A stretch of 64,000 nucleotides of DNA from Tractidigestivibacter montrealensis (GTDB lineage Bacteria > Actinomycetota > Coriobacteriia > Coriobacteriales > Atopobiaceae): the NCBI RefSeq assembly GCF_024741235.1, contig NZ_JANSKA010000001.1, positions 310,001 to 374,000 of the forward strand, read 5' to 3'. The position numbers and the translations under genes were made by a program. The notes under the pieces are model-generated. The model saw nothing but the letters and a program-made list of their open reading frames with translations, was not told where the DNA came from and made no database searches. Of the stretch, positions 1 to 64,000 are shown one piece after another; position 1 is the stretch's first letter, and each line of letters opens with the position of its first letter.

Positions 1-381
1 ATCGAAGAAGAGATGAGCGCCATCGTGAGCATCTGCAACGAGGTGGGTGTCCCCTCCAAAGCCATCTTCGAGTGCTGTCTGCTTACAAATGACGAGAAGA
101 TTGCCCTCTGCAAGATTGCACGAAAAATCGGCCCGACCTTTGTAAAGACTTCGACAGGTTTCTCCAAGTGGGGCGCAACGGTTGAGGACGTACGCCTCAT
201 GAAAGAGAACGTTGGACCAAACGTGCAAGTAAAGGCTGCTGGTGGAATCCGCGATGCGGATACGTTTCTCAGCATGGTCCATGCGGGCGCTACTCGAATT
301 GGCTGTTCTGCAGGAGTTCCCATCATCGAAGAGCTCAAGCGGCGCTTTGCTGAGCAAAGCGTCGATTCCATCGAACTCTAG
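1..381 (+). CDS. deoC: Deoxyribose-phosphate aldolase, 3' part
   Basis: The 5' end lies outside the window; 126 codons are visible in frame from base 1 to the TAG at 379-381. The class I aldolase cleaves 2-deoxyribose 5-phosphate to acetaldehyde and glyceraldehyde 3-phosphate in the cytoplasm. The visible part contains VKTSTGF, whose Lys forms the Schiff base in DeoC, and the following strand KAAGGIRD typical of the family's phosphate-binding end of the TIM barrel. The ATG at 13 is internal, because homology (the strand leading into VGVPSKAIFE) continues upstream of it. The next gene begins 10 bases downstream, so the two are probably co-transcribed. Confidence 0.9.
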   Translation: MEEEMSAIVSICNEVGVPSKAIFECCLLTNDEKIALCKIARKIGPTFVKTSTGFSKWGATVEDVRLMKENVGPNVQVKAAGGIRDADTFLSMVHAGATRIGCSAGVPIIEELKRRFAEQSVDSIEL

Positions 382-391
382 GAGGCATCAC

Positions 392-1261
392 ATGAGACCC
401 AAGATTCTTGTTACTGGCGCAAACGGCTATATTGCAAGCCTCGTACGTCTATACAACGCAGATGCCTTTGACTTTACCTGCGTGAGCCATTCTGATCTGG
501 ATTTCTCAAAGACAAAGGACGTTGCCGACTACTTCGAGAAGGCAGACTTTGACATTGTCTTCCACACGGCAGCGAACACTACAACAGCAGACTGCGAGAG
601 GGACCCCGAGGGAACGCACCGCATCAACAGCGAGTCTGCCATCGAAATCGCCCGCATATGTGCTATGCGCGAAAAGCGAATGATTTTTCTCTCGACAGAG
701 CAGCTGTTCAACGGCAAGACACAACCAGGCCCCTTCAAAGAGACCGAAGAGCCCCTGTGCGTTACCGACTATGGCAAGCAGAAGCTTGAGGTTGACTCGT
801 GGATCCGTGCAAACCTCAAGGACTATGTTATCTTCCGCCTTTCATGGCAGTTTGGCTTGCCCTTTGCCCACGTGAAAGTGTCCCCCGGAATCCTCGAACG
901 TGTGATGAAGGCCGTAAAGACAGACACACCGACAAAGTTCACGGTAAACGAGAAGCGCTGCATGACATATGCGCAGCGTCTAGCGGATGGTTTTGGTAGG
1001 CTTACGGAGGCGCCAACCGGCGTTTATAACATCGCAAGCGAGAACGACCTCACGACTTATGAATCCGCAAGGTATATTGCGAAGAGACTCGGTTGCAGCG
1101 ATGCTGAGACAGAGAAGCTTATCCTCCCTGACTATGAGCGCTACGCTGACCGTTTCCGCGACTATCGACTGGATGCAAACAAGGCGAAAGAGCTGGGCGT
1201 CCCCCTGGCAACGTTCGAAGAAGATGTCGACACCTGCCTAAAGGACTTCGGCCTTCTTTAG
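392..1261 (+). CDS. RmlD-like NAD(P)-dependent sugar-nucleotide reductase (SDR)
   Basis: This 289-aa protein has an N-terminal Rossmann motif TGANGYIA at residues 7-14 and a YGKQK (YxxxK) catalytic pair near residue 130, as in extended short-chain dehydrogenases. Overall shape and length match dTDP-4-dehydrorhamnose reductase (RmlD-like) proteins, but no other rhamnose genes are present, so the substrate is unknown. The longer frame opening at 242 lies inside deoC. The ATG at 392 is preferred because GGAGG sits 7 bases upstream and immediately follows the deoC stop. It is probably the last gene of a deoC operon. Confidence 0.75.
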   Translation: MRPKILVTGANGYIASLVRLYNADAFDFTCVSHSDLDFSKTKDVADYFEKADFDIVFHTAANTTTADCERDPEGTHRINSESAIEIARICAMREKRMIFLSTEQLFNGKTQPGPFKETEEPLCVTDYGKQKLEVDSWIRANLKDYVIFRLSWQFGLPFAHVKVSPGILERVMKAVKTDTPTKFTVNEKRCMTYAQRLADGFGRLTEAPTGVYNIASENDLTTYESARYIAKRLGCSDAETEKLILPDYERYADRFRDYRLDANKAKELGVPLATFEEDVDTCLKDFGLL

Positions 1262-1267
1262 GATCAC

Positions 1268-1303
1268 CCCGCCTGAGCGGCTGGCACTGGCCGCTCAGGC
1301 GGG
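1268..1303. terminator. Bidirectional hairpin between convergent genes
   Basis: A perfect 14-bp GC-rich stem (1268-1281 with 1290-1303) and 8-base loop lies between the reductase stop (1261) and the convergent NIF3-like gene, overlapping the last codons of the latter. There is no clear T-run on either side, so termination efficiency is uncertain. Confidence 0.6.
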
Positions 1304-2167
1304 CAACACGTACTGGTACGTGTCGCCCATGGGCACAAAGTCCACGCGAGGACAGGCGGCACCCAGCGCCAGCGGAAGCCACCGCACCATGTACTGCATT
1401 CCCGGCTCCTCGAGGTTGAAGTGTCCCACGGTAATGGCGCACTTCCCCTGTCCGAACATTGCGGCGTCTCGCACATACTCGCTCGTGGTGAAGTCGATGA
1501 ATTCCATGGTCACGAGCGCGTCCACGCCCTCGGAGTCCATGCGGTTGATCTCTGCGGTGTCATGCTCGGGTACTCCTAGGACATGCATGGGAACGCGAAC
1601 ACGACGCACGGGCGCCGCAGCATCGCCAACAAGCCGGGTACCGCCAAGCCCAAGCCTCTTCACGATGTGTTGCGCCAACTCGCGCGCAGTCATCGCAGCG
1701 GGAAGCTCATAGTCAAGACAGCGAAACGTGTCACCCACGCGAAAGCTGGTCCATCCGAGCTTCTCGGCAAACCCATAGAAGATGCCATCGGCGCGTGTGC
1801 CGTCTGCAAGCGGAATACCTGCATGAATGTAGTCGTGGCAGCGCCAGACCGTCCCTCCCCACTCGTCCAAGAGGCGAAGCTTGGCCTGGAACGCGGTGTT
1901 GTGGGCCAAGACGTCCCTGCGATCCCCATGGTTCCAGAACAGGGCCTCATGAGAGATGATGAGGTTAGCCCCCAGCTCCCTGGCGCGCCGGATGACGTCG
2001 ACCGTGGGCCAGATGCAGGTCACGATGCCTGTGCACTCCACACCGAGGCGGTCTTCTCCGTACGTGACGCGGTCTCGCGTGGTGGCGGGGTCTATCGGCA
2101 GGCCGGTGTCAAACGCCAGGTTGCCGCAGTACGCAATAACCCCCTCGATGACCTCTCCTACCAGCAT
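1295..2167 (-). CDS. NIF3/YbgI family dinuclear-metal protein
   Basis: The 290-aa protein belongs to the NIF3 family (often labelled GTP cyclohydrolase I type 2 or Nif3-like dinuclear metal centre hexameric protein). Visible features are the SHEALFWNH metal-site segment near residue 72, a strand with H in WRCHDYIHAG, and the C-terminal VGHFNLEEPG motif with the His and Glu that complete the two-metal site. The true physiological reaction of the family is unsettled. GGAGG lies just upstream of the ATG at 2167. It follows the ABC exporter by 8 bases, so the two are likely one transcript. Confidence 0.82.
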   Translation of the reverse strand: MLVGEVIEGVIAYCGNLAFDTGLPIDPATTRDRVTYGEDRLGVECTGIVTCIWPTVDVIRRARELGANLIISHEALFWNHGDRRDVLAHNTAFQAKLRLLDEWGGTVWRCHDYIHAGIPLADGTRADGIFYGFAEKLGWTSFRVGDTFRCLDYELPAAMTARELAQHIVKRLGLGGTRLVGDAAAPVRRVRVPMHVLGVPEHDTAEINRMDSEGVDALVTMEFIDFTTSEYVRDAAMFGQGKCAITVGHFNLEEPGMQYMVRWLPLALGAACPRVDFVPMGDTYQYVLPA

Positions 2168-2175
2168 CTTTCCTC

Positions 2176-3975
<1,800 letters not shown>

Positions 3976-4092
3976 AACAATCCCCCTCAAGTTCTTTCGC
4001 CGCAAGCGGCGCGGGTGTAACTGATGTAGCTTGCCCCAAGCAAGCCAAACGATGCGCCGCATGCCTGTCATCGCGGCTAATTCACAAACAGG

Positions 4093-4110
4093 CGGGGCGT
4101 AACGGCCCCG
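4093..4110 (-). terminator. Terminator-like hairpin after the toxin gene
   Basis: A 6-bp all-GC stem (4093-4098 with 4105-4110) with a 6-base loop follows the toxin stop on the minus strand. It is followed by a weak T/G-rich tract. It would separate the toxin-antitoxin transcript from the ABC exporter. Confidence 0.45.
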
Positions 4111-4112
4111 GA

Positions 4113-4445
4113 CTACTTCAGCTCGAACATCCCCCTAATGGCAGACATGATGTTGAGCATTGCGTCACGGCCGGCGACCCCAACAAGCCGGTACCCACGG
4201 GCCGAGAGGTCAAGACAGCGCAGCTGCTCTACGCAGGCGTAGCCCTTCACTGGGCTCTTCCCCATGTCGATATGGAGGGGGTACCCGTTATTCTTCGTAG
4301 TCACAGGGACTACTGCCGTCATGCTGGAGCGGCTGTTGAAGCCGTATCCACTCACGACGACGGCCGGCCGGTACTTGGCCGGCTCGTGACCGTAGGCCGG
4401 GCTAAAGTCCACCTCAACGATGTCACCCTGCTCGAGATGAGTCAC
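4113..4445 (-). CDS. MazF/PemK-type endoribonuclease toxin
   Basis: This 110-aa protein starts with the GDIVEVDFSPAYGHE segment and the YRPAVVVSG strand that are characteristic of the MazF/PemK fold. Members cut mRNA at short sequences and stop translation. The GTG start at 4445 is chosen because it overlaps the antitoxin stop as GTGA, giving a translationally coupled pair; the longer reading from 4478 would add 11 residues lying inside the antitoxin gene. Cleavage specificity cannot be predicted. Confidence 0.82.
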   Translation of the reverse strand: MTHLEQGDIVEVDFSPAYGHEPAKYRPAVVVSGYGFNSRSSMTAVVPVTTKNNGYPLHIDMGKSPVKGYACVEQLRCLDLSARGYRLVGVAGRDAMLNIMSAIRGMFELK

Positions 4446-4741
4446 TCCACGACCTCCCCGCCAACGTCCTTGCCCCAATCCACCTCGGCGGGCTGGGAAG
4501 TATCCTCGTGCCCCCTGAAGAGGGAGTCAATCGACACGTACGGAGCATCGCAATAGCACCTGTGGCTCTCCTCGGCAGGACGCATCATGATGAAGGGGCC
4601 GTTCTCGTCTGTCCCGCAGCTAATGCTAAGATTGGACCCCACGACAAGTCGCAGTGAGTCACAAACCGCCTTGGGAATGCGCACCGCCTTGGATGCGCCC
4701 CACGAGCAGAGCTTGGCCTCGCACTCCTCGACAACTGGCAT
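4442..4741 (-). CDS. AbrB/MazE-type antitoxin
   Basis: The 99-aa protein precedes the MazF-type toxin and overlaps it by 4 bases. Its N-terminal half contains the swapped-hairpin pattern KLCSWGASKAVRIPKAVCDSL, typical of SpoVT/AbrB-MazE DNA-binding domains. The acidic C-terminal tail (residues 70-99) would wrap the toxin. A strong GGAGG lies just upstream of the ATG, and a perfect palindrome at 4761-4782 in the promoter region is a probable autoregulatory operator. Confidence 0.8.
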   Translation of the reverse strand: MPVVEECEAKLCSWGASKAVRIPKAVCDSLRLVVGSNLSISCGTDENGPFIMMRPAEESHRCYCDAPYVSIDSLFRGHEDTSQPAEVDWGKDVGGEVVE

Positions 4742-4760
4742 AGCGCAACCTCCAATTAAA

Positions 4761-4782
4761 AAGATATCTTGAGAGATATCTT
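4761..4782. promoter_or_regulatory. Palindromic operator candidate of the toxin-antitoxin pair
   Basis: Perfect 9-bp inverted repeats (AAGATATCT and AGATATCTT) are separated by 4 bases, 20 bases upstream of the antitoxin start. Each arm itself contains GATATC. AbrB/MazE antitoxins bind such palindromes and repress their own operon, so this is a plausible binding site; binding is inferred. Confidence 0.6.
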
Positions 4783-4874
4783 ACCCCGTTGCAGTATGAG
4801 ACGTGCGGGCAGGCACCCATCTTCTGCGGCGCAATCCTCCAGAAGTAATGCCCCGGACTTCATACAGAGCACAA

Positions 4875-4907
4875 CGAGGCTGGAGCGCATCAAATGCCCC
4901 AGCCTCG
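4875..4907 (-). terminator. Hairpin terminating the galactitol-type operon
   Basis: A 9-bp stem (4875-4883 with 4899-4907), extendable inward, follows the aldose epimerase stop at 4945 on the minus strand. No strong T-run follows, so the call rests on position and stem stability. Confidence 0.5.
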
Positions 4908-4944
4908 CGCAATACTGACACAGGGAACCGCAGGTCAATCCCTG

Positions 4945-5820
4945 TTACAGCAATTCAATCGAGAAGCCTCTTTCGATTGTCTCGCCTGGGCGGCAAACCA
5001 GGCACCCGCGTTTGTGCTCGAAGATGTCATCCTCGTCGGAGCAGGTCGAGAGGCCACTCCATGGCTCGATGGCCACAAAGTCTGCGTTAGGCTTTGACCA
5101 CACGATAAGGTATGGCATTTGGGGGAAGGAAATCTGCAGGCCGGGGGCCTTGCCACCATGAGAGAACGTTACACGACGGCTCGCAAGGCAGTCGTAAATC
5201 GTCTCGGCAAAATCGAAAAGCCGGTGTGAGAGATGCAGGACTTTGCCCTCCTGTGGCGCAACGTTCCTGTGAGCAACATCAATAAGTCCCGTAGATGGCA
5301 CCGGCGTGCAGACATCGGTCTCGTTGCGCTCGAACTCGATGGTGTAGTCATCATATGCGTCCCCATCACGCAACGGGCAACGAAACGCAGGATGCCCGCC
5401 TATAAAGAACGGCATCGGCTTTTCGTCTGCATTAGTTACCCGATAGGTCACGTCAAGCGTGCGAGCATGCACCTGGTATTCTGCAGCCAACTCGAACTCA
5501 AACGGATATTGTGCAAGAGTTGACTCATCAGATCTCAGCACGAAGGTAGCCGAGTCCTCCCAGCTGTCAACAAGCTCGAATTGCATCTTGCGTGCAAAGC
5601 CATGGCGCTTGAGTCTGATGAGGTACCCTTCCTTGGTCATTGCCTTGTCGTTTCTGAGCCCCCCGCATATTGGAAACACGATAGGCGCCTGTCCGCTCCA
5701 TACATCGGGATCCGGTTGCCATAGGTATTCCAATCCGGAGGAGTCTTTAACGGAGGTAAGTGTTCCTCCAAGTGAGGTGAGCACGACCGACATCTGATCA
5801 GAACTGATAGTGCACTCCAT
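4945..5820 (-). CDS. Aldose 1-epimerase / LacX-like mutarotase
   Basis: This 291-aa beta-sandwich epimerase interconverts alpha and beta anomers of hexoses or hexose phosphates. The IGGHPAFRCPL segment near residue 140 carries the conserved His of GalM/LacX proteins, and the SGLSTCSDED stretch resembles the LacX C-terminal region. The ATG at 5820 is preferred over the frame opening at 5940 because GGAGAGG lies 4-10 bases upstream and family homology begins there. It is the last gene of the galactitol-type operon, after the PfkB kinase. Confidence 0.8.
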   Translation of the reverse strand: MECTISSDQMSVVLTSLGGTLTSVKDSSGLEYLWQPDPDVWSGQAPIVFPICGGLRNDKAMTKEGYLIRLKRHGFARKMQFELVDSWEDSATFVLRSDESTLAQYPFEFELAAEYQVHARTLDVTYRVTNADEKPMPFFIGGHPAFRCPLRDGDAYDDYTIEFERNETDVCTPVPSTGLIDVAHRNVAPQEGKVLHLSHRLFDFAETIYDCLASRRVTFSHGGKAPGLQISFPQMPYLIVWSKPNADFVAIEPWSGLSTCSDEDDIFEHKRGCLVCRPGETIERGFSIELL

Positions 5821-5881
5821 GAACCCTCTCCTTTTTGGAATGATGCTATTGGGAAACTTGGAAGGTTTGCCTACCTGCCGC

Positions 5882-6814
5882 CTACGCGACACTCTCGACA
5901 GCAGTCTCCTGGAAGAGTTTGTCGGCCACAGCGGGGTCAAATCGCCCAGTATGGGGAGAGAGACAGCTCGCAGACGCGCAGCTCATGGCAAAGCGCAGGC
6001 ATTCGGGGGCTTCCATCCCACGTGCGATGGCAACTGCAAAGGAACCAACCATCGTGTCTCCTGCACCCACGGGGTTAACTGCCTGAATCTTGGGCGCATG
6101 GCCCCTGAAGACTCCCTCGTCACATGCCATGATTGCACCTGCAGCACCGAGGGAGACAACGACGATTTCTATTCCCCGCTCGTGGAGCTCCCGTGCCGCC
6201 CGCACCACTTCATTAACACCCTCGATCTTCCTGCCAAGGAGTTGGCCAATCTCATCAATGTTGGGCTTGACCATCGTGGGAAGCGCCCTGATGCCCTGCA
6301 TGAGGAAATCGCCGGAGGCATCCAGTATCACGGGCTTCCCGACCTCACGCACAAGACGCACCAAATTCTGGTACACATCACTTCCCGCCCCAGCAGGAGC
6401 ACTTCCACTCATGGTGACAACGTCAGACTGTTTTGCAAGCCCGAGGAGAGTTCCCATCATCTCATCGAATTCCGCTTTGTCGACTGGCCTGCCGGGCTCG
6501 AGGAACTCTGTTGAGCCACCACCTGGCTCAAGCACATTGACGCAGCAGCGCGTCTCGTTTTTCACTCGAACAAAGCGCTCCCTAATGCCATCTCTGGCAA
6601 CCAACTCACAGAGGTAGCGCCCATTGTTGCCGCCAACAAAACCCGTGGCAACAACCGGCTCGCCGCAGGCCGCAATAGCCCGGGCGGCATTGAGGCCCTT
6701 TCCACCCGCAGAGTCTTCGCATTCCGCGACTCGCATCACGGTCCCCTTGGTTAAGGGCACGTTGATGCGATATGCCTTGTCAATAGATGCATTAAGCGTG
6801 ACCGTGGTAATCAT
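5882..6814 (-). CDS. PfkB-family hexose-phosphate kinase (1-phosphofructokinase / tagatose-6-phosphate kinase type)
   Basis: The 310-aa protein begins MITTVTLNASID, the standard start of FruK/LacC/PfkB kinases. It shows the N-terminal signature GGKGLNAAR near residue 38, the KPNIDEIG segment, and the C-terminal GAGDTMVGSF motif whose Asp is the catalytic base. In this operon it most likely phosphorylates tagatose 6-phosphate (or a related ketose phosphate) to the 1,6-bisphosphate. No bisphosphate aldolase is present in the window, so the next step must come from elsewhere. An upstream in-frame ATG at 6844 is possible but less typical. Confidence 0.82.
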   Translation of the reverse strand: MITTVTLNASIDKAYRINVPLTKGTVMRVAECEDSAGGKGLNAARAIAACGEPVVATGFVGGNNGRYLCELVARDGIRERFVRVKNETRCCVNVLEPGGGSTEFLEPGRPVDKAEFDEMMGTLLGLAKQSDVVTMSGSAPAGAGSDVYQNLVRLVREVGKPVILDASGDFLMQGIRALPTMVKPNIDEIGQLLGRKIEGVNEVVRAARELHERGIEIVVVSLGAAGAIMACDEGVFRGHAPKIQAVNPVGAGDTMVGSFAVAIARGMEAPECLRFAMSCASASCLSPHTGRFDPAVADKLFQETAVESVA

Positions 6815-6902
6815 GGATGTCACTTCCACTTCTGACGGTTCCACCCGCGTGGAACAACATGGCTATCGCTTGGGTATCGAAGCGGTCGGGCAACCGCAGA
6901 CG

Positions 6903-8999
6903 CTACTTGTCGGACGACTTGGAGTAGTCGGAGAGAATCTCCGTGAGGTTTCGAAGGACCTCTTCAGGGCTCGCAGACTCGCGCAGGCGCTCGAAGCCCC
7001 TTGCATCGCTGCCAAGCTTGTTAATCTCACGGAACATAGCCAAGTAGTGCTCGCCATCAAACTGCGCGGAGAAGAACATCAGGTCGACTTCCTCGCCCTC
7101 GCCAAAACGAATTCCGTCCTTGCACACGAGCAGGCCAAGCCCGTTCTTGAGTGCCCCATCCCAGCTTGCAGCATGCGCCAGTGCGATTCCCTGGCTGATA
7201 ATGATGTAGCTTCCGTACTCCTCGACGTTCGCGATGGCCTTCTCGATGTAGTTCTCGGTGACATAGTCCGCCTCAAGGAGCGGAGAGGAGACCTTCCGGA
7301 TTGCATCCTCCCAGCCCAGCGAGCCATTCTCTATCTGAATGAAGTTCTCCCTGAGATTGGAGATGAGTATGGAGTCCCGCTTGGTCTTTCCTTCCACCCG
7401 CTCGACTTCCATGAGGATCCTGCTCAGCTCGCGATCGAGAAATGCGACCTTATTGGCGTTTCCCTCGTGGTAGATGTCACTGAGACGTGCCACGAGAGTG
7501 TTGTCAATTGCTTGGGGGACAACCTTTGCGCGGCTGAGCTTAAATGCAAGCTCCTGAATCTCGTTGATATCCTCTACCGAAAGCACTGGGCTTACGTTGA
7601 CCACGCGTACCTTATCCGTGTCGATGGGAACGGTCGAAATCACAAAGTCGACGTTGTTGAGCTTGCAATCACCCTCCTCGACTTCCCTACACGTGGCAAT
7701 GCCGAGAATATTGAACTTGAAATAAGCCTTCACCTGGGCATCAAGATATCTTCCCGTGGCTGCAGAACTCGGGCACGCAATTAGGACGTTGCATACGCGA
7801 ACGTTGCTCTCGTATCGATACAGCGCCGCGCACACATGGATGACAATCGAGTCTCGCATGCCCTTCCCAAGAGTCCTGCATAGGTAATCCTCGATGATGT
7901 GGAAATGTGGGGTGCAGGCACGATCAACACGGTTCACGAGCTCGCTCGTACCGTCTTTTTCACCAGAGGCATCCAGCTCGAAGCCATCGGCATCCCAGCG
8001 AGAAGAGCCCTTAATATGAGAGAAGAGCGCCTCGACAAGAAGGTCGTCACCCTGAAGGTCAATCCCCAGGTCCTTTCCCACTTGCATAAGAAAATGAGAG
8101 ATTGCGCAGTAGAGGTCAAAGTCATCGAACCGTCTGATCTGCGGAGTCATATCCCGGCTGAGAATGATGCGCTCGATACCAAGAATCCGGTCTGCGCCAA
8201 GTCGGATACCCATGTCCATCGCAACGGACTTGACCAGGTTGCCAATTTGATCAAGATCGTCCGCCTCTCCCCCATCCTCAGAAGAGGGGACCTCCGGCTC
8301 GTTGAGCAAGACAACAAGAGTTGCGGCTATCTCATGCTCTGCGTCCATCGTGATATACGAATTGGTGGAGCGCAGGAAGGCTCGGACGCTCCTGTCGACG
8401 TCATCGAGGTGGACGTCAAACCGCAGGTGACCCTCTAGGACGTCGAGGAAGTAGCTGCCAGGGCAAAGACGCCTTGTAAGGATGCGCGAGAATGCCCCAA
8501 TAAGAAAGTCCCTGCGCTGCTTGTCGCTTGCCTCGACACGCAATCCAAAGCTGCTTTTGCCCACAAGCCTTATCCCACACCTCTCTAGAAACGAGCCCGT
8601 CTCCCTTACGTCTGTTGCGACCGTATTGTGGGAGCAGTAGAACTCGTCGGCAATCGCCTGCACCGTTAGCCACTCGCCCGGTTTGAGTTGCAGCAATTCA
8701 GCCGCAATAAGGCATTGCCGCTCGTCAGGTGAAAGGTGATACTCGTAAAGGTCCATGCTATGCAACATGCTCTTGAGCGTCTGGGAGTTTGCGGAGGCAG
8801 GCTCGCAAACCCGAATGTGGTGCCCGGTTAGCTCAACCAGGCTCTCACCGTCTTGGCTTGCAAACTTGATTATGGAGGCGATATCCGCCCGAAGCGTCTT
8901 CTCCGAGATGTGGTAATCGCTCATCAAGACCGACAGCCTCAAAGCGTGGCGTGGATTGTTAGCGACACGATACAGAATCTCAGCAGTGCGCTCCTTCAT
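6903..8999 (-). CDS. PRD-containing PTS-responsive transcriptional regulator (BglG/MtlR/LicR type)
   Basis: The 698-aa regulator has N-terminal helix-turn-helix domains (residues 1-170), two PTS regulation domains (about 180-400, with conserved His residues), a GatB-like EIIB domain with NVLIACPSS carrying the phosphorylatable Cys (about 415-500), and a C-terminal EIIA-like domain with IALAHAA carrying a His (about 550-690). Activity of such proteins is set by phosphorylation from HPr and the cognate EIIB. It lies between the EIIA gene and the kinase gene and almost certainly controls this operon. GGAGG precedes the ATG. Confidence 0.88.
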   Translation of the reverse strand: MKERTAEILYRVANNPRHALRLSVLMSDYHISEKTLRADIASIIKFASQDGESLVELTGHHIRVCEPASANSQTLKSMLHSMDLYEYHLSPDERQCLIAAELLQLKPGEWLTVQAIADEFYCSHNTVATDVRETGSFLERCGIRLVGKSSFGLRVEASDKQRRDFLIGAFSRILTRRLCPGSYFLDVLEGHLRFDVHLDDVDRSVRAFLRSTNSYITMDAEHEIAATLVVLLNEPEVPSSEDGGEADDLDQIGNLVKSVAMDMGIRLGADRILGIERIILSRDMTPQIRRFDDFDLYCAISHFLMQVGKDLGIDLQGDDLLVEALFSHIKGSSRWDADGFELDASGEKDGTSELVNRVDRACTPHFHIIEDYLCRTLGKGMRDSIVIHVCAALYRYESNVRVCNVLIACPSSAATGRYLDAQVKAYFKFNILGIATCREVEEGDCKLNNVDFVISTVPIDTDKVRVVNVSPVLSVEDINEIQELAFKLSRAKVVPQAIDNTLVARLSDIYHEGNANKVAFLDRELSRILMEVERVEGKTKRDSILISNLRENFIQIENGSLGWEDAIRKVSSPLLEADYVTENYIEKAIANVEEYGSYIIISQGIALAHAASWDGALKNGLGLLVCKDGIRFGEGEEVDLMFFSAQFDGEHYLAMFREINKLGSDARGFERLRESASPEEVLRNLTEILSDYSKSSDK

Positions 9000-9019
9000 T
9001 GCGGATACCGCCTCCTTCC

Positions 9020-9496
9020 CTAAGCGAGGTGCTCTGCAAGATAACTTGCTATCTGGTTGCTTGTCATGGTCGTAAATCTGTCCAAGACGGTATTATCCTG
9101 TAGCAGCCGGATGGTCTTGGTGAGGAATTCGAGATGCTGGCCAGGCGCGATGGCGAGATTGAAGACGTGGCGCGTCATGACCGCATCTTCCGGGTCATCC
9201 ATCCTGTAGAAACTCACTGGCTCGTCGAGGCGTAGGTAGCACAGGGCATCGCGACGGATGGCGTCAGACTGGCAGTGCGGAAGCGCTACGGGTGTTTCAC
9301 AGCAGATGCCCGTTGGGTATTCCTTCTCGCGATTGAGGCAGTCATCTGCAAACTTCTCGGTGACGCAGCCGTTAGCCTGGAGCGTATTTGCGCAGATTCT
9401 AATTGCCTCCTCGCTCGTAGAGGCAGACCCTTTGAGGGCCACAAATAGCTTTCCGCCGGCCTCACACTCAGCAGTATCGACGCTCTGGGTAACCAT
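9020..9496 (-). CDS. PTS EIIA, galactitol/fructose type
   Basis: This 158-aa phosphocarrier receives phosphate from HPr and passes it to the EIIB at 10858. The REKEYPTGI segment followed by ALPH, whose His is the phosphorylation site, is diagnostic of the fructose/mannitol/galactitol EIIA fold. It follows the EIIC gene by 40 bases and is followed 20 bases later by the PRD regulator. AGGAG precedes the ATG. Confidence 0.86.
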   Translation of the reverse strand: MVTQSVDTAECEAGGKLFVALKGSASTSEEAIRICANTLQANGCVTEKFADDCLNREKEYPTGICCETPVALPHCQSDAIRRDALCYLRLDEPVSFYRMDDPEDAVMTRHVFNLAIAPGQHLEFLTKTIRLLQDNTVLDRFTTMTSNQIASYLAEHLA

Positions 9497-9536
9497 CTGA
9501 ATCTCCTACATTATCAACGTTCAAGGACTAGGCTAG

Positions 9537-10811
9537 CTAGATGCCCATGGCACGAGCGATGAACTCAACAATCAGGCAGCCCGGGTTATAGCCAAAGTGA
9601 GATGCTGTGACGTAGCCGCCACCAAAGTCAATGCCGCAGGCGTTGAGCATGAGGGTTGCGTAGTCGGCGAACATGTTTGCGAAGAAGAGCATGAGATACA
9701 TGAAGACGGTCATGCAGATGAGTGTCCTAAACACGTTGCCTTTACTAGCAAGGACAGCCATGGGAGCCACGTAACAGACCTCGGCGAGAATGGCAGCAGG
9801 GAAGAAACGCATGTCAGGGACGAGGAAGGACAGGCCAACGGTGATGGGAATCATGATTGCAGTGCAGGTGAGGCAGGTCGTGTCGCCAAGGGCAAGGGCA
9901 ATGTCCATACCAACGTAAAGGGTGCTGTCTGTGTGAAGGTGCTTCTGAGCAAACTCGTTGGCGCCAGCTCCAATGGGAGTCAGACCCTCCATCATGATGG
10001 AGACCATACGGGGAATGAGCACGAGAACACCGGCCATACCTGCCATGAGTTTGATGATGCCAGGGACGTCCTGCTGGGTCATAAGGCCAAGGAACAGACC
10101 AACGAAGAGACCGATGATGGCAGGATCGCCCAGGATACCAATCTTGGAAGAGAGCTTGTCGATGTTGAGGTCAATCTTGTTAAGACCAGGGATGTGATCG
10201 ATGATCTTGTTGATGAGCCAGCTCATGGGGTACTCGTAGACCACATAGCCCAGGCAGGTGCAGGCCGTGCCATCAAGGCCGTAGTACTCCGCCCAAGAGG
10301 GGGCAATTTTCTCGGCGGCAAAGAGGTCAACAACAGAGAGCGCAAGCGTCACCAGAAAGCCGATGAGTGCGTTATCGAAGAGAACCCACGCAAGGGCTCC
10401 AGGCACGAGAAAATGCATGAAGTTCCAAATGTCGACGTTAAGGACATTGGTCTTCTTGGCCTGAATGAGCAGAATGTTGACAATGATGATGGCTGGGATA
10501 ACAAAGACAGCATACGGTGCGGTCCACGAAGCGCCACCAAGCGCGGCAAAGCCGATCTCTGCTACGTCATAGCCACTACCCAGCGCAGAGTAGTAGTCAA
10601 AGACCGGCTGCATAATCTGCATCAGGAAGTTGATGACAAGCACGACGCCCTGAAAGCCGATACCCACGAGAAGGCCGGCCCTGATGGCCTGTGACGGCTT
10701 CATCCTGAAGAAGATTCCCAGGATTGCGATTACGACAGGGAGCAGAACGGTGGCTCCCAGACTCATGAACTCTTGAAAAAAGCCCACGATGGCACTGATG
10801 ACGACATCCAT
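9537..10811 (-). CDS. gatC: PTS EIIC, galactitol family permease
   Basis: The 424-aa polytopic membrane protein has about ten to twelve hydrophobic segments and the family segment GAWTAPYAVF-like/GLTPIGAGANEFAQKH loop found in GatC-type EIIC. It translocates and phosphorylates a hexitol or pentitol together with the EIIB and EIIA encoded next to it. Length matches the family. AAGGAG lies 7 bases upstream of the ATG. Substrate is inferred from the GatD-like dehydrogenase in the same operon; other alditols are possible. Confidence 0.85.
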   Translation of the reverse strand: MDVVISAIVGFFQEFMSLGATVLLPVVIAILGIFFRMKPSQAIRAGLLVGIGFQGVVLVINFLMQIMQPVFDYYSALGSGYDVAEIGFAALGGASWTAPYAVFVIPAIIIVNILLIQAKKTNVLNVDIWNFMHFLVPGALAWVLFDNALIGFLVTLALSVVDLFAAEKIAPSWAEYYGLDGTACTCLGYVVYEYPMSWLINKIIDHIPGLNKIDLNIDKLSSKIGILGDPAIIGLFVGLFLGLMTQQDVPGIIKLMAGMAGVLVLIPRMVSIMMEGLTPIGAGANEFAQKHLHTDSTLYVGMDIALALGDTTCLTCTAIMIPITVGLSFLVPDMRFFPAAILAEVCYVAPMAVLASKGNVFRTLICMTVFMYLMLFFANMFADYATLMLNACGIDFGGGYVTASHFGYNPGCLIVEFIARAMGI

Positions 10812-10857
10812 AGATGACTCCTTCTAACGAGCGCGGGGTGCTTGGATAGCGGTTGGG

Positions 10858-11157
10858 TTACTCTGCCTGAACTGCCTTGAGAAGGTCGACGAGCTTCTTA
10901 GCGCAGGCATCCTTATTGATGCCAGAGATAAGCGGAAACACGGTCATATACGGCCTGTCCAGAGGCTTCTTATAGTTAGCCGTGGTGAGGACAACGTCCA
11001 CGTCATATTGCTTGGTGGGGACTTCGGAAATGGTGCCTTTGAAGACCTGGACCGGAATGCCGGCATCGGCAGCGATTTGCTTTACCTTCTCCTGTGCGAC
11101 TGTGGACGTTGCAACGCCGCTACCACATGCCACAAGAACCTTCACTGAGGACTTCAT
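10858..11157 (-). CDS. gatB: PTS EIIB, galactitol family
   Basis: The 99-aa protein starts with KVLVACGSGVATST, the P-loop of GatB-type EIIB with its phosphorylatable Cys. It takes phosphate from EIIA and gives it to the incoming sugar at EIIC. The ATG at 11157 is preferred over the upstream ATG at 11193 because AAGGAG lies 7 bases before it and homology starts there. The spacing to EIIC is 46 bases. Confidence 0.88.
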   Translation of the reverse strand: MKSSVKVLVACGSGVATSTVAQEKVKQIAADAGIPVQVFKGTISEVPTKQYDVDVVLTTANYKKPLDRPYMTVFPLISGINKDACAKKLVDLLKAVQAE

Positions 11158-11205
11158 TACGACTCCTTCTTGCTGTCTGTCTACGTGATTCACAGGGGCT
11201 GTTCG

Positions 11206-11892
11206 CTAGTCGCGCGGAAGTGCGCGAAGACTCTGGACAATCTGCTTGTAGCTCTCCTTGTGGCCAAACAGCCCCGCATTGCCAAGGCAGAAGCCGTCCA
11301 CCCCTGCCTTCCAGAGATCTGCCACGCTTTGCGCCGAGACGCCCCCATCGACGAGAATCTTATAGCCGTAGTAGTCCTTAGCCTCCACAAGCTTCTTAAT
11401 CTTCTCGTCAACGAACGGAAGAGCCTTCTGGCCGGCAAAACCAGGGTTGACGCGCATAACTAATACGTAGTCGCATACGTTGAGAGCTTCCTTGGCGGTC
11501 TCGAATGAAGTGCAGGGACTGATTGCAAGGCTGGACTTGGCACCAATGTCTCTAATATGCTGGAGCGTGCGGGTGACCTGGCTATCCTCCTCTCCATGAA
11601 CATGCACAATCTGGGCTCCGAGTCTGACGAACGTGTCCACATATCTCGCGGCATCTCGCACCATGAGGTGCACATCACAGACGCGATCGGTAAGCTTGCG
11701 AATGGCAGAAACATCCTGAGGACCAAGTGCAATGTTGGGGACAAATGTGCCGTCCATGATGTCTAGGTGATAGAGGTCGATTCCAGCATCATCGAGCTCC
11801 CCCATGGTCTTGGAGAGGTTCTCGTAGCTCGCGCAGTTCATGCACGCGCCAATGATCTTCTCCCCGTCTTTCCAGTCTTCTGGAGTACGCAT
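11206..11892 (-). CDS. Ribulose-phosphate 3-epimerase-like protein
   Basis: This 228-aa TIM-barrel protein shows the RPE pattern: LDIMDGTFVPNIALG with the metal-binding and catalytic Asp residues, CDVHLMV, VHGEED, MRVNPGFAGQK and LVDGGVS. RPE interconverts ribulose and xylulose 5-phosphates; operon-borne paralogues often act on six-carbon ketose phosphates such as allulose 6-phosphate. Its place between the GatD-like dehydrogenase and the PTS genes points to a dedicated catabolic role rather than the housekeeping pentose pathway; that is inference. Confidence 0.8.
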   Translation of the reverse strand: MRTPEDWKDGEKIIGACMNCASYENLSKTMGELDDAGIDLYHLDIMDGTFVPNIALGPQDVSAIRKLTDRVCDVHLMVRDAARYVDTFVRLGAQIVHVHGEEDSQVTRTLQHIRDIGAKSSLAISPCTSFETAKEALNVCDYVLVMRVNPGFAGQKALPFVDEKIKKLVEAKDYYGYKILVDGGVSAQSVADLWKAGVDGFCLGNAGLFGHKESYKQIVQSLRALPRD

Positions 11893-11967
11893 TACCTTTC
11901 CCTTCTCTTTGTGTAGTCGAATTTTTCGACTACTCTCTCCCGAAAAATGGCCAATCCGCAGGTAGTG

Positions 11968-13029
11968 CTAGCGCTCGCAGTTGAGCAGGATCTTCCCCTT
12001 GACCCGTCCTGGGGTCTTGAACTCATCAAATGCTTCCGAAATCCTGGAGAGCGGGTACCTGGCGTAAATAAAGCCCTCGTCGTAGGGCATCATGCCGGAG
12101 CGGTAGGCATCTGCGGTAAGGGTCCACTCGTGGCCCGGGAAGGGGGCAGAGTAGCTGAGCCATGAGCCCGTAAGCGTGAACTCTCGGCGATGCAAGTGCT
12201 CCCACTCCTGCGGGGTAAAGGTGATATCGCGGTTAATCTTGCCGATGAGTGACGCCTGCCCCTTGTTGGCAACGATGTCGAAGATCATCTTCATGGTGGC
12301 CACGCTGCCGGCGGTCTCGATTACGTAGTCATAGCCACGCCCGTTGGTTATGGCGTTTACCTGGTCCTTCCAGTCCTCATCCATACTGTTGACTGTACTG
12401 GTGGCACCCATCTTCCTTGCAAACTCAAGGCGATCCGGCAGAATATCAAAGACGGTAACTTCACGAGCACCAAAGGCCTTGGCCCATTGTGCCGTAATGA
12501 TTCCAATGGTGCCCCCTCCGAGAACAGCGACGGTACCGCCCCCGTGATAATCAAGGCGCTCGAGACCGTGGAGCGCGACGGCAGTAGGCTCAATAAGAGC
12601 CGCCTGCTCATAGGAGACGCTAGCGTCAAAGGTCACAGCGCACTTCTCAGGGATTACCACGTACTCAGCAAAACTGCCGGGTTGACGAGTGCCAATGAAG
12701 CTGTAGTGGCTACACAAAGAGTAGTCACCGCGCTGACAGTCCTCGCATGTCCCGCAGGGGACAAGCGGCGCACCCGCAACATTCTCCCCAACCTTCACGG
12801 AGGTAACGCTTTCCCCAACTCCAGCGACAACGCCGGAGAACTCGTGACCGAGAATGATTGGATAGAAGTGCGCGGCATCACCAAGAACGCGCGGCACATC
12901 AGAACCGCAAATTCCGGTCTGCTTGACCTTGACCAGAACTTCGTTGGGGCCAGGGCTTGGTTTATCAACCTCCTCGTAGCGCATGTCGTTCTTACCGTGA
13001 AGAACCCCTGCCCACATCTTCTCGCCCAC
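11968..13029 (-). CDS. gatD: GatD-like zinc alcohol dehydrogenase (galactitol-1-phosphate 5-dehydrogenase type)
   Basis: The 353-aa medium-chain dehydrogenase has GICGSD and LGHEFSG catalytic-zinc segments, a structural-zinc loop with four Cys (CGTCEDCQRGDYSLC), and an NAD-binding GGGTIG motif near residue 178. The segment GSWLSYSAPFPGHEW closely resembles GatD of E. coli, which oxidises galactitol 1-phosphate to tagatose 6-phosphate. The GTG at 13029 is preferred (GGGAGG 8-13 bases upstream); an ATG four codons later is the alternative. It is the first gene of the operon. Confidence 0.82.
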   Translation of the reverse strand: MGEKMWAGVLHGKNDMRYEEVDKPSPGPNEVLVKVKQTGICGSDVPRVLGDAAHFYPIILGHEFSGVVAGVGESVTSVKVGENVAGAPLVPCGTCEDCQRGDYSLCSHYSFIGTRQPGSFAEYVVIPEKCAVTFDASVSYEQAALIEPTAVALHGLERLDYHGGGTVAVLGGGTIGIITAQWAKAFGAREVTVFDILPDRLEFARKMGATSTVNSMDEDWKDQVNAITNGRGYDYVIETAGSVATMKMIFDIVANKGQASLIGKINRDITFTPQEWEHLHRREFTLTGSWLSYSAPFPGHEWTLTADAYRSGMMPYDEGFIYARYPLSRISEAFDEFKTPGRVKGKILLNCER

Positions 13030-13417
13030 GAGAGCACCTCCCTTTGTTTGGCCCCTCAACGGAGCCGTCTGCGTGTGTGTAACTTGAATGTAAGGACGAG
13101 CGTTGAGCCGCAACAGCCCAAGAGGCGTCGGTAGCCAGATACCGGAATTGTCGGAACATGCAAAACAGCCACATTGATTTGCAACATGTGCGTTCGTGCA
13201 GCAATTCCACAGGCCAAGCCCATGACGAATCCACGGCGTGATACAGTGAAGCCACAGGAAACGCGCTGTTACTGACGGATAATCGTGGGACACCACGGGG
13301 AAGCAGCGTGAACACAACCCGCCGACCGTCTGGGCAAGCGCACCTGAGTGGGTGCTTGCCCGCTGCTGTCTTTTAGGGCCGGGCCCGCTCGCGTGCGCAC
13401 GAGAGAAGAGAGGACCC
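13030..13417. other. Divergent intergenic region upstream of gatD and the IMP cyclohydrolase gene
   Basis: These 388 bases hold no gene I can support. They must contain the minus-strand promoter of the alditol operon and the plus-strand promoter of the purine biosynthesis pair. An imperfect inverted repeat at 13156-13188 (outer ACATG/CATGT, inner TGCAAAAC/GATTTGCA) is the only symmetrical element I notice and could be a regulator site. No clear -10/-35 pair stands out. Confidence 0.4.
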
Positions 13418-14053
13418 ATGGAGGATCTGCTCGAGCTACTGCGCGACAACCCCTATCCCGGACGCGGCATTGTGGTTGGCAGCCACTGCGTCTACTACTG
13501 GATCATGGGACGCAGCTCCAACAGCCGGAACCGCGTGTTTGTGAAGACCGAGGACGGTATTCGTACCGAGGCGCACGACCCCGCGCTTCTCGAGGACCCC
13601 AGCCTCATCATCTACCACCCCGTTCGCACCATGGGCAAGGACCTCGTGGTGACCAACGGCGACCAGACCGACACCATCGTCGAGAAGAGCGACTTTGTCG
13701 CCGGCTGCATGGCGCGCGAGTACGAGCCGGATAAGCCCAACTACACGCCGCGCATCAGCTCGGTGCTGCACCCCGATGGCTCGTTTGAGCTCTCCATCCT
13801 CAAGCGCGCGCGTGACGGGCGCTGCGCACGCGAGTTCTTCTCGTACGAGGGCACCGATGGCGGATGCGGCTACTTCATCAGCACCTACCAGGGAGACGGC
13901 AACCCGCTTCCCAGCTTTGCGGGCGAGCCCATCCACGTAGGCGTGGGGAGCCCCGAGGAGGTCTGGGCGGCGCTCAACCCCGATAACAAGGTCTCGCTCT
14001 ACACCAACGTGGAGGGCGAGGTGCGCATCTTCAACAAGAACCTCGGCGACTAG
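13418..14053 (+). CDS. purO: PurO-type IMP cyclohydrolase
   Basis: This 211-aa protein matches the IMP cyclohydrolase family first known from archaeal PurO: an early PYPGRGIVVG segment, the SSNSRNRVF basic loop, the IYHPVR strand and the FISTYQGDGNPLPSF segment near residue 155. It would close formyl-AICAR to IMP in the last step of de novo purine synthesis. The ATG at 13418 is chosen over 13352 because homology starts there and a purine-rich GAGAGG precedes it. The AICAR transformylase gene follows 298 bases downstream, so this pair replaces bifunctional PurH. Confidence 0.8.
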   Translation: MEDLLELLRDNPYPGRGIVVGSHCVYYWIMGRSSNSRNRVFVKTEDGIRTEAHDPALLEDPSLIIYHPVRTMGKDLVVTNGDQTDTIVEKSDFVAGCMAREYEPDKPNYTPRISSVLHPDGSFELSILKRARDGRCAREFFSYEGTDGGCGYFISTYQGDGNPLPSFAGEPIHVGVGSPEEVWAALNPDNKVSLYTNVEGEVRIFNKNLGD

Positions 14054-14072
14054 GGCCGACGGAGGGTTAGCG

Positions 14073-14135
14073 CGGCATGTCTTTCCTGCGGACTCAAACA
14101 GCGCTTCGCGAACTCGCCGCAGGAAAGACATGCCG
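14073..14135. repeat. Large hairpin A: 19-bp perfect stem, 25-base loop
   Basis: Bases 14073-14091 and 14117-14135 are perfect reverse complements. The loop and inner stem edge (14093-14120) recur as an exact 28-base reverse complement at 14281-14308 inside hairpin B. The outer stem sequence is not shared with hairpin B. The loop centre contains the 8-base palindrome TTCGCGAA. Confidence 0.85.
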
Positions 14136-14260
14136 TGCGCCCGCCGGTCCTCGTCGCCTCCACCCCCTGATGTAGTTGCAACTCTTTTGGGGTTGCTTGT
14201 GTGTCACGGCTGATGGTCTTGCAGCCGTACTACGTCACTCAAGGTCTTTCTTCTCGCCCC

Positions 14261-14332
14261 AGGCTCTTCGTCTCTTGTCTGCGGCGAGTTCGCGAAGCGC
14301 TGTTTGAGCAGCAGACAAGAGACGAAGAGCCT
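14261..14332. repeat. Large hairpin B: 22-bp perfect stem, 28-base loop
   Basis: Bases 14261-14282 and 14311-14332 are perfect reverse complements. The loop is the inverted copy of the loop of hairpin A, with a shared CTGC/GCAG stem edge, while the rest of the stem has a different sequence. It ends 19 bases before the AICAR transformylase start, next to that gene's ribosome-binding site. Confidence 0.85.
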
Positions 14333-14351
14333 AGTTTGAGAAAGGAAACAC

Positions 14352-15530
14352 ATGAACTCGCTTGAACTCAAGTACGGCTGCAATCCCAACCAGAAGCCTG
14401 CACGCATCTTCATGGCGGATGGCTCCGAGCTGCCCGTGACGGTGCTCTCCGGCACGCCGGGCTACATCAACTTCCTCGACGCCCTCAACTCCTGGCAGCT
14501 CGTGCGCGAGCTGCGCGAGGCAACCGGCATGCCTGCGGCCGCGTCGTTCAAGCACGTCTCGCCCGCCGGCGCCGCAGTGGGGACACCGCTCTCCGAGGAG
14601 GACAAGAAGGCCTTCTTTGTGGATGACGAGGGCGAGCTCACGCCCATTGCCTGCGCCTACATCCGTGCGCGCGGCGCGGACCGCATGAGCTCCTTTGGCG
14701 ACTGGGCGGCCCTCTCTGACACCTGCGACGAGCGTACCGCCCTCTACCTCAAGCACGAGGTCTCGGACGGCATCATTGCCCCCGGCTATGCCCCGGAGGC
14801 GCTCGAGATCCTGCGCTCCAAGAAGCACGGCAAGTACAACGTGATCCAGATTGACCCCAACTACGTCTGCCCAGCCGTCGAGCACAAGGACGTCTTTGGC
14901 ATCACCTTCGAGCAGGGACACAACTTCTCGAAGATTGACCGCGACCTTCTCGGCAACGTGGTGACCAAGAACAAGGACATCCCCGAGGCAGCAAAGATCG
15001 ACATGATCGTGAGCCTCATCACCCTCAAGTACACGCAGTCCAACTCCGTGTGCTACGTGAAGGACGGCCAGGTCATTGGCGTTGGTGCCGGCCAGCAGAG
15101 CCGCATTCACTGCACGCGCCTTGCCGGCAGCAAGGCCGACACCTGGTGGCTGCGTCGCCACCCCAAGGTACTTGGCCTGCACTTTGTTGACGGCATCCAC
15201 CGTCCAGATCGTGACAACGCCATCGACCTCTACATCTCGGACGAGCACGACGACGTCCTGGCCGACGGCGCCTGGCAGCGCATCTTTGCCGAGAAGCCCG
15301 AGGTTCTGGGCGCGGACGAGAAGCGCGCATGGCTCGCCCAGCAGACGGGCGTGACGCTGGGCTCCGATGCCTTCTTCCCCTTTGGCGACAACATCGAGCG
15401 CGCGCACCGCTCCGGCGTGACCTACGTGGCGGAGCCCGGCGGCTCCATCCGCGACGACAACGTGATCGAGGTCGCCGACCGCTACGGCATGGCCATGTGC
15501 TTCACGGGCCTGAGGCTGTTCCACCACTAG
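14352..15530 (+). CDS. Stand-alone AICAR transformylase (PurH C-terminal domain)
   Basis: The 392-aa protein corresponds only to the AICAR formyltransferase half of PurH and lacks the IMP cyclohydrolase half. Visible family features are LKYGCNPNQKPA at the start, ASFKHVSPAGAAVG with the catalytic Lys-His pair near residue 70, YTQSNSVCYVKDGQVIGVGAGQQ-type substrate region near 235-265, and SDAFFPFGDNIERA near 345. It transfers a formyl group from 10-formyl-THF to AICAR. Its start is preceded by GAAAGGA. The stop overlaps the end of the convergent GNAT gene by 4 bases. Confidence 0.92.
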   Translation: MNSLELKYGCNPNQKPARIFMADGSELPVTVLSGTPGYINFLDALNSWQLVRELREATGMPAAASFKHVSPAGAAVGTPLSEEDKKAFFVDDEGELTPIACAYIRARGADRMSSFGDWAALSDTCDERTALYLKHEVSDGIIAPGYAPEALEILRSKKHGKYNVIQIDPNYVCPAVEHKDVFGITFEQGHNFSKIDRDLLGNVVTKNKDIPEAAKIDMIVSLITLKYTQSNSVCYVKDGQVIGVGAGQQSRIHCTRLAGSKADTWWLRRHPKVLGLHFVDGIHRPDRDNAIDLYISDEHDDVLADGAWQRIFAEKPEVLGADEKRAWLAQQTGVTLGSDAFFPFGDNIERAHRSGVTYVAEPGGSIRDDNVIEVADRYGMAMCFTGLRLFHH

Positions 15531-16090
15531 GGTTCGAGCTCAAGCTCCCGCACGCGGCACTCGTTCTTCTCGCCGCCCTGCCAGGTACCTTTGGCGGGGC
15601 GGCGAGGTTTCATTCCCACGTGGGCAAGAACGCGCTCGCTTGTCACGTTGCGCACGTCAACCGTAGCGGTAAGGCGACCGAGGCCCAGCGTGCATGCCAG
15701 GTCGACCACGGCCTGGCACATCTCGGTGGCAATGCCTCTCCCCCACCAGCAAGGGTCGACCGTGTAGTCGAGCTCGCACGAGCCATCGGACGTCTCGACA
15801 AAGACCATGCCCACAAGCCCTTCGGTACCCTTGGGGCATGCGGCAAACTTGAGGTCAAGAGGCAGGCCGTCAGGTCCAGTCTGGCCGGCATCTGCCTGCG
15901 CGTATGCGGGCAGGAAGAAGCGCTCCAGCTGGCTTATTGCGTCCCCCTCGGACATCATTGGCCCAAAGGGCAGGTACCGCGTGACCTCCTCGGTAGAGTT
16001 TATGCGGTAGATGGCGGGCGCATCCGCAAGCGTGTAGCGGCGTAGCATGAGCCGCTCCGTCTCTAGGGGCAGGTGCTCGATCACATGCAT
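15527..16090 (-). CDS. GNAT acetyltransferase, RimJ/RimL type
   Basis: This 187-aa GNAT protein starts with ETERLMLRRYTLAD, the usual opening of RimJ/RimL-like N-acetyltransferases. It carries the acetyl-CoA binding motif WWGRGIATE near residue 119 and a later VRNVTSERVL strand-helix typical of the fold. It would transfer an acetyl group to an amine or protein N-terminus; the acceptor is unknown. It converges on the AICAR transformylase gene, and the two stop codons overlap. Confidence 0.8.
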   Translation of the reverse strand: MHVIEHLPLETERLMLRRYTLADAPAIYRINSTEEVTRYLPFGPMMSEGDAISQLERFFLPAYAQADAGQTGPDGLPLDLKFAACPKGTEGLVGMVFVETSDGSCELDYTVDPCWWGRGIATEMCQAVVDLACTLGLGRLTATVDVRNVTSERVLAHVGMKPRRPAKGTWQGGEKNECRVRELELEP

Positions 16091-16202
16091 GGTGGTTGCC
16101 TCTCAACTCATATAACCGGGCTCCAGTATCACACGAGAGACGTGCAGACTTTAACGCAGCATGTCCATCCAGCCTCTTTGCAGCGTAGTCTTTTTAGAGC
16201 AA

Positions 16203-16240
16203 GCCGTCCCGGATACCTTGAACGCGGCATCCGGGACGGC
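16203..16240 (-). terminator. Hairpin downstream of the trkA-like genes
   Basis: A perfect 12-bp GC-rich stem (16203-16214 with 16229-16240) with a 14-base loop follows the second TrkA-like gene on the minus strand. A short AT-rich tract follows. It likely ends the ion-transport transcript before the GNAT gene. Confidence 0.6.
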
Positions 16241-16277
16241 ATCAAACCGCAAAAGGTGTCTTGGTGACAGGAGCCAC

Positions 16278-16937
16278 CTAAGCGAAGGCGCGGCGAAGCA
16301 CGCCGCGAGCCTTCTCGCTCGCAAAGGCAAGGATGTTGTCGCCCTCGCAGAGACCAGTGTCCCCCTTGGGGATGATGACGTCACCAGCGCGGTCGATTGC
16401 GATAATCACAGTCTCGTCGGGGAGCTGCAGCTCGCTCACGCGCTTGCCGTCTGCGCTGGAACCTGGGCGAATCTCGATCTGCACGAGCGCGTGGTTGTCC
16501 TTGCCCAGGCGCATGATCGTGAACACGTCCTCCATGTCGAGCCCCTCCTGAACGGAGCGCGCAAGGAGGTCTGCCTGGTTGATGCCCACATCGACACCCA
16601 TGGACTCGTTGAACATCCACGCGTTCTTGGGGTTGTTAACGCGCGCAACAACGCGAGGGACCCGGTACTCGACCTTCGAGAGGGTCGAGACAACCAGGTT
16701 GACCTCGTCGCTTCCCGTTGCGGCAATGACCACGTCGGCATTAAGGATGCCAGCCTTCTCGAGAATCTCGGGGCTCGTCCCGTTTCCGCAGATGATGTCC
16801 AGGTCGGGAAGGGCAGCACGGAACTTCTCGACAGCCGTCTTTCTGTTCTCGATGATGGTGACCGAGGAACCATCGTCCTTGAGGATGGGCGCGAGGTAGG
16901 TCCCCGTCTTGCCACCGCCCACAATGATGATCTGCAT
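16278..16937 (-). CDS. TrkA/KtrA-like potassium channel gating protein (second copy)
   Basis: The 219-aa protein has an RCK N-domain with the nucleotide-binding motif VGGGKTG at residues 6-12 and the acidic end of strand two (IIENR), followed by a TrkA_C domain (about 140-219, with MRLGKDNHALVQIEI and VIIPKGDT). Such peripheral subunits gate K+ uptake channels in response to NAD(H) or ATP/ADP. It lies 12 bases after a related gene; no TrkH/KtrB membrane subunit is in the window, so the pair either serves one encoded elsewhere or has another partner. Confidence 0.85.
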   Translation of the reverse strand: MQIIIVGGGKTGTYLAPILKDDGSSVTIIENRKTAVEKFRAALPDLDIICGNGTSPEILEKAGILNADVVIAATGSDEVNLVVSTLSKVEYRVPRVVARVNNPKNAWMFNESMGVDVGINQADLLARSVQEGLDMEDVFTIMRLGKDNHALVQIEIRPGSSADGKRVSELQLPDETVIIAIDRAGDVIIPKGDTGLCEGDNILAFASEKARGVLRRAFA

Positions 16938-16949
16938 GAGAGATCCCCC

Positions 16950-17603
16950 CTACTCCGTCTTGCCCAGAATATGAGCGAACTTCTCCAGGGAGCTGCTCGC
17001 CACCGCCGCGTAAACCACGTCACCGTGGCCCAACAGGGTCCCAGACGTGGGAATGAAAGTCTGGTTGTTGTGGGAAATCGCAACGACCTTGATCTCGCCG
17101 ACCACCGTGATCTCCTTGACTGGCAGGTTCTCCAGCAGGGGCGGCACGTCGGCACGCACAATCTGAACCTCGCCCGTGCCCACCTCGAAGACCGAGTCCT
17201 GCTGGTGATACGTGAGGAGCTCGCAGGCCCTACGCACGCCCCAGTCGGTCGTCGAGATGGTTTGAATGCCCAACCTGCGATATGTATCGGCCTTGGTCAC
17301 GTCGTACATTCGGGCAATGACGCGCGGAACCCTGTAGGAGTCGCGGGCGATGCGCGCAATCACGATGTTCGCCTCGTCTGAGGTGGTGCAGGAAATGACC
17401 GCCTCGGCGCGGTCGATGCCGGCCTTCGCGAGAACGTCGCGGTCGAAGCCGACGCCTGCGAGCTTGCGGCCGGTGTATCCCTCGCCGAGCTCCTCGAGGC
17501 GCTCGGGGTTCTGGTCGATGGCGCACACGTTGTGCCCCTGGCGATCGAGCTTCCTCGCGAGCCCTATGCCCATGCGGCCGAGCCCAACGATGATAACGTT
17601 CAT
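16950..17603 (-). CDS. TrkA/KtrA-like potassium channel gating protein (first copy)
   Basis: The 217-aa protein carries the canonical VGLGRMG dinucleotide motif at residues 6-12 and the acidic AIDQNPERL strand end, then a TrkA_C domain (about 135-217). It starts 6 bases after the stop of the P-type ATPase gene and is followed closely by its paralogue, so the three genes form one transcript. Together the two could form a hetero-octameric RCK ring; that is inference. Confidence 0.85.
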   Translation of the reverse strand: MNVIIVGLGRMGIGLARKLDRQGHNVCAIDQNPERLEELGEGYTGRKLAGVGFDRDVLAKAGIDRAEAVISCTTSDEANIVIARIARDSYRVPRVIARMYDVTKADTYRRLGIQTISTTDWGVRRACELLTYHQQDSVFEVGTGEVQIVRADVPPLLENLPVKEITVVGEIKVVAISHNNQTFIPTSGTLLGHGDVVYAAVASSSLEKFAHILGKTE

Positions 17604-17609
17604 GACGTC

Positions 17610-20474
17610 CTACCTTTCACTCTGGGTGTCCATGCGGACGCCGTTGCGATCATAGTGGCCTTGCCTGCGAACGATTGCCTTCCTCGCCTCTTCGAGCGCA
17701 AGCACCGCAGGGGGCAGAAGCACGAGGTAGAGGTAGTCCCACGCGTTGAGCGGGCAGGTGTGGAAGACGTCCTGGAACGGCGGGAACAGGGTGATGAACA
17801 CGATGAGTGCCACTTCGAACAGTATTCCCTTATTGACCTGCTTGTTCGAGAACAGGCCCACCGAGAAGACAGAAGCAAGCTCCGTGCGGCAGTTCATGAC
17901 CTCGCCGATCTGCGAGAACACGATGGCCGCGAGCGCCATGGTCGTTGCCCTCACGTACGTGGGGTCGAGGTCCGCGCCAACGCCGAACATCGTGTCACCA
18001 GGACGCCAGCCCGCCGCCCACTGGGCGAAGAAGAACGCACCAAGCGAGGAGAGAGCGCCGAGAATGCCGTACCACAGGAACGCCTTGCGCATGACCTTCC
18101 CCGTGAGCAGGGGCTCGGAGGGGTCTCGCGGAGGACGGTTCATGACGTCCTTCTCCGGGGGCTCGGAGCCCAAGCCGAGGGCAGGGAACATGTCGGTACC
18201 CAGGTCGATGGTGAGAATCTGCATCGTGGTGAGAGGGAGCGGCACGGCGCCGCCAGAGAACAGGTAGACAGCGGAGGGGACAGCCTCGGGCACGTTGGAG
18301 TTGAGGATGTAGAGCATGAACTTCCTGATGTTCGCGTAGACGGCCCTGCCCTCCTCGACCGCGCTCACGATGGAGGCGAAGTTGTCGTCCGTGAGAATCA
18401 TGTCGGCAGCTTCCTTGGCGACGTCGGTCCCCGTCACGCCCATGGCAACGCCGATATCGGCCTTCTTGAGCGCGGGGGAATCGTTGACGCCGTCACCCGT
18501 CACTGCGACGACCTCGCCCATTGCCTGGAGGTTCTCAACAACGCGGAGCTTCTGCTCAGGAGCCATGCGAGAGAAGACAACCTCGCCCTCGAGGGCCTTG
18601 CGCAGCTCTTCGTCCGAGGTCTTCTCGAGCTCAGGGCCGGAGAACACCTTTGGGTGGGCGCTCTTCACAATGCCGATCTTCCTGGCGATGGAGACTGCAG
18701 TCAGACCGTAGTCGCCAGTAATCATGATGACGCGGATGCCAGCGCGATGACATTCAGCGACTGCAGCGGCAACCTCGGGACGCGGGGGATCCTGCATTAC
18801 CTCGAGGCCAACGAAGGTCAGGTCATGCTCGATGACGTCTGGGGTGTACTCGCTGACGGAAGTGGGGACGCCCTTCTCGTCACGATGAATCGGTCTATAG
18901 GCAACCGCAAGCACGCGCAGGCCGTCCTCCGCATACCCGTCGTTGGCATGCATGATCTTGTCGCGCAGGGAGTCGGTCATCTCGACGACCTCGCCGTTCA
19001 CGCGAACCTTCGTCGAAAGACGCACCAACTCGTTGGGGGCGCCCTTCACGAACGCCACGCGGGTAGCCCCGTCGAGGGGACGCTCAAGCTGGTGGATGGT
19101 GGACATGCGCTTGCGACGGCTCTCGAAGGGAAGCTCGCGCACGCGGGGGATGAGGCGCTCCTCCTCGGAGAGGTCGAGGCCTGCCTTCTGCGCGGAGACG
19201 AGTAGGCACGCCTCGGTAGGGTCACCGAGTACCGTGTAGCGTCCGCCCTCCTTCTCGGGCTCGATAAGGCGTGCATTCGAGCACAACGCACCGCCAACGA
19301 GGAGCAGGCGGAGGTCATCGTCGTCTGCGGCCGAGAAGCTGCGCCCATCAGCGCGGACCTCGCCCTTGGGTGCGTAGCCGACCCCCGTGACCTCGTACTC
19401 GCGAGATGGAGTCCACAGGTGGTTTACGGTCATCTCGTTCTGGGTGAGCGTACCCGTCTTGTCGGTGCAGATGACGCTCGTCGAGCCCAGGGCCTCGACC
19501 GAGGAGAGCGACTTGACGAGGGCATTGCGCTTGCTCATGCGCTGAACGGCCATTGCAAGCGAAAGCGTGACCGTGGGGAGCAGGCCCTCGGGTATGAAGG
19601 CAACAACCATCCCGAGTGCAAATATGAAGGAGGCAGCGATGCTGTTGTGGACGAACACCACGTCAAGCACGAGAAAGACGATGCCCATGAACAGCGCAAA
19701 GACGGTGATCTGCTTGGTGAGGTGATCAAGCTGCTTCTGGAGGGGGCTCTGCTTCTCGCCCATGTTCTGGGTGAGGCTCGCGATCTTGCCAAACTCGGTC
19801 GACATGCCGATCTGCGTCACGACCACGCGACCGTTCCCCTCAGAGACGGAGGTGCCCTCGAAAACGAGGTTGGGGGTCTCAGAGGCAGTGAGGTCCTCGT
19901 CGAGCACCGCATCGGAGGTCTTGCGCACGGGGTTGGACTCGCCTGTGAGCGTCGACTGGTCTACCTGCAGGTCGCTCGCGCGAACAACCCGACCGTCGGC
20001 AGAGATCTTGTCGCCCTCCTCGAGGAGCATCACGTCACCGTGGACGAGGTCCTCCGCAAGGATCTTCTGCTCGTGACCGTCACGAATGACGTTCACGTAT
20101 GAGGGGAGCATCTTCTTGAGCGCTTCGGTCGCCTTGTCTGCCTGGTGCTCCTGCCAGTAGCTGAAGCACCCGTTGATGACATTCACCAACCAAACTGCCA
20201 CACCAAGCTCGGGCATGCCGGCAACGAAGGCGATGATGCCGGCGACCCAGAGCAGAATGGCCATGAGGTGCGTGAAGTTTGAGAGAAAGACGACAACCTG
20301 GGACTTCTTCTTGGTTGCCTGAATGGTGTTCTTCCCGCACTGGGCTTGGCGGCTTGCCGCCTCGTCGGACGTGAGACCAGCCGCAGCCGTTCCCATCGCA
20401 GAGAAGACCTTGTCAGGCGTGAGCTTCGCTATCTCCTCGATTGGAGAGGACGAAGCCTGCTTGGGAGCTTCCAC
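17610..20474 (-). CDS. P-type cation ATPase, Na,K/Ca-type (P2)
   Basis: The 954-aa pump has the N-terminal cation_ATPase_N domain, actuator loop LTGES near residue 180, membrane motif IPEGLLPT, phosphorylation motif DKTGTLT near 335, nucleotide-binding FVKGAP, hinge GDGVNDSPALK near 610, and C-terminal membrane segments. The stretch IDLGTDMFPALGLGSE and the following PRDP resemble type IIC Na+,K+-ATPases more than bacterial Ca2+ pumps, so ion specificity is open. The GTG at 20474 is preferred because AAAGGAGG lies about 6 bases upstream. It heads an operon with two TrkA-like genes. Confidence 0.85.
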   Translation of the reverse strand: MEAPKQASSSPIEEIAKLTPDKVFSAMGTAAAGLTSDEAASRQAQCGKNTIQATKKKSQVVVFLSNFTHLMAILLWVAGIIAFVAGMPELGVAVWLVNVINGCFSYWQEHQADKATEALKKMLPSYVNVIRDGHEQKILAEDLVHGDVMLLEEGDKISADGRVVRASDLQVDQSTLTGESNPVRKTSDAVLDEDLTASETPNLVFEGTSVSEGNGRVVVTQIGMSTEFGKIASLTQNMGEKQSPLQKQLDHLTKQITVFALFMGIVFLVLDVVFVHNSIAASFIFALGMVVAFIPEGLLPTVTLSLAMAVQRMSKRNALVKSLSSVEALGSTSVICTDKTGTLTQNEMTVNHLWTPSREYEVTGVGYAPKGEVRADGRSFSAADDDDLRLLLVGGALCSNARLIEPEKEGGRYTVLGDPTEACLLVSAQKAGLDLSEEERLIPRVRELPFESRRKRMSTIHQLERPLDGATRVAFVKGAPNELVRLSTKVRVNGEVVEMTDSLRDKIMHANDGYAEDGLRVLAVAYRPIHRDEKGVPTSVSEYTPDVIEHDLTFVGLEVMQDPPRPEVAAAVAECHRAGIRVIMITGDYGLTAVSIARKIGIVKSAHPKVFSGPELEKTSDEELRKALEGEVVFSRMAPEQKLRVVENLQAMGEVVAVTGDGVNDSPALKKADIGVAMGVTGTDVAKEAADMILTDDNFASIVSAVEEGRAVYANIRKFMLYILNSNVPEAVPSAVYLFSGGAVPLPLTTMQILTIDLGTDMFPALGLGSEPPEKDVMNRPPRDPSEPLLTGKVMRKAFLWYGILGALSSLGAFFFAQWAAGWRPGDTMFGVGADLDPTYVRATTMALAAIVFSQIGEVMNCRTELASVFSVGLFSNKQVNKGILFEVALIVFITLFPPFQDVFHTCPLNAWDYLYLVLLPPAVLALEEARKAIVRRQGHYDRNGVRMDTQSER

Positions 20475-20757
20475 GAAGGCCCTCCTTTCAACTAGATGCA
20501 CACCATCCCGCCATGGGCGGCGTGCATGGCATCGACGATGGCGTCGACGCAAAGGAAAGCCTATCCATCGCGGCACCCCCCAAAGCCTAGTTTGGGAGCG
20601 CAGCCGAATTCAGCATACCTGCAGCATAAAAAACTAATGAGTCAGCGATAAAGATGCCATTAAAGGCGCAAGTAGATTTAGTAATGTTGTCTTAATTTAT
20701 CCTTATTGTGTGAAAGCAGGCCCACAAGCGCGATGGCCTGGCCCAAACCACCCTGGA
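20475..20757. other. Intergenic region between the response regulator and the P-type ATPase
   Basis: The 283 bases include an AT-rich stretch (about 20630-20710) that probably carries the minus-strand promoter of the P-type ATPase operon. No gene or strong hairpin is supported. A KdpE-like response regulator is encoded directly upstream and could act here, but I see no site I would defend. Confidence 0.4.
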
Positions 20758-21507
20758 CTATGCGTCGCGCGTGGCGCCCTCGCCCTGGCCCATCCCAACC
20801 ATGCGATAGCCAACCCCTACGTGCGTCTGAATGTAGCGGGGGTGGGCGGTGTCGGTCTCGATCTTCTTGCGGAGCGAACCCATGTATACCCGAAGCGAGG
20901 CAAGGTCGCCCCCCTGGCCGTCTCCCCACACCTCGTGGAGGATGTAGTCGTGGGTGAGAACCTTGCCCACATTGTGCGAGAGGAGGCAGAGGAGCTTGTA
21001 CTCGATTGGGGTGAGATGCACTTCGCTGCCAGCCAGCGTCACGATTCCCGCGTCATAGTCGATGCGAAGGTCGCCGTCCTCGAAGACAGACGGTGTGGGT
21101 GTGGGCTCGGCATTGGCTGCTCCCGAGTAGCTCAGCCGGCGAAGGGAGCTGCGAATCCGAGCGAGAAGCTCCCCGACCGAGAAGGGCTTTGTCACATAGT
21201 CGTCGGCACCGGCGTCCAGGGCGTCGATCTTGTCGGCATCTTCCGCTCTGGCGCTCACGACGATGATGGGCATCTGCGACCACCCGCGTATTGAGCGCAC
21301 GACCTCCACGCCATCGATGTCGGGAAGTCCAAGGTCAAGGAGAACCAGATCTGGGTTGTCCGTTGCTGCCCGCGCTATTGCCTCGCGACCGGTGACGGCG
21401 ACGACGCGCGCGTAACCATATGAGTCCAGAGCGGTCGCGATGAGGTTGCGCACTGCTGCGTCGTCCTCGACTACGAGTATTCTGGGCTGGCCATTGGCAG
21501 TTGTCAC
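20758..21507 (-). CDS. kdpE: KdpE-like response regulator
   Basis: The 249-aa OmpR-family regulator has a receiver domain with acidic pocket VEDD, phospho-acceptor Asp in LLDLGLPDIDG, Thr/Ser in VVSAR and Lys in VTKPFSVGEL, followed by a winged-helix DNA-binding domain from about residue 145 to the end (LTPIEYKLL, RVYMGSLRKKI, VGVGYRMV). The GTG at 21507 overlaps the sensor kinase stop as GTGA and has GGAGG 9-13 bases upstream; an ATG two codons earlier is the alternative. Similarity is highest to KdpE, and the targets are probably the adjacent ion-transport genes. Confidence 0.85.
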   Translation of the reverse strand: MTTANGQPRILVVEDDAAVRNLIATALDSYGYARVVAVTGREAIARAATDNPDLVLLDLGLPDIDGVEVVRSIRGWSQMPIIVVSARAEDADKIDALDAGADDYVTKPFSVGELLARIRSSLRRLSYSGAANAEPTPTPSVFEDGDLRIDYDAGIVTLAGSEVHLTPIEYKLLCLLSHNVGKVLTHDYILHEVWGDGQGGDLASLRVYMGSLRKKIETDTAHPRYIQTHVGVGYRMVGMGQGEGATRDA

Positions 21508-23102
21508 CGGCATTCCCCTCCAGACAGGTCCCGCGCGGGAAGCGTAAAGGTGAACACGCACCCATGCGGCCTAGCGGAATCAAGGCGAATCGAGCCACCA
21601 TGAGCCTCAACTATAGACTTGCAGAGCGAAAGTCCAAGGCCGAAGCTCCTACGACCATCGGCGAGACCATGGCCCACAGTATAGAAGGTTTCGAAGACCC
21701 CATCACGATCCCCGGGTGGTATCCCCGGACCATCGTCCGATACGCTGGTCTTCACCCAGCTGCCGTCTCTCCGCAGGGCAATCGTGATGTGCGAGGCAGC
21801 CGGCGTGTACTTTACCGCATTGTTCACCAGGTTTACTATCACCTGCACCATGAGACGCGCGTCCACGTCTACCAGGCAGTCGCCATCCGAAGGCTCAACG
21901 ACGAGCGAATGCTCCGAGACGCGCCTGTCCACGTGGCGAAGTGCTTCCTCGATTATGTCATCCATGAGCTCGAGGCTAGTATTAAGACGCATCCCCCCAT
22001 TCTCTAGGCGGGTGATCGCCAGGAGGTTCTCCACGGTTTCACTGAGCCAGGCTGCATCAGACCGTACGCCCTCGAGGAGACGACGGGATTCAGTAACATC
22101 GAGAGACCCATCCCTGTCGAGAAGAATGTCGGCGCTACCGATGATCGAGGTCAGAGGCGTCCTCAGGTCATGCGAAATGGAGCGGAGGAGATTGGCACGG
22201 AGCCGTTCCTTCTCCGCGCTCATTTGCGCCTCCTCGCGTTCCCTAAGCGCTCGAATACGACCCAGTGCGAGTGTCGCCTCACCAATGACGGCGGAGGCGA
22301 CACTTCTCTCGTTGGGTTCGAGGGGTCGGTCGCCCATGAGGATGCCCATGACGCCCTCAGACGGTCGCTTGTCCCCTACGGGCAAGTAGAGTCCGGAGGC
22401 AGAGGAGAAGCGGGGTGTGCCTTCTCCCGCCGGCTCGCCATTTTCGAAGGCGCACATCGCGACCGACGGTTCGGTTAGCACATCAAGACCCCAGGCCGGG
22501 CTCTCCCCAGCAGGGGTGAAGCTCCGTCGAGGCTCGACCTTCTCGCCCGTTGACTCATACCAGACCACATCTCGGTCGAGGAGCTTAGCGAGCTGGGCTC
22601 CTGTCGCCTCGAGAACCTCCGTGGGGCCCTCGAGCCCCTGGAGCATGTGATCGGTCTCGAGGAGCACTCTCAGGAGCCTTGAGGTCTCCTGCTCTCCTCG
22701 AATCCGCTGACGCAGCTCTACGGAAAGCTCGCTCGAGACGAACGCGACTATGCACATGACGATGAACTCTCCGGGATACTGGCTGCCCCATGCTGCAAAG
22801 GAGAGTCGCGGTGACGTGAAGAAATAATTAAACGCGAGTACCGAGACGGCAGTAGAAATCACGCTGAGGAGGCGGCTGTTTGTGAAGAGCGCAACTAGCT
22901 GTACGGAGAGCACGTAGACCACAACGATTGACGCAGCACCCATCCCGAGGGAATCAAACCCCATGCCCACGGCCGTCGCGGCCACAAGGAGCCCAGCCAT
23001 CACGATGGCGTCGACGACGTGGCGGGTACCGCAGGACAGCCTCTCGCGAAACTCGACGATTGATGAGAGATGCCCGGATTGGATAACCGACTCGTGCCTC
23101 AT
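21504..23102 (-). CDS. KdpD-like sensor histidine kinase lacking the N-terminal KdpD/Usp domains
   Basis: The 532-aa kinase starts directly with a four-helix DUF4118 membrane domain (about residues 25-120), followed by a GAF-like region, HisKA with SHDLRTPLTS, and a HATPase domain (NLVNNAVKYTP, DDGPGIPPGD, GLGLSLCKS). KdpD normally has an additional N-terminal cytoplasmic KdpD/Usp region of about 380 residues; it is absent here. The ATG at 23102 overlaps the upstream GNAT stop as ATGA and has GGAGG about 9 bases upstream. No kdpFABC genes are in the window. Confidence 0.85.
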   Translation of the reverse strand: MRHESVIQSGHLSSIVEFRERLSCGTRHVVDAIVMAGLLVAATAVGMGFDSLGMGAASIVVVYVLSVQLVALFTNSRLLSVISTAVSVLAFNYFFTSPRLSFAAWGSQYPGEFIVMCIVAFVSSELSVELRQRIRGEQETSRLLRVLLETDHMLQGLEGPTEVLEATGAQLAKLLDRDVVWYESTGEKVEPRRSFTPAGESPAWGLDVLTEPSVAMCAFENGEPAGEGTPRFSSASGLYLPVGDKRPSEGVMGILMGDRPLEPNERSVASAVIGEATLALGRIRALREREEAQMSAEKERLRANLLRSISHDLRTPLTSIIGSADILLDRDGSLDVTESRRLLEGVRSDAAWLSETVENLLAITRLENGGMRLNTSLELMDDIIEEALRHVDRRVSEHSLVVEPSDGDCLVDVDARLMVQVIVNLVNNAVKYTPAASHITIALRRDGSWVKTSVSDDGPGIPPGDRDGVFETFYTVGHGLADGRRSFGLGLSLCKSIVEAHGGSIRLDSARPHGCVFTFTLPARDLSGGECR

Positions 23103-23617
23103 CGCTCTGGGACCTCCCGCGCCTTGGGGTCGCAGCATGCGTAGGCCAGGCGCTCATCGCCGTTGCGGCCAATCCTGATGATGCCGCAGTACGAGAACCC
23201 CCTGCTGTCGAGAAGGCCCTGCATGGGCTTGTTGTCGCGATGGGTGTCGACGCGAAGGTTACGCCCGTGCTCCAGCGCCCAGTCGAGCATAGTGCCACCG
23301 ACACCCCTCCCCTGGCGCAAGACGGCGAAGCGATGCACCATGTCGTAGGGCTCGTCGTTGGGCCACGAGCCCTCAAAGATGTGCGCGTAATCCGGCTCGG
23401 GACCGGAGAGAAACGCAAAGCAGCCGAGCACCTCGTCGTTTTCGTCCACGCAGACGCGCAGCGCCCCCGTGGAGATGTCCTGCTCTACCAGTTCGCGCGG
23501 AGGAAAGCTGTCTCCCCACTGGTTGGGGTTTCCGGACTTGCACATGAAGGCACGGGCGCTCTTATAGACGGCGAGCGCGCCTTTGAGGTCTGCAGGGGTT
23601 GCTGGACGAATGTGCAT
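23099..23617 (-). CDS. GNAT acetyltransferase
   Basis: This 172-aa protein begins MHIRPATPADLKGAL, typical of GNAT enzymes, with a core FEGSWPNDEPYDMVHRFAV strand region and the acyl-CoA loop RQGRGVGGTMLDWAL near residue 110. The ATG at 23617 is preferred over 23722 because GGGAG precedes it and homology starts there. It is translationally coupled to the KdpD-like kinase by an ATGA overlap, which suggests co-regulation; acceptor unknown. Confidence 0.8.
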   Translation of the reverse strand: MHIRPATPADLKGALAVYKSARAFMCKSGNPNQWGDSFPPRELVEQDISTGALRVCVDENDEVLGCFAFLSGPEPDYAHIFEGSWPNDEPYDMVHRFAVLRQGRGVGGTMLDWALEHGRNLRVDTHRDNKPMQGLLDSRGFSYCGIIRIGRNGDERLAYACCDPKAREVPER

Positions 23618-23713
23618 GAATGCTCCCAAGAATAAGGGCTTTGAGCTGCACGCCATTGTAACCCCTTGAATGCGACAACGTATTATTGTGGTGACTAGAT
23701 GACCAAGAAGAAT

Positions 23714-23742
23714 GCCCGGCAACGCGCGTGACGTAGCCGGGC
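23714..23742 (-). terminator. Hairpin ending the nucleoside-type ABC transporter operon
   Basis: A 7-bp GC stem (23714-23720 with 23736-23742) lies 26 bases past the stop of the last permease gene on the minus strand. It is followed on that strand by a T-rich tract (ATTCTTCTTGG). Confidence 0.55.
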
Positions 23743-23767
23743 GAAGGCGATGCCTGACCCCTTGGCT

Positions 23768-24697
23768 CTACTCGTGGTAGTAGGGCTGGCCGTTGGCCGC
23801 CGGGCCCATGTGCTTCGAGACGAAGAGCACGAGCGCGATGAGCGTGACCATATAGGGAATCATCTGGAAGAACTGGTACGGAGTGCCCTGGATGTTGACC
23901 TGCAGGACGATCTGCAAGGCATCGCAGAAGCCAAAGAGCATGCAGGCGACAAGCACGCCCAGGGACTGCCAGCGTCCGAAGATGACTGCCGAGAGGGCGA
24001 TGAAGCCGCGGCCGGCAACGATGCCATCGGCGTACGTGCTGGTGTAGCACAGCGTGAGAAAGGCACCGCCAAGCCCGGAGAGGGCGCCGCAAATGACGCA
24101 TGCAAGCACCTTGGTCCCAATCACGTTGATGCCGAGAGTGTCCGCCGCCTGGGGGTTCTCGCCAACGGCACAGTAGTTGAGGCCGGCGCGATATTGCGTG
24201 AAGAACATGGCAGAAAGCGGAACGAGCAAATATGCAATATAGGCGAGCGGGGTCTGCTGGAAGAGCGCCGGACCAATCACTGGGATGTCGCTCAGGAGGG
24301 GGATGCTCACCGTTGCCATCTGGACGCCCTGGGCGAGCGCGGAGGAGTCGCCAAACGCAACCTTATAGAAGAAGGAGGCGAGGGCAGGCGCCAGAATGTT
24401 GATTGCCATTCCAAGCACCACCTGGTCAACGCAGAGCTTAATCGTACAGTACGCATAGATGAGGTTGATGAGGACGCCGGCGACCATTCCCGCGAGCACA
24501 CCGACCCAGGGGTTGCCCGAGAAGTAGCCAGCAAGAAAGCCAGCGAGTGCCCCGCCAGACATCAGACCATCCAGGCCGATGTTCACCATGCCGGCACGCT
24601 CGCTGAAGAGCTCCGCAATCGCCACCAAGAGCAGGGGAACGGTCATTCTCATCGTGGCCGAAAGAATGTCAGGAAGTGCCGAGAGAATCGTGTCCAT
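23768..24697 (-). CDS. ABC permease, BMP/nucleoside type (NupQ/YufQ-like)
   Basis: The 309-aa permease has eight to ten predicted helices and the signature ELFSERAGMVNIGLDGLM near residue 30, found in the second permease of basic-membrane-protein (BMP) type importers for nucleosides and purines. GENPQAADTLGIN near residue 180 is the cytoplasmic EAA-like loop contacting the ATPase. It overlaps the preceding permease gene by one base. With the ATPase and BMP lipoproteins it forms the likely purine/nucleoside importer of this region. Confidence 0.87.
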   Translation of the reverse strand: MDTILSALPDILSATMRMTVPLLLVAIAELFSERAGMVNIGLDGLMSGGALAGFLAGYFSGNPWVGVLAGMVAGVLINLIYAYCTIKLCVDQVVLGMAINILAPALASFFYKVAFGDSSALAQGVQMATVSIPLLSDIPVIGPALFQQTPLAYIAYLLVPLSAMFFTQYRAGLNYCAVGENPQAADTLGINVIGTKVLACVICGALSGLGGAFLTLCYTSTYADGIVAGRGFIALSAVIFGRWQSLGVLVACMLFGFCDALQIVLQVNIQGTPYQFFQMIPYMVTLIALVLFVSKHMGPAANGQPYYHE

Positions 24698-25857
24698 TAC
24701 GCCCTCGCCCCCTCTTTTCCCGTGGTTCCGGCAACAGACGCCATCGCACCCTCTGCCCTTGCTGGCTTGGCATCCCTCCGCGCGGCGAGCACCGCAAGGA
24801 ACTGCTTCGTCTTAGGGAGCCTGAGCCACGCCATGCCGGAGACGGAGAAGATGATGATAAGCGCCCGGATGATCTCAACGATGGCAGTGGGGACGGCGAT
24901 TCCCACCTGCATGGACGAGGCGCCTGTGGTCAGAATGCCAAAGAAGATAGCGACGAACAGAGATCCAATGGGGCTGAGCTGTGCTATTAGCGCAACGGCA
25001 ACGCCGTCGAAGCCAAAGCCGGACCCAAAGCCGCTCATGAGCCTGTACTGCTTGCCCAGAAGCTCAATGGACCCTCCCATGCCCGCGATGGCACCCGAGA
25101 TGATGAACGACACAAAGATGAGTGCCTTCACCGGGAAGCCATTCACACGCGAAGCAAGGGGGTTAAGGCCAACCGCACGGACCTTGAAGCCAAAGGACGT
25201 CTTATCGAGCACATATGCGACAAGGATGGTGAGAATGACCGCAACGATGACACCCGCGTGGATGCGGAAGCCGGGGAACTTGTAGAGCATGAGCGAATCG
25301 GGAACCGAGGGCGTCTGGGGATTTGCCCCATCTCGAAGGACGCTCGTGTAGACATAGCTCATGAAGAGCGTGGCCACATAGTTGAGCATAATCGAGGTGA
25401 TCATCTCGTTGAGGCCGCGCACGATCTTCATGACTGCGGAAATTGCCGCCCACACCGCACCCACGATGATGCCCGCGAGGATGCAGAGGAGAATGCCTGG
25501 CACTCCCTCGACTCCCGAGGTGAGCGCGACCGTGACGCTCGCAACCGCGCCCATGATGAACTGGCCCTCTCCGCCAAGGTTAAACACACCGCACTTGTAG
25601 GCAAAGGCAGCAGCAAGCGAGGTGAAGATGAGCGGACATGCGCTCACAAGAGAGCTGGCAATCTTCTGAGGGTTGCCAAGCGAGCCGGAGAAGAGCAGGG
25701 CATATCCCTGCACGGGGTTCTTGCCCAGGCAGGCGATGACGATTCCGCCGATGACAAACGAGATCAGGATGGCTACGAGGGGCGCCAGGAACGAGAAGAT
25801 GCGCTCGTACCTCATTGCAAGCGATTCCCTCTGCTTCTTGTCGGTAATTGCACTCAT
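24697..25857 (-). CDS. ABC permease, BMP/nucleoside type (NupP/YufP-like)
   Basis: The 386-aa first permease of a BMP-type importer has a cytoplasmic N-terminus and about ten helices. The segment CPLIFTSLAAAFAYKCGVFNLGGEGQF near residue 75 matches the branched-chain/nucleoside permease fold, and VRAVGLNPLASRVNG near 230 is the ATPase coupling loop. It lies 6 bases after the ATPase gene and overlaps the second permease gene by one base. Substrate is inferred from the surrounding purine genes. Confidence 0.87.
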   Translation of the reverse strand: MSAITDKKQRESLAMRYERIFSFLAPLVAILISFVIGGIVIACLGKNPVQGYALLFSGSLGNPQKIASSLVSACPLIFTSLAAAFAYKCGVFNLGGEGQFIMGAVASVTVALTSGVEGVPGILLCILAGIIVGAVWAAISAVMKIVRGLNEMITSIMLNYVATLFMSYVYTSVLRDGANPQTPSVPDSLMLYKFPGFRIHAGVIVAVILTILVAYVLDKTSFGFKVRAVGLNPLASRVNGFPVKALIFVSFIISGAIAGMGGSIELLGKQYRLMSGFGSGFGFDGVAVALIAQLSPIGSLFVAIFFGILTTGASSMQVGIAVPTAIVEIIRALIIIFSVSGMAWLRLPKTKQFLAVLAARRDAKPARAEGAMASVAGTTGKEGARA

Positions 25858-25863
25858 TGCAAC

Positions 25864-27372
25864 CTACTTCCCAGCCATGGCAAGAGAGATTTCCTTGACG
25901 GGAGCGCCCTTCCCTGGGTACGTCCCCATCACTTGTCCCTCGAAGAGAACGACGATGCGGTCCGAGAGCTTGAGGACCTCGTCAAAGTCCGCGCTGATCA
26001 GGAGGATTGCGCATCCGGCATCGCGTTCCCTGATCATCGCATCGTGAACGAACTCGGTGGCCCCGATATCAAGTCCGCGGGTGGGATAGGCAGCCACGAG
26101 CAAAGACGGGTGGCTCTCGAGTTCTCGCGCGAGAATGACCTTCTGCTGGTTTCCACCGGAAAGGCTACGCACCGGTTGGTCAACGGAGGCGCAGCGTATG
26201 TCGTTCTTCTCGCGCATCTGCTCCGCGAACTCATGGATGTGCCTGGACTTGAACCATGCCCCGTGACCATACGAGAATCGCTCGTCGTCGGTGTTCTTGA
26301 GGATGAGGTTCTCAGCGATACTCATGTCACCAACGAGGCCCATGCTGTTCCTGTCCTCGGGGATGTCGGCAACGCCCGCGTCGATGAAGCTCTTGGGGCT
26401 GTAGATGGCAACCTTGCCCGAGGGGGTGTCGACGGTCCCAGACGTTGGCTGAGCGAAGCCGGTGACCACCTGAGCGAGCTGGGACTGGCCATTGCCATCG
26501 ATGCCTGCAACGCCAACGATTTCGCCCCTGTGAATGGAAAGCGACACGTCCTTCAGGCCACCATGTTTTCGCTCTGGATAGAGCGAGACATGGTTGAGGG
26601 ACATGACCGCCTCGCCAGGGTTGGTGACCTTCTCATAGATGCTCTCACGGAAGCGATGACCAATCATAAGGTCAGCGAGCTCTTGAGAGGTGGTTTCTGC
26701 GCAGCTGAGCGTCGTGACCGATTTGCCGTCACGAAGGACGGTGATCCTATCGGAAACCCTCATGACCTCGCGCATCTTGTGCGAGATGAATATGACTGCC
26801 TTCTTCTCCGCCGTGAGGGACTGCATGATGGAGAAGAGGCCCTCGGCCTCGACGTCCGTGAGAACGGCAGTTGGCTCGTCAAGGACGAGCAGGTCTGCGC
26901 CGCGGTAGAGCACCTTGAGGATCTCGACACGCTGTTGCATGCCGATGGACATATCGGCAACGCGCGCGTCCAGGTCGACCTCGAGTCCATAGCGATCCGC
27001 GAGTTCCTGAACCTTCCTCTTGTCCTCAGAGCGATTCAGGCGCGGCGAGGGGTTGTTCTTCGTGCCAAGCGTGATGTTCTCGAGCGCGGTCATCGCGTTG
27101 ATGAGCATGAAGTGCTGGTGAACCATGCCAATACCCATGCTAGCCGCATCGCGGGGACCATTGATCTTGGTCTCTTTCCCCCGGAAGAAGATCTTTCCAC
27201 TCGTAGGCTGGTACAGACCGGTAAGAACGTTCATGAGGGTAGACTTGCCAGCGCCGTTCTCTCCCAGAAGGGTGTGCACCTCGCCTTCGTTGACGCCCAG
27301 GGAAACGTCATCGTTGGCAAGCTTTGTCCCGAACCGCTTGCTTATGTGCTCCATGCGCATGAGCTCCGCCAT
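25864..27372 (-). CDS. ABC importer ATPase with two nucleotide-binding domains (NupO/YufO-like)
   Basis: The 502-aa protein holds two ABC domains. The first has Walker A GENGAGKST near residue 38 and Walker B LLVLDEPTAVL; the second has the degenerate Walker A GIDGNGQSQ near 290 and signature LSGGNQQK with VAAYPTRGLD. This is the standard layout of RbsA/NupO-type ATPases. It is the first gene of the transporter operon and is divergent from the YgeY-type hydrolase gene. Its ATG follows a GGAGG-like tract (GAGGAGGACGG). Confidence 0.88.
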   Translation of the reverse strand: MAELMRMEHISKRFGTKLANDDVSLGVNEGEVHTLLGENGAGKSTLMNVLTGLYQPTSGKIFFRGKETKINGPRDAASMGIGMVHQHFMLINAMTALENITLGTKNNPSPRLNRSEDKRKVQELADRYGLEVDLDARVADMSIGMQQRVEILKVLYRGADLLVLDEPTAVLTDVEAEGLFSIMQSLTAEKKAVIFISHKMREVMRVSDRITVLRDGKSVTTLSCAETTSQELADLMIGHRFRESIYEKVTNPGEAVMSLNHVSLYPERKHGGLKDVSLSIHRGEIVGVAGIDGNGQSQLAQVVTGFAQPTSGTVDTPSGKVAIYSPKSFIDAGVADIPEDRNSMGLVGDMSIAENLILKNTDDERFSYGHGAWFKSRHIHEFAEQMREKNDIRCASVDQPVRSLSGGNQQKVILARELESHPSLLVAAYPTRGLDIGATEFVHDAMIRERDAGCAILLISADFDEVLKLSDRIVVLFEGQVMGTYPGKGAPVKEISLAMAGK

Positions 27373-27702
27373 GCCGTCCTCCTCTCCACTCGCGTCAAGG
27401 ACCGCATGGTCCTCGGCAGTCCTTCCGCCAATGAGATTAAGCGGCTGCAGTAACGCAAGAGTTGCTGTACCGGCGCGGCAGCGTTTCCAATTGTTGCGAG
27501 ACGTGACACTTTGCTTGTCACGTATATTTCCTGCTCCGAGGCGATACGAGACCCATCCAAGCGTTGTGTTAGACGGTTGTTACGGGCAGCGACCCAACTG
27601 TTACGGCATCTCCGCCAGGCCCACTTCACTGTCTTTCGGCTCCTATCCTCAAACGTGTTTGCACGTAAGTTCGGGACCATCGGCCTTGAGAGGAGTCACC
27701 AG
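27373..27702. other. Divergent promoter region between the importer and YgeY-type genes
   Basis: These 330 bases contain no supported gene. They hold a near-ideal operator-like palindrome (27501-27523) and two direct copies of TGTTACGG exactly 21 bases apart (27578-27585 and 27599-27606). Both could bind a regulator shared by the importer and the hydrolase. I see no clear sigma-70 promoter. Confidence 0.55.
27501..27523. promoter_or_regulatory. Operator candidate, 8-bp inverted repeat with 7-base spacer
   Basis: ACGTGACA and TGTCACGT are perfect inverted repeats 7 bases apart, centred in the divergent region between the ABC ATPase and YgeY-type genes. The size and symmetry fit a dimeric repressor or CRP/FNR-like site; the binding protein is unknown. 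Confidence 0.5.
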
Positions 27703-28884
27703 ATGGAAGAGGGTCGTTCTCGGGAGCTTGTAGAACTGTGCCAAGACCTCATCCGGGCAAAGGGCTATTCGGGAGAGGAGAAGGACGTCGCAGATCGTCT
27801 TCGCAAGGAGATGGAGTCTCTGGGGTTTGACGACGTGCAGATAGACAAGAATGGCTCCGTCATTGGCACCATCCGTGGCAATCGGCCCGGACCAACGGTT
27901 CTATTTGATGGCCACATAGACACCGTGCCTGCCGAGAACGCCGAGAAGTGGACATATCCCCCCTTCGAGGCACAGATTCACGATGGGAAGATCTGGGGCC
28001 GGGGCACGAGCGACATGAAGGGCGCCGACGCGGCGTTCACGAAGGCGGTCGGCTGGTTTGCCGCCGACAAGAAGCGGGATTTCGCTGGCACCATCTGCGT
28101 CGCCGGCGTGGTGCAGGAGGAGTGCTTCGAAGGCGTCGCATCCCGCACCGTAAGCAGCATCTGCAAGCCCGACTACGTGATCATCGGCGAGGCGAGCAAT
28201 TGCAACATCAAGGTGGGCCAGCGAGGACGAGCCGAGCTCACGTTGGTCACGCATGGCAAGCCGGCACACTCCGCAAACCCCGAGAAGGGAATAAACGCCG
28301 TCTACAAGATGTGCGATTTGGTCGAGCAAGTGCGTGGGCTCGAGCCTCCGGAGCATCCTGTTCTTGGCAAGGGAATCCTCGAGCTCGTGGACATCAAGAG
28401 CGAGCCATATCCTGGCGCATCGGTGGTCCCGGAGGGATGCCGAGCCACCTATGACCGCAGGCTACTTGTGGACGAGACCCCAGAGGGCGTGCTTGAGCCG
28501 GTCAAGGACCTCATAGCTAAGGCGTCCGAGAAGGACCCCCAGCTCTCGGCGGAGGTTGGCTTCACCCATGCATCGGCCACCTGCTACACGGGCGAGACCA
28601 TCGAAGCGGAGCGCTTCTTCCCAGGCTGGCTCTACGATGAGCACGACGAATGGATTCAGCGCATCAAGTCCCATCTCGAGGAGAAGGGGCTGACTCCAGA
28701 GGTAACGCAGTACAACTTCTGCACAAACGGGAGCCACTATGCCGGCGAGGCGCACATCCCGACGATCGGGCTGGGCCCCTCAAGGGAGGACCTCGCTCAC
28801 ACCGTGGACGAATACATCGAGATTTCCCAGCTTGAGCGTGCGTGCGAGAGCTACTACGGCATCCTCGAGGCGCTGCTGGGGTAA
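27703..28884 (+). CDS. ygeY: YgeY-type M20 hydrolase linked to selenium/purine metabolism
   Basis: The 393-aa protein is an M20-family metal hydrolase of the YgeY subfamily. It has metal ligands in DGHIDTV near residue 70, GRGTSDMKG near 100 (Asp bridging ligand), catalytic QEE near 135, and the last His in REDLAHTVDEY near 370. A dimerisation domain lies between. YgeY homologues occur in the anaerobic purine/urate cluster of gut bacteria, where they are needed for degradation, and next to selenium-dependent Mo hydroxylases. The ATG at 27703 follows GAGAGGAG. It is the only plus-strand gene of the region and converges on the BMP gene. Confidence 0.87.
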   Translation: MEEGRSRELVELCQDLIRAKGYSGEEKDVADRLRKEMESLGFDDVQIDKNGSVIGTIRGNRPGPTVLFDGHIDTVPAENAEKWTYPPFEAQIHDGKIWGRGTSDMKGADAAFTKAVGWFAADKKRDFAGTICVAGVVQEECFEGVASRTVSSICKPDYVIIGEASNCNIKVGQRGRAELTLVTHGKPAHSANPEKGINAVYKMCDLVEQVRGLEPPEHPVLGKGILELVDIKSEPYPGASVVPEGCRATYDRRLLVDETPEGVLEPVKDLIAKASEKDPQLSAEVGFTHASATCYTGETIEAERFFPGWLYDEHDEWIQRIKSHLEEKGLTPEVTQYNFCTNGSHYAGEAHIPTIGLGPSREDLAHTVDEYIEISQLERACESYYGILEALLG

Positions 28885-28910
28885 GCTCGCCCAGTTTAAG
28901 GCAGCCAAGT

Positions 28911-28947
28911 TGAGGGGCTGGCAACCGAAATCGTTGCCAGCCCCTCA
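28911..28947. terminator. Bidirectional terminator between the YgeY-type and BMP genes
   Basis: A perfect 15-bp stem (28911-28925 with 28933-28947) with a 7-base loop separates convergent genes. On the plus strand it is followed by TTT. Confidence 0.8.
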
Positions 28948-28974
28948 TTTCGATAACCCAATGGCGCAGGCCTG

Positions 28975-29973
28975 CTATGCGGCAAAGGTGCCGTCCTCGA
29001 TCTGCTTCTCGTACTCGGCGAACTTGTCCTGGACGTCCTTCGAGACGAGCTTCTCCGAGAAGGTGCCCATCTTGATGGCGCCGTTCTTGATTGTCCCTTC
29101 GACAACCTTGTTGCCATAAGAGTCGTTCTCAACGTCCTCGAGGCACTGCTCGATCATCACCCGGTTGTCGGTCACGACAGAGCAAGCGATTATCTCGTCG
29201 TCCACGCTGCCAAGGTCTGAGGGCTGCGCGATGTCGTAGACGCCAGGGTGGTTCTTTATGGCCTCGCGCTCGCCGGAGTCGACTGCGGAGGCATCGCCAA
29301 AGATTACGTCGGTGCCGCTTGAGATGGCTGCCTCGGCGATTTCCTTGCCCTTGGCCACGTCGCTGTAAGAATTTGCATACACAATTGATACGCTGCAGTC
29401 TGGGTTGACGATCTGCGCGGCTTTCTTGCATGCCTCGGCCTTTGCCGCCGTAGTCCCCAACTCGATTCCCCCGACATAGGTAATCTGGTTGACCTTGGTA
29501 AGGAGTCCGGCGAGGGCCCCCACTAGATATCCAATGTCATCAGTGCTTGGCAGCATGCTCTCGATGTTGTCACTGGTCAGCTCCGAGGAGAGAACCATGA
29601 AGTGCGTCCCGGAGTTCTCGTCTGCAACCTGCTTAACGGCATCATCGAACTGGTCGCTCGGCGCGAAGACCAGGTCGTAGCCCTGGTCGCAGTAGTTCTG
29701 CATGACCGTGACCCAGTCGGAGCGGTCAACGTTCTCACTGTAGGCGGTCTCCCAGCCGCGAGACTCCGCCGCGTCGCACATGGCCTGGTATGCGCTCGAG
29801 CCCCAGCCACCGTCGTTGATGCTGTCGTTCAGTATCATCGCCACGCTGTACTTATGATCAGAAGAATCCGCCGCATTGGACGAGCCGGAAGAGGACTGCC
29901 CGCACCCTGCCAATCCAAGAAGCGCCGTCAGCGACATCGAGCCCTTCAGAAACTGTCTCCTGCTGACATCCAT
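28975..29973 (-). CDS. BMP-family substrate-binding lipoprotein with Tat-type signal (copy 2)
   Basis: The 332-aa lipoprotein starts MDVSRRQFLKG, a twin-arginine signal, followed by a hydrophobic stretch and the lipobox LAGC near residue 27. The mature part shows the BMP fold (YSVAMILNDSINDGGWGSSAYQAM; later NHPGVYDIAQPSDLG). BMP proteins bind nucleosides or purines for NupOPQ-type importers. AGGAG lies 8 bases before the ATG at 29973. It follows a close paralogue by 46 bases, and long stretches are nearly identical at DNA level, indicating recent duplication or gene conversion. Confidence 0.87.
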   Translation of the reverse strand: MDVSRRQFLKGSMSLTALLGLAGCGQSSSGSSNAADSSDHKYSVAMILNDSINDGGWGSSAYQAMCDAAESRGWETAYSENVDRSDWVTVMQNYCDQGYDLVFAPSDQFDDAVKQVADENSGTHFMVLSSELTSDNIESMLPSTDDIGYLVGALAGLLTKVNQITYVGGIELGTTAAKAEACKKAAQIVNPDCSVSIVYANSYSDVAKGKEIAEAAISSGTDVIFGDASAVDSGEREAIKNHPGVYDIAQPSDLGSVDDEIIACSVVTDNRVMIEQCLEDVENDSYGNKVVEGTIKNGAIKMGTFSEKLVSKDVQDKFAEYEKQIEDGTFAA

Positions 29974-30019
29974 ATCACGTGCTCCTTTCTCGATAAAGCC
30001 CGAGAGCCATGGGAGTGAC

Positions 30020-31030
30020 CTACTCCCCGAAGGTACCGTCCTCGATCTGCTTCTCGTACTCGGCGAACTTGTCCTGGACGTCCTTCGAGACAAGCTTCTC
30101 CGAGAAGGTGCCCATCTTGATGGCACCGTTCTCCAGGGAGCCTTCGACGAGCTTGTTGCCAAAGGAGCCAGTTTCGACGTCCTCGAGGCACTGCTCGATC
30201 ATCACCCGGTTGTCGGTCACGATGGAGCAGGCAATGACGTCATCGTCAGAGCTCCCGAGGTCAGAGGGCTGCGCGATGTCGTAGACGCCAGGGTGGTTCT
30301 TTATGGCCTCGCGCTCGCCGGAGTCGACTGCGGAGGCATCGCCGTAGATGACGTCGGTGCCACTTGAGATCGCGGATTCGGCAATCTCCTTGCCCTTGGC
30401 CACGTCGCTGTACGACCCCGCATACACAACGGATACGTTGCAGCTCGGGTTCACGATCTTGGCGGTCTTCTCGAAGGCGGCCGCCTTTGCCACAGTCGTG
30501 TCAAGTTCGACGCCGCCAACGAAGGTCACCTGGTTCGATTTGGTGAGAAGGCCGGCAAGGGTACCCGAGAGGTACCCAATCTGGTCGAGGTTGGGAAGCA
30601 TGCTCTCGATGTTGTCCGAGGTGATCTGGGACGAGAGAATCGTGAAGTGCGTATCGGGGTTGTCCTTTGCCACCTGCTGGACCGCGTCACCAAACTGCCC
30701 GCTCGGTGCGAAGACCAGGTCGTAGCCCTGGTCGCAGTAGTTCTGCATCACCGTGACCCAGTCGGACTGCTCGACGTTCTCGCTGTAGGCGGTCTCCCAA
30801 CCGCGGGCCTCAGCCGCGTCGCACATGGCCTGGTATGCGCTCGAGCCCCAGCCGCCGTCGTTGATGCTGTCGCTGAGCACCATGGCTACCTTGTAGGTGC
30901 GGCCGGTATCCCCCGAGGAGGAAGCTGCATCCGAGGACGAGGAATCCTGGCTGCAACCTGGCAACACCAGAACGCATAACACCGCCATGAGCACCGAGAC
31001 CCAACCGACAAGTGCCTTCCTACCATGCAT
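30020..31030 (-). CDS. BMP-family substrate-binding lipoprotein with Sec-type signal (copy 1)
   Basis: The 336-aa lipoprotein has a Sec signal (residues 1-25) ending in lipobox LPGC, a Ser/Asp-rich linker and a BMP domain (YKVAMVLSDSINDGGWG, FVGGVELD, YGDASAVDSGEREA). Its function is to capture a purine, nucleoside or related heterocycle for the importer at 23768-27372. It is very similar to the next gene but uses Sec rather than Tat export. GGAGG precedes the ATG. Confidence 0.87.
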   Translation of the reverse strand: MHGRKALVGWVSVLMAVLCVLVLPGCSQDSSSSDAASSSGDTGRTYKVAMVLSDSINDGGWGSSAYQAMCDAAEARGWETAYSENVEQSDWVTVMQNYCDQGYDLVFAPSGQFGDAVQQVAKDNPDTHFTILSSQITSDNIESMLPNLDQIGYLSGTLAGLLTKSNQVTFVGGVELDTTVAKAAAFEKTAKIVNPSCNVSVVYAGSYSDVAKGKEIAESAISSGTDVIYGDASAVDSGEREAIKNHPGVYDIAQPSDLGSSDDDVIACSIVTDNRVMIEQCLEDVETGSFGNKLVEGSLENGAIKMGTFSEKLVSKDVQDKFAEYEKQIEDGTFGE

Positions 31031-31174
31031 GCGACCGCCTCCTGTACCTTGTCCAAATGGCTGGTTATGACGGTAGGGGTGATTGCTTTCTCGCGTGTCG
31101 CAGTTATGTCTCAGACTGATTACGTATTCTGAAATTAATGAATATTAAGCAAATAAAATCTAAAATTACGCATA

Positions 31175-31205
31175 GATAGCCCATTGTCCCTCACGATGGG
31201 CCATC
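31175..31205 (-). terminator. Terminator of the long Mo-hydroxylase operon
   Basis: A 10-bp stem with one wobble pair (31175-31184 with 31196-31205) follows the dipeptidase stop. On the minus strand it is followed by a T-rich tract (TAATTTTAGATTTTATTT). The AT-rich segment 31100-31170 just past it probably also serves the promoter of the BMP pair. Confidence 0.75.
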
Positions 31206-31239
31206 TGGAGCACAACACTTGTTTTTTCTCCGCCCTTCC

Positions 31240-32160
31240 CTAGAGGACGCGTTCGATGAAGCCCTCCGAGTTCTGATAGAGGATCTTCTCGGCAAGCTCT
31301 TCTCCAAAGGAGTCGGCAAACGCGGCTCGAAGCACGGGAATGGACTGGACCCCCTTGATGCCTTCCGGGAAGAGGCCGTCACAGCCATCGAAGTCCGCTC
31401 CCATGACGAGAACGTCCTCTCCTCCAACCTCCATGATGTGGTCCGCGTGACGGAGGACGTCGTCGATCGTTGGCACATCCCCAACGAAGGGTGCAAAGAG
31501 GTTGAGCCCGATGACGCCACCGCGACGCGCAATCTCGGCGATGAAGGCGTCCGGAAGGTTTCTGGGCACGTCACGCACGGCACGCGCATTGGAGTGAGAG
31601 GCGACTATCGGCCCATCCACAAGTGATAGGAGGTCTTCCACCCCGGCATCTGAGAGGTGCGAGACGTCCATGACCATCCCCTGGCCCACGAGGGTGCGAA
31701 CCAGGCCTCGCCCCTCACACGTCAGGCCACTCCGCTGGTCACAGGCTGCCCCGCAGGCATACTGGTTCTGGTAGTTCCACGCGAGCATGCAGAAGCGAAC
31801 GCCCATGTCGTATGCATCACTAACATGCGAGCCTGCAAACGAGGCATCCTCGAGTGAGAGAAATGCGGCTGCGCGCCCCGATTCGTGGGCAGCGCGCATA
31901 CCTTCGGCGTCTTTCACAAGCTCGATGCGCTCCGCTTGAGCTTTCACAAGCGAGCAGGCACGGGCATAGACGCGCTCGAACTCCTCATCTACCTGCTTGG
32001 AATCGATGCTCGCCATATCCCGCCACAAGGCGAAGACCTGGGTGTATGTGTCCGCGAATGAAGACGTTCTCCTAAGGTCCACGTCGTTGTGGTTCTCGTA
32101 CAGGCTCTCGCCCTCGGGTAGCTCGGTAAGCGTGTCCGCGTGATTGTCGAAGTACCGCAC
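31240..32160 (-). CDS. M19 (renal) dipeptidase family hydrolase
   Basis: The 306-aa metal hydrolase has the M19 ligand set: HADT at residues 7-10, bridging Glu in SLEDAS near 105, His in MDVSHLSD near 170, His in ASHSNAR near 190, and Asp in GADFDG near 260. Characterised members cleave dipeptides or other small amides. The GTG at 32160 shares one base with the stop of the hydantoinase gene, so the two are coupled. In this catabolic operon it may hydrolyse an amide intermediate of ring breakdown rather than a peptide; that is inference. Confidence 0.85.
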   Translation of the reverse strand: MRYFDNHADTLTELPEGESLYENHNDVDLRRTSSFADTYTQVFALWRDMASIDSKQVDEEFERVYARACSLVKAQAERIELVKDAEGMRAAHESGRAAAFLSLEDASFAGSHVSDAYDMGVRFCMLAWNYQNQYACGAACDQRSGLTCEGRGLVRTLVGQGMVMDVSHLSDAGVEDLLSLVDGPIVASHSNARAVRDVPRNLPDAFIAEIARRGGVIGLNLFAPFVGDVPTIDDVLRHADHIMEVGGEDVLVMGADFDGCDGLFPEGIKGVQSIPVLRAAFADSFGEELAEKILYQNSEGFIERVL

Positions 32161-33527
32161 TATGCTTCCATCCTCGTCTTGTCGATTTGCTTGCCGCTAC
32201 CCGGCCTAGCCAGAACGCGCGTCCCGTCAAAGGCAAGCCGCCCGCCGTGATAGGTTCTCGCCACCCTGCCCCGAAGGCGATTGCCCTCCCAGATGGTGTA
32301 ATCCAGGGCATCTGGGGCATCCTCCACGCGAACCTGCCACTCGCCATCCTGGATTACCGCAAGGTCCGCGTCTGCACCAGGGACAATGGCCCCCTTGCGG
32401 GGGAACAGCCCATAGAACTTAGCCGCGTTCTCGGAGGTGAGAAGAACGTAGCGCCGCATGTCCATGCCACGACTTGCGACCCCCTCCGAATAGAGCCACG
32501 ACATGCGCGTCCAGACGCCATCCACGCCACAGGGCACCGTTTGGTACGTTGCATCGCGCTTGTAGCGCAGAGAGTACGGGCAGTGGTCCGTCGAGAGGAT
32601 CAGCTGCCCCTCAAGGGCCTTGTTCCAGAGCGCCTCGACGTTGCCCGCATCGCGCAGGGGAGGCGTCATGGTGAAGAGGCACCCGCCTTTGCCTTTGAGC
32701 GAGTCCTCGGTGAAGGCAAGGTAGTGTGGGCAGGTCTCGGCAACGAACTCGCCACGTGCTGGTACAGGCCCCTCCAGGAGGTCCATGGTGGCAGCGGTCG
32801 TGGAGTGAGCCACGCAGACCCGAGCGCCCGTCTCGTCGACAAGGTGCCGCAGCATGCGGACCATGCGCGCCTCGCACTCGGGAGGCCGCGTTCTTGCCAA
32901 CTCCAAGAAGTCCGTGGAATCGCCATGCTCGGCCTGGAGGCGAGCGATCTGATCCGGGTCCTCGGCGTGAACGAGGAAGGTTCGGTGGGGGTCATCCGCT
33001 AGCTTGCCAAGAATGAACCGCATGTCATCCTCGCGAAGAGTCTCCCCGTCGTAGATGGTGAAGAGCTTGAAGTCATGGATGCCCGCTCGCTCCGCAAGCG
33101 GAAGGTGCTCCATCTGCATTCGGTAATTCTCGGTGAGCACGAGGCGGAAGACGTAGTCGACCATGGAAGTCATGGCGTCGCGACGACGCCGCTCGATGGC
33201 ATGCGGGACGCTCTCCTCGCCGTCCGGCTCCACGAAGTCGATAACGGTGGTTGTCCCACCCGCCAGGGCAGCCCGAGACCCCCGGTAGAACCCATCGGCA
33301 ATGGGGACGCTTCCAAAACCACCAAAGTGGACGTGCGCATCGATACCCCCGGGCACGAGCCACGCTCCGCATGCATCAAATGTTTGGTCGGCGTTGAGCG
33401 TCGAGGGACCCACCTCAAGAATGCGACCACTGTGGCCGGCCTCCTCGGGAGCCTCGAAGGTCACGTCGCCCGAAACGATGCCATCGGGCGTCACTATCCG
33501 CGCGTTCGCGATTCTCGCAGTGCGCAC
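32160..33527 (-). CDS. Hydantoinase/dihydropyrimidinase family amidohydrolase (copy 1)
   Basis: The 455-aa cyclic amidohydrolase has the complete binuclear metal site: HVHFGG near residue 57, carboxylated-Lys segment FKLFTIYDG near 150, His in FLVHAED and VAHSTTA, and Asp in STDHCPYS near 315. Such enzymes open five- or six-membered cyclic diamides. The GTG at 33527 (GGAGGACG upstream) overlaps the Mo-hydroxylase gene by 34 bases and the dipeptidase gene by one. It is a homologue of E. coli HyuA/HydA of the purine cluster; a second copy lies at 60963. Confidence 0.85.
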   Translation of the reverse strand: MRTARIANARIVTPDGIVSGDVTFEAPEEAGHSGRILEVGPSTLNADQTFDACGAWLVPGGIDAHVHFGGFGSVPIADGFYRGSRAALAGGTTTVIDFVEPDGEESVPHAIERRRRDAMTSMVDYVFRLVLTENYRMQMEHLPLAERAGIHDFKLFTIYDGETLREDDMRFILGKLADDPHRTFLVHAEDPDQIARLQAEHGDSTDFLELARTRPPECEARMVRMLRHLVDETGARVCVAHSTTAATMDLLEGPVPARGEFVAETCPHYLAFTEDSLKGKGGCLFTMTPPLRDAGNVEALWNKALEGQLILSTDHCPYSLRYKRDATYQTVPCGVDGVWTRMSWLYSEGVASRGMDMRRYVLLTSENAAKFYGLFPRKGAIVPGADADLAVIQDGEWQVRVEDAPDALDYTIWEGNRLRGRVARTYHGGRLAFDGTRVLARPGSGKQIDKTRMEA

Positions 33528-35779
33528 AGCACGTCCTCCTCCCTGATGGGCAGACTTCGGAACTCATGACCGACGGCATTGGACACGGCCGCGGCAACGC
33601 ACCCGGCAACCGGCACCGTCCCGCACTCCCCCACACTCTTCGCGCCAAAGGGTCCGGTGTGCTCGGCGCTGTCGAGAAACTCGATGCGCACGTCACGGGG
33701 CATGTCTGTGGCACGCAGAAGATGGCAGTCGCGCAGCCTGCGGTGAGGGATGTTGCCGTTCTCGTCCAGCTCCAGCCCCTCGGACAGCGCATAGCCAATG
33801 CCCATCTGAATGCCTCCTGCGACCTGCCCCTCGAGTCCCAGGGGGTTGAGCGGTCTGCCCACGTCATGCACCGCGGCATAGCGAAGGACCTTCACCTTCC
33901 CGGTTGTTGAGTCAACGCGGACGAGGCAGAAATGCGCCCCCGCCGAGATGGGCGCCGCCGTCGTTCCGTACATCTTGGAGCAGATGATGTCGCGCTCGTG
34001 GCTGTGGGCGCTCTCCGCAACCTGACGCATGCTCACCCTGCGAGCCACCTCGCCTCTGACCTGGGCGCCATTGTCGAGAAGCTCAATCTGCTCCGGGCTC
34101 GCCCCGAGGATCTCGGCCGCTTCCTCCCTCACTCGCTGTGCCACCAGCTTAGCGCACGCGAGTGCGGAGCCGGCGCCCACGTAAGTTCCCCTGCTCGCAA
34201 AGGCCCCAACATCGAAGAGCGTCGTCTCGGTATCGGTCTTGACCAGCGAGATGTGGTCGAGGGGGATGCCCAGCTCCTCTGCCACCACGAGCATCTGGGT
34301 GGTGTTCGAGCCGTTGCCCATGTCGCTCACGCCAGTGAGCAGCGTGAAGCTACCGTCGCCATTCATCCTGATAGTTGTGCCGCAGGTATCGGGCATGATG
34401 CCAAAGAGGCTGCTTCCGTGGGGCGACACGCTGCACGCGCAGCCATAGAGGTAGCGCCTGTGCCCTGCCCTCGATTTCCTTACCTCTCCCAAGGCCTCCT
34501 CCCAGCCAAAGAGGTCACGGCCCCTGCGGATGCAATCGGCGGCGCGCATGTTTCCGATGGGCTCGCCGAGAAGGTCGATGGCATCGGGCTCGTTCACGTT
34601 CTTGAGGTAGAGGTCGCAGGCGTCGATGCCAAGGCGAGCGGCTGCCTCGTTGATCTGCGACGCCATCACGTAGAAGAGCTGAGGAGAGCCAAAGCCTCGC
34701 ATGGCACCGGCGCTGCTTCTGTTGGTATAGGCAGGATATGCCCGATAGCGCAGGTTGGGGGCTCGGAAGAGCTTGAAGAACTTGCCACCCGCCGCCCATG
34801 CCACCGACATGCTTCCGCCGGATTGGGCGCCGCATGAGAGGAAGACCTTGTAGTCACATGCGACCATCGTGCCGTCGCGCATGAAGCCCATGCGCGAATA
34901 GATGACTTCGGCATGGCGCGTTGGCCCAGAGACGATGTCCTCCTCCCGGCCAAGCACGAGCTTGACAGGTCGACCGCACTTCATCGAGAGAAGACTGGCC
35001 ACCGGCTCGCAGACCAGGTCGATCTTGCCCCCAAAGCCACCTCCCATGGCAGGGCTTATCACCCGTACGCGGCTCTCTGGAAGCTCAAGGGCCTTCGCGA
35101 GGTTTGCGCGCTGGCCAAACACGTCCTGCGAGGGGGTCCACACGGTGAGCTTGCCCAAGTCGTCGTAGCTCGCGATGCAGGCATGGGGCTCGATTGCGGC
35201 ATGGTGGATGGCAGGAACCTCGAACCTTCCCTCAACGACGAGGTCCGCCGAGACGAGCGCGGCATCAACGTCTCCTGCAGACTTATCCACGGGGATGAGC
35301 ACGTTGCCATTCTCGCGAATCTCTGGGTGAATGGGGAAGGCCCCCTCCTCCGCAGCCTTCTCCGGATCGAAGTAGGCGGGAAGGTCCTCGTACTTCACGT
35401 CGATGAGCCCGATGGCCCTCTCCGCCTCCTCGGGCGTCTCGGCAGCCACTGCCGCGACCTTGTCGCCAACGAAGCGCACCACGTCGTCCAGGATTCGCTC
35501 GGACGGGAGGACGTCGCTGTCCTCGCCATTTGCGTTGAAGCGAACACGCGGAGCGTCGAGGTGCGTCACCACCGCGTGGACGCCAGGGACCGCCTTGGCC
35601 TTGGAGACGTCGATGAAAACGATGCGCGCGTGGGGCCGCGGGGACCGCAGCACCCTCCCGTACAGCATGCCGGGCATGCTCATGTCGTCCACGTAGCGCA
35701 GGCGCCCGGTCACCTTCTGGCGGGCGTCGTACACTGCCTGGTCTTTGCCGACGACTAGACCCCTGGGCACGTCGCTCAC
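33494..35779 (-). CDS. Molybdenum hydroxylase large subunit A1 (xanthine dehydrogenase family)
   Basis: The 761-aa Mo-cofactor subunit has the N-terminal hammerhead domain (residues 15-130) and Mo-binding domains. It shows EPHACIAS near 197, GGGFGGK at 246-252, AMRGFGSPQ near 355, and the catalytic Glu in [10 protein letters not shown] near 725. These proteins hydroxylate purines or other N-heterocycles with water as oxygen source. The start is a GTG overlapping the 2Fe-2S subunit stop as GTGA, so A1 and that subunit likely form one enzyme. The selenium maturation genes nearby suggest a selenium-ligated Mo cofactor. Confidence 0.88.
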
Positions 35780-36297
35780 GCCGATACGCCTCCCGTTGCA
35801 GCGACGGCGTGCGCGGAATTCTCGCCATCGGCCTCCCTCATTCGTCGCGCGGCGAGAAGCACCGCCTCGACGATCTTGACGTATCCGGTACAGCGGCAGA
35901 GGTTTGGCTTGATGGCCTCGCGCACCTCTTCCTCAGTTGGGTCTGGGTTGGAGTCGAGCAGCGCCTTTGCGCTCATGATCATGCCAGGCGTGCAGAACCC
36001 GCACTGAACTGCGCCGGCATCGATGAAGGCCTGTTGGATGGGGTGGAGCGTGAGCCCGTCGGACAGCCCCTCGATCGTCTCGATGCTCTTCCCCTCCATG
36101 TTCCGCGTGAGCAGGACGCACGAGTTGCGTGCGACTCCATCTACGATGACCCTGCAGGCGCCGCAGTCGTTGGTACCGCAGCCGCACTTGGCACCCGTGA
36201 GCCCAAGCCGCTCCCTGAGCGTCCAGAGGAGCCGCTCGGTCCTAGGGACCAGCAACGGGTAGTCACGCCCGTTCACGGTAAGCGTGACCGGAATCAT
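35776..36297 (-). CDS. 2Fe-2S subunit of molybdenum hydroxylase (with A1)
   Basis: The 173-aa protein has an N-terminal plant-ferredoxin-type cluster ([11 protein letters not shown] plus NSC, about residues 44-71) and a C-terminal four-helix cluster domain with CGFCTPGM and CRCTGY (about 105-145). It relays electrons from the Mo centre to flavin or another acceptor. The ATG at 36297 overlaps the iron-sulfur flavoprotein stop as ATGA; the earlier codon at 36312 is less likely. No FAD subunit lies directly beside it. Confidence 0.9.
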
Positions 36298-36935
36298 GCC
36301 TGAAGGTTCCACAGGTTCGCCTCCTTCATGACCCTTGCCATAACGGCAACCTTGCGCCCGAGGACCCTCGCGTTCTCCATGCCGGCGGGATCGTCCATGT
36401 CCGTCGATCCGTCACCCGGGTTCCAGAGCATGGCACCGGTGTACATGCCGTTGCCTCCAGTCACAAGCGTCATTCCCTGCGCAAGGAAGAAGTGGTTGAT
36501 GGCATCGACCGTCATCTCTTGTCCGCCGTTGCGCGTTCCGCCAACCGCCAGTCCAGCGCCTACCTTGCGCACGAAGAACTCGGGATCGTCGATTCCACGC
36601 TTCCAGGCAGAGCGGAAGCGGTCGAAAAACGCCGCCGTCTGCGCGGTGACGTTCATCTCGTAGACGGGGCTTGCCACGATGACGCCATCTGCCTCGTAGA
36701 ACTTGTCGTAGAGCGGCGTCATGTCATCTTGGAAGACGGTGCAGCGATCGGACCCCTTCCTCAGACACTGGTTGCAGTGCACGCAGAGGCTGAACTTCTT
36801 GCCTCGCAGCTCGACGAGCTCGCACTCCACGTTGGGATCTGCGGCAGACGCCGAGTCGAGTGCTGCCTTGAGCGCCGTGTAGGCGCTCTTCCTCCGTGGG
36901 CTTCCGCAGATTCCCAGAATCTTGATGGCAGACAT
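36294..36935 (-). CDS. Iron-sulfur flavoprotein (NADPH-dependent FMN reductase fold)
   Basis: The 213-aa protein has a flavodoxin-like FMN reductase domain (GICGSPRRKSAYT at the phosphate loop, SPVYEMNVTAQ near residue 95). It carries a compact Cys motif at C51, C54, C57 and C65 (C-x2-C-x2-C-x7-C), the pattern of iron-sulfur flavoproteins that bind a 4Fe-4S cluster. It sits between two Mo-hydroxylase genes with overlaps or zero spacing, so it probably passes electrons to or from these enzymes; the partner is not known. Confidence 0.82.
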   Translation of the reverse strand: MSAIKILGICGSPRRKSAYTALKAALDSASAADPNVECELVELRGKKFSLCVHCNQCLRKGSDRCTVFQDDMTPLYDKFYEADGVIVASPVYEMNVTAQTAAFFDRFRSAWKRGIDDPEFFVRKVGAGLAVGGTRNGGQEMTVDAINHFFLAQGMTLVTGGNGMYTGAMLWNPGDGSTDMDDPAGMENARVLGRKVAVMARVMKEANLWNLQA

Positions 36936-39206
36936 CTAGCTCTCCTCTCCCCTGCCCATGGCCTCAAGCACGCGTGCTGGGTCCATGGGCAAATCGTGGA
37001 TATCCACTCCAATGGCATCGCTTACCGCATTGGCAATGCAGGGAGCGACAGGCACCACGGGGCTCTCGCCCAGCGCCTTGGCGCCCCAAGGCCCATCCGG
37101 CTCTCCGCCGTCTGCGCAGACAAAGTCGGTGCGCAGGTCGAGCGGCATGTCAGTTGCCCTCGGCATGCCGCAGCGACCAAGCGTCTGCTGAACCGGGCGC
37201 CCGTCTGGCCCAAAGCTCACCTGCTCCGAGAGCGCATAGCCCAGCCCCATCGCGATGCCGCCCTCGAGCTGTCCCTCGAGCATAAGGGGGTTGAGCACAT
37301 GGCCCACGTCGTGAACAGCAACGTAGCGCTCAACGCGCACCTCACCGGTCTGCCTGTCCACGCGAACGAGGGCCGCGTGCGCCCCGTACGAGCAGACCCC
37401 GCGCGGCGCCTCATAGGTCACGTGCACGCAAAGCTCGCGGCCGGTAACCGCCTGGCAGTGGATCATCACCTCACGAAGCGTGACCTCTGGTACCCCATCG
37501 CCCCGCATGGCACGACCGTCACGCAGAACGACTTCGGAGGAATCGCATCCAAGCAGCGGCGCCGCCTCCCTGCGAAGCTCGCAGGCCATCAGCTCTGCCG
37601 CGCGCTTCACGCCAGCACAGATGACAAAGGTCCCCCGGCTCGCGTAGTCCCCTATGTGCCAGAGAACCGTATCGGTATCCGAGGCAACAATCCCCACCTG
37701 GTCAAGGGGCACGCCGGTTACCTCAGAGACAATCGCCGCCTGCGTACCGAGGGTGTCGTTCCCCATCTCGTGGGAGCCCGTGTACAGCACGGCGGACCCG
37801 TCTTCGTTCATCTTGATCATGGGACTCGCCACGTCACGATGGACCCCGTGGCAGTTATTGCCGTGGCTTCCCACGGCAACGCCGATGCCCCACGCAAAGC
37901 GGCCCCCATCGTCTCCCGGCTTCTTGGCGCGGCGCTCCTCCTCGTAGCGAATGAGTTCGCTCGCGCGCTCGAGGCAGTCTGCCGGACGCGGGTTCCCGCG
38001 GGGAACCCCCTCCTCGTTGAGCGAGTCTGGCGCGATGATGTTCTCGCGACGGAACTCGACGGGATCGGCCCCAATCGCGCGGGCCGCCCTGTCCACCATG
38101 CATTCCGTGGCAAAGTAGACCTCCGGCCCGCCATAGCCCCTCATCGCACCGCCTGGGACCGTGTTGGTGTAGACCGGTCGAACGCGAACGTGGACGTAGG
38201 GGGCCTTGTAGAGCTGGAACGGGTTCTCGAGGAGCGCGCCGGCAACGTTGAAGGCGCTTCCGGCGTAGGCACCGGTGTTGGTCTCGCAGTCCACGTCGAT
38301 GGCCAAGAGCTTACCCTGGTCGTCCACGCCCATGCGCACCCTCGACTGGGAGCCATGACGAACGCGCGTCGCCATGATCGTCTCCTTGCGGGAGAGGACC
38401 ATCTTGACCGGCCTTCTCGCCTTGCGGCTGAGAAGGGCAGCCACGGGCTCGATGGTCATCTCGAGCTTGCCACCAAAGCCACCGCCAATGGCGGGCACCA
38501 CGACTCGGACCCGGTTGAGGGGCAGGCCAAAGATCTGGGCGAGGATGACCCTGTATGCAAAGGAGTTCTGGCAGGGCGTGATGACAGTAAGCTTGCCCTC
38601 CTCGCTCCAGTTCGCCATCGCGCAATGGGTCTCTATTGCACCCTGGTGGATGGGCGGCGTCGAGAAGGAGCCAGACACCACGTGCGGGCAGGCCGCCAGA
38701 TGCGCCTCGATGTCCTTGTCACCCTTCTCCAACACGCCCACGACGTTGCTCGTGCCGTGCACGGGCTCGGCGCCCGGCGCGAGCGCCTCGTCGATGCTCA
38801 GAACGGCAGGCAGGTCCTCATAGGTGACCCTGATCGCTCGAAGCGCAGCCATGGCCTGCTCTTCGGTCTCTGCGGCCACCGCCGCCACACGGTCCCCGAC
38901 ATGCCGGACCTCCCTGGCAAGGACCCTCTCCGTGAGTGGCACCTGGGCGTCAATCATCCGCTGCGCGCTGTTGTAGCGGACATCGGGGCAGTCTTCCCAC
39001 GTGACGACCGCATGGACACCGGGCATGGTGCGCGCCTCGGACGTATCCACGCTGAGCACGCGGGCATGCGGGCGATCGGAAAGCAGCAGCTTGCCGACGA
39101 GCATCCCGGGGAGGGACATGTCGCCTACGTAGGCCTTGCGTCCCGTAACCTTGGATGCCGCATCCCTAATTGGCCTTGGCTGCCCTATGACACGTTCCTC
39201 GCCCAT
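36936..39206 (-). CDS. Molybdenum hydroxylase large subunit A2 (xanthine dehydrogenase family)
   Basis: The 756-aa paralogue of A1 has the hammerhead domain (about 10-125) and Mo-binding region: GAIETHCAMA near 195, GGGFGGK near 250, AMRGYGGPE near 350 and catalytic Glu in KALGESPVVP near 715. It lacks its own adjacent 2Fe-2S and FAD genes and must share subunits with the neighbours or use the iron-sulfur flavoprotein downstream. The ATG follows AGGGGG. The sequence divergence from A1 suggests a different substrate. Confidence 0.88.
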   Translation of the reverse strand: MGEERVIGQPRPIRDAASKVTGRKAYVGDMSLPGMLVGKLLLSDRPHARVLSVDTSEARTMPGVHAVVTWEDCPDVRYNSAQRMIDAQVPLTERVLAREVRHVGDRVAAVAAETEEQAMAALRAIRVTYEDLPAVLSIDEALAPGAEPVHGTSNVVGVLEKGDKDIEAHLAACPHVVSGSFSTPPIHQGAIETHCAMANWSEEGKLTVITPCQNSFAYRVILAQIFGLPLNRVRVVVPAIGGGFGGKLEMTIEPVAALLSRKARRPVKMVLSRKETIMATRVRHGSQSRVRMGVDDQGKLLAIDVDCETNTGAYAGSAFNVAGALLENPFQLYKAPYVHVRVRPVYTNTVPGGAMRGYGGPEVYFATECMVDRAARAIGADPVEFRRENIIAPDSLNEEGVPRGNPRPADCLERASELIRYEEERRAKKPGDDGGRFAWGIGVAVGSHGNNCHGVHRDVASPMIKMNEDGSAVLYTGSHEMGNDTLGTQAAIVSEVTGVPLDQVGIVASDTDTVLWHIGDYASRGTFVICAGVKRAAELMACELRREAAPLLGCDSSEVVLRDGRAMRGDGVPEVTLREVMIHCQAVTGRELCVHVTYEAPRGVCSYGAHAALVRVDRQTGEVRVERYVAVHDVGHVLNPLMLEGQLEGGIAMGLGYALSEQVSFGPDGRPVQQTLGRCGMPRATDMPLDLRTDFVCADGGEPDGPWGAKALGESPVVPVAPCIANAVSDAIGVDIHDLPMDPARVLEAMGRGEES

Positions 39207-39215
39207 CCGCGCCCC

Positions 39216-40286
39216 CTAAGCAAGCCCGAGGCTTCGGCACAGGGAGACGCAGAGGCCGCAGCTGCGACATCTGGCTGCATCCACGCGCATCACGCCCTCT
39301 TCGTCTATGGAGCGGGCGCCGTATGGGCACGACCTAACGCAGCGGCCGCACCGGGTGCAGGTCTTCTCGTCCCATGTCATATGGTATGAAGCCTCTTTCT
39401 GAGGAAGGTGACGAAGCACCTCTCCGCAGATCTCGTCCAGGCTCTCGTGGCCGTGCGAAGAGAGCCACGCATCGACGTCCAGATTGAGCTTGGTCACGAA
39501 TGCCGGGCCCTTGAGGATGGCTGCGCTGCATACGCCGATGTATGTGGCGCCAGCCATGGCCATCTGGATTGCCGCCTGGCACGTGGTTACGCCTCCGAGC
39601 CCGATGATGGGCACGTCGATGCCCGCAAGGCCCTGACGAAGCGAGCAGACCTTCTCGAGCGTGAAGGGAAGTATCTGCGCACCAGAGAGCCAGCCCCTGC
39701 CGTCCGAACCGCCAAGAACGGGAGCGCCGGTCTCGATGTCGACGAGAAGGGCCGGCCCCATGGAGTCGCATGCCGTGAGGGCGTCTGCCCCAGCGTCAAC
39801 GCATCGACGCGCATGGGCCACGAGGTCTGGCGAATTGGGGGAAAGCTTCACGATGATGGGGAGGCTCACGCGGCGCCTTGTCTCCTCGAGCATGGGGAGA
39901 ACCGTCGACTCGTCGTACGAGACGAGCTCGATTGCGAGGCAGCCCAGGTCCTCTATGCGCTCTACGCAGGCCGCGGCGTCTTGCTTGGTGTGGCCAACGC
40001 TTGCGATGACGGGAACCCCGGCATCGACGGCCTTGGGCAGCTCAGTGTCCAGCCACCGCCCCATGGGGAAGTCAGACCATTTCTCGCAGTTGATGAGCGT
40101 TCCTGCTCCCGCCTGGACCATGTGGCGCGTGGGGTTCTGAGCAGCCTCGAGGTTGATGGTCTTTGTCACCACCGCGCCTGCGCCGGCCTTCGCAAGGGCG
40201 ATCATCGCATCCGCATCGAACGAGGCCGGGCCAGACCCCACAACGATGGGAGACGCTACCTCGCGCCCGAACATCCTGCACCTCAT
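39216..40286 (-). CDS. PreA/DHOD-like FMN TIM-barrel protein with two 4Fe-4S motifs
   Basis: The 356-aa protein has a dihydroorotate/dihydropyrimidine dehydrogenase-like barrel (residues 1-300: SPIVVGSGPASF, VTKTINLEAAQN, IIVKLSPN, IIGLGGVTT) and a C-terminal ferredoxin part with CTRCGRCVRSCP and CRSCGLCVSLC. The segment that in DHOD/PreA carries the Asn-x-Ser-Cys-Pro active site reads ELVSYDEST here, so the usual catalytic Cys is missing. It could reduce or oxidise a heterocyclic C=C/C=N bond with ferredoxin electrons. The ATG at 40286 follows the preceding stop by one base. Confidence 0.8.
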   Translation of the reverse strand: MRCRMFGREVASPIVVGSGPASFDADAMIALAKAGAGAVVTKTINLEAAQNPTRHMVQAGAGTLINCEKWSDFPMGRWLDTELPKAVDAGVPVIASVGHTKQDAAACVERIEDLGCLAIELVSYDESTVLPMLEETRRRVSLPIIVKLSPNSPDLVAHARRCVDAGADALTACDSMGPALLVDIETGAPVLGGSDGRGWLSGAQILPFTLEKVCSLRQGLAGIDVPIIGLGGVTTCQAAIQMAMAGATYIGVCSAAILKGPAFVTKLNLDVDAWLSSHGHESLDEICGEVLRHLPQKEASYHMTWDEKTCTRCGRCVRSCPYGARSIDEEGVMRVDAARCRSCGLCVSLCRSLGLA

Positions 40287-40287
40287 G

Positions 40288-41622
40288 TCACAGCCCCTTC
40301 CAGAATCCGCTGGCGCACTCTCTGAGCTCTGCCTTGTCGCGCTCCTCGTCGAGGGTGAGGAGGTGGCCGCCCTCCATGAGAGGCCTCCCCGCCACCCAAA
40401 CGTCGAGCACGCTCGCCGCCCTTCCAAAGACCACGAGCTGGTCGAAGACGTTTTCCGCATTTATGGGGGTGGGCTGCTGGCGCATGTCATACGTCACGAG
40501 GTCTGCCGCCCACCCGTCCTCGATGCTTCCGACGCGCGACAGCCCCATGGCCTTGGCCCCCGCCTCCGTGGCAAGCGAGAAGACCTGCCTGGAGTCCATG
40601 ACGGCGGTAGTCTCGCAGGCCGCCTTGTGGACGAGAAACGCCGCCCGCATGACCTGGAACATGTCGTTCACGTAACCGTCGGTCCCCAGCCCAGGGGCAA
40701 CGCCAGTCCGAAGCATCTGGGGCACCGGAGCAAAGCCGCCACCCACCTCGCAGTTGCTTATCGGCAGATGCGCGGCGCGGGTTCCGGAGCTTGCAAGGAG
40801 CCCGAGGTCCCCCTCGCCAAGCTTTACGCACTGAGCGGCCAGCGTGGACGGCCCCAGGGCATCCGCATCCCAGTAAACCTGGAGCGGGGTCTTGCCAAGA
40901 TGCGTCTCTGCCCATTCGAGCTCATAGCGGCTCTCGCAGAGGTGGAACTGGTAAAGGCAGGAGCATTCCCGGGCAAGCTCCGCTGCACGGGCGATCATCT
41001 TGGAGGGGCAGGTAAACGTCGTGTGCGTGCAGATTGCGCCACGCACCAGGCCGGCCTCCCTGGAGGCAAAGTGCCGTGCGGCCTCCGCGTTCTGCCCAAG
41101 GCACGCCTCGCCGTTGTCGTGGTCGACGCGCTCCGAGCTCTCGAGCGAGACAACCGCACGCATCCCCGCGCGCTCGATCTGCTCGCCCTGCTCCACGAGG
41201 GTATCCCCCTCGCAGAGGGGTGCCTCGAGGATGTCGCAGAAGGAGGTCGTACCGCTCCGGAGCATCTCCGCCATGGTTGCCCGGCTGGTAACCAGCACCT
41301 CCCTCTTCCTCACGCGATCCTCGACACGTGGCCACCAGTAGTCGAGAAGGAAGCTCTCGAACCCCGTGACGCCATGCGCCGGCGGTATGCCGTGCGAGAG
41401 CACGCCGTACTGGTGCATGTGCGCGTTGACCAGGCCGGGCATGATGAGGCACCCGCGCCTGTCAATGATGTCATCGGACTCGAGCGCTCCAGACGAGACG
41501 AGGTTGGGGAGCCGGTCGTTCCCAATCACTCCCGCGACCGTCTTCCCGTCCAGAAGTACGGCGGCATCCTCTTCCACCCTGTTGGCAGAGCACAGCACGA
41601 GGCTGGCGGCTATCGCTTTCAT
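40288..41622 (-). CDS. SsnA-like amidohydrolase with altered active-site His
   Basis: The 444-aa cytosine/guanine-deaminase-type amidohydrolase has metal ligands HMH near residue 68, the HxxE pair in FHLCE near 215 and Asp in LGTDGY near 310. The position after strand six, normally His (as VHC or AHC in this family), is Gln here (AAQCVKL near 255). The family hydrolytically deaminates purines or related rings. The ATG at 41622 overlaps the FAD subunit stop as ATGA. E. coli ssnA lies in the comparable purine cluster, so the role is probably in the same pathway, but classical deamination is doubtful. Confidence 0.75.
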   Translation of the reverse strand: MKAIAASLVLCSANRVEEDAAVLLDGKTVAGVIGNDRLPNLVSSGALESDDIIDRRGCLIMPGLVNAHMHQYGVLSHGIPPAHGVTGFESFLLDYWWPRVEDRVRKREVLVTSRATMAEMLRSGTTSFCDILEAPLCEGDTLVEQGEQIERAGMRAVVSLESSERVDHDNGEACLGQNAEAARHFASREAGLVRGAICTHTTFTCPSKMIARAAELARECSCLYQFHLCESRYELEWAETHLGKTPLQVYWDADALGPSTLAAQCVKLGEGDLGLLASSGTRAAHLPISNCEVGGGFAPVPQMLRTGVAPGLGTDGYVNDMFQVMRAAFLVHKAACETTAVMDSRQVFSLATEAGAKAMGLSRVGSIEDGWAADLVTYDMRQQPTPINAENVFDQLVVFGRAASVLDVWVAGRPLMEGGHLLTLDEERDKAELRECASGFWKGL

Positions 41623-42602
41623 CGGTCTTCCTCCCAACTGGGAACGGCAATCCGCCGGAGGCCGGGAACGCCGGGGACATCCTCGCCTTCCTGGCCAAGG
41701 GCGCGGAGGGCGTCTCCCAGCACGACAGGGGCAACCCTGCGCTTGTACGAGCCGTTGGCAAGGCGCGAGCACTCCTCGTCCATGATCGTGCCGAGCGACT
41801 TCGAACACCGAAGGACATCCGCATTCTCGAGCTTGGTGCCAACCAGGGGCAGTTCGGAACCCTCAAGCGCACGGGGGGCCGGCAGTACGCCACCAACGCA
41901 CGCGCGCGCGAGGCGCACCGTGCCGTCTTGTTCACGCACCACGATCGCGGAGGCGGTCACGCTCGCAAGCCCGATTCCCCTATTTGTCGATAGTCGCACG
42001 TAGGAGCCAAGCTCGCCCTCCGCTCGCTGCGGAACGAGCACTCGGGCGATGAGCTCACCCGGCTCAAGCGTGGTCTTCTTCTCGCGGGGATCGGCAAAGA
42101 GGCAGGTCCTCACGAGCATGCCCTCGTGCGCGAGGCAGGCGGGACAGGGGCGGAACAGCTCCGACGCATCGATGGTGCGTTCCCCCTGCGACCCGACAAC
42201 CTTGATGAGGGCCCCAAGCGCGACGCAGGCGCAGATTCCGTCGGCGGCGGGGCAGGCATTGGCCAGGTTGCCGCCGAGCGTAGCGCGATTGCGCGTCTGG
42301 ACGCCCCCGACGCTGCGCACCGCCTGCCAGAGCACTGGCGAGAGGCTCCTCACCACTTTTGACTCGACGAGGCTCGCAAGGGGCTCTGCCGCCCCGATGT
42401 CGAGCAGGCCATCATGGACGGTAACCCCGCGCATCTCGTTAACGCCGGTGACATCCACGAGGGCGCGGGCCACATAGGAATTGCGCGTGCGCCCCTTCAC
42501 CATGAGGTCCGTCCCACCGGCAATGACCATTGCGGCTGGGTCGGCAAGGGCGGCGACGGCCTCCTCGAGCGTGTTGGGGCAAGCGTAGGAGGCTGCGATC
42601 AT
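41619..42602 (-). CDS. FAD subunit of molybdenum hydroxylase
   Basis: The 327-aa protein is the CoxM/XdhB-type FAD subunit. It has the FAD-binding VIAGGTDLMVKGRT near residue 27, RNRATLGGNLANACPAADG near 103 and a CO_deh_flav_C domain in the last 110 residues. It receives electrons from the 2Fe-2S subunit and reduces NAD or another acceptor. It overlaps genes on both sides by 4 bases. It is the only FAD subunit for three large subunits in this region. Confidence 0.9.
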   Translation of the reverse strand: MIAASYACPNTLEEAVAALADPAAMVIAGGTDLMVKGRTRNSYVARALVDVTGVNEMRGVTVHDGLLDIGAAEPLASLVESKVVRSLSPVLWQAVRSVGGVQTRNRATLGGNLANACPAADGICACVALGALIKVVGSQGERTIDASELFRPCPACLAHEGMLVRTCLFADPREKKTTLEPGELIARVLVPQRAEGELGSYVRLSTNRGIGLASVTASAIVVREQDGTVRLARACVGGVLPAPRALEGSELPLVGTKLENADVLRCSKSLGTIMDEECSRLANGSYKRRVAPVVLGDALRALGQEGEDVPGVPGLRRIAVPSWEEDR

Positions 42603-43132
42603 CTCTCCTCGCCTCCCTCGCTCCTGTTAACAACGACACTTGGGGACTCGTCCACGGCGGTGCCCGAAGTGTCCAGTATGGCCTCGACCACCTGCTCGTA
42701 TCCCGTGCAGCGGCAGAGGTTCCCCCTTAGGGCCTCTCGTATGCGTGCCTCTGTGGGATGGGGATCCTCATCAAGCAGGGCGGTTGCAGAGAGGAGAAGA
42801 CCCGGCGTGCAGAATCCGCACTGAACGGCGTGGTGGCGAAGGAACGAGTCCTGGAGAGCGCTCAGGTTCCCACGATGGGAGAGGCCCTCGATGGTCGTAA
42901 CGGATGCGCCATCGAGCGAAGCCGCTGGCACGAGGCAGGAATTCTCCGCTCTGCCGTTTATGAGAACGGTGCATGCACCGCAAACGCCAATCCCGCAGCC
43001 CTCCTTCGTGCCCGTGAGACCAAGGTCGTCCCTCAGCACGTCAATGAGACGGTCGCCCGGATCGACCAGCACGTCATGGTCCAAACCGTTCACGCAGAGA
43101 TGGACACGCACGGAATCGGAATCGTTATTCAT
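42599..43132 (-). CDS. 2Fe-2S subunit of molybdenum hydroxylase (with A3)
   Basis: The 177-aa protein has the two expected clusters: CGIGVCGAC plus NSC (about 50-77) and CGFCTPGL with CRCTGY (about 110-150). The ATG at 43132 overlaps the A3 stop by 8 bases; the earlier codon at 43216 would lie deep in A3. With A3 and the FAD subunit it forms a standard three-subunit xanthine-dehydrogenase-like enzyme. Confidence 0.9.
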   Translation of the reverse strand: MNNDSDSVRVHLCVNGLDHDVLVDPGDRLIDVLRDDLGLTGTKEGCGIGVCGACTVLINGRAENSCLVPAASLDGASVTTIEGLSHRGNLSALQDSFLRHHAVQCGFCTPGLLLSATALLDEDPHPTEARIREALRGNLCRCTGYEQVVEAILDTSGTAVDESPSVVVNRSEGGEER

Positions 43133-45467
43133 GCTGCCCCCTCTCCTGCTTGTCAAGAAGGCCGAGTATCCGTTGGGGGGTGAGAGGCAGTTGGCGCACC
43201 TGGCACCCAATCGCATGCTTCACCGCAAGTGCAACGGCAGTCCCCACCATCTCGGTAGCCGCCTCGGCGATGCACTTTGCCCCGTACGTCCCCTCTGGGT
43301 CGTCACACTCATAGAGCCGCACGTCGATGTGGGGTGCATCGGCTGCCGTGGGAACCAGGTACGAGTCAAGGTTGACGTCTAGCATCCTCCCACGGTCCAT
43401 GCGCACCTCCTCGGTGAGCCCGAATCCGATGCCCATGAGAATGCCGCCGCACACTTGCCCTCTGACGAGCTCTGGGTTAATCGCTTTTCCCACGTCATGG
43501 TAGGAACTCACGCGATTGGTACGCACCTTGCCCGTGAGGGTGTCCACTGTTACCTCGGCAACGCAACATCCATAGGCATAGGTCGTAAACGCCTCGCCTT
43601 GCCCTGTCGAGTCATCGTTCCTCAGCTCCCGGGGTCGATACCACTGGTAGGTGGCCATGGGCTTGCCGGAATACGACCGTGCCTCGCACACCTGTGCGAG
43701 CGTGACGCTCCTCGACGGGTCATTCGCCACATAACAGACGCTGTTTGCAAGCTCGACCTTCTCGCCTTCCCCAACTTCGAGGAGCTCGCGGGCCGTATCG
43801 AGAAGCATTCCGCGCATGGCCTCGCCGGCCATGCGTATGGACTGTCCACCCTGTGCCGTGCTCCTTGATGCAACGGTGAGCCCCGAGTCGGGAATCGCCG
43901 ACGTGTCGACGTCTACTATCACGATGTCCTGGGACGCTATCCCCGATGCCTCGGAGCAGATCTGGGTGTAGACCGTCCTCAAGCCCTGACCAATCTCCAT
44001 AAGTGCGGCACGCAGGGTGAAGCTGCCGTCCGGAAGCGCGGTGAGCATGGCGCCGGACGAGTCCCAGCCCTCTCCTCCAAGGGCAACGCCACGATAGCTG
44101 GTCACAAGGCCAATGCCCCGTCTCAGCCGACCGGCTTGGGAGCGCCACGTCGCGTCCTTCTTGCGATAGTCCGTCTCCCTCACGATGTCGTCCATCATGT
44201 CGACAAGAAGGGTCTGGTGCACGAGGGTCTGGCCCGTTGCCGTTTTAGAGCCCTGGCGCAGGAGGTTCTTCCTCTTTAGGTCGATGACGGAGACCCCCAT
44301 CTTGTCTGCAAGCTCGTCGACTGCCATCTCGTTGCAGAAGATGACTTGAGGAGAGCTATAGCCCCTAAAGGCACCAGGAACTGGGTTGTTCGTGAACACG
44401 GCATATGTGTCCGTGCGCACATTGGGGATGTCATAGGGACCCGCCGAGTGCGCCCTGGCGCGGATGTTCATCCAGGGGGCCTGGTTGTTGTACGCGCCGG
44501 CATTCTCAACCTGGGTTGCCTCGTATGCCAGGAAGCGCCCATCCTCTGACGCGCCTATGCGAATCCGGGTGGTGAATGGGTGGCGCTTGGGGCTCTCGAG
44601 AAGCGAGTCCTCGCGGGAGTAGGTCATCCTGCAGGGAAGTCCGAGCGTCTTTGCGACAAGCGCCGCACGCCCGCACATGAGGCCCACCGTCTCGAACTTC
44701 CCGCCGAACGACCCGCCGACCACGCATTGCTCGGCGCGGACCCGTGCCATGGGAATCTGCAGGCAGTCGGCCACAAAGCGCTGGGGCATGTGACCTTGCT
44801 GCGAGCAGGAGCGAATCACCATGGTGTCTCCCATGGGAATTGCGGTCACGCTCTCCGGCTCGATGTAGGCATGCTCGACGTATCCAGTGCGATAGACGCC
44901 CTCGTGCACCCAACGCGACCGCGAGAAGCCCTTGTCCACATCCCCCTTGCGAAGGGGCCGGTAGGAGTCGAGGAACACGTTGCCTGGCGCATTGGGGTCC
45001 GGGGTGCCATCCGGCAGGAGCCCTACGCCCTTCTCGCGTACCTGGGGTGCATCAGCTGCCAGCGCCGCCTCGACGGTTGAGACCACGGGAAGCCCGTGGT
45101 AGGTGACCCTGACGGAAGACAGGGCCTGGGCGAGCGCCTGGGGGTTGCGAGCCGCAACAACCGCAACCACGTCGCCAACAAACCGCGGGTGGCTTGTGCA
45201 GTAATACCAGTCGTACATGCTCTGCGGCTTTGGGAAGTCCCGCTCGGTAAGTACGGCCAGGGTCCCCTCCAGCGAAAGGGCCGCGCTGGCATCGACCTCG
45301 ACGGTGGCGTGTGGAGAGCGAGAGTGGAGGCACCCCGCATACACCATGCCAGGGATGCGCAGGTCATCTGCATATGCAGCGGCACCGGTGACCTTCTCGC
45401 GCCCATCGACACGAGGCACCGAACGGCCAACGATGCCCCTCTTTCTGTCTGCGGACGACACGGACAT
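43125..45467 (-). CDS. Molybdenum hydroxylase large subunit A3 (xanthine dehydrogenase family)
   Basis: The 780-aa protein shows an RVDGREKVTGAAAYADD start, YIEPESVTA near 220, GGSFGGK near 268, AFRGYSSPQ near 370 and the Glu-containing AKCIAEAATE near 745. In A1 and A2 the last motif is GE; here the Gly before the catalytic Glu is Ala, so the active-site loop differs. It is more diverged than A1 and A2 are from each other and is probably specific for a different heterocycle. The ATG at 45467 has GAGGGGG upstream and is preferred over 45545. Confidence 0.87.
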   Translation of the reverse strand: MSVSSADRKRGIVGRSVPRVDGREKVTGAAAYADDLRIPGMVYAGCLHSRSPHATVEVDASAALSLEGTLAVLTERDFPKPQSMYDWYYCTSHPRFVGDVVAVVAARNPQALAQALSSVRVTYHGLPVVSTVEAALAADAPQVREKGVGLLPDGTPDPNAPGNVFLDSYRPLRKGDVDKGFSRSRWVHEGVYRTGYVEHAYIEPESVTAIPMGDTMVIRSCSQQGHMPQRFVADCLQIPMARVRAEQCVVGGSFGGKFETVGLMCGRAALVAKTLGLPCRMTYSREDSLLESPKRHPFTTRIRIGASEDGRFLAYEATQVENAGAYNNQAPWMNIRARAHSAGPYDIPNVRTDTYAVFTNNPVPGAFRGYSSPQVIFCNEMAVDELADKMGVSVIDLKRKNLLRQGSKTATGQTLVHQTLLVDMMDDIVRETDYRKKDATWRSQAGRLRRGIGLVTSYRGVALGGEGWDSSGAMLTALPDGSFTLRAALMEIGQGLRTVYTQICSEASGIASQDIVIVDVDTSAIPDSGLTVASRSTAQGGQSIRMAGEAMRGMLLDTARELLEVGEGEKVELANSVCYVANDPSRSVTLAQVCEARSYSGKPMATYQWYRPRELRNDDSTGQGEAFTTYAYGCCVAEVTVDTLTGKVRTNRVSSYHDVGKAINPELVRGQVCGGILMGIGFGLTEEVRMDRGRMLDVNLDSYLVPTAADAPHIDVRLYECDDPEGTYGAKCIAEAATEMVGTAVALAVKHAIGCQVRQLPLTPQRILGLLDKQERGQHE

Positions 45468-45573
45468 TGATCCCCCTCGTATGCTCTCCCGTGTGGCGCG
45501 CGGCGGGCCCGCCGCCTTTCCTGCAGGCGGACCCACGCCACCCATCTCTGGCCTACCCTAGCCAGCTCAACTC

Positions 45574-46614
45574 CTAGATCTCGCCGTTCTGAATCTTGGT
45601 GACGTAGTCGTTGAACGCGGACTGCTTGTCCGAGGAGACCAGCTTGTTGGAGAAGGTGCCCATGCGCACGGCACCGCTCTCGAGGTCGCCCTTGATGGCC
45701 TTGTTGCCAAAGGACGAGCCGCTTGCCGCGTCCTTCATGGCCTCCTCGAACATCACCTTGTGGTCGAGGATGATGCTGTTGGCGTAGGTGTCGTCATCCG
45801 CACCGCCAAGGTCGCTGGAGAGCCCGATGACGTAGCGCTGGACGCCGTCCGCGGCAACGGCCTCGTGGAGCGCCTCGATGGCACCGGTCTCTTCGGCATT
45901 CGCGTCACCAAAGAGGACGTCGACGTTCTGCTGGTTGAACATCACCGAGCCGGCCTCCTTGCCCTTCGCGACGTCGCTGAATGACCCTACAAAGACGCTC
46001 GCCACCTGGGCGCTTGGGTCGAGCTTCTCGACGGTCTCCTTGTAGGCGGCAAGCTTTGCCTGGGTGTTGTCCAGCTCCTGGCCGCCAATGAAGGCCACGC
46101 TCTTGGTCGCCGTTAGCGTCATGGCAAGGCAGCCGGCGAGCTTGCCAACCTGCGCGTCGTCGTAGTACATGCCCTCGATGCCACTGAGGTTGTCATCGGT
46201 GCCCATGAGCACGGCGAACTTGGCGTCGGGGTTGTCCTTCGCAACCTGCTTTGCGGCGTCCTCGTACTCCTGGCCCGGCAGGAGGATGAGGTCAAAGCCA
46301 TCATTTACGTAGTTCTGCATCGTCGTGACGTAGTCTGCCTGGTCGATGTTCTCGGAGTAGGCGGTGTCCCAGCCAAGGTCGGATGCGGCGCCGGTCATTG
46401 CCTCGTAGCAGGCGGCAAACCAACCGCCGTCGTTCATCGGCCCGTTGATGATCATTGCGGCCTTGTGGGTCTTCTCCCCACCATCTGCCGCAGCGTCACC
46501 GCCGTCCGACGAGGAAGAGCAGCCGGCGAGAGGAACGACCGCCGCTGCAGCAAGCGTCATTCCCATGAGGCCGAGGAAGTTCCTACGAGTAACGCCATTG
46601 TTCTGTGCAGACAT
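45574..46614 (-). CDS. BMP-family substrate-binding lipoprotein with Tat-type signal (copy 3)
   Basis: The 346-aa lipoprotein starts with NGVTRRNFLGLMG, a twin-arginine signal, and the lipobox LAGC near residue 32, then a Ser/Asp/Gly-rich linker. The BMP domain resembles copies 1 and 2 (INGPMNDGGWF, FIGGQELD, GDANAEETG) but is clearly more diverged. It precedes Mo-hydroxylase A3 by 106 bases, tying a substrate-binding protein to the catabolic genes. It likely serves the importer at 23768-27372, since no other permease is nearby. GGGAAGGA lies upstream of the ATG. Confidence 0.87.
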   Translation of the reverse strand: MSAQNNGVTRRNFLGLMGMTLAAAAVVPLAGCSSSSDGGDAAADGGEKTHKAAMIINGPMNDGGWFAACYEAMTGAASDLGWDTAYSENIDQADYVTTMQNYVNDGFDLILLPGQEYEDAAKQVAKDNPDAKFAVLMGTDDNLSGIEGMYYDDAQVGKLAGCLAMTLTATKSVAFIGGQELDNTQAKLAAYKETVEKLDPSAQVASVFVGSFSDVAKGKEAGSVMFNQQNVDVLFGDANAEETGAIEALHEAVAADGVQRYVIGLSSDLGGADDDTYANSIILDHKVMFEEAMKDAASGSSFGNKAIKGDLESGAVRMGTFSNKLVSSDKQSAFNDYVTKIQNGEI

Positions 46615-46706
46615 GAGAAGTCCTTCCCATAGCTCCCAAAGGCCGCTTCGCCCCGCAGGGATGTAGAAGACGGCCCCTCTCCAACAAGAAATGCTAAGGA
46701 CATGGG

Positions 46707-46735
46707 GTTACGCGGGAGCGCATCCGGCGTTACGC
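46707..46735. repeat. Direct repeat GTTACGC, two copies 22 bases apart
   Basis: GTTACGC occurs at 46707-46713 and 46729-46735 in the 195-base gap upstream of BMP copy 3. A related pair (TGTTACGG, 21 bases apart) lies at 27578-27606 upstream of the importer and YgeY-type genes. The near-equal spacing suggests a shared regulator site, but chance cannot be excluded. Confidence 0.35.
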
Positions 46736-46809
46736 AAAAGTGCCGCAGTCATTTCCATTCGAAAACAGATGGCCCCGCGAACCAATACACAACAAGAACC
46801 GAGCAGCCC

Positions 46810-48279
46810 CTACATGCCAGCCGGAAGCGTCCAGGCGTGGCCAGAGCCACGATTGGTGATACCAGCGCGCTCGCAGAGGTCATCGGCGCAGCGCTGCGCC
46901 TCTCTCAACGCGGCGGACTCGTCGAGAACGACGATCTCTCCATCGCGAAGGAGGAAGCGACCGTCAACCGCCACGTCAGTGATGCAGCCAGGCGCAGACG
47001 AGTACACCAGGTCCGACACGGGGTTGTGCAGCGGGACAGACTTTGGCGATGCGTAGGGGTCGAAAACGACGAAGTCCGCGCGCTTTCCGGGCTCCAGAGA
47101 GCCGATCTGGTCGTCCAAGCCAAGAGCACGGGCGCCATCGATGGTCGCCATCTCGAGGGCCTTCTCGGCAGTAAGCGCTACCGGGTCCCTCTCGGCGACC
47201 TTCTGGAGAAGTACGGCCGTCTTCATGAGTTCGAGCATGTCCTGCCCGTTGTTGCTTGCGGCACCGTCTACGCCAAGGCCAACCGTGACCCCCGAGCGAA
47301 GCATCTTGGGAACCGGCGCCACACCGGAGGCGAGATACATGTTGCTCACGGGGTTGTACGAGACCTTGTAGTCATGAGCCGCTGCACGCTTTATGTCGGC
47401 GTCCGTGAGCCAGACGCAGTGAACCATCAGCACGTTGGGGCCATCGATGCCCAGCTTCTCGAGGCACTCAGTGCCCGCGCAGCCATGCTCGGCAACAGTT
47501 GCCTCGCGATCAAACGGGGTCTCCGAAACGTGGATGGTAATGCCATCGCCGTGATCGTTGACGACCTCGTAGAGCCCACGCAGCATGCTCTCGGAGTTCG
47601 ACCAGAGGGCAGCGGGTGCCGCCCACACGCGAAGCCGACCGTCCGAGGCACCATCGTAGGTGCTGCACAGCCGATCGAGCTCTTTGATGATGTCGTCGCT
47701 CTTGTTGATGAGGCCGGGGTCCACGCCAAAGTCCAGTCCGGCGTCCATCGCACCGTAGCCAAATACGCCACGAATCCCGCACTCGTCCATCGCCTGGAGG
47801 ATAGGCTCGTCCAGCCCCGTACGCGGGTGTGCGTACATGTAATCCAGCTCGCAGGTCATGCCGCTGCGAATGCCCTCGATAATCCCCAGGACGGCTGCAG
47901 CATGGCAGTCGTCAGGAGTGAGGTGGGTCGCGGCAGGGAAGGTCATGGTCGAGAGCCAGTCCTTGAGGACCATGTCGTCGCCAAGCCCCTTGAGAAGCGT
48001 CTGGAAGAGGTGGTTGTGGGTGTTCACGAAGCCGGGGAACACGACCTTGCCGCCCAGGTCGACGGCGGTGGCGCTCGGACCACCCCACGCCTTCTCCACC
48101 TCGTTCGAGGGTCCCACGGCGGCGACGCGGCCGTCGACCACGGCCATTGCGCCATCGAAGACAACGTCGCGCGTCTCGTTGACCGTCACGATCGTCGCGT
48201 TTGTTAAGAGCAGATTGGTTTTTCCCTTCTCGATGGAAGCATTCGTCTGCCGGTCTAACGCATTAGCCCTGCACGCCAT
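46810..48279 (-). CDS. Amidohydrolase, SsnA/MtaD/TrzN-like deaminase
   Basis: The 489-aa cytosine/guanine-deaminase-type hydrolase has an intact active site: THNHLFQ near residue 85, HVSE near 237, catalytic His in MVHCVWL near 272 and metal Asp in GVDGAASN near 325. It would deaminate a purine or similar aminated heterocycle to the oxo form. AGGAGGGG precedes the ATG. It lies upstream of BMP copy 3 and is separated from the glycyl-radical module by a terminator. Unlike the amidohydrolase at 40288 it keeps all expected ligands. Confidence 0.82.
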   Translation of the reverse strand: MACRANALDRQTNASIEKGKTNLLLTNATIVTVNETRDVVFDGAMAVVDGRVAAVGPSNEVEKAWGGPSATAVDLGGKVVFPGFVNTHNHLFQTLLKGLGDDMVLKDWLSTMTFPAATHLTPDDCHAAAVLGIIEGIRSGMTCELDYMYAHPRTGLDEPILQAMDECGIRGVFGYGAMDAGLDFGVDPGLINKSDDIIKELDRLCSTYDGASDGRLRVWAAPAALWSNSESMLRGLYEVVNDHGDGITIHVSETPFDREATVAEHGCAGTECLEKLGIDGPNVLMVHCVWLTDADIKRAAAHDYKVSYNPVSNMYLASGVAPVPKMLRSGVTVGLGVDGAASNNGQDMLELMKTAVLLQKVAERDPVALTAEKALEMATIDGARALGLDDQIGSLEPGKRADFVVFDPYASPKSVPLHNPVSDLVYSSAPGCITDVAVDGRFLLRDGEIVVLDESAALREAQRCADDLCERAGITNRGSGHAWTLPAGM

Positions 48280-48507
48280 GAAACCCCTCCTTCTGCTGCA
48301 ACTCGAGGTTTGGACAATGGAGTAGCCCTTGGGCCGCTGCGGCCCGTGACTCTCAAGGCCGCACTATAGGCCGCTCCGCACGAACGGATTCACCGCGAAA
48401 TCCAATGGTCTCCATTCGTAACGAAGCCGTTCACAATGAGGCGGTGAGGCGGCAGATCAACGATTGGCCTCAGCAAATGAGTGCCAAAGTACACTCAAGA
48501 CAAAAGC

Positions 48508-48532
48508 GAGGGGCGCCACAGGGGCGCCCCTC
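48508..48532 (-). terminator. Terminator of the glycyl-radical operon
   Basis: A 10-bp GC-rich stem (48508-48517 with 48523-48532) is followed on the minus strand by CGCTTTTGTCTT, a fair intrinsic terminator downstream of the aldolase gene. Confidence 0.75.
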
Positions 48533-48555
48533 TCGGCATCACTATAGTTTCCTTA

Positions 48556-48584
48556 TGAGACAAAGGGACTGTCCCTTTGCCTCA
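48556..48584. repeat. 29-bp palindromic repeat, copy 1
   Basis: TGAGACAAAGGGAC-T-GTCCCTTTGCCTCA, arms of 14 bases with one mismatch. It starts 4 bases past the stop of the F6P aldolase gene. Related copies lie at 53590, 58769 and 58834. Confidence 0.85.
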
Positions 48585-48588
48585 CGCA

Positions 48589-49257
48589 CTAGTCCTTGAA
48601 CATGGTGTTGCGACCAAAGGAGTTCTCCCATGCAGCGGAGAACTCCTCCACCGCAATGCCGGTACCGGGGTGCTTGACCATCGTCCAGACGATGTCAGGA
48701 GCAACCGTCACAGACTGGGCGCCCACGCAGATCATGTCGTGCACCTGCTCGGTGTTCTTGAAGGACGCAGCGCAAATCTTGGACGGCAGGCCGTTGGTGG
48801 CGAGCATGTTCACCAGGTCAGCTACCTGACCCACACCGTCGCCGTAGTTGCACATGCGGTTGACGTAGGGCGCAAGGTAATCCGCGCCGTTCATCGCCGC
48901 AAGAAATGCCTGGTCAGCACTGTAAATGGCGGTTGCCAGAACATTCAGTCCCTCGGCCTTCGCGGCCTTGATGGCCTTAAGGCCAACCGGCGTGACGGGA
49001 ATCTTCGCATAGGCGTTCTCGCGAAGCGCGCAGATCCTGCGAGTCTCCTCGAGGATGCCGTCGAAGTCCGTTGCAATAACCTGGAAGAAGCTCTTCTGGT
49101 TGGGGGCAAGGGTCTTGCACATCTCGTCGATGACCCGCTCGAGGGTCTTGCCCGAGCGCGTGATGATCGTGGGGTTGGTCGTGACGCCGGCGATGGTCAG
49201 CGTCTCGCTCAGCTCCTTGACCGCCTGTGCGTCAGCGGTGTCGAGAAAAAGTTCCAT
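48589..49257 (-). CDS. fsa: Fructose-6-phosphate aldolase / transaldolase-like protein
   Basis: The 222-aa protein starts MELFLDTADAQAVKEL and carries TTNPTIITRSG, the catalytic Lys in AKIPVTPVGLKA near residue 85, and FVGR-less short C-terminus typical of the small FSA/TalC family. It cleaves fructose 6-phosphate-like ketoses to glyceraldehyde 3-phosphate and a hydroxyketone. It is encoded with a glycyl radical enzyme and its activase, the arrangement also seen for pflD and ybiW in E. coli. Confidence 0.88.
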   Translation of the reverse strand: MELFLDTADAQAVKELSETLTIAGVTTNPTIITRSGKTLERVIDEMCKTLAPNQKSFFQVIATDFDGILEETRRICALRENAYAKIPVTPVGLKAIKAAKAEGLNVLATAIYSADQAFLAAMNGADYLAPYVNRMCNYGDGVGQVADLVNMLATNGLPSKICAASFKNTEQVHDMICVGAQSVTVAPDIVWTMVKHPGTGIAVEEFSAAWENSFGRNTMFKD

Positions 49258-49331
49258 TGTTCATCATCCTTCTGTAGTCGATTCCATCATGTGCCTGGTA
49301 TTTGCTATGCGTGAAGCCTGCGCGGAAAGCC

Positions 49332-50186
49332 TCACCCCCCGTTTGCCATTGCGTGAAGCCCTGCAGACTCGCAGAGACGGATAACCCATTCGATATCGTC
49401 TACGGACAGTTGTCGCATGTCCTTGAGAGCGTAATCCATTCCCGCTGCATCGTACTTGCCCTTCCCTAGTTGGTGGAACGGGAGCACGTCGACGCGCGTT
49501 ATGCCAAGCTCAACCAGGCTCGCCACATTCTGGGAGACGTTGCCACGGCTGTCGGTGAAGCCGGGAATTATCGGCATACGTCCAACCACCCTGGCACCAA
49601 GGCCAATAATCCTTCGGAGGTTCTTGTCACGCACGTCAGGATCTATGCCCGTAGTCTCCATGCTCCGCTCCCTGTCGGCAATCTTGAAGTCGACAAGAAA
49701 GAGGTCGCAGCAGGCAACGAGCTTCTCTGCGTCCGCAAGGGGAACGGCAAGTGTGGTCTCGATTGCCGTGCGCATGCCGCGCTCCTTGCAGTACTGGAGA
49801 AACTCCTCAGCAAACCCCTGGTACGAGAGGCACTCCCCGCCCGAGAGCGTCACCCCACCGCCGGACTCCTCGTAGAAGACAGCGTCGCGCTGGCACTCCT
49901 CCGCAAGTTCCTCTGCACTGCGCTCGATCCCCAGAAGCTCCTTGGCACCCGTGGGGCACTCAGCGGCGCTCTTTGGGCATGCCTCCGCCGAGAACTCGCC
50001 CGACCTCATGGAGCACCTGATGCACAGGCTCCTGTGCCAGACCTCCTGGGGCTTGGGCGAGAGGTTCTCGGGGTTGCAGCACCAGGGGCAACGGAAGGGG
50101 CAACCCTTCACAAAGACGACCGTGCGAATCCCGCCCCCGTCGTGCAGGGAGAAGCGCTGGACGTTGGTGATGGTTGCGGTGGTCAC
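49332..50186 (-). CDS. Glycyl-radical enzyme activase (radical SAM)
   Basis: The 284-aa enzyme has the radical SAM motif in KGCPFRCPWC (C-x3-C-x2-C) near residue 29, extra Cys residues near 55-75 (CIRCSM, ACPKSAAECP) in the auxiliary ferredoxin-like insert of this activase group, and SGGECLSY. It installs the glycyl radical on the enzyme encoded 15 bases upstream. Fe-S and SAM dependence imply strictly anaerobic activity. Confidence 0.9.
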   Translation of the reverse strand: MTTATITNVQRFSLHDGGGIRTVVFVKGCPFRCPWCCNPENLSPKPQEVWHRSLCIRCSMRSGEFSAEACPKSAAECPTGAKELLGIERSAEELAEECQRDAVFYEESGGGVTLSGGECLSYQGFAEEFLQYCKERGMRTAIETTLAVPLADAEKLVACCDLFLVDFKIADRERSMETTGIDPDVRDKNLRRIIGLGARVVGRMPIIPGFTDSRGNVSQNVASLVELGITRVDVLPFHQLGKGKYDAAGMDYALKDMRQLSVDDIEWVIRLCESAGLHAMANGG

Positions 50187-50201
50187 GCTCTGCTCGCCTG
50201 C

Positions 50202-52535
50202 CTACAGCACGTGCTCGGTGCGGTTGATAATGTCATCCTGAATCGCCTTCGAGAGCTCCACAAAGAGCGCCGAGTACCCAGCGACACGCACCACGAGGTT
50301 CTTGTGCTTCTCGGGATGGGCTTGTGCATCAAGCAGCGTCTTTCTGTCTACCACGTTGAACTGGATGTGCTGAATCCCAAGCTTCGAGAAGCTGCGCAGG
50401 TACGCCATGAGCTTCTGGAGGCCGTCCTCGCCAGCCAGCGTCGATGGCGAGAACTTAACGTTGAGCAGCGATCCGTTTGAGTTGAGGAAGTTGTCGAGCT
50501 TTGAGACGGAGAGCAGGCTTGCGGTTGGACCATGCTGGTCCCTGCCAACCATGGGAGAAAGACCGCCGTCCGCAAGCTGTTCGCCGGCACGCCTACCGTC
50601 TGGCGTCGCACCCACAACCGCGCCGAGGGGAACGTGCGCGCTCACGGTGTAGGATCCGGGCTGGAACTTGCCGCCACGGGGGTTCTCGTAGGTCTCCACA
50701 CAGTGGCCGTAGAACTCGAGGAAGCGCCTGCCGAGAAGGTCCACGTCGTCGACGTCATTGCCGTATTTGGGATAGCGGTTGACAAAGCTCTGACGCAGGA
50801 CCTCGTCGCCCTCGCCAGTCCAGTTGCGGTCGAGAACAGTAAGAAGGTCCTGGTAGGTTATGGTCTTGTCCTCGAAGACTACCTTCTTGATCACGTAGAG
50901 GGAGTCCGCGAGGTTGGCCGTGCCAACACCCTGCACGCCCGAAGGGTTGTACCGTGCCCCACCGGCGGTGATGTCTTCGCCCTTCTCGAGCGAGTCGTGC
51001 ACGAGCGTCGAGAGGAATGGCGTGGGCGAGGTTTCCCGGTGGGCAAGGTCGCAGGTGTTGCAGCCCCTAACCATAAGGCCCACGTAGTGGCGAATGGTGT
51101 CCTCGGTGGCATGAACCAGCTCGTCAAACGAGGCAAAGCCCTCCCTGTGGGCGTGCATGGTGATCTCGAGACACTTGAGCATGTTGAACATCGAAATGTC
51201 GTGCAGGCCGTACATCCTGCCGGGAATCGAGAGCTCAACGCAGCCAACCACGCCGTAGTCTCGTGAATCCTCGATAGACACCCCGCGGTTCTCGAAGGCG
51301 GGGATATTCACCTCGTCGTTGAAGCACTGCGGCATGCCATCACCCAGGCGGATTATCTCAGCTGCCTTGTGCAGAAGCTTGTCCGGAGTTCCCTTGTGGA
51401 TGCGCAGCGACAGGTTAGGCTGAGGAAGGCGGGTGTCGCGCTGAAGATCGAGAAGGAGCAGCGAGAGCTCGTTGGAGGCGTCGTTGCCGCTTGCGTCAAC
51501 GCCACCGACCACAAGGTTATAGCCAATGGGAAAGCCTGCAAAGAAGCGGGCAGACTCGGTGGAGCGCACTGCCACGATGGTGTTGCACTTGAGGTAGAAG
51601 CACTGGAGAAGCTCCCTGATCCTCTCGTCAGAGGCGCCCGCGCGCTTGCTGGCACGGTAGTAGGGCAACAGGTACTGGTCCATGCGGCCAAGCGAGAGCG
51701 AGCTAGCGTTTGACTCGTGCTGCAGAGCGACGGAAACGATCCACACAAGCTGAAGCGCATCGTAGAGGTCGCGTGCGGGCTCGGTGGCGATGTGCGCAAG
51801 TATGTTGGCCAGACGCTGTAGCTCGGCTGTACGCTCGAGGGTCCGGGGAAGCACGATGGTGGCGTGAGCATCTGCCGGTGCCTCCTCCTCCGCAGCAGAG
51901 CGCACGATACGCTCGTAGCGAGAGATGTAGGCAGACAGCGCATCCATGCAAATGCACGAGGCTTGGTAGAAGTTGTTTGTAGGATTCTGCGCGAGAAGAT
52001 CTGCACTTTGCTGCTGGAGCGCGCCGATACCACGGGTGAGCACCTCTGCAAAGTCGCAGATGATATGTCCTTGTCCCTTGTCTGTTTGAGCGACGGCGAA
52101 CACCTTGTCCTTCTCGGCTGCCGTCACGTCATCCCCGCGATGGGCGGTATACCAGTCATTGAGCGTCTGGCCCTGCCAGAAGGGATAGAGGACGTTGCGG
52201 TAGTACGCCTTGTCCTCCTCGCTAATCTCAAAGGTGTCCTGTGGCCGCGCAGGGAAAGCGTCGAGCTCATCAAGAATCCAATAGGGGCTCATCTCGGGAG
52301 AAACCACACCAGCCCTAGGAGTAGCGCTTCTGTTGCCCACAAGCAGGTCCCACTCGTCTATCACAATCTGATGATTCTCGAGCACGTGGCGAAATGCCTT
52401 AGCCCTGCGAATGATGGGCGGCTCTCCCTCGGTTGCCTTGTAGCTCTCCATGAAGAGCGTCGCTCGTTCCATGGAAATCTGCCTTGGCTGGGCAAACAGG
52501 CTGTCCTTAATGTGCTGCGTCCTGGTGGTGAGCAT
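50202..52535 (-). CDS. Glycyl radical enzyme, PflD/YbiW type
   Basis: The 777-aa protein has the glycyl radical loop VRVAGYSALF near residue 750 and the catalytic Cys in VVGCVELS near 415. The Glu after GCV is the base position of GRE dehydratases/eliminases, so it is not pyruvate formate-lyase, which has a Cys-Cys pair. The neighbouring F6P aldolase and activase match the pflD/ybiW modules of E. coli. From memory, that group acts on 1,5-anhydrohexitol 6-phosphates to give 1-deoxyfructose 6-phosphate for the aldolase; I cannot confirm the same here. GGAGG lies 6 bases before the ATG at 52535. Confidence 0.87.
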   Translation of the reverse strand: MLTTRTQHIKDSLFAQPRQISMERATLFMESYKATEGEPPIIRRAKAFRHVLENHQIVIDEWDLLVGNRSATPRAGVVSPEMSPYWILDELDAFPARPQDTFEISEEDKAYYRNVLYPFWQGQTLNDWYTAHRGDDVTAAEKDKVFAVAQTDKGQGHIICDFAEVLTRGIGALQQQSADLLAQNPTNNFYQASCICMDALSAYISRYERIVRSAAEEEAPADAHATIVLPRTLERTAELQRLANILAHIATEPARDLYDALQLVWIVSVALQHESNASSLSLGRMDQYLLPYYRASKRAGASDERIRELLQCFYLKCNTIVAVRSTESARFFAGFPIGYNLVVGGVDASGNDASNELSLLLLDLQRDTRLPQPNLSLRIHKGTPDKLLHKAAEIIRLGDGMPQCFNDEVNIPAFENRGVSIEDSRDYGVVGCVELSIPGRMYGLHDISMFNMLKCLEITMHAHREGFASFDELVHATEDTIRHYVGLMVRGCNTCDLAHRETSPTPFLSTLVHDSLEKGEDITAGGARYNPSGVQGVGTANLADSLYVIKKVVFEDKTITYQDLLTVLDRNWTGEGDEVLRQSFVNRYPKYGNDVDDVDLLGRRFLEFYGHCVETYENPRGGKFQPGSYTVSAHVPLGAVVGATPDGRRAGEQLADGGLSPMVGRDQHGPTASLLSVSKLDNFLNSNGSLLNVKFSPSTLAGEDGLQKLMAYLRSFSKLGIQHIQFNVVDRKTLLDAQAHPEKHKNLVVRVAGYSALFVELSKAIQDDIINRTEHVL

Positions 52536-52592
52536 CACGGCCTCCTTGTGTGGCACCTGTAAGCCGGGGCACCTCCCCCTCCGTCTGCGACG

Positions 52593-52621
52593 ATTATATC
52601 TTGTTTATTATTGTTCTACAA
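52593..52621 (-). promoter_or_regulatory. Sigma-70-like promoter of the glycyl-radical operon
   Basis: Reading the minus strand, a perfect -10 TATAAT (52598-52593) stands 17 bases after TTGTAG (52621-52616), about 55 bases upstream of the glycyl radical enzyme start. The AT-rich surrounding contrasts with the GC-rich neighbourhood. Confidence 0.65.
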
Positions 52622-52641
52622 GATGTTATTATTGATTTATC

Positions 52642-52680
52642 GTATTCAATCGGAATTCTCAAACCTGTGTGATCGAATAC
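52642..52680. promoter_or_regulatory. Operator candidate for the DeoR regulator
   Basis: GTATTCAATC (52642-52651) and GATCGAATAC (52671-52680) are inverted copies with 9 of 10 matches, 19 bases apart, in the divergent region between the glycyl radical enzyme and the regulator. The position suits control of both directions; binding is inferred. Confidence 0.45.
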
Positions 52681-52782
52681 AACTTGGCCGTCGTCAAACG
52701 CCTAGAGTCTTTATCCGGTTTTGTCTTATTTCGTATCATTAACTGGATGTCCGCCGACAAGACCCACGCCACGGGAGTACCC

Positions 52783-53538
52783 ATGTTTGCCAAGGAACGA
52801 CAAGATGCCATAGCCGCCCTCGTCAAGGCAGAAGGCCGCGTGACGGTCACGAGCCTTGCGCAGCGCTTTGACGTGACCGAGGACTGCATCAGGAAGGACC
52901 TCAAGCTGCTTGACAGCGAGGGACTCCTCAAGCGCGTCTACGGTGGCGCGATTGGCACCATCATCGCGCCGGAGCGAGACGTTAGCAAGCGCCTCAACAC
53001 CCATGTGGCCGAAAAGAAAATCATTGCCGAGAAGGCATACGAATACATCTCAAGCGGCGACCTCGTGTTCCTGGATATCTCTACCACGAACATTGCCTTG
53101 GCAGAGCTCATCGCCACCGGGAACAAGAGGCTCACGGTTGTCTCGAACATGATCGACGTGCTGCGCATCCTGGCGCGAAACCCCATGGTTACCGCCATCT
53201 GCACGGGCGGCAACGTAAACCTGGAGTTCGACGGCTTTTTGGGAGCCACGGCCCTCGCCATGGTCGAGCCCATCAGGTTTAACAAGGCCTTCATTGGCGC
53301 GCTGAGCGTTGACCTAGAAAACGATGCAGTCACCACGTTCGACGTGGATGACGGCCTGCTCAAGAAGCGCGTCGTCACCAACGCGAGCCACAGCTACCTC
53401 GTGGCAGACGCGCGCAAGCTCAGCACCGATGGCAACTACGTCTACGCGCGGATGGAGGACTTTGACGCCTTCATCACCAACAAACCAACCCCGGCCCTGC
53501 GCAAACAGGTCGAGGCGCTCGGCACCAAACTGGTCTAA
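52783..53538 (+). CDS. DeoR-family transcriptional regulator
   Basis: The 251-aa regulator has an N-terminal winged helix (AKERQDAIAALVKAEGRV, then FDVTEDCIRKDLKLLDSEG, near residues 2-50) and a C-terminal sugar-phosphate sensing domain (DLVFLDISTTNIALAE, IGALSVD, KKRVVTNASHSYLVAD). The ATG at 52783 is chosen because GGGAG precedes it and the DeoR pattern starts there; the frame is open from 52669. It is divergent from the glycyl-radical operon and very probably represses it. Confidence 0.87.
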   Translation: MFAKERQDAIAALVKAEGRVTVTSLAQRFDVTEDCIRKDLKLLDSEGLLKRVYGGAIGTIIAPERDVSKRLNTHVAEKKIIAEKAYEYISSGDLVFLDISTTNIALAELIATGNKRLTVVSNMIDVLRILARNPMVTAICTGGNVNLEFDGFLGATALAMVEPIRFNKAFIGALSVDLENDAVTTFDVDDGLLKKRVVTNASHSYLVADARKLSTDGNYVYARMEDFDAFITNKPTPALRKQVEALGTKLV

Positions 53539-53557
53539 GTACCATCGGACAGCAAAA

Positions 53558-53587
53558 GGCTCCAAAGCCGAGAAGGGCTTTGGGGCC
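53558..53587 (+). terminator. Terminator of the deoR-like gene
   Basis: A 12-bp stem with one wobble (53558-53569 with 53576-53587) follows the DeoR stop by 19 bases and abuts a 29-bp palindromic repeat copy. No strong T-run follows. Confidence 0.55.
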
Positions 53588-53589
53588 AA

Positions 53590-53618
53590 TGAGACAAAGG
53601 GACTGTCCCTTTGTCTCA
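53590..53618. repeat. 29-bp palindromic repeat, copy 2 (perfect)
   Basis: TGAGACAAAGGGAC and GTCCCTTTGTCTCA are perfect 14-base inverted arms around a single T. It ends at the base before the XdhC stop codon and follows the DeoR terminator. Confidence 0.88.
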
Positions 53619-54647
53619 CTAATGCTGGTGCGGGCGCTCGGAAGCGGGGCGCAGCTCCGCCCGGCAGCGAATCATCTCGGCGGCAATCGAGATGGCGATC
53701 TCGGGGGGCGTCACCGCGAGGATGGGGTCACCAATGGGCAGGTGAATGCCCTCGTCGACCCAAGTGGGATCAACGCCGCGCTCCTTCAGAGTCTTGCGGG
53801 CAAAGGCCGCCTTACCCCTACTGCCAATGCAGCCCACATAGGCGGGGTGCACGCGCGCAACCTGCTCGAGCACGTCGATGTCCCATGCGTGCCCGTGCGT
53901 GGTCACCACCACGTAGTCGCGCGACGTCACCTGCACCTTCTCATCGAGCTTCGTGAAGTCGCCGAGCACCACGCGCTCCGCCGCCGGGAAGTCTCCAGAG
54001 ACCGCAACGCCCTCGCGGTCGTCAAAGACCACCACCCTAAAGCCCACGCTAGCAAGCACCGGTGTGAGGGCGCGGCCAACGTGTCCGCCGCCAAAGATGT
54101 AGGCAATGGGGTCGGGACCGGCAGGCTCTGCGTAGGTCTTGCTCTCCTCGTCCCAGAGGGTTGTCTCCGTGGTAGAGCGGGGGTCGCCCTGAGGCAGCTC
54201 GTCGAGGTTGGTAAGCTCAAGGGTCACGTCCGAGAGGTCCACCCAGTGCTCAGTAATCACGAAAGGCATGTCGGAACGCAGGTGCTCCAGCAGGTCACCC
54301 AGCACGCCCTTGGCAAACGCAGGCTCCCACAGCTTAACGCCCACCAGGGCGTCGCCGCCGCAAGCCATACCCGTCTTGGCGTGCGTCATCCACTCCAGCT
54401 GGTTGGACTCCTCGCCTGCCAGCACGTGCTGGCACCTCTCCTGCATCTGCTGCTCTATGCGGCCGCCGCCAATCGTGCCCAGCCAGGTTCCATCGGCGAG
54501 AAGCGCCATGCGCGCGCTCGCGCCACGTGGCATGGAGCCGCGTGTGGCGAGGATGCTTGCGAGGGCAAAGGCCCGGCCCTCCTCGGCCTCCCTTAGAAGG
54601 CGTCCTACAAACGCGATGTCGCGCAGGGTCTCGTGCGAGTCTGTCAT
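53619..54647 (-). CDS. xdhC: XdhC/CoxI-family Mo-cofactor maturation protein
   Basis: The 342-aa protein has an N-terminal XdhC_CoxI region (ASILATRGSMPRGASARM, IGGGRIEQQ, TGMACGGDALV) and a C-terminal Rossmann domain starting YIFGGGHVGRAL near residue 192. XdhC proteins bind Mo cofactor, promote its sulfuration or selenation and insert it into xanthine-dehydrogenase-like enzymes. It is the last gene of the selenium maturation operon, 51 bases after selD. Confidence 0.9.
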   Translation of the reverse strand: MTDSHETLRDIAFVGRLLREAEEGRAFALASILATRGSMPRGASARMALLADGTWLGTIGGGRIEQQMQERCQHVLAGEESNQLEWMTHAKTGMACGGDALVGVKLWEPAFAKGVLGDLLEHLRSDMPFVITEHWVDLSDVTLELTNLDELPQGDPRSTTETTLWDEESKTYAEPAGPDPIAYIFGGGHVGRALTPVLASVGFRVVVFDDREGVAVSGDFPAAERVVLGDFTKLDEKVQVTSRDYVVVTTHGHAWDIDVLEQVARVHPAYVGCIGSRGKAAFARKTLKERGVDPTWVDEGIHLPIGDPILAVTPPEIAISIAAEMIRCRAELRPASERPHQH

Positions 54648-54698
54648 AGGTTTCTACCTGCCATTCGTTTGGTTGGCATTGGATGTGTCAAGACGCTT

Positions 54699-55778
54699 CT
54701 ACCCGGCAAAGCCCAAGCGGATGCGCGGGCCGCCGTCATAGGCCTCCACGCGGCCCACCACGCGCGCGTCCGGAACGCGCCCGTCGGCGAGGAGGTCGGC
54801 CAGCAGCGAGTCCGCATCGTCCGCCGCAACCGCCACGAGGAGCCCGCCCGAGGTCTCTGGGCAGAAGAGGAGGTCGGCAAGGTCCTGCGGCACGCCCGTC
54901 GCGTCCACAGACGCCTCGGCAAAGTGGCGGTTGCGATACATTCCCGCAGGTAGGATGCCAAGACGAGCCCAGTCGCGCGCGTGGGCGAGAAGCGCCGGCG
55001 CGCCTGCGTCGATCACTGCGCGAACATCTGCGCCCTGTGCCATCTCCAGCGAATGGCCCATGAGGCCAAAGCCCGTGACGTCGGTGGTCGCGTGGACGTC
55101 GTGGCGCACGATCACGTCACGAGCCCAGCGGTTGAGGCACATCATCTGGCGCTCTGCGGCCGCAACGTCCGCAGGGTCTGCCAGGCCCCCCTTCGCGGCC
55201 GTGGTGATGACGCCCACGCCGAGCGCCTTGGTGAGCACAAGCACGTCGCACGGGCGCGCGCCGGAGTTGATGAGCATGCGGTGCGGGTCCACGAAGCCGG
55301 TGACGGCCAGGCCGTACTTAGGCTCCTCGTCGTAGATGCTGTGGCCGCCCACGATAGAGGCACCCGCCTCGTAGACCTTCTCGTAGCCGCCACGCAGGAT
55401 CTCGTGGACCACGTCGGACGGCATGTCCTCGGGCACGGCCATCACGTTGAGCGCTACCTTGGGCTCGCCGCCCATGGCATAGACGTCCGAGAGCGCGTTG
55501 GTGGCGGCAATGGCACCATAGGTGTAGGGGTCATCGGCGATGGGCGGGAAGAAGTCGACCGTCTCCACGATGGCCACGTCGTCGGTCACGCGGTAGACCG
55601 CCGCATCGTCCGACTTGTCAAAGCCAACCAGGAGGTTGGGGTCGCGCTGGACCTTGATGTCCTTGAGGAGCTTGGCAAGCTCGCCCGCACCCACCTTGGC
55701 GCCGCAGCCGGCGCACTCGGCAAGCTTGGTGAGCTTGACGTCGTTGCCACCAGCGGATGCCACGTTGTTCTCGGCCAT
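54699..55778 (-). CDS. selD: Selenophosphate synthase
   Basis: The 359-aa enzyme makes selenophosphate from selenide and ATP. The N-terminal active-site segment is AECAGCGAKVG, with the Cys and Lys equivalent to E. coli C17 and K20; the usual following Cys (GCGCK) is Ala here. Other AIR-synthase-like motifs are FFPPIADDPYTYGAIAATN, GGHSIYDEEPKYGLAVTG, DVTGFGLMGH and PETSGGLL. There is a Cys, not an in-frame TGA/Sec, at the active site. It serves Se-dependent Mo hydroxylases here; no selA or selB is in the window. Confidence 0.92.
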   Translation of the reverse strand: MAENNVASAGGNDVKLTKLAECAGCGAKVGAGELAKLLKDIKVQRDPNLLVGFDKSDDAAVYRVTDDVAIVETVDFFPPIADDPYTYGAIAATNALSDVYAMGGEPKVALNVMAVPEDMPSDVVHEILRGGYEKVYEAGASIVGGHSIYDEEPKYGLAVTGFVDPHRMLINSGARPCDVLVLTKALGVGVITTAAKGGLADPADVAAAERQMMCLNRWARDVIVRHDVHATTDVTGFGLMGHSLEMAQGADVRAVIDAGAPALLAHARDWARLGILPAGMYRNRHFAEASVDATGVPQDLADLLFCPETSGGLLVAVAADDADSLLADLLADGRVPDARVVGRVEAYDGGPRIRLGFAG

Positions 55779-55780
55779 TG

Positions 55781-56587
55781 CTATCCCTCCAGCCTGTGCG
55801 AGAAGTGCAGCAGCGCCTCGAGGACGCCACCGCCCACGGCGCGTGCCTTGTCAGAGACGCTAAAGCAGTGCCCCACCTTGCAGCGCGGGTCGATGTCTCC
55901 GGACTTCATGCCCTTGGTGACGGGGCAGCCCTCCTGGAGAAGGCCGCGCAGCACGCCGTCGATGGTCGCGTAGAGGGGCTCGCTAGAGACCCTGGCCACG
56001 AGGTCACCCTTCTTGACCTGGTCACCAATCTTTGCGATGGGTTCAAAGGGGCCGTCTGCCGGCGCGCGCAGCACGCGCTCGGTGGTGTAGCCGCCGATGT
56101 TTCCGGGCACGCCGGTGTTGGGGATGGGCGAGCCGTCGTAGATAACGCGCCCCAGGTAGTGGCCGCGCTTGGTCTCGATGGCGGCGTGGCAGTCCGCGCC
56201 GGAGCTCTCGCCGGCGTGGAAGCCTGGCCCCACGCCGATCACCACAGGCGCCATGTCCTTGGTGGTCCCCAGGTTCTGCTTGGCGAGAATGGCGTCGACC
56301 ACGGCCTCCGGGGCCAGCTTTGGGATGCTCTCCCCCTTGGGGTCAACCAGCACGGCTATGGTCCCGGTGGCCGCGACCTTGGTCGCCTCTTCCGCACTCT
56401 CGCAACGCACACCGCGAATGCCCTCGACCTCGGCCTCTCCCAGGCGCACCGCCTCTGAGAAGCACACCGTACGGCGCACCGAGGTTGGCACCGCCACGTC
56501 CAGCATCACTATGGACGCCCCCGCGCGGTGCAGCCGCACGGCGATTCCCGAGGCGATGTCGCCTGCGCCTCTCACGACAACCAGCAT
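55781..56587 (-). CDS. yqeB: YqeB-type selenium-dependent Mo hydroxylase accessory protein
   Basis: The 268-aa protein opens VVVRGAGDIASGIAVRLHRAG, a Rossmann-like motif of the EF2563/YqeB family, and ends with a biotinyl/lipoyl-like strand region (DQVKKGDLVARV) near residue 190. The family occurs only with selenium-dependent molybdenum hydroxylases and is required for them, but its exact reaction is not established. The ATG at 56587 has GAGGGGGAG just upstream. SelD follows 2 bases later. Confidence 0.88.
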   Translation of the reverse strand: MLVVVRGAGDIASGIAVRLHRAGASIVMLDVAVPTSVRRTVCFSEAVRLGEAEVEGIRGVRCESAEEATKVAATGTIAVLVDPKGESIPKLAPEAVVDAILAKQNLGTTKDMAPVVIGVGPGFHAGESSGADCHAAIETKRGHYLGRVIYDGSPIPNTGVPGNIGGYTTERVLRAPADGPFEPIAKIGDQVKKGDLVARVSSEPLYATIDGVLRGLLQEGCPVTKGMKSGDIDPRCKVGHCFSVSDKARAVGGGVLEALLHFSHRLEG

Positions 56588-56621
56588 GTCTCCCCCTCCG
56601 TCCAACTAGGAGCAGATACCC

Positions 56622-56861
56622 CTAGAGTTCCAGCTCGTACAATCCGGCGCAGGTAAAGCGGCCAATTGCAAGCCGCTCGAAGTCTCCGCGCGCCTCCGGT
56701 GGCATGGACCAGGCAAGCCCGCAGTCCGCGCGGATGCTCACGGGCGTTGGGATGATCCTTCCCGCAACGCCCGCCTCCTTGCAGGCCGCCTCGCAGGCCA
56801 GCGCCTCGTGCGTCGAGTCAAATGACGCAACAACGCGTGGCTCGCGCCTATGACGTGGCAT
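56622..56861 (-). CDS. DUF3343 putative selenium/sulfur carrier protein
   Basis: The 79-aa protein begins VVASFDSTHEALACEAACKEAG and has ADCGLAW with a conserved Cys near residue 50, the pattern of the DUF3343 (putative Se/S carrier) family. These small proteins are linked by context to class V aminotransferases and Se-Mo enzymes. The ATG at 56861 overlaps the aminotransferase gene by 14 bases, so the frame opening at 57059 is rejected. The likely role is to carry selenium from the desulfurase-like enzyme to the cofactor; that is inference. Confidence 0.78.
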   Translation of the reverse strand: MPRHRREPRVVASFDSTHEALACEAACKEAGVAGRIIPTPVSIRADCGLAWSMPPEARGDFERLAIGRFTCAGLYELEL

Positions 56862-58047
56862 CGTCGTCGCCCTCCCCCTCTGCAGCCAGCTCGGCCAGGG
56901 CGGAAAGCGCCGCATCCACGTCCTTTTCAGTGGTAAAGCACCCAAACGAGAAACGCACGACGCCCGTGTCCTGCGTGCCCAGCGCCCGATGCATGCGCGG
57001 CGCGCAATGGCCGCCTGCACGCACGGCGATGTCGTAGTCGTGGCCGAGGGCGTCCGCAACCTCGGAGGAATCCCAGCCCGGCAGGTTCACGCTCACAACC
57101 GGCGCGTGGTCAAAGCCGGGGTCGAGAAGCCCCTCCCCCGTTGCCGGGAAGTCGCCGTAGACCGTGGCCCCGACGCGGCGCGCGCCGGTCACGAAGCGCC
57201 TCACGAGCGCGAGGTCGTGGGCGTGAATGGTGTCGAGGCCCTTCTCGGCAATCCATGCCGCCGCAGCCGAGAGCCCCGCGATGCCATGGCCGTTGAGCGT
57301 TCCGGCCTCGAGGTGCTCGGGGTAGCCCGCTGGCTGGCCCTCCTCGAAGGAAAGCACGCCCGTGCCACCACGCAGCACCGGGTGCACGTCCACACCAGGC
57401 GCCACGGCAAGGCCGCCCGTGCCTTGGGGGCCCATGAGGGCCTTGTGCCCCGTGAAGGCCACGAGGTCAATGCCCAGCTCGTCCATGCAGATAGGACGCG
57501 CTCCCGCCGTTTGCGCGCAGTCGAGAAGCACCGGCGCCCCCACGCCGTGCGCGGCCTTGACCACGCGCGCCAGCTCCTCGCGTGAGAGGACGTTGCCCGT
57601 GAGGTTCGAGGCATGCGTGAGGCACACGAGGCTCGTACCAGGCACGATAGCGTTTACCAGGGCGTCTATGTCAAGCACGCCGTGGCGGTCTGCTGCCGCG
57701 AAGCTCAGGGTCACGCCCCTCTCGTCCCTAAGGCGGTAGAGCGGCCGCAGGATCGAATTGTGGTCCCAGTCCGTGGCCACCACGCGGCCACCGTCGGGCA
57801 CCGTGCCCAGGATGGCCATGTTGAGCGCCTCGGTGGTGTTGGCGGCAAAGACCAGCCGCTCGGGGTGGCCAAAGCCGAGAAGCGCCGACACCCGCTCCCG
57901 CGCGAGGGCGATGGAGCGGGCCGCGGCAAGCTCGGACTCGTGGGCGCCGCGGCCGCACGAGCCAAAGGTTCGCATGGCGTCCGCGACGGCCGTGACCACG
58001 CACTCGGGACGCTGGTGCGACGTGGCGGCACAATTGAGGTAAATCAT
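56848..58047 (-). CDS. Class V aminotransferase / cysteine desulfurase-like protein (EF2568 type)
   Basis: The 399-aa PLP enzyme has TTEALNMAI near residue 75, DCAQTAG, the PLP Lys in AFTGHKALMGPQG near 200, and the mobile-loop Cys in GGHCAPRMHRALG near 350. The family is a cysteine desulfurase or selenocysteine lyase relative found with Se-Mo hydroxylase genes and probably delivers selenium or sulfur. It lies 16 bases after yedF and overlaps the DUF3343 gene. Confidence 0.87.
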   Translation of the reverse strand: MIYLNCAATSHQRPECVVTAVADAMRTFGSCGRGAHESELAAARSIALARERVSALLGFGHPERLVFAANTTEALNMAILGTVPDGGRVVATDWDHNSILRPLYRLRDERGVTLSFAAADRHGVLDIDALVNAIVPGTSLVCLTHASNLTGNVLSREELARVVKAAHGVGAPVLLDCAQTAGARPICMDELGIDLVAFTGHKALMGPQGTGGLAVAPGVDVHPVLRGGTGVLSFEEGQPAGYPEHLEAGTLNGHGIAGLSAAAAWIAEKGLDTIHAHDLALVRRFVTGARRVGATVYGDFPATGEGLLDPGFDHAPVVSVNLPGWDSSEVADALGHDYDIAVRAGGHCAPRMHRALGTQDTGVVRFSFGCFTTEKDVDAALSALAELAAEGEGDDDATS

Positions 58048-58063
58048 GGCGCAGGCCTTGTCG

Positions 58064-58675
58064 CTACAGCGTAGTGACGCCCGGCTCGCCGGCCATGACC
58101 TTGGCGATCTCGTACAGGTTGGTCACGCCGCCCACCGCAAGCTTCTCGCGGATGCCGTAGAAGTCCAGGCAGGTGCCGCAGGTGAGGATCTGCGTCCCGC
58201 GGCTCTCGAGCTCCTTGATGTCCTCGAGCGACTCCGAGCCCTCGCAGGTAAGGTGCGCGCCGCCGTTGAAGAAAATCATCTTCTTGGGGACGGACTCGCC
58301 ATGCGCCAGGGCGTAGATGAGCCCCTTCATGAGGATGTGGCCGAGCTTCTCATCACCACGACCCATGGTGTCGGAATCAACGGCGATGACGGAGGCGCCG
58401 GTGGCGGGGAGGTCGCAGAAGGCCTGGGCCTCGGAGGCAGCGTTCTCGGAAGCGCTCACCTCGCCGCGCGGGGTAAGGGTGAGGGTGGTCTCGTCGCCGT
58501 TTGCGGTGGTGGTGAGGTCGCAGTTCTTCTCGGCCGCCAGGCGCGTGAGGTTGCCAAGGGCAACAGAGTCGTTGACGACGACCTCGAGGGACTCGCCAGC
58601 GGCGAGCTTGGGCAGAGCCTCCAGCGTGAGTACGACGGGCTTGGGGCAGGTAAGGTTGCGCGCGTCGATCTTCAT
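58064..58675 (-). CDS. yedF: YedF-type selenium metabolism protein (TusA-DsrE fusion)
   Basis: The 203-aa protein has an N-terminal TusA domain with the CPKP (CPxP) motif at residues 10-13 and a C-terminal DsrE-like domain (about 95-203, with KKMIFFNGGAHL and CGTCLDFYG). TusA proteins relay sulfur or selenium through the CPxP Cys. This fusion is characteristic of selenium-using anaerobes. It heads the maturation operon. Confidence 0.9.
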   Translation of the reverse strand: MKIDARNLTCPKPVVLTLEALPKLAAGESLEVVVNDSVALGNLTRLAAEKNCDLTTTANGDETTLTLTPRGEVSASENAASEAQAFCDLPATGASVIAVDSDTMGRGDEKLGHILMKGLIYALAHGESVPKKMIFFNGGAHLTCEGSESLEDIKELESRGTQILTCGTCLDFYGIREKLAVGGVTNLYEIAKVMAGEPGVTTL

Positions 58676-58768
58676 GGTGACTCCAATCTGTTTGCCGACG
58701 GAGCGCCGCGACTGGTGCCGAGGCGTCGTCGGGCGTTAATCACATGAGTGTATAACGTCGGTCCGAAA

Positions 58769-58797
58769 TGAGACAGGGGGACAGTCCCTTTGTCTCA
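58769..58797. repeat. 29-bp palindromic repeat, copy 3
   Basis: TGAGACAGGGGGACAGTCCCTTTGTCTCA, with two mismatches between arms. It lies in the divergent region between yedF and yqeC, 65 bases from copy 4. Confidence 0.82.
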
Positions 58798-58833
58798 TCC
58801 GGTATGCTATGAGCCAAGGGGAAACTCCCTTTA

Positions 58834-58862
58834 TGAGACAAAGGGACTGTCCCTCTGTCTCA
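58834..58862. repeat. 29-bp palindromic repeat, copy 4
   Basis: TGAGACAAAGGGACTGTCCCTCTGTCTCA, arms with one mismatch. It ends 32 bases upstream of the yqeC start, so it would lie in its promoter or 5' leader. Confidence 0.82.
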
Positions 58863-58894
58863 CTAGAGCATATGACTTTTTGTAAGGGTTCCTC

Positions 58895-59602
58895 ATGAAT
58901 CTTGCTGATTTGCTGCGAACGGATAGCGGCGTTCTATCAGTGGTTGGGAGCGGGGGCAAATCCACCCTCGTTAACGAGCTGGCACGCGAGCTGGGATGTA
59001 CCGTGGTCATAGCCACGTCTACGCATATGCTGGCACCTGAGGGCTGCCCGCTCCTGCTTGATCCCACGGAGCTCGACGTGGAACAAGCGCTCTGGTACAC
59101 CCGCGTGGTCTGCGTGGGGACCCGTGCGCCCGGTGCAGAGGGCGATGCCGGAAAGCTGTGCGCGCCATCGCTTGGCTTTGGCACGCTCTCCGTACTTGCC
59201 GACCGCGTGCTGGTGGAGGCCGATGGTGCACGCAGGTTGCCCCACAAGGCGCACGCCGCGCACGAGCCCGTGGTTCCGGCTGAGAGCAGCCAGACCATCC
59301 AAGTGGTGGGCGCGTCTGGCTTTGGCGGGCGCGTGGGTGAGGTTGTTCATCGACCGGAGCTCATGTGTGCGGCCGTGGGCTGCTCCGCGAGCGACGAGTG
59401 CACGCCCGAGCTGTACGCGCGCTTCGTGGCCAACGAGCACGCAGCTGGCGTGGTACACGCAGATAACATTGTGGTGAACCAGGCCGATGACCAGGCTGGC
59501 ATTGAACTTGCCGTGCGGTTTGCCGCCGAGCTGCGCGCGTGCGGGGACGAGACGCCCGTCACTGCCGGCTCCGTGCGCGAGCACCGCCTGGAGCTAGTGT
59601 AG
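58895..59602 (+). CDS. yqeC: YqeC-type selenium-dependent hydroxylase accessory protein
   Basis: The 235-aa protein opens with a P-loop, VVGSGGKSTLVNEL near residue 16, followed by ATSTHM and LVEADGARRLPHKA, typical of the YqeC family. The family has only been tied to selenium-dependent Mo hydroxylases and its reaction is unknown; nucleotide binding is implied by the P-loop. It is transcribed away from the yedF operon. Two palindromic repeats lie in the intergenic region. Confidence 0.87.
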   Translation: MNLADLLRTDSGVLSVVGSGGKSTLVNELARELGCTVVIATSTHMLAPEGCPLLLDPTELDVEQALWYTRVVCVGTRAPGAEGDAGKLCAPSLGFGTLSVLADRVLVEADGARRLPHKAHAAHEPVVPAESSQTIQVVGASGFGGRVGEVVHRPELMCAAVGCSASDECTPELYARFVANEHAAGVVHADNIVVNQADDQAGIELAVRFAAELRACGDETPVTAGSVREHRLELV

Positions 59603-59676
59603 CGCGAGCTCCGGCCTGCCGGCGCTTCGGACGCAGCGGGAAGCCCTGCCAAAGATCCAGCGGGACCCAAAAGAGC

Positions 59677-60249
59677 CTATGCCCCGGCGGGCAGACAGCA
59701 CGCAATCACGATGCTCACGACACCGATAAGCGCCAGCGGCACGCACCCGTCGACAAACGACGGCAGCGGCTCGAGCCTGTAGTAGAGCACGTAGCACACC
59801 AGGCTCACGACAAACCCCACCACGGCAAGCACCGCTACCAGCGCCGCCACGCCGGTCTGACCCGCGCCCCCAAGCGCCAGCGCGCAGCAGGCTTCCATGC
59901 CAAGCCACGCCACAAAGAGCACCAGCTCGGTGGTGGGCTGACGCTGGAACATGCGCTGCGTGATGCCGAGAAGCACCAGGTAGAGAACAACGGCACCAAC
60001 CAGGCACCCAACCACAACCCTCGTGGGCGCAAGCTCGGCCGCTCCTCCGCAGATGCGCGCGGCCCCAAAGACGCCGCACGCCACCGCGCCGAGAATGGCC
60101 ACGATGCCGATGGTCCTCAACGCTCCGTGTGCAGAGCCACCGCTCACCTTGGGCCAGAAGAAGATGGCCCACCAGGCAAGATACAGGGCACAGCACGCAG
60201 CCATGAGAGCGTGCCCCTGCCTCATCTGCTCAAACGCAATGGCATCCAC
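59677..60249 (-). CDS. Small polytopic membrane protein of unknown function
   Basis: The 190-aa hydrophobic protein has about six predicted membrane helices and few charged residues. I do not recognise the family. The GTG at 60249 is preferred because AGGGGAGG lies just upstream; the frame is open to 60303. It lies between yqeC and ridA, each facing its own direction. Context links it loosely to the purine/selenium genes, but no role can be given. Confidence 0.65.
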   Translation of the reverse strand: MDAIAFEQMRQGHALMAACCALYLAWWAIFFWPKVSGGSAHGALRTIGIVAILGAVACGVFGAARICGGAAELAPTRVVVGCLVGAVVLYLVLLGITQRMFQRQPTTELVLFVAWLGMEACCALALGGAGQTGVAALVAVLAVVGFVVSLVCYVLYYRLEPLPSFVDGCVPLALIGVVSIVIACCLPAGA

Positions 60250-60410
60250 AATGGCCTCCCCTAACAGATATCGCGGAGTATCGCCTAGAGAACCTCGCAA
60301 CATCCCGATAATAGCTCTGGTCAGCAGAAGTGCTCTCTAGCTGCTATCTTGTCGGATTCCGCGATTCTCGTTGTCACTTTCCGCGACCGCGGCCGTCCCG
60401 TACGCCGAGA

Positions 60411-60446
60411 AAAACGGGCGGCGCCAGCACCAGCCAGCACCGCCCG
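60411..60446 (-). terminator. Terminator of the hydantoinase-ridA transcript
   Basis: A stem (60415-60421 with 60440-60446) with an internal GC-rich part lies 34 bases past the ridA stop. On the minus strand it is followed by TTTTT, a good intrinsic terminator. Confidence 0.75.
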
Positions 60447-60479
60447 CCTTGGGGAGCAATACTACTGAACGGACCAGAC

Positions 60480-60860
60480 CTACACCCTCGCGACGGCCTT
60501 GATCTCGACCTTGCCGCCACCGGGGAGCGCAGCCACCTGGAACGCCGCACGCGCGGGATACGGGGCCTCAAAGAACTCGGCGTAGATCTCGTTCATGGCA
60601 CCAAACTCGTTGATGTCGGCGAGAAGGACGGTGGTCTCGACCACGTCGGCCATGGAGGCGCCAGCGGCCTCGAGGATGTTCTTCACGTTGGTCAGGCTCT
60701 GGCGGGTCTGGCTCTGGATGTCGTCGCCGGCGAGCTTGCCGGTGGCAGGGTCGATGCCCAGCTGTCCGGACACGTTGATGGACCCGTTGGACACAACGCC
60801 CGCGGAGTAGGGACCAAGCGCCTTGGGGGCCTTGTCGGTGACGATGGCGGTCTTGCTCAT
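60480..60860 (-). CDS. ridA: RidA-family enamine/imine deaminase
   Basis: The 126-aa protein shows the RidA pattern: KAPKALGPYSAGV, VSGQLGIDPATGKL, the Arg in YPARAAFQVAALP near residue 105 and VEIKAVARV at the end. RidA hydrolyses reactive enamines and imines such as 2-aminoacrylate, which YgeX-type ammonia-lyases of purine clusters would release. The ATG at 60860 has AAGGAG 8 bases upstream. It follows hydantoinase copy 2. Confidence 0.9.
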   Translation of the reverse strand: MSKTAIVTDKAPKALGPYSAGVVSNGSINVSGQLGIDPATGKLAGDDIQSQTRQSLTNVKNILEAAGASMADVVETTVLLADINEFGAMNEIYAEFFEAPYPARAAFQVAALPGGGKVEIKAVARV

Positions 60861-60962
60861 GAGAAACTCCTTCACTTCCTGCCCGCATACGCGGACGGCC
60901 AATGGATAAGTAAAACGGGGCCGATAAACCCGCGGAGCTCGCTGCCCGCGGCGCGCACGGCC

Positions 60963-62348
60963 CTAGCGAGCCACGTAGCGGCCGGGCTTCTCGCCTGTGG
61001 GCTCGCCGTCACGCACGGCAAGCGTGCCGTTCACAAAGACGAGCTTGGCGCGCCCGTGCGCCTCAAAGCCCTCGTAGGTGGTGTAGTCGACGGCCTGGTG
61101 CTGGTTGGCCGCGCTGATGGTCCAGCGTGCCGAGGGATTCCACACGCAGATGTCCGCGTCGGAGCCAGCGGCAAGCGCGCCTTTGCGCGGGTACATGCCA
61201 AACACGCGCGCCTGGCCCTCGGAGAGCAGGTGCAGGTAGTCCATGGGACCAAGCTGCCCCTCGAACGTGGTCATGATGAGAGCCGGCCTGTGCTCGACGC
61301 CAGGTCCCCCGTTGGGTATCTTAGTGAAGTCGCCACGGCCGCGATCCTTCTGGCCATGCAGATTAAACGAGCAGTGGTCGGTCGAGATCTGGTCCACCTC
61401 GCCGTCTGCCACGGCCTCGCGCAACGCCGCGATGTCCGTGGGCTTGCGCAGCGGCGGGCTCATCACGTACTTGGCGCCGGCAAAGCCGTCCTCGCCCTGC
61501 TCCAGGTAGCGGGTATCGTCCAGCAGCAGGTACTGCGGGCAGGTCTCGAGCGACACGCGCACGCCGCGCTCGCGGGCAGCACGCACCTGCTCAAGGCCCA
61601 GGCGCGTAGAGCAGTGCACCACGTTCACGCGAGCGCCCGTAAGCTCGGAGAGGTACATCAGTCGGCTGATAGCCTCGGCCTCGCACTCAGCCGGGCGACT
61701 CAGTGGGTGTCCCTCGGGCCCTGTGATGCCCTCGGCAAGCACCCTACGCTGCAGCTCGTTGACAAGCGTGCCGTTCTCGCAGTGCACGCAGAGAATGCCA
61801 TCGAAGGGCTTGATGGCCTCGAGCACCTCCATGGTCTGGGCATCGTCCAGGCGCAGGTGGTCGTAGGCAAAGTACGTCTTGAACGACGTGATCCCCGCTT
61901 CGCGCATGTCCGCGATCTCCTCGCGGGTATGGTCGTTCCAATCTGCGATGGCCATGTGGAAGGCATAGTTAGCCGTGCAGGTGCCATCGGCGCGCTTGTG
62001 CCACTCGTCGAGCGCCCGGTGAAGGGTCATGCCCTTGTCCTGCGTGGCGTAGTCCACGATGGTTGTGGTACCGCCGCAGGCCGCGGCGCGCGTGCCCGTC
62101 TCGAAGCTGTCAGCGGTCCAGTCCATGCCCGTCCAGCACTGCATGTGTGTGTGCGCATCAATGAAGCCCGGGTAGACCCAGCAGCCCGTGGCGTCGAAGA
62201 CCTCAGCGTCCGCAAGCTGCGCCTCGTCGACGCCACCGGGAACAACGTCCGCGATCTTGTCGCCCTCGATGACCACGTCGCCGAGAAAGACTCCCTTTGG
62301 CGTGACCAGCTGGCCGTTCCTCAGGACCTTGCGTGCCTGTGCGACCAT
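60963..62348 (-). CDS. Hydantoinase/dihydropyrimidinase family amidohydrolase (copy 2)
   Basis: The 461-aa enzyme has a full binuclear metal site: DAHTHMQ near residue 63, carboxylated Lys in FKTYFAY near 155, His in CVHCENG and VVHCSTR, and Asp in STDHCSFN near 320. It is closer in pattern to typical D-hydantoinase/dihydropyrimidinase than copy 1 at 32160. It would open a ring of a purine-derived intermediate (hydantoin- or dihydropyrimidine-like). It sits between the ModE-MobA fusion gene and ridA with short spacers. Confidence 0.88.
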   Translation of the reverse strand: MVAQARKVLRNGQLVTPKGVFLGDVVIEGDKIADVVPGGVDEAQLADAEVFDATGCWVYPGFIDAHTHMQCWTGMDWTADSFETGTRAAACGGTTTIVDYATQDKGMTLHRALDEWHKRADGTCTANYAFHMAIADWNDHTREEIADMREAGITSFKTYFAYDHLRLDDAQTMEVLEAIKPFDGILCVHCENGTLVNELQRRVLAEGITGPEGHPLSRPAECEAEAISRLMYLSELTGARVNVVHCSTRLGLEQVRAARERGVRVSLETCPQYLLLDDTRYLEQGEDGFAGAKYVMSPPLRKPTDIAALREAVADGEVDQISTDHCSFNLHGQKDRGRGDFTKIPNGGPGVEHRPALIMTTFEGQLGPMDYLHLLSEGQARVFGMYPRKGALAAGSDADICVWNPSARWTISAANQHQAVDYTTYEGFEAHGRAKLVFVNGTLAVRDGEPTGEKPGRYVAR

Positions 62349-62360
62349 ACAACCATCCCC

Positions 62361-63377
62361 TTACAGAGAAGAGCCCAGCTCGCCGGGGGCGTTGTCCTTC
62401 TCGCCCGCAGCGGGCCATATGTCCTGCCCGGATTCCATGGCCTCGCGCACAGCCACCAGCTCGCTGGCAACCCGCTCGAGGTCAGACGGGGTGTCAATGT
62501 CATCTAGCTCGGCCGGGTAGCGCGCCTCGACAAGCCGCGTAGCGGCGGCCAAATCTGGGTTCCTGCGCAGCAGCTCGCCTCCGCCCACGTCTCCCTCAAG
62601 GCCGAGAAGCGCGTCTGCCAGGTAGCCCGGAAAGATCACGGGGCTCCCCGGCTTGTCCTGCCACGCGAGACGCGCTACGCAGGCAGGATGCGCGGCAAAC
62701 TCGTCGAGCAGGGCCTCGACACTCGCGCCAGAGAGCAGCGGCTGGTCGCCCTGCACAAAGAGGTAGCCCGCGCGCTTGCCCAGCACCTCGATGCCCGCAC
62801 GCAGCGTTTGGCTTTGCAGCGCGCCTGCGGGCTCCACACATGTCACGTGCCTGGCCTCGCACACGGCACGGACGCGATTCCACCTTGTGGAGACCACCAC
62901 GTCCAGGCGCGGTGACACCAGTGCGTCAAGCGTGTGCGAGACCACCGCCCGGCCACGCAGCGGCTCCACGAGCTTCTGCCTGCCAAAGCGCGTAGCCTCG
63001 CCATTTGCCATGACCACGCAGCCCAGCCGGGGCACCCCCGCAACGCCGCCAAACGCTGCCGAGAAGCCCGCGTCTGCCGCAGCGGTGACACCCTGGCGCC
63101 AGGCTTCGTAGCGGTGTAGGAAGTCCTCCCCTTCGGACGTGAGGCTCGAGCTTCCGCCCCTCTCGCCACCAATTGAGCGCACAGTAAGCGGGAATCCCAG
63201 GGCACGCTCGGCATCGTGCAGAATGCGCATGGCCTTGGTGTAGCTCATGCCCATGGCCTTGGCGGAGGCAGAGAGGCTACCCATCTCGCGAACGCCAGCG
63301 AGCAGGGCCATGGGACCCGGGCCAAAGAAGCGCCCGCCATCCTCATCAATGAGGAACGAAAAGACCCGTGGTTCCAT
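62361..63377 (-). CDS. Fusion of ModE-type helix-turn-helix and MobA/MocA-like nucleotidyltransferase (YgfJ-related)
   Basis: The 338-aa protein has an N-terminal ModE/LysR-like winged helix (GSLSASAKAMGMSYTKAM near residues 33-50) and a C-terminal MobA-like domain from about 115 (VVMANGEATRFGRQKLVEPL, FVQGDQPLLSGAS, DIDTPSDLE). MocA/YgfJ enzymes add cytidylate to Mo cofactor for xanthine-dehydrogenase-type enzymes. The ATG at 63377 follows GAGGTGAGGG; a GTG three codons earlier is possible. It lies between arcC and hydantoinase copy 2, so it may couple cofactor maturation to transcription. Confidence 0.82.
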   Translation of the reverse strand: MEPRVFSFLIDEDGGRFFGPGPMALLAGVREMGSLSASAKAMGMSYTKAMRILHDAERALGFPLTVRSIGGERGGSSSLTSEGEDFLHRYEAWRQGVTAAADAGFSAAFGGVAGVPRLGCVVMANGEATRFGRQKLVEPLRGRAVVSHTLDALVSPRLDVVVSTRWNRVRAVCEARHVTCVEPAGALQSQTLRAGIEVLGKRAGYLFVQGDQPLLSGASVEALLDEFAAHPACVARLAWQDKPGSPVIFPGYLADALLGLEGDVGGGELLRRNPDLAAATRLVEARYPAELDDIDTPSDLERVASELVAVREAMESGQDIWPAAGEKDNAPGELGSSL

Positions 63378-63418
63378 GGCCCTCACCTCGCGCGCATTGC
63401 CGTTGCGATGTCTACATG

Positions 63419-64000
63419 CTACCCACGGACGATGGTACCAGTCTTGCCGGCAATGCCGTCCGCCGCACGGTCGAGCTCAGTGATGAGCGACATGCGTCCG
63501 GGACCGGACTGGGCGAACTGCAGCGCCGCCTGGACCTTGGGCAGCATCGAGCCGGGGGCAAACTCGCCAGCTTCAATATAGCGCTGGGCAGTCTCGGGCG
63601 TGAGCTCGTCAAGCTCGGTCTGGTCGGGCTTGCCAAAGTGGATGGCGACCTTCTCGACAGCTGTGAGGATGACAAGCGCGTCGGCATCAAGCTGCTCGGC
63701 AAGGCGGGCTGCGGCAAAGTCCTTGTCGATGACGGCAGCGGCGCCCTTCAGGTGGTGGCCCTCGGTGTGGTAGACGGGGATGCCGCCGCCACCGCAGGCA
63801 ATGACCACGTGGTCGGCCTCGACCAGCGAGCGAATGGTGTCAAGCTCGACGATGGCCTGGGGCTTGGGGCTTGCGACCACACGGCGCCAGCCGCGGCCGG
63901 AGTCCTCGACCACCGTGTAGCCGCGCTCGGCCACCATGCGGTCGGCCTCCTCCTTGGTCATGAAGGCACCAATGGGCTTGGTGGGGTTCTCGAATGCAGG
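63419..64000 (-). CDS. arcC: Carbamate kinase, 3' part
   Basis: The start lies beyond the window end; 193 residues are visible. The frame continues past the ATG at 63961 as AFENPTKPIGAFM, a carbamate kinase motif, so that ATG is internal. Visible motifs are VVEDSGRGWRRVVASPKP, VIACGGGGIPV, AVIDKDFAAARLA and GSMLPKVQAALQF near the end. The enzyme converts carbamoyl phosphate and ADP to ATP, carbon dioxide and ammonia, the energy-yielding end step of purine or arginine fermentation. Confidence 0.92.
   Translation of the reverse strand, partial: PAFENPTKPIGAFMTKEEADRMVAERGYTVVEDSGRGWRRVVASPKPQAIVELDTIRSLVEADHVVIACGGGGIPVYHTEGHHLKGAAAVIDKDFAAARLAEQLDADALVILTAVEKVAIHFGKPDQTELDELTPETAQRYIEAGEFAPGSMLPKVQAALQFAQSGPGRMSLITELDRAADGIAGKTGTIVRG

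Follow-up and report, generated by a model that had tools for sequence, protein, structure and literature searches.

The closest described counterparts of the sequences considered here are the REP, REPIN and BIME elements, small extragenic palindromes which vary in copy number and form a strand-specific hairpin with an irregularity in mid-stem (PMC3733652, PMC8266576). REPs lie mostly downstream of genes and are found as head-to-head dimers (PMC3733652). The hairpin family to which the present locus belongs resembles these elements in that its members are likewise small palindromes of extragenic DNA, located for the most part downstream of genes, which form inverted, head-to-head dimers, differ in copy number between relatives and adopt a strand-specific hairpin with a mid-stem irregularity. 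It differs from them in its locus-specific arms and fixed apical core, and is alike in behaviour to the E. coli REP repeats without carrying the REP hallmarks. The GTAG/CGTC superfamilies of REPs have stems of 5-13 bp and loops of 2-20 nt, whereas this family has stems of 22-24 bp and cores of 24-60 nt; REPs mobilised by a RAYT (TnpA-REP) also flank the RAYT gene, which members of this family do not. Intrinsic terminators provide another point of comparison, as the hairpin similarly follows directly after a stop codon and replaces a terminator at nrdD, yet it has a long conserved loop and core, usually lacks a T-run and is reversed in a third of cases. The attC sites of integrons, the substrates of integrase recombination, have an imperfect stem of variable sequence immediately after a gene, with one folding strand and conserved outer (R) boxes, whereas in this family conservation lies in the apical core and variation in the outer arms. 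The LoaP/dfn antitermination hairpin was at most a further lead and was set aside, its paper containing no consensus for comparison.

The window, i.e. the entire 64,000-nucleotide stretch of Tractidigestivibacter montrealensis DNA under analysis, includes a ZTP-riboswitch operon in which the last two purine steps are performed by separate proteins rather than by a fused PurH (Table 1). The initial annotation had placed two perfect hairpins, with stems of 19 bp (A) and 22 bp (B), between the IMP cyclohydrolase and AICAR transformylase genes; the stems were reproduced exactly and the gene names agreed with Pfam and NCBIfam (PF07826, NF005492). Hairpin A starts 16 nt past the IMP cyclohydrolase stop codon, and its exact stem (14073-14135) closes a 25-nt loop, while its arms reach 14070-14138 imperfectly; its core is of the short inner-hairpin type. 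The exact stem of hairpin B (14261-14332) closes a 28-nt loop and ends 19 nt short of the AICAR transformylase start codon. The 298-nt intergenic spacer that holds both hairpins has a folding z of -8.0 relative to dinucleotide shuffles. The exact 28-base reverse complement noticed earlier between 14093-14120 and 14281-14308 is real and slightly longer, extending to 30 nt exactly or to 36 nt at 94%.

Table 1. Features of the purine operon and its two hairpins (window positions).
Feature	Positions	Strand	Description
ZMP/ZTP riboswitch aptamer	13258..13342	+	Heads the operon; context, outside the element; Rfam RF01750, 54.5 bits
IMP cyclohydrolase-like gene, upstream of A	13418..14053	+	PF07826, E 6.8e-43
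Hairpin A	14070..14138	+	Family member, A-sense on + strand; R1 model 49.5 bits, E 2.2e-9
Core of A	14093..14116	+	CTCAAACAG-CGC TTC GCG-AACTCG; inner stem 14102-14104 / 14108-14110
Spacer between hairpins A and B	14139..14260	+	Predicted three-way junction; stretch TTTGCTTGCGTGTCACGGCTGATGGTCTTGCAGCCGTACYACG strongly conserved in genus
Hairpin B	14261..14332	-	Family member, A-sense on - strand; R1 model 64.6 bits, E 5.4e-13
Core of B	14285..14308	-	Sequence identical to core A, opposite strand; inner stem 14291-14293 / 14297-14299
Stand-alone AICAR transformylase gene, downstream of B	14352..15530	+	NF005492, 705 bits; PF01808

Within the spacer, the predicted three-way junction fold and a genus-conserved stretch (GTGTCACGGCTGATGGTCTTGCAGCCGTACYACG) occupy 14167-14236, possibly as an operator, a promoter region or an additional RNA element. 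A separate 18-nt segment (14214-14231) is 89% complementary to 14371-14388 in the early coding region of the AICAR transformylase.

Both hairpins, inverted relative to one another, occur at the orthologous position in each of the eight genus members identified. Their cores are nearly constant and their arms altered on both sides. Pairing is retained at six doubly changed pairs in the orthologues of hairpin A and nine in those of hairpin B, values attained by none of 500 shuffles in either case nor by any of the slid control alignments. The question raised by the initial annotation, whether pairing and core are kept as the stems diverge, is thereby answered positively. The relatives also show the pattern it had described, two inverted copies of a small element whose core is conserved and whose perfect arms vary. 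In two genomes (G004 and G007), hairpin A has been swapped in its entirety, inner type included, for another member at an unchanged distance from the stop codon. The B-type copy ahead of the AICAR transformylase gene is retained in other genera of the family; in one genome (G034), this gene is preceded by unrelated long perfect hairpin arms (GGGGATACTCCCCTACGGGTACATCGCG..., locus L024), which occur twice in the genome and represent a second dispersed palindrome.

The unit reads, on the A-sense strand, as outer stem, CTCARACAG, a variable inner hairpin, GAACTCG and outer stem. The inner hairpin differs in both sequence and length, giving cores of 24 to 60 nt, and the near-perfect outer stem of about 22-24 bp is different at each locus; pairing stays high up to 22-24 positions away from the core, beyond which it drops. 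Among 38 diverse members, 352 doubly changed cells were counted in the stem, compared to 121 in shuffles, with covariation scores of 0.94 and 0.20, respectively. The stem is thus a structured module kept by pairing through compensatory changes. Stem position 8 is a strand-asymmetric feature: its irregular pairs on the A-sense strand comprise 35 A.C and a single G.U (p = 1e-9), a bias found also in the A-type copies alone (18 to 1). Such asymmetry may reflect either a wobble (G.T/G.U) on one strand or a preferred A.C irregularity on the other, and the sequences fit both. At positions 9-22 of the same strand G.U is not favoured (30 vs 44 A.C), so a DNA palindrome fits the stem better than a transcribed structure. 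A Myxococcota locus (L181, 5340-5470) carries two tandem copies in which the core strands appear in swapped order round a small new hairpin. Such a circular permutation is what a folded internal-loop module built of two strands would be expected to show.

Pattern searches detected the core far beyond the purine locus, and hairpins A and B are an outward-facing pair of members of a large, apparently undescribed, dispersed hairpin family present in several bacterial phyla. The exact 27-base core pattern matched more than 117 loci in the species-level genome collection, mostly with long, locus-specific and nearly perfect arms, from Coriobacteriia, Lachnospiraceae, Omnitrophota, Bdellovibrionota, Myxococcota, Dormibacterota, Chloroflexota and Planctomycetota. 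The arms in Bdellovibrionota are AT-rich, which argues against contamination. With the covariance model R1, copies were found in 88 of the 140 genomes of the bacterial family, from one to about 30 in each, where high counts are at least-values since 33 candidates were scored per genome. Numbers vary even inside a genus, as in g7, where R1 found at least 31 copies in G083 but none in either G080 or G082. Thermophilibacter gallinarum (G118) contains about 30 copies in 1.85 Mb. The source genome has six clear copies by the same model: the purine pair, a pair between leuC and leuD, and single copies downstream of nrdD and close to a malic-enzyme-like gene. The view of the initial annotation that no known family explains this layout is borne out by Rfam, which gave no match above the gathering score at the hairpins of the window or of 20 loci from several phyla, and only microRNA models below it. 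In the open-licence literature, the core strings appeared only in unrelated papers and a topic search retrieved nothing on the hairpin family; a description elsewhere is possible. An origin from phages was considered and rejected: 119 loose pattern matches in viral contigs included none with a real stem, BLAST matches to plasmids and phages were weak, and the single plasmid match inspected lay outside the hairpin family.

The copies occupy characteristic positions relative to genes, as judged by gene calls from a simple codon-usage script, which are unreliable in the most G+C-rich genome. For 62 non-overlapping copies among the 119 examined, a gene ends just upstream on the A-sense strand, with a median of 37 nt from stop codon to core; another 35 lie in front of a gene start and face the other way, and orientation relative to genes is reversed in about a third of copies. 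The typical distance from stop codon to copy is 30-47 nt, in one orientation, for most copies, and this clustering recurred across several genera and in a wider named set. The element also occurs about 40 nt behind a tRNA gene in a Bdellovibrionales genome (L197, 2192-2342), and is therefore not restricted to protein-coding genes. Most copies are single. Where two are neighbours, they nearly always take the order of the purine pair, A-sense on the + and then on the - strand (all five pairs in T. gallinarum, the purine and leuC-leuD pairs of the source genome, and the g4 genomes), and a few are in tandem (L063, L093, L098). The spacers of the purine and leuC-leuD pairs are non-homologous, and a mobile unit consisting of A, spacer and B was accordingly rejected; no strict rule emerged for replication-strand bias in T. 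gallinarum. At the 3' side of nrdD, some sister genera possess ordinary T-tailed terminators and others the element at the same place. In three genus members (L510, L511, L514), the nrdD stop codon is followed by a long hairpin of similar kind whose loop is different and degenerate (CTCGCGC...GCGACTCG), which may be a decayed or sister element.

Copy-to-copy identity within genomes falls to background 24-28 nt from the core, at the hairpin foot, which identifies the hairpin itself as the repeat unit. Arm identity at positions 10-22 is 0.39-0.50 between genomes, and within genomes it reaches 0.69 in G107, in which unlinked copies share arms, and 0.95 in JAAVZC (three copies only). In T. gallinarum and G126 the arms are no more alike within the genome than between genomes, and are still complementary. 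Taken together, the differences in copy number, the sharing of arms and the unit boundary characterise a repeat that is mobile, or was so recently, and whose pairing is strongly maintained. The presence of the element and of Y1 transposase genes is associated in the 140 genomes (72/16/23/29; Fisher p = 1e-5, uncorrected for phylogeny), more weakly than in hand-picked genomes (11/12 vs 1/10), and two genomes without Y1 genes carry at least 31 (G096) and at least 19 (G128) copies. No copies adjoined RAYT-size Y1 genes within 1.5-3 kb at the loci inspected, bar a 29.8-bit match about 1.8 kb away (L499). Two RAYT-size Y1 transposase genes in the source genome are each flanked by their own palindromes, of other types, TGAGACAAAGGGAC-type and GGGATTCCATTACC-type (L488, 2400-2428 and 3318-3348; L489, 2728-2798 and 3600-3674), which are distinct from the studied element.

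These observations bear unequally on the possible explanations. Chance or an assembly artefact is refuted by the occurrence in independent genomes and phyla, the covariation and the folding z of -8, and retains a negligible probability. The complementary loops invite the idea of a riboregulatory switch, in which A and B in one mRNA would pair and mutually disrupt each other, and both the 30-nt exact complement at the purine locus and the pair orientation, which nearly always makes the cores complementary, speak for it. Yet the exact complement measures 30, 30, 25, 18, 16, 15, 9 and 9 nt across the eight congeners, single copies predominate, spacers are unrelated between pairs, and the forced long duplex (-130.6 kcal/mol) is 21 kcal/mol less stable than the two local hairpins (-151.6 kcal/mol). 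The switch is very unlikely because the complementarity is not kept and the duplex carries this cost. The complementarity is rather a by-product of one motif occurring in two orientations, and its length varies among congeners because the inner hairpins differ freely. Thus, of the interpretation offered by the initial annotation, the inverted element with conserved core and variable arms stands, and the kissing complex or long-range 28-bp duplex does not. Classical RAYT/REP repeats of the GTAG or CGTC type would account for extragenic palindromes downstream of genes, for their inverted dimers and patchy copy number, and for the RAYT-size Y1 proteins of many hosts. Their defining features are contradicted here, however: GTAG and CGTC are no commoner than expected at one hairpin foot (GTAG 6 vs 6.6 expected, CGTC 9 vs 9.3), show no excess at the other and have no fixed position, the stems are of about 23 bp instead of 5-13, and RAYT genes are flanked by other palindromes in the source genome and not by copies, so that this explanation is improbable.

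The main rival to a REP-like palindrome is an RNA element, a possible but less than probable reading, whereby the hairpin acts in the transcript, its core binds a protein, and it serves as a 3'-end or processing signal (terminator-like or RNase III-like) between genes. The position of copies right behind stop codons, the substitution for ordinary terminators at nrdD, a stem of two helical turns, the strong covariation, the T-rich tails retained by some copies, and an internal-loop core between free helices, once circularly permuted, are all consistent with such a role. Termination by a U-tract is rejected, as a T-run of four or more directly follows only 3 of the 62 A-type hairpins, and the RNA reading is further weakened by the third of copies oriented against their genes and by the G.U and A.C counts at positions 9-22, which are unlike those of transcribed structures.

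The favoured explanation, with about an even chance, is a REP-like dispersed palindrome whose folded strand is read through the core by a candidate hairpin-processing enzyme, with a secondary role as a 3'-end hairpin. One strand would fold as single-stranded DNA (or RNA), and its core and mid-stem irregularity would be recognised by a putative hairpin-binding enzyme which may spread or homogenise the copies. Arm complementarity could be maintained by selection on the fold, by templated correction from arm to arm, or by both, and behind genes the hairpin may double as the 3'-end hairpin of the transcript. Two features of the sequences argue against mobility alone and suggest a host function as well or instead: orthologous positions are kept across genera (nrdD-nrdG, IMPCH-AICARFT), and the perfect arms in T. 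gallinarum and G126 are unshared between copies.

In known REP-type repeats it is the stem and a terminal tag that are conserved, whereas the present family shows the reverse, combining a fixed core with perfect arms that are each locus's own. The family is shared by such distant groups as Coriobacteriia, Lachnospiraceae, Omnitrophota and Bdellovibrionota, yet it has no Rfam entry. More tentatively, it may constitute a new class of hairpin element, spread over many bacterial phyla: a putative hairpin-specific enzyme or RNA-binding protein would read its fixed two-strand internal-loop module, and its long, sequence-free arms would be actively kept complementary. It offers a clean system for studying how genomes preserve long palindromes intact, what enzyme recognises them, and whether they stand in for terminators in bacteria.
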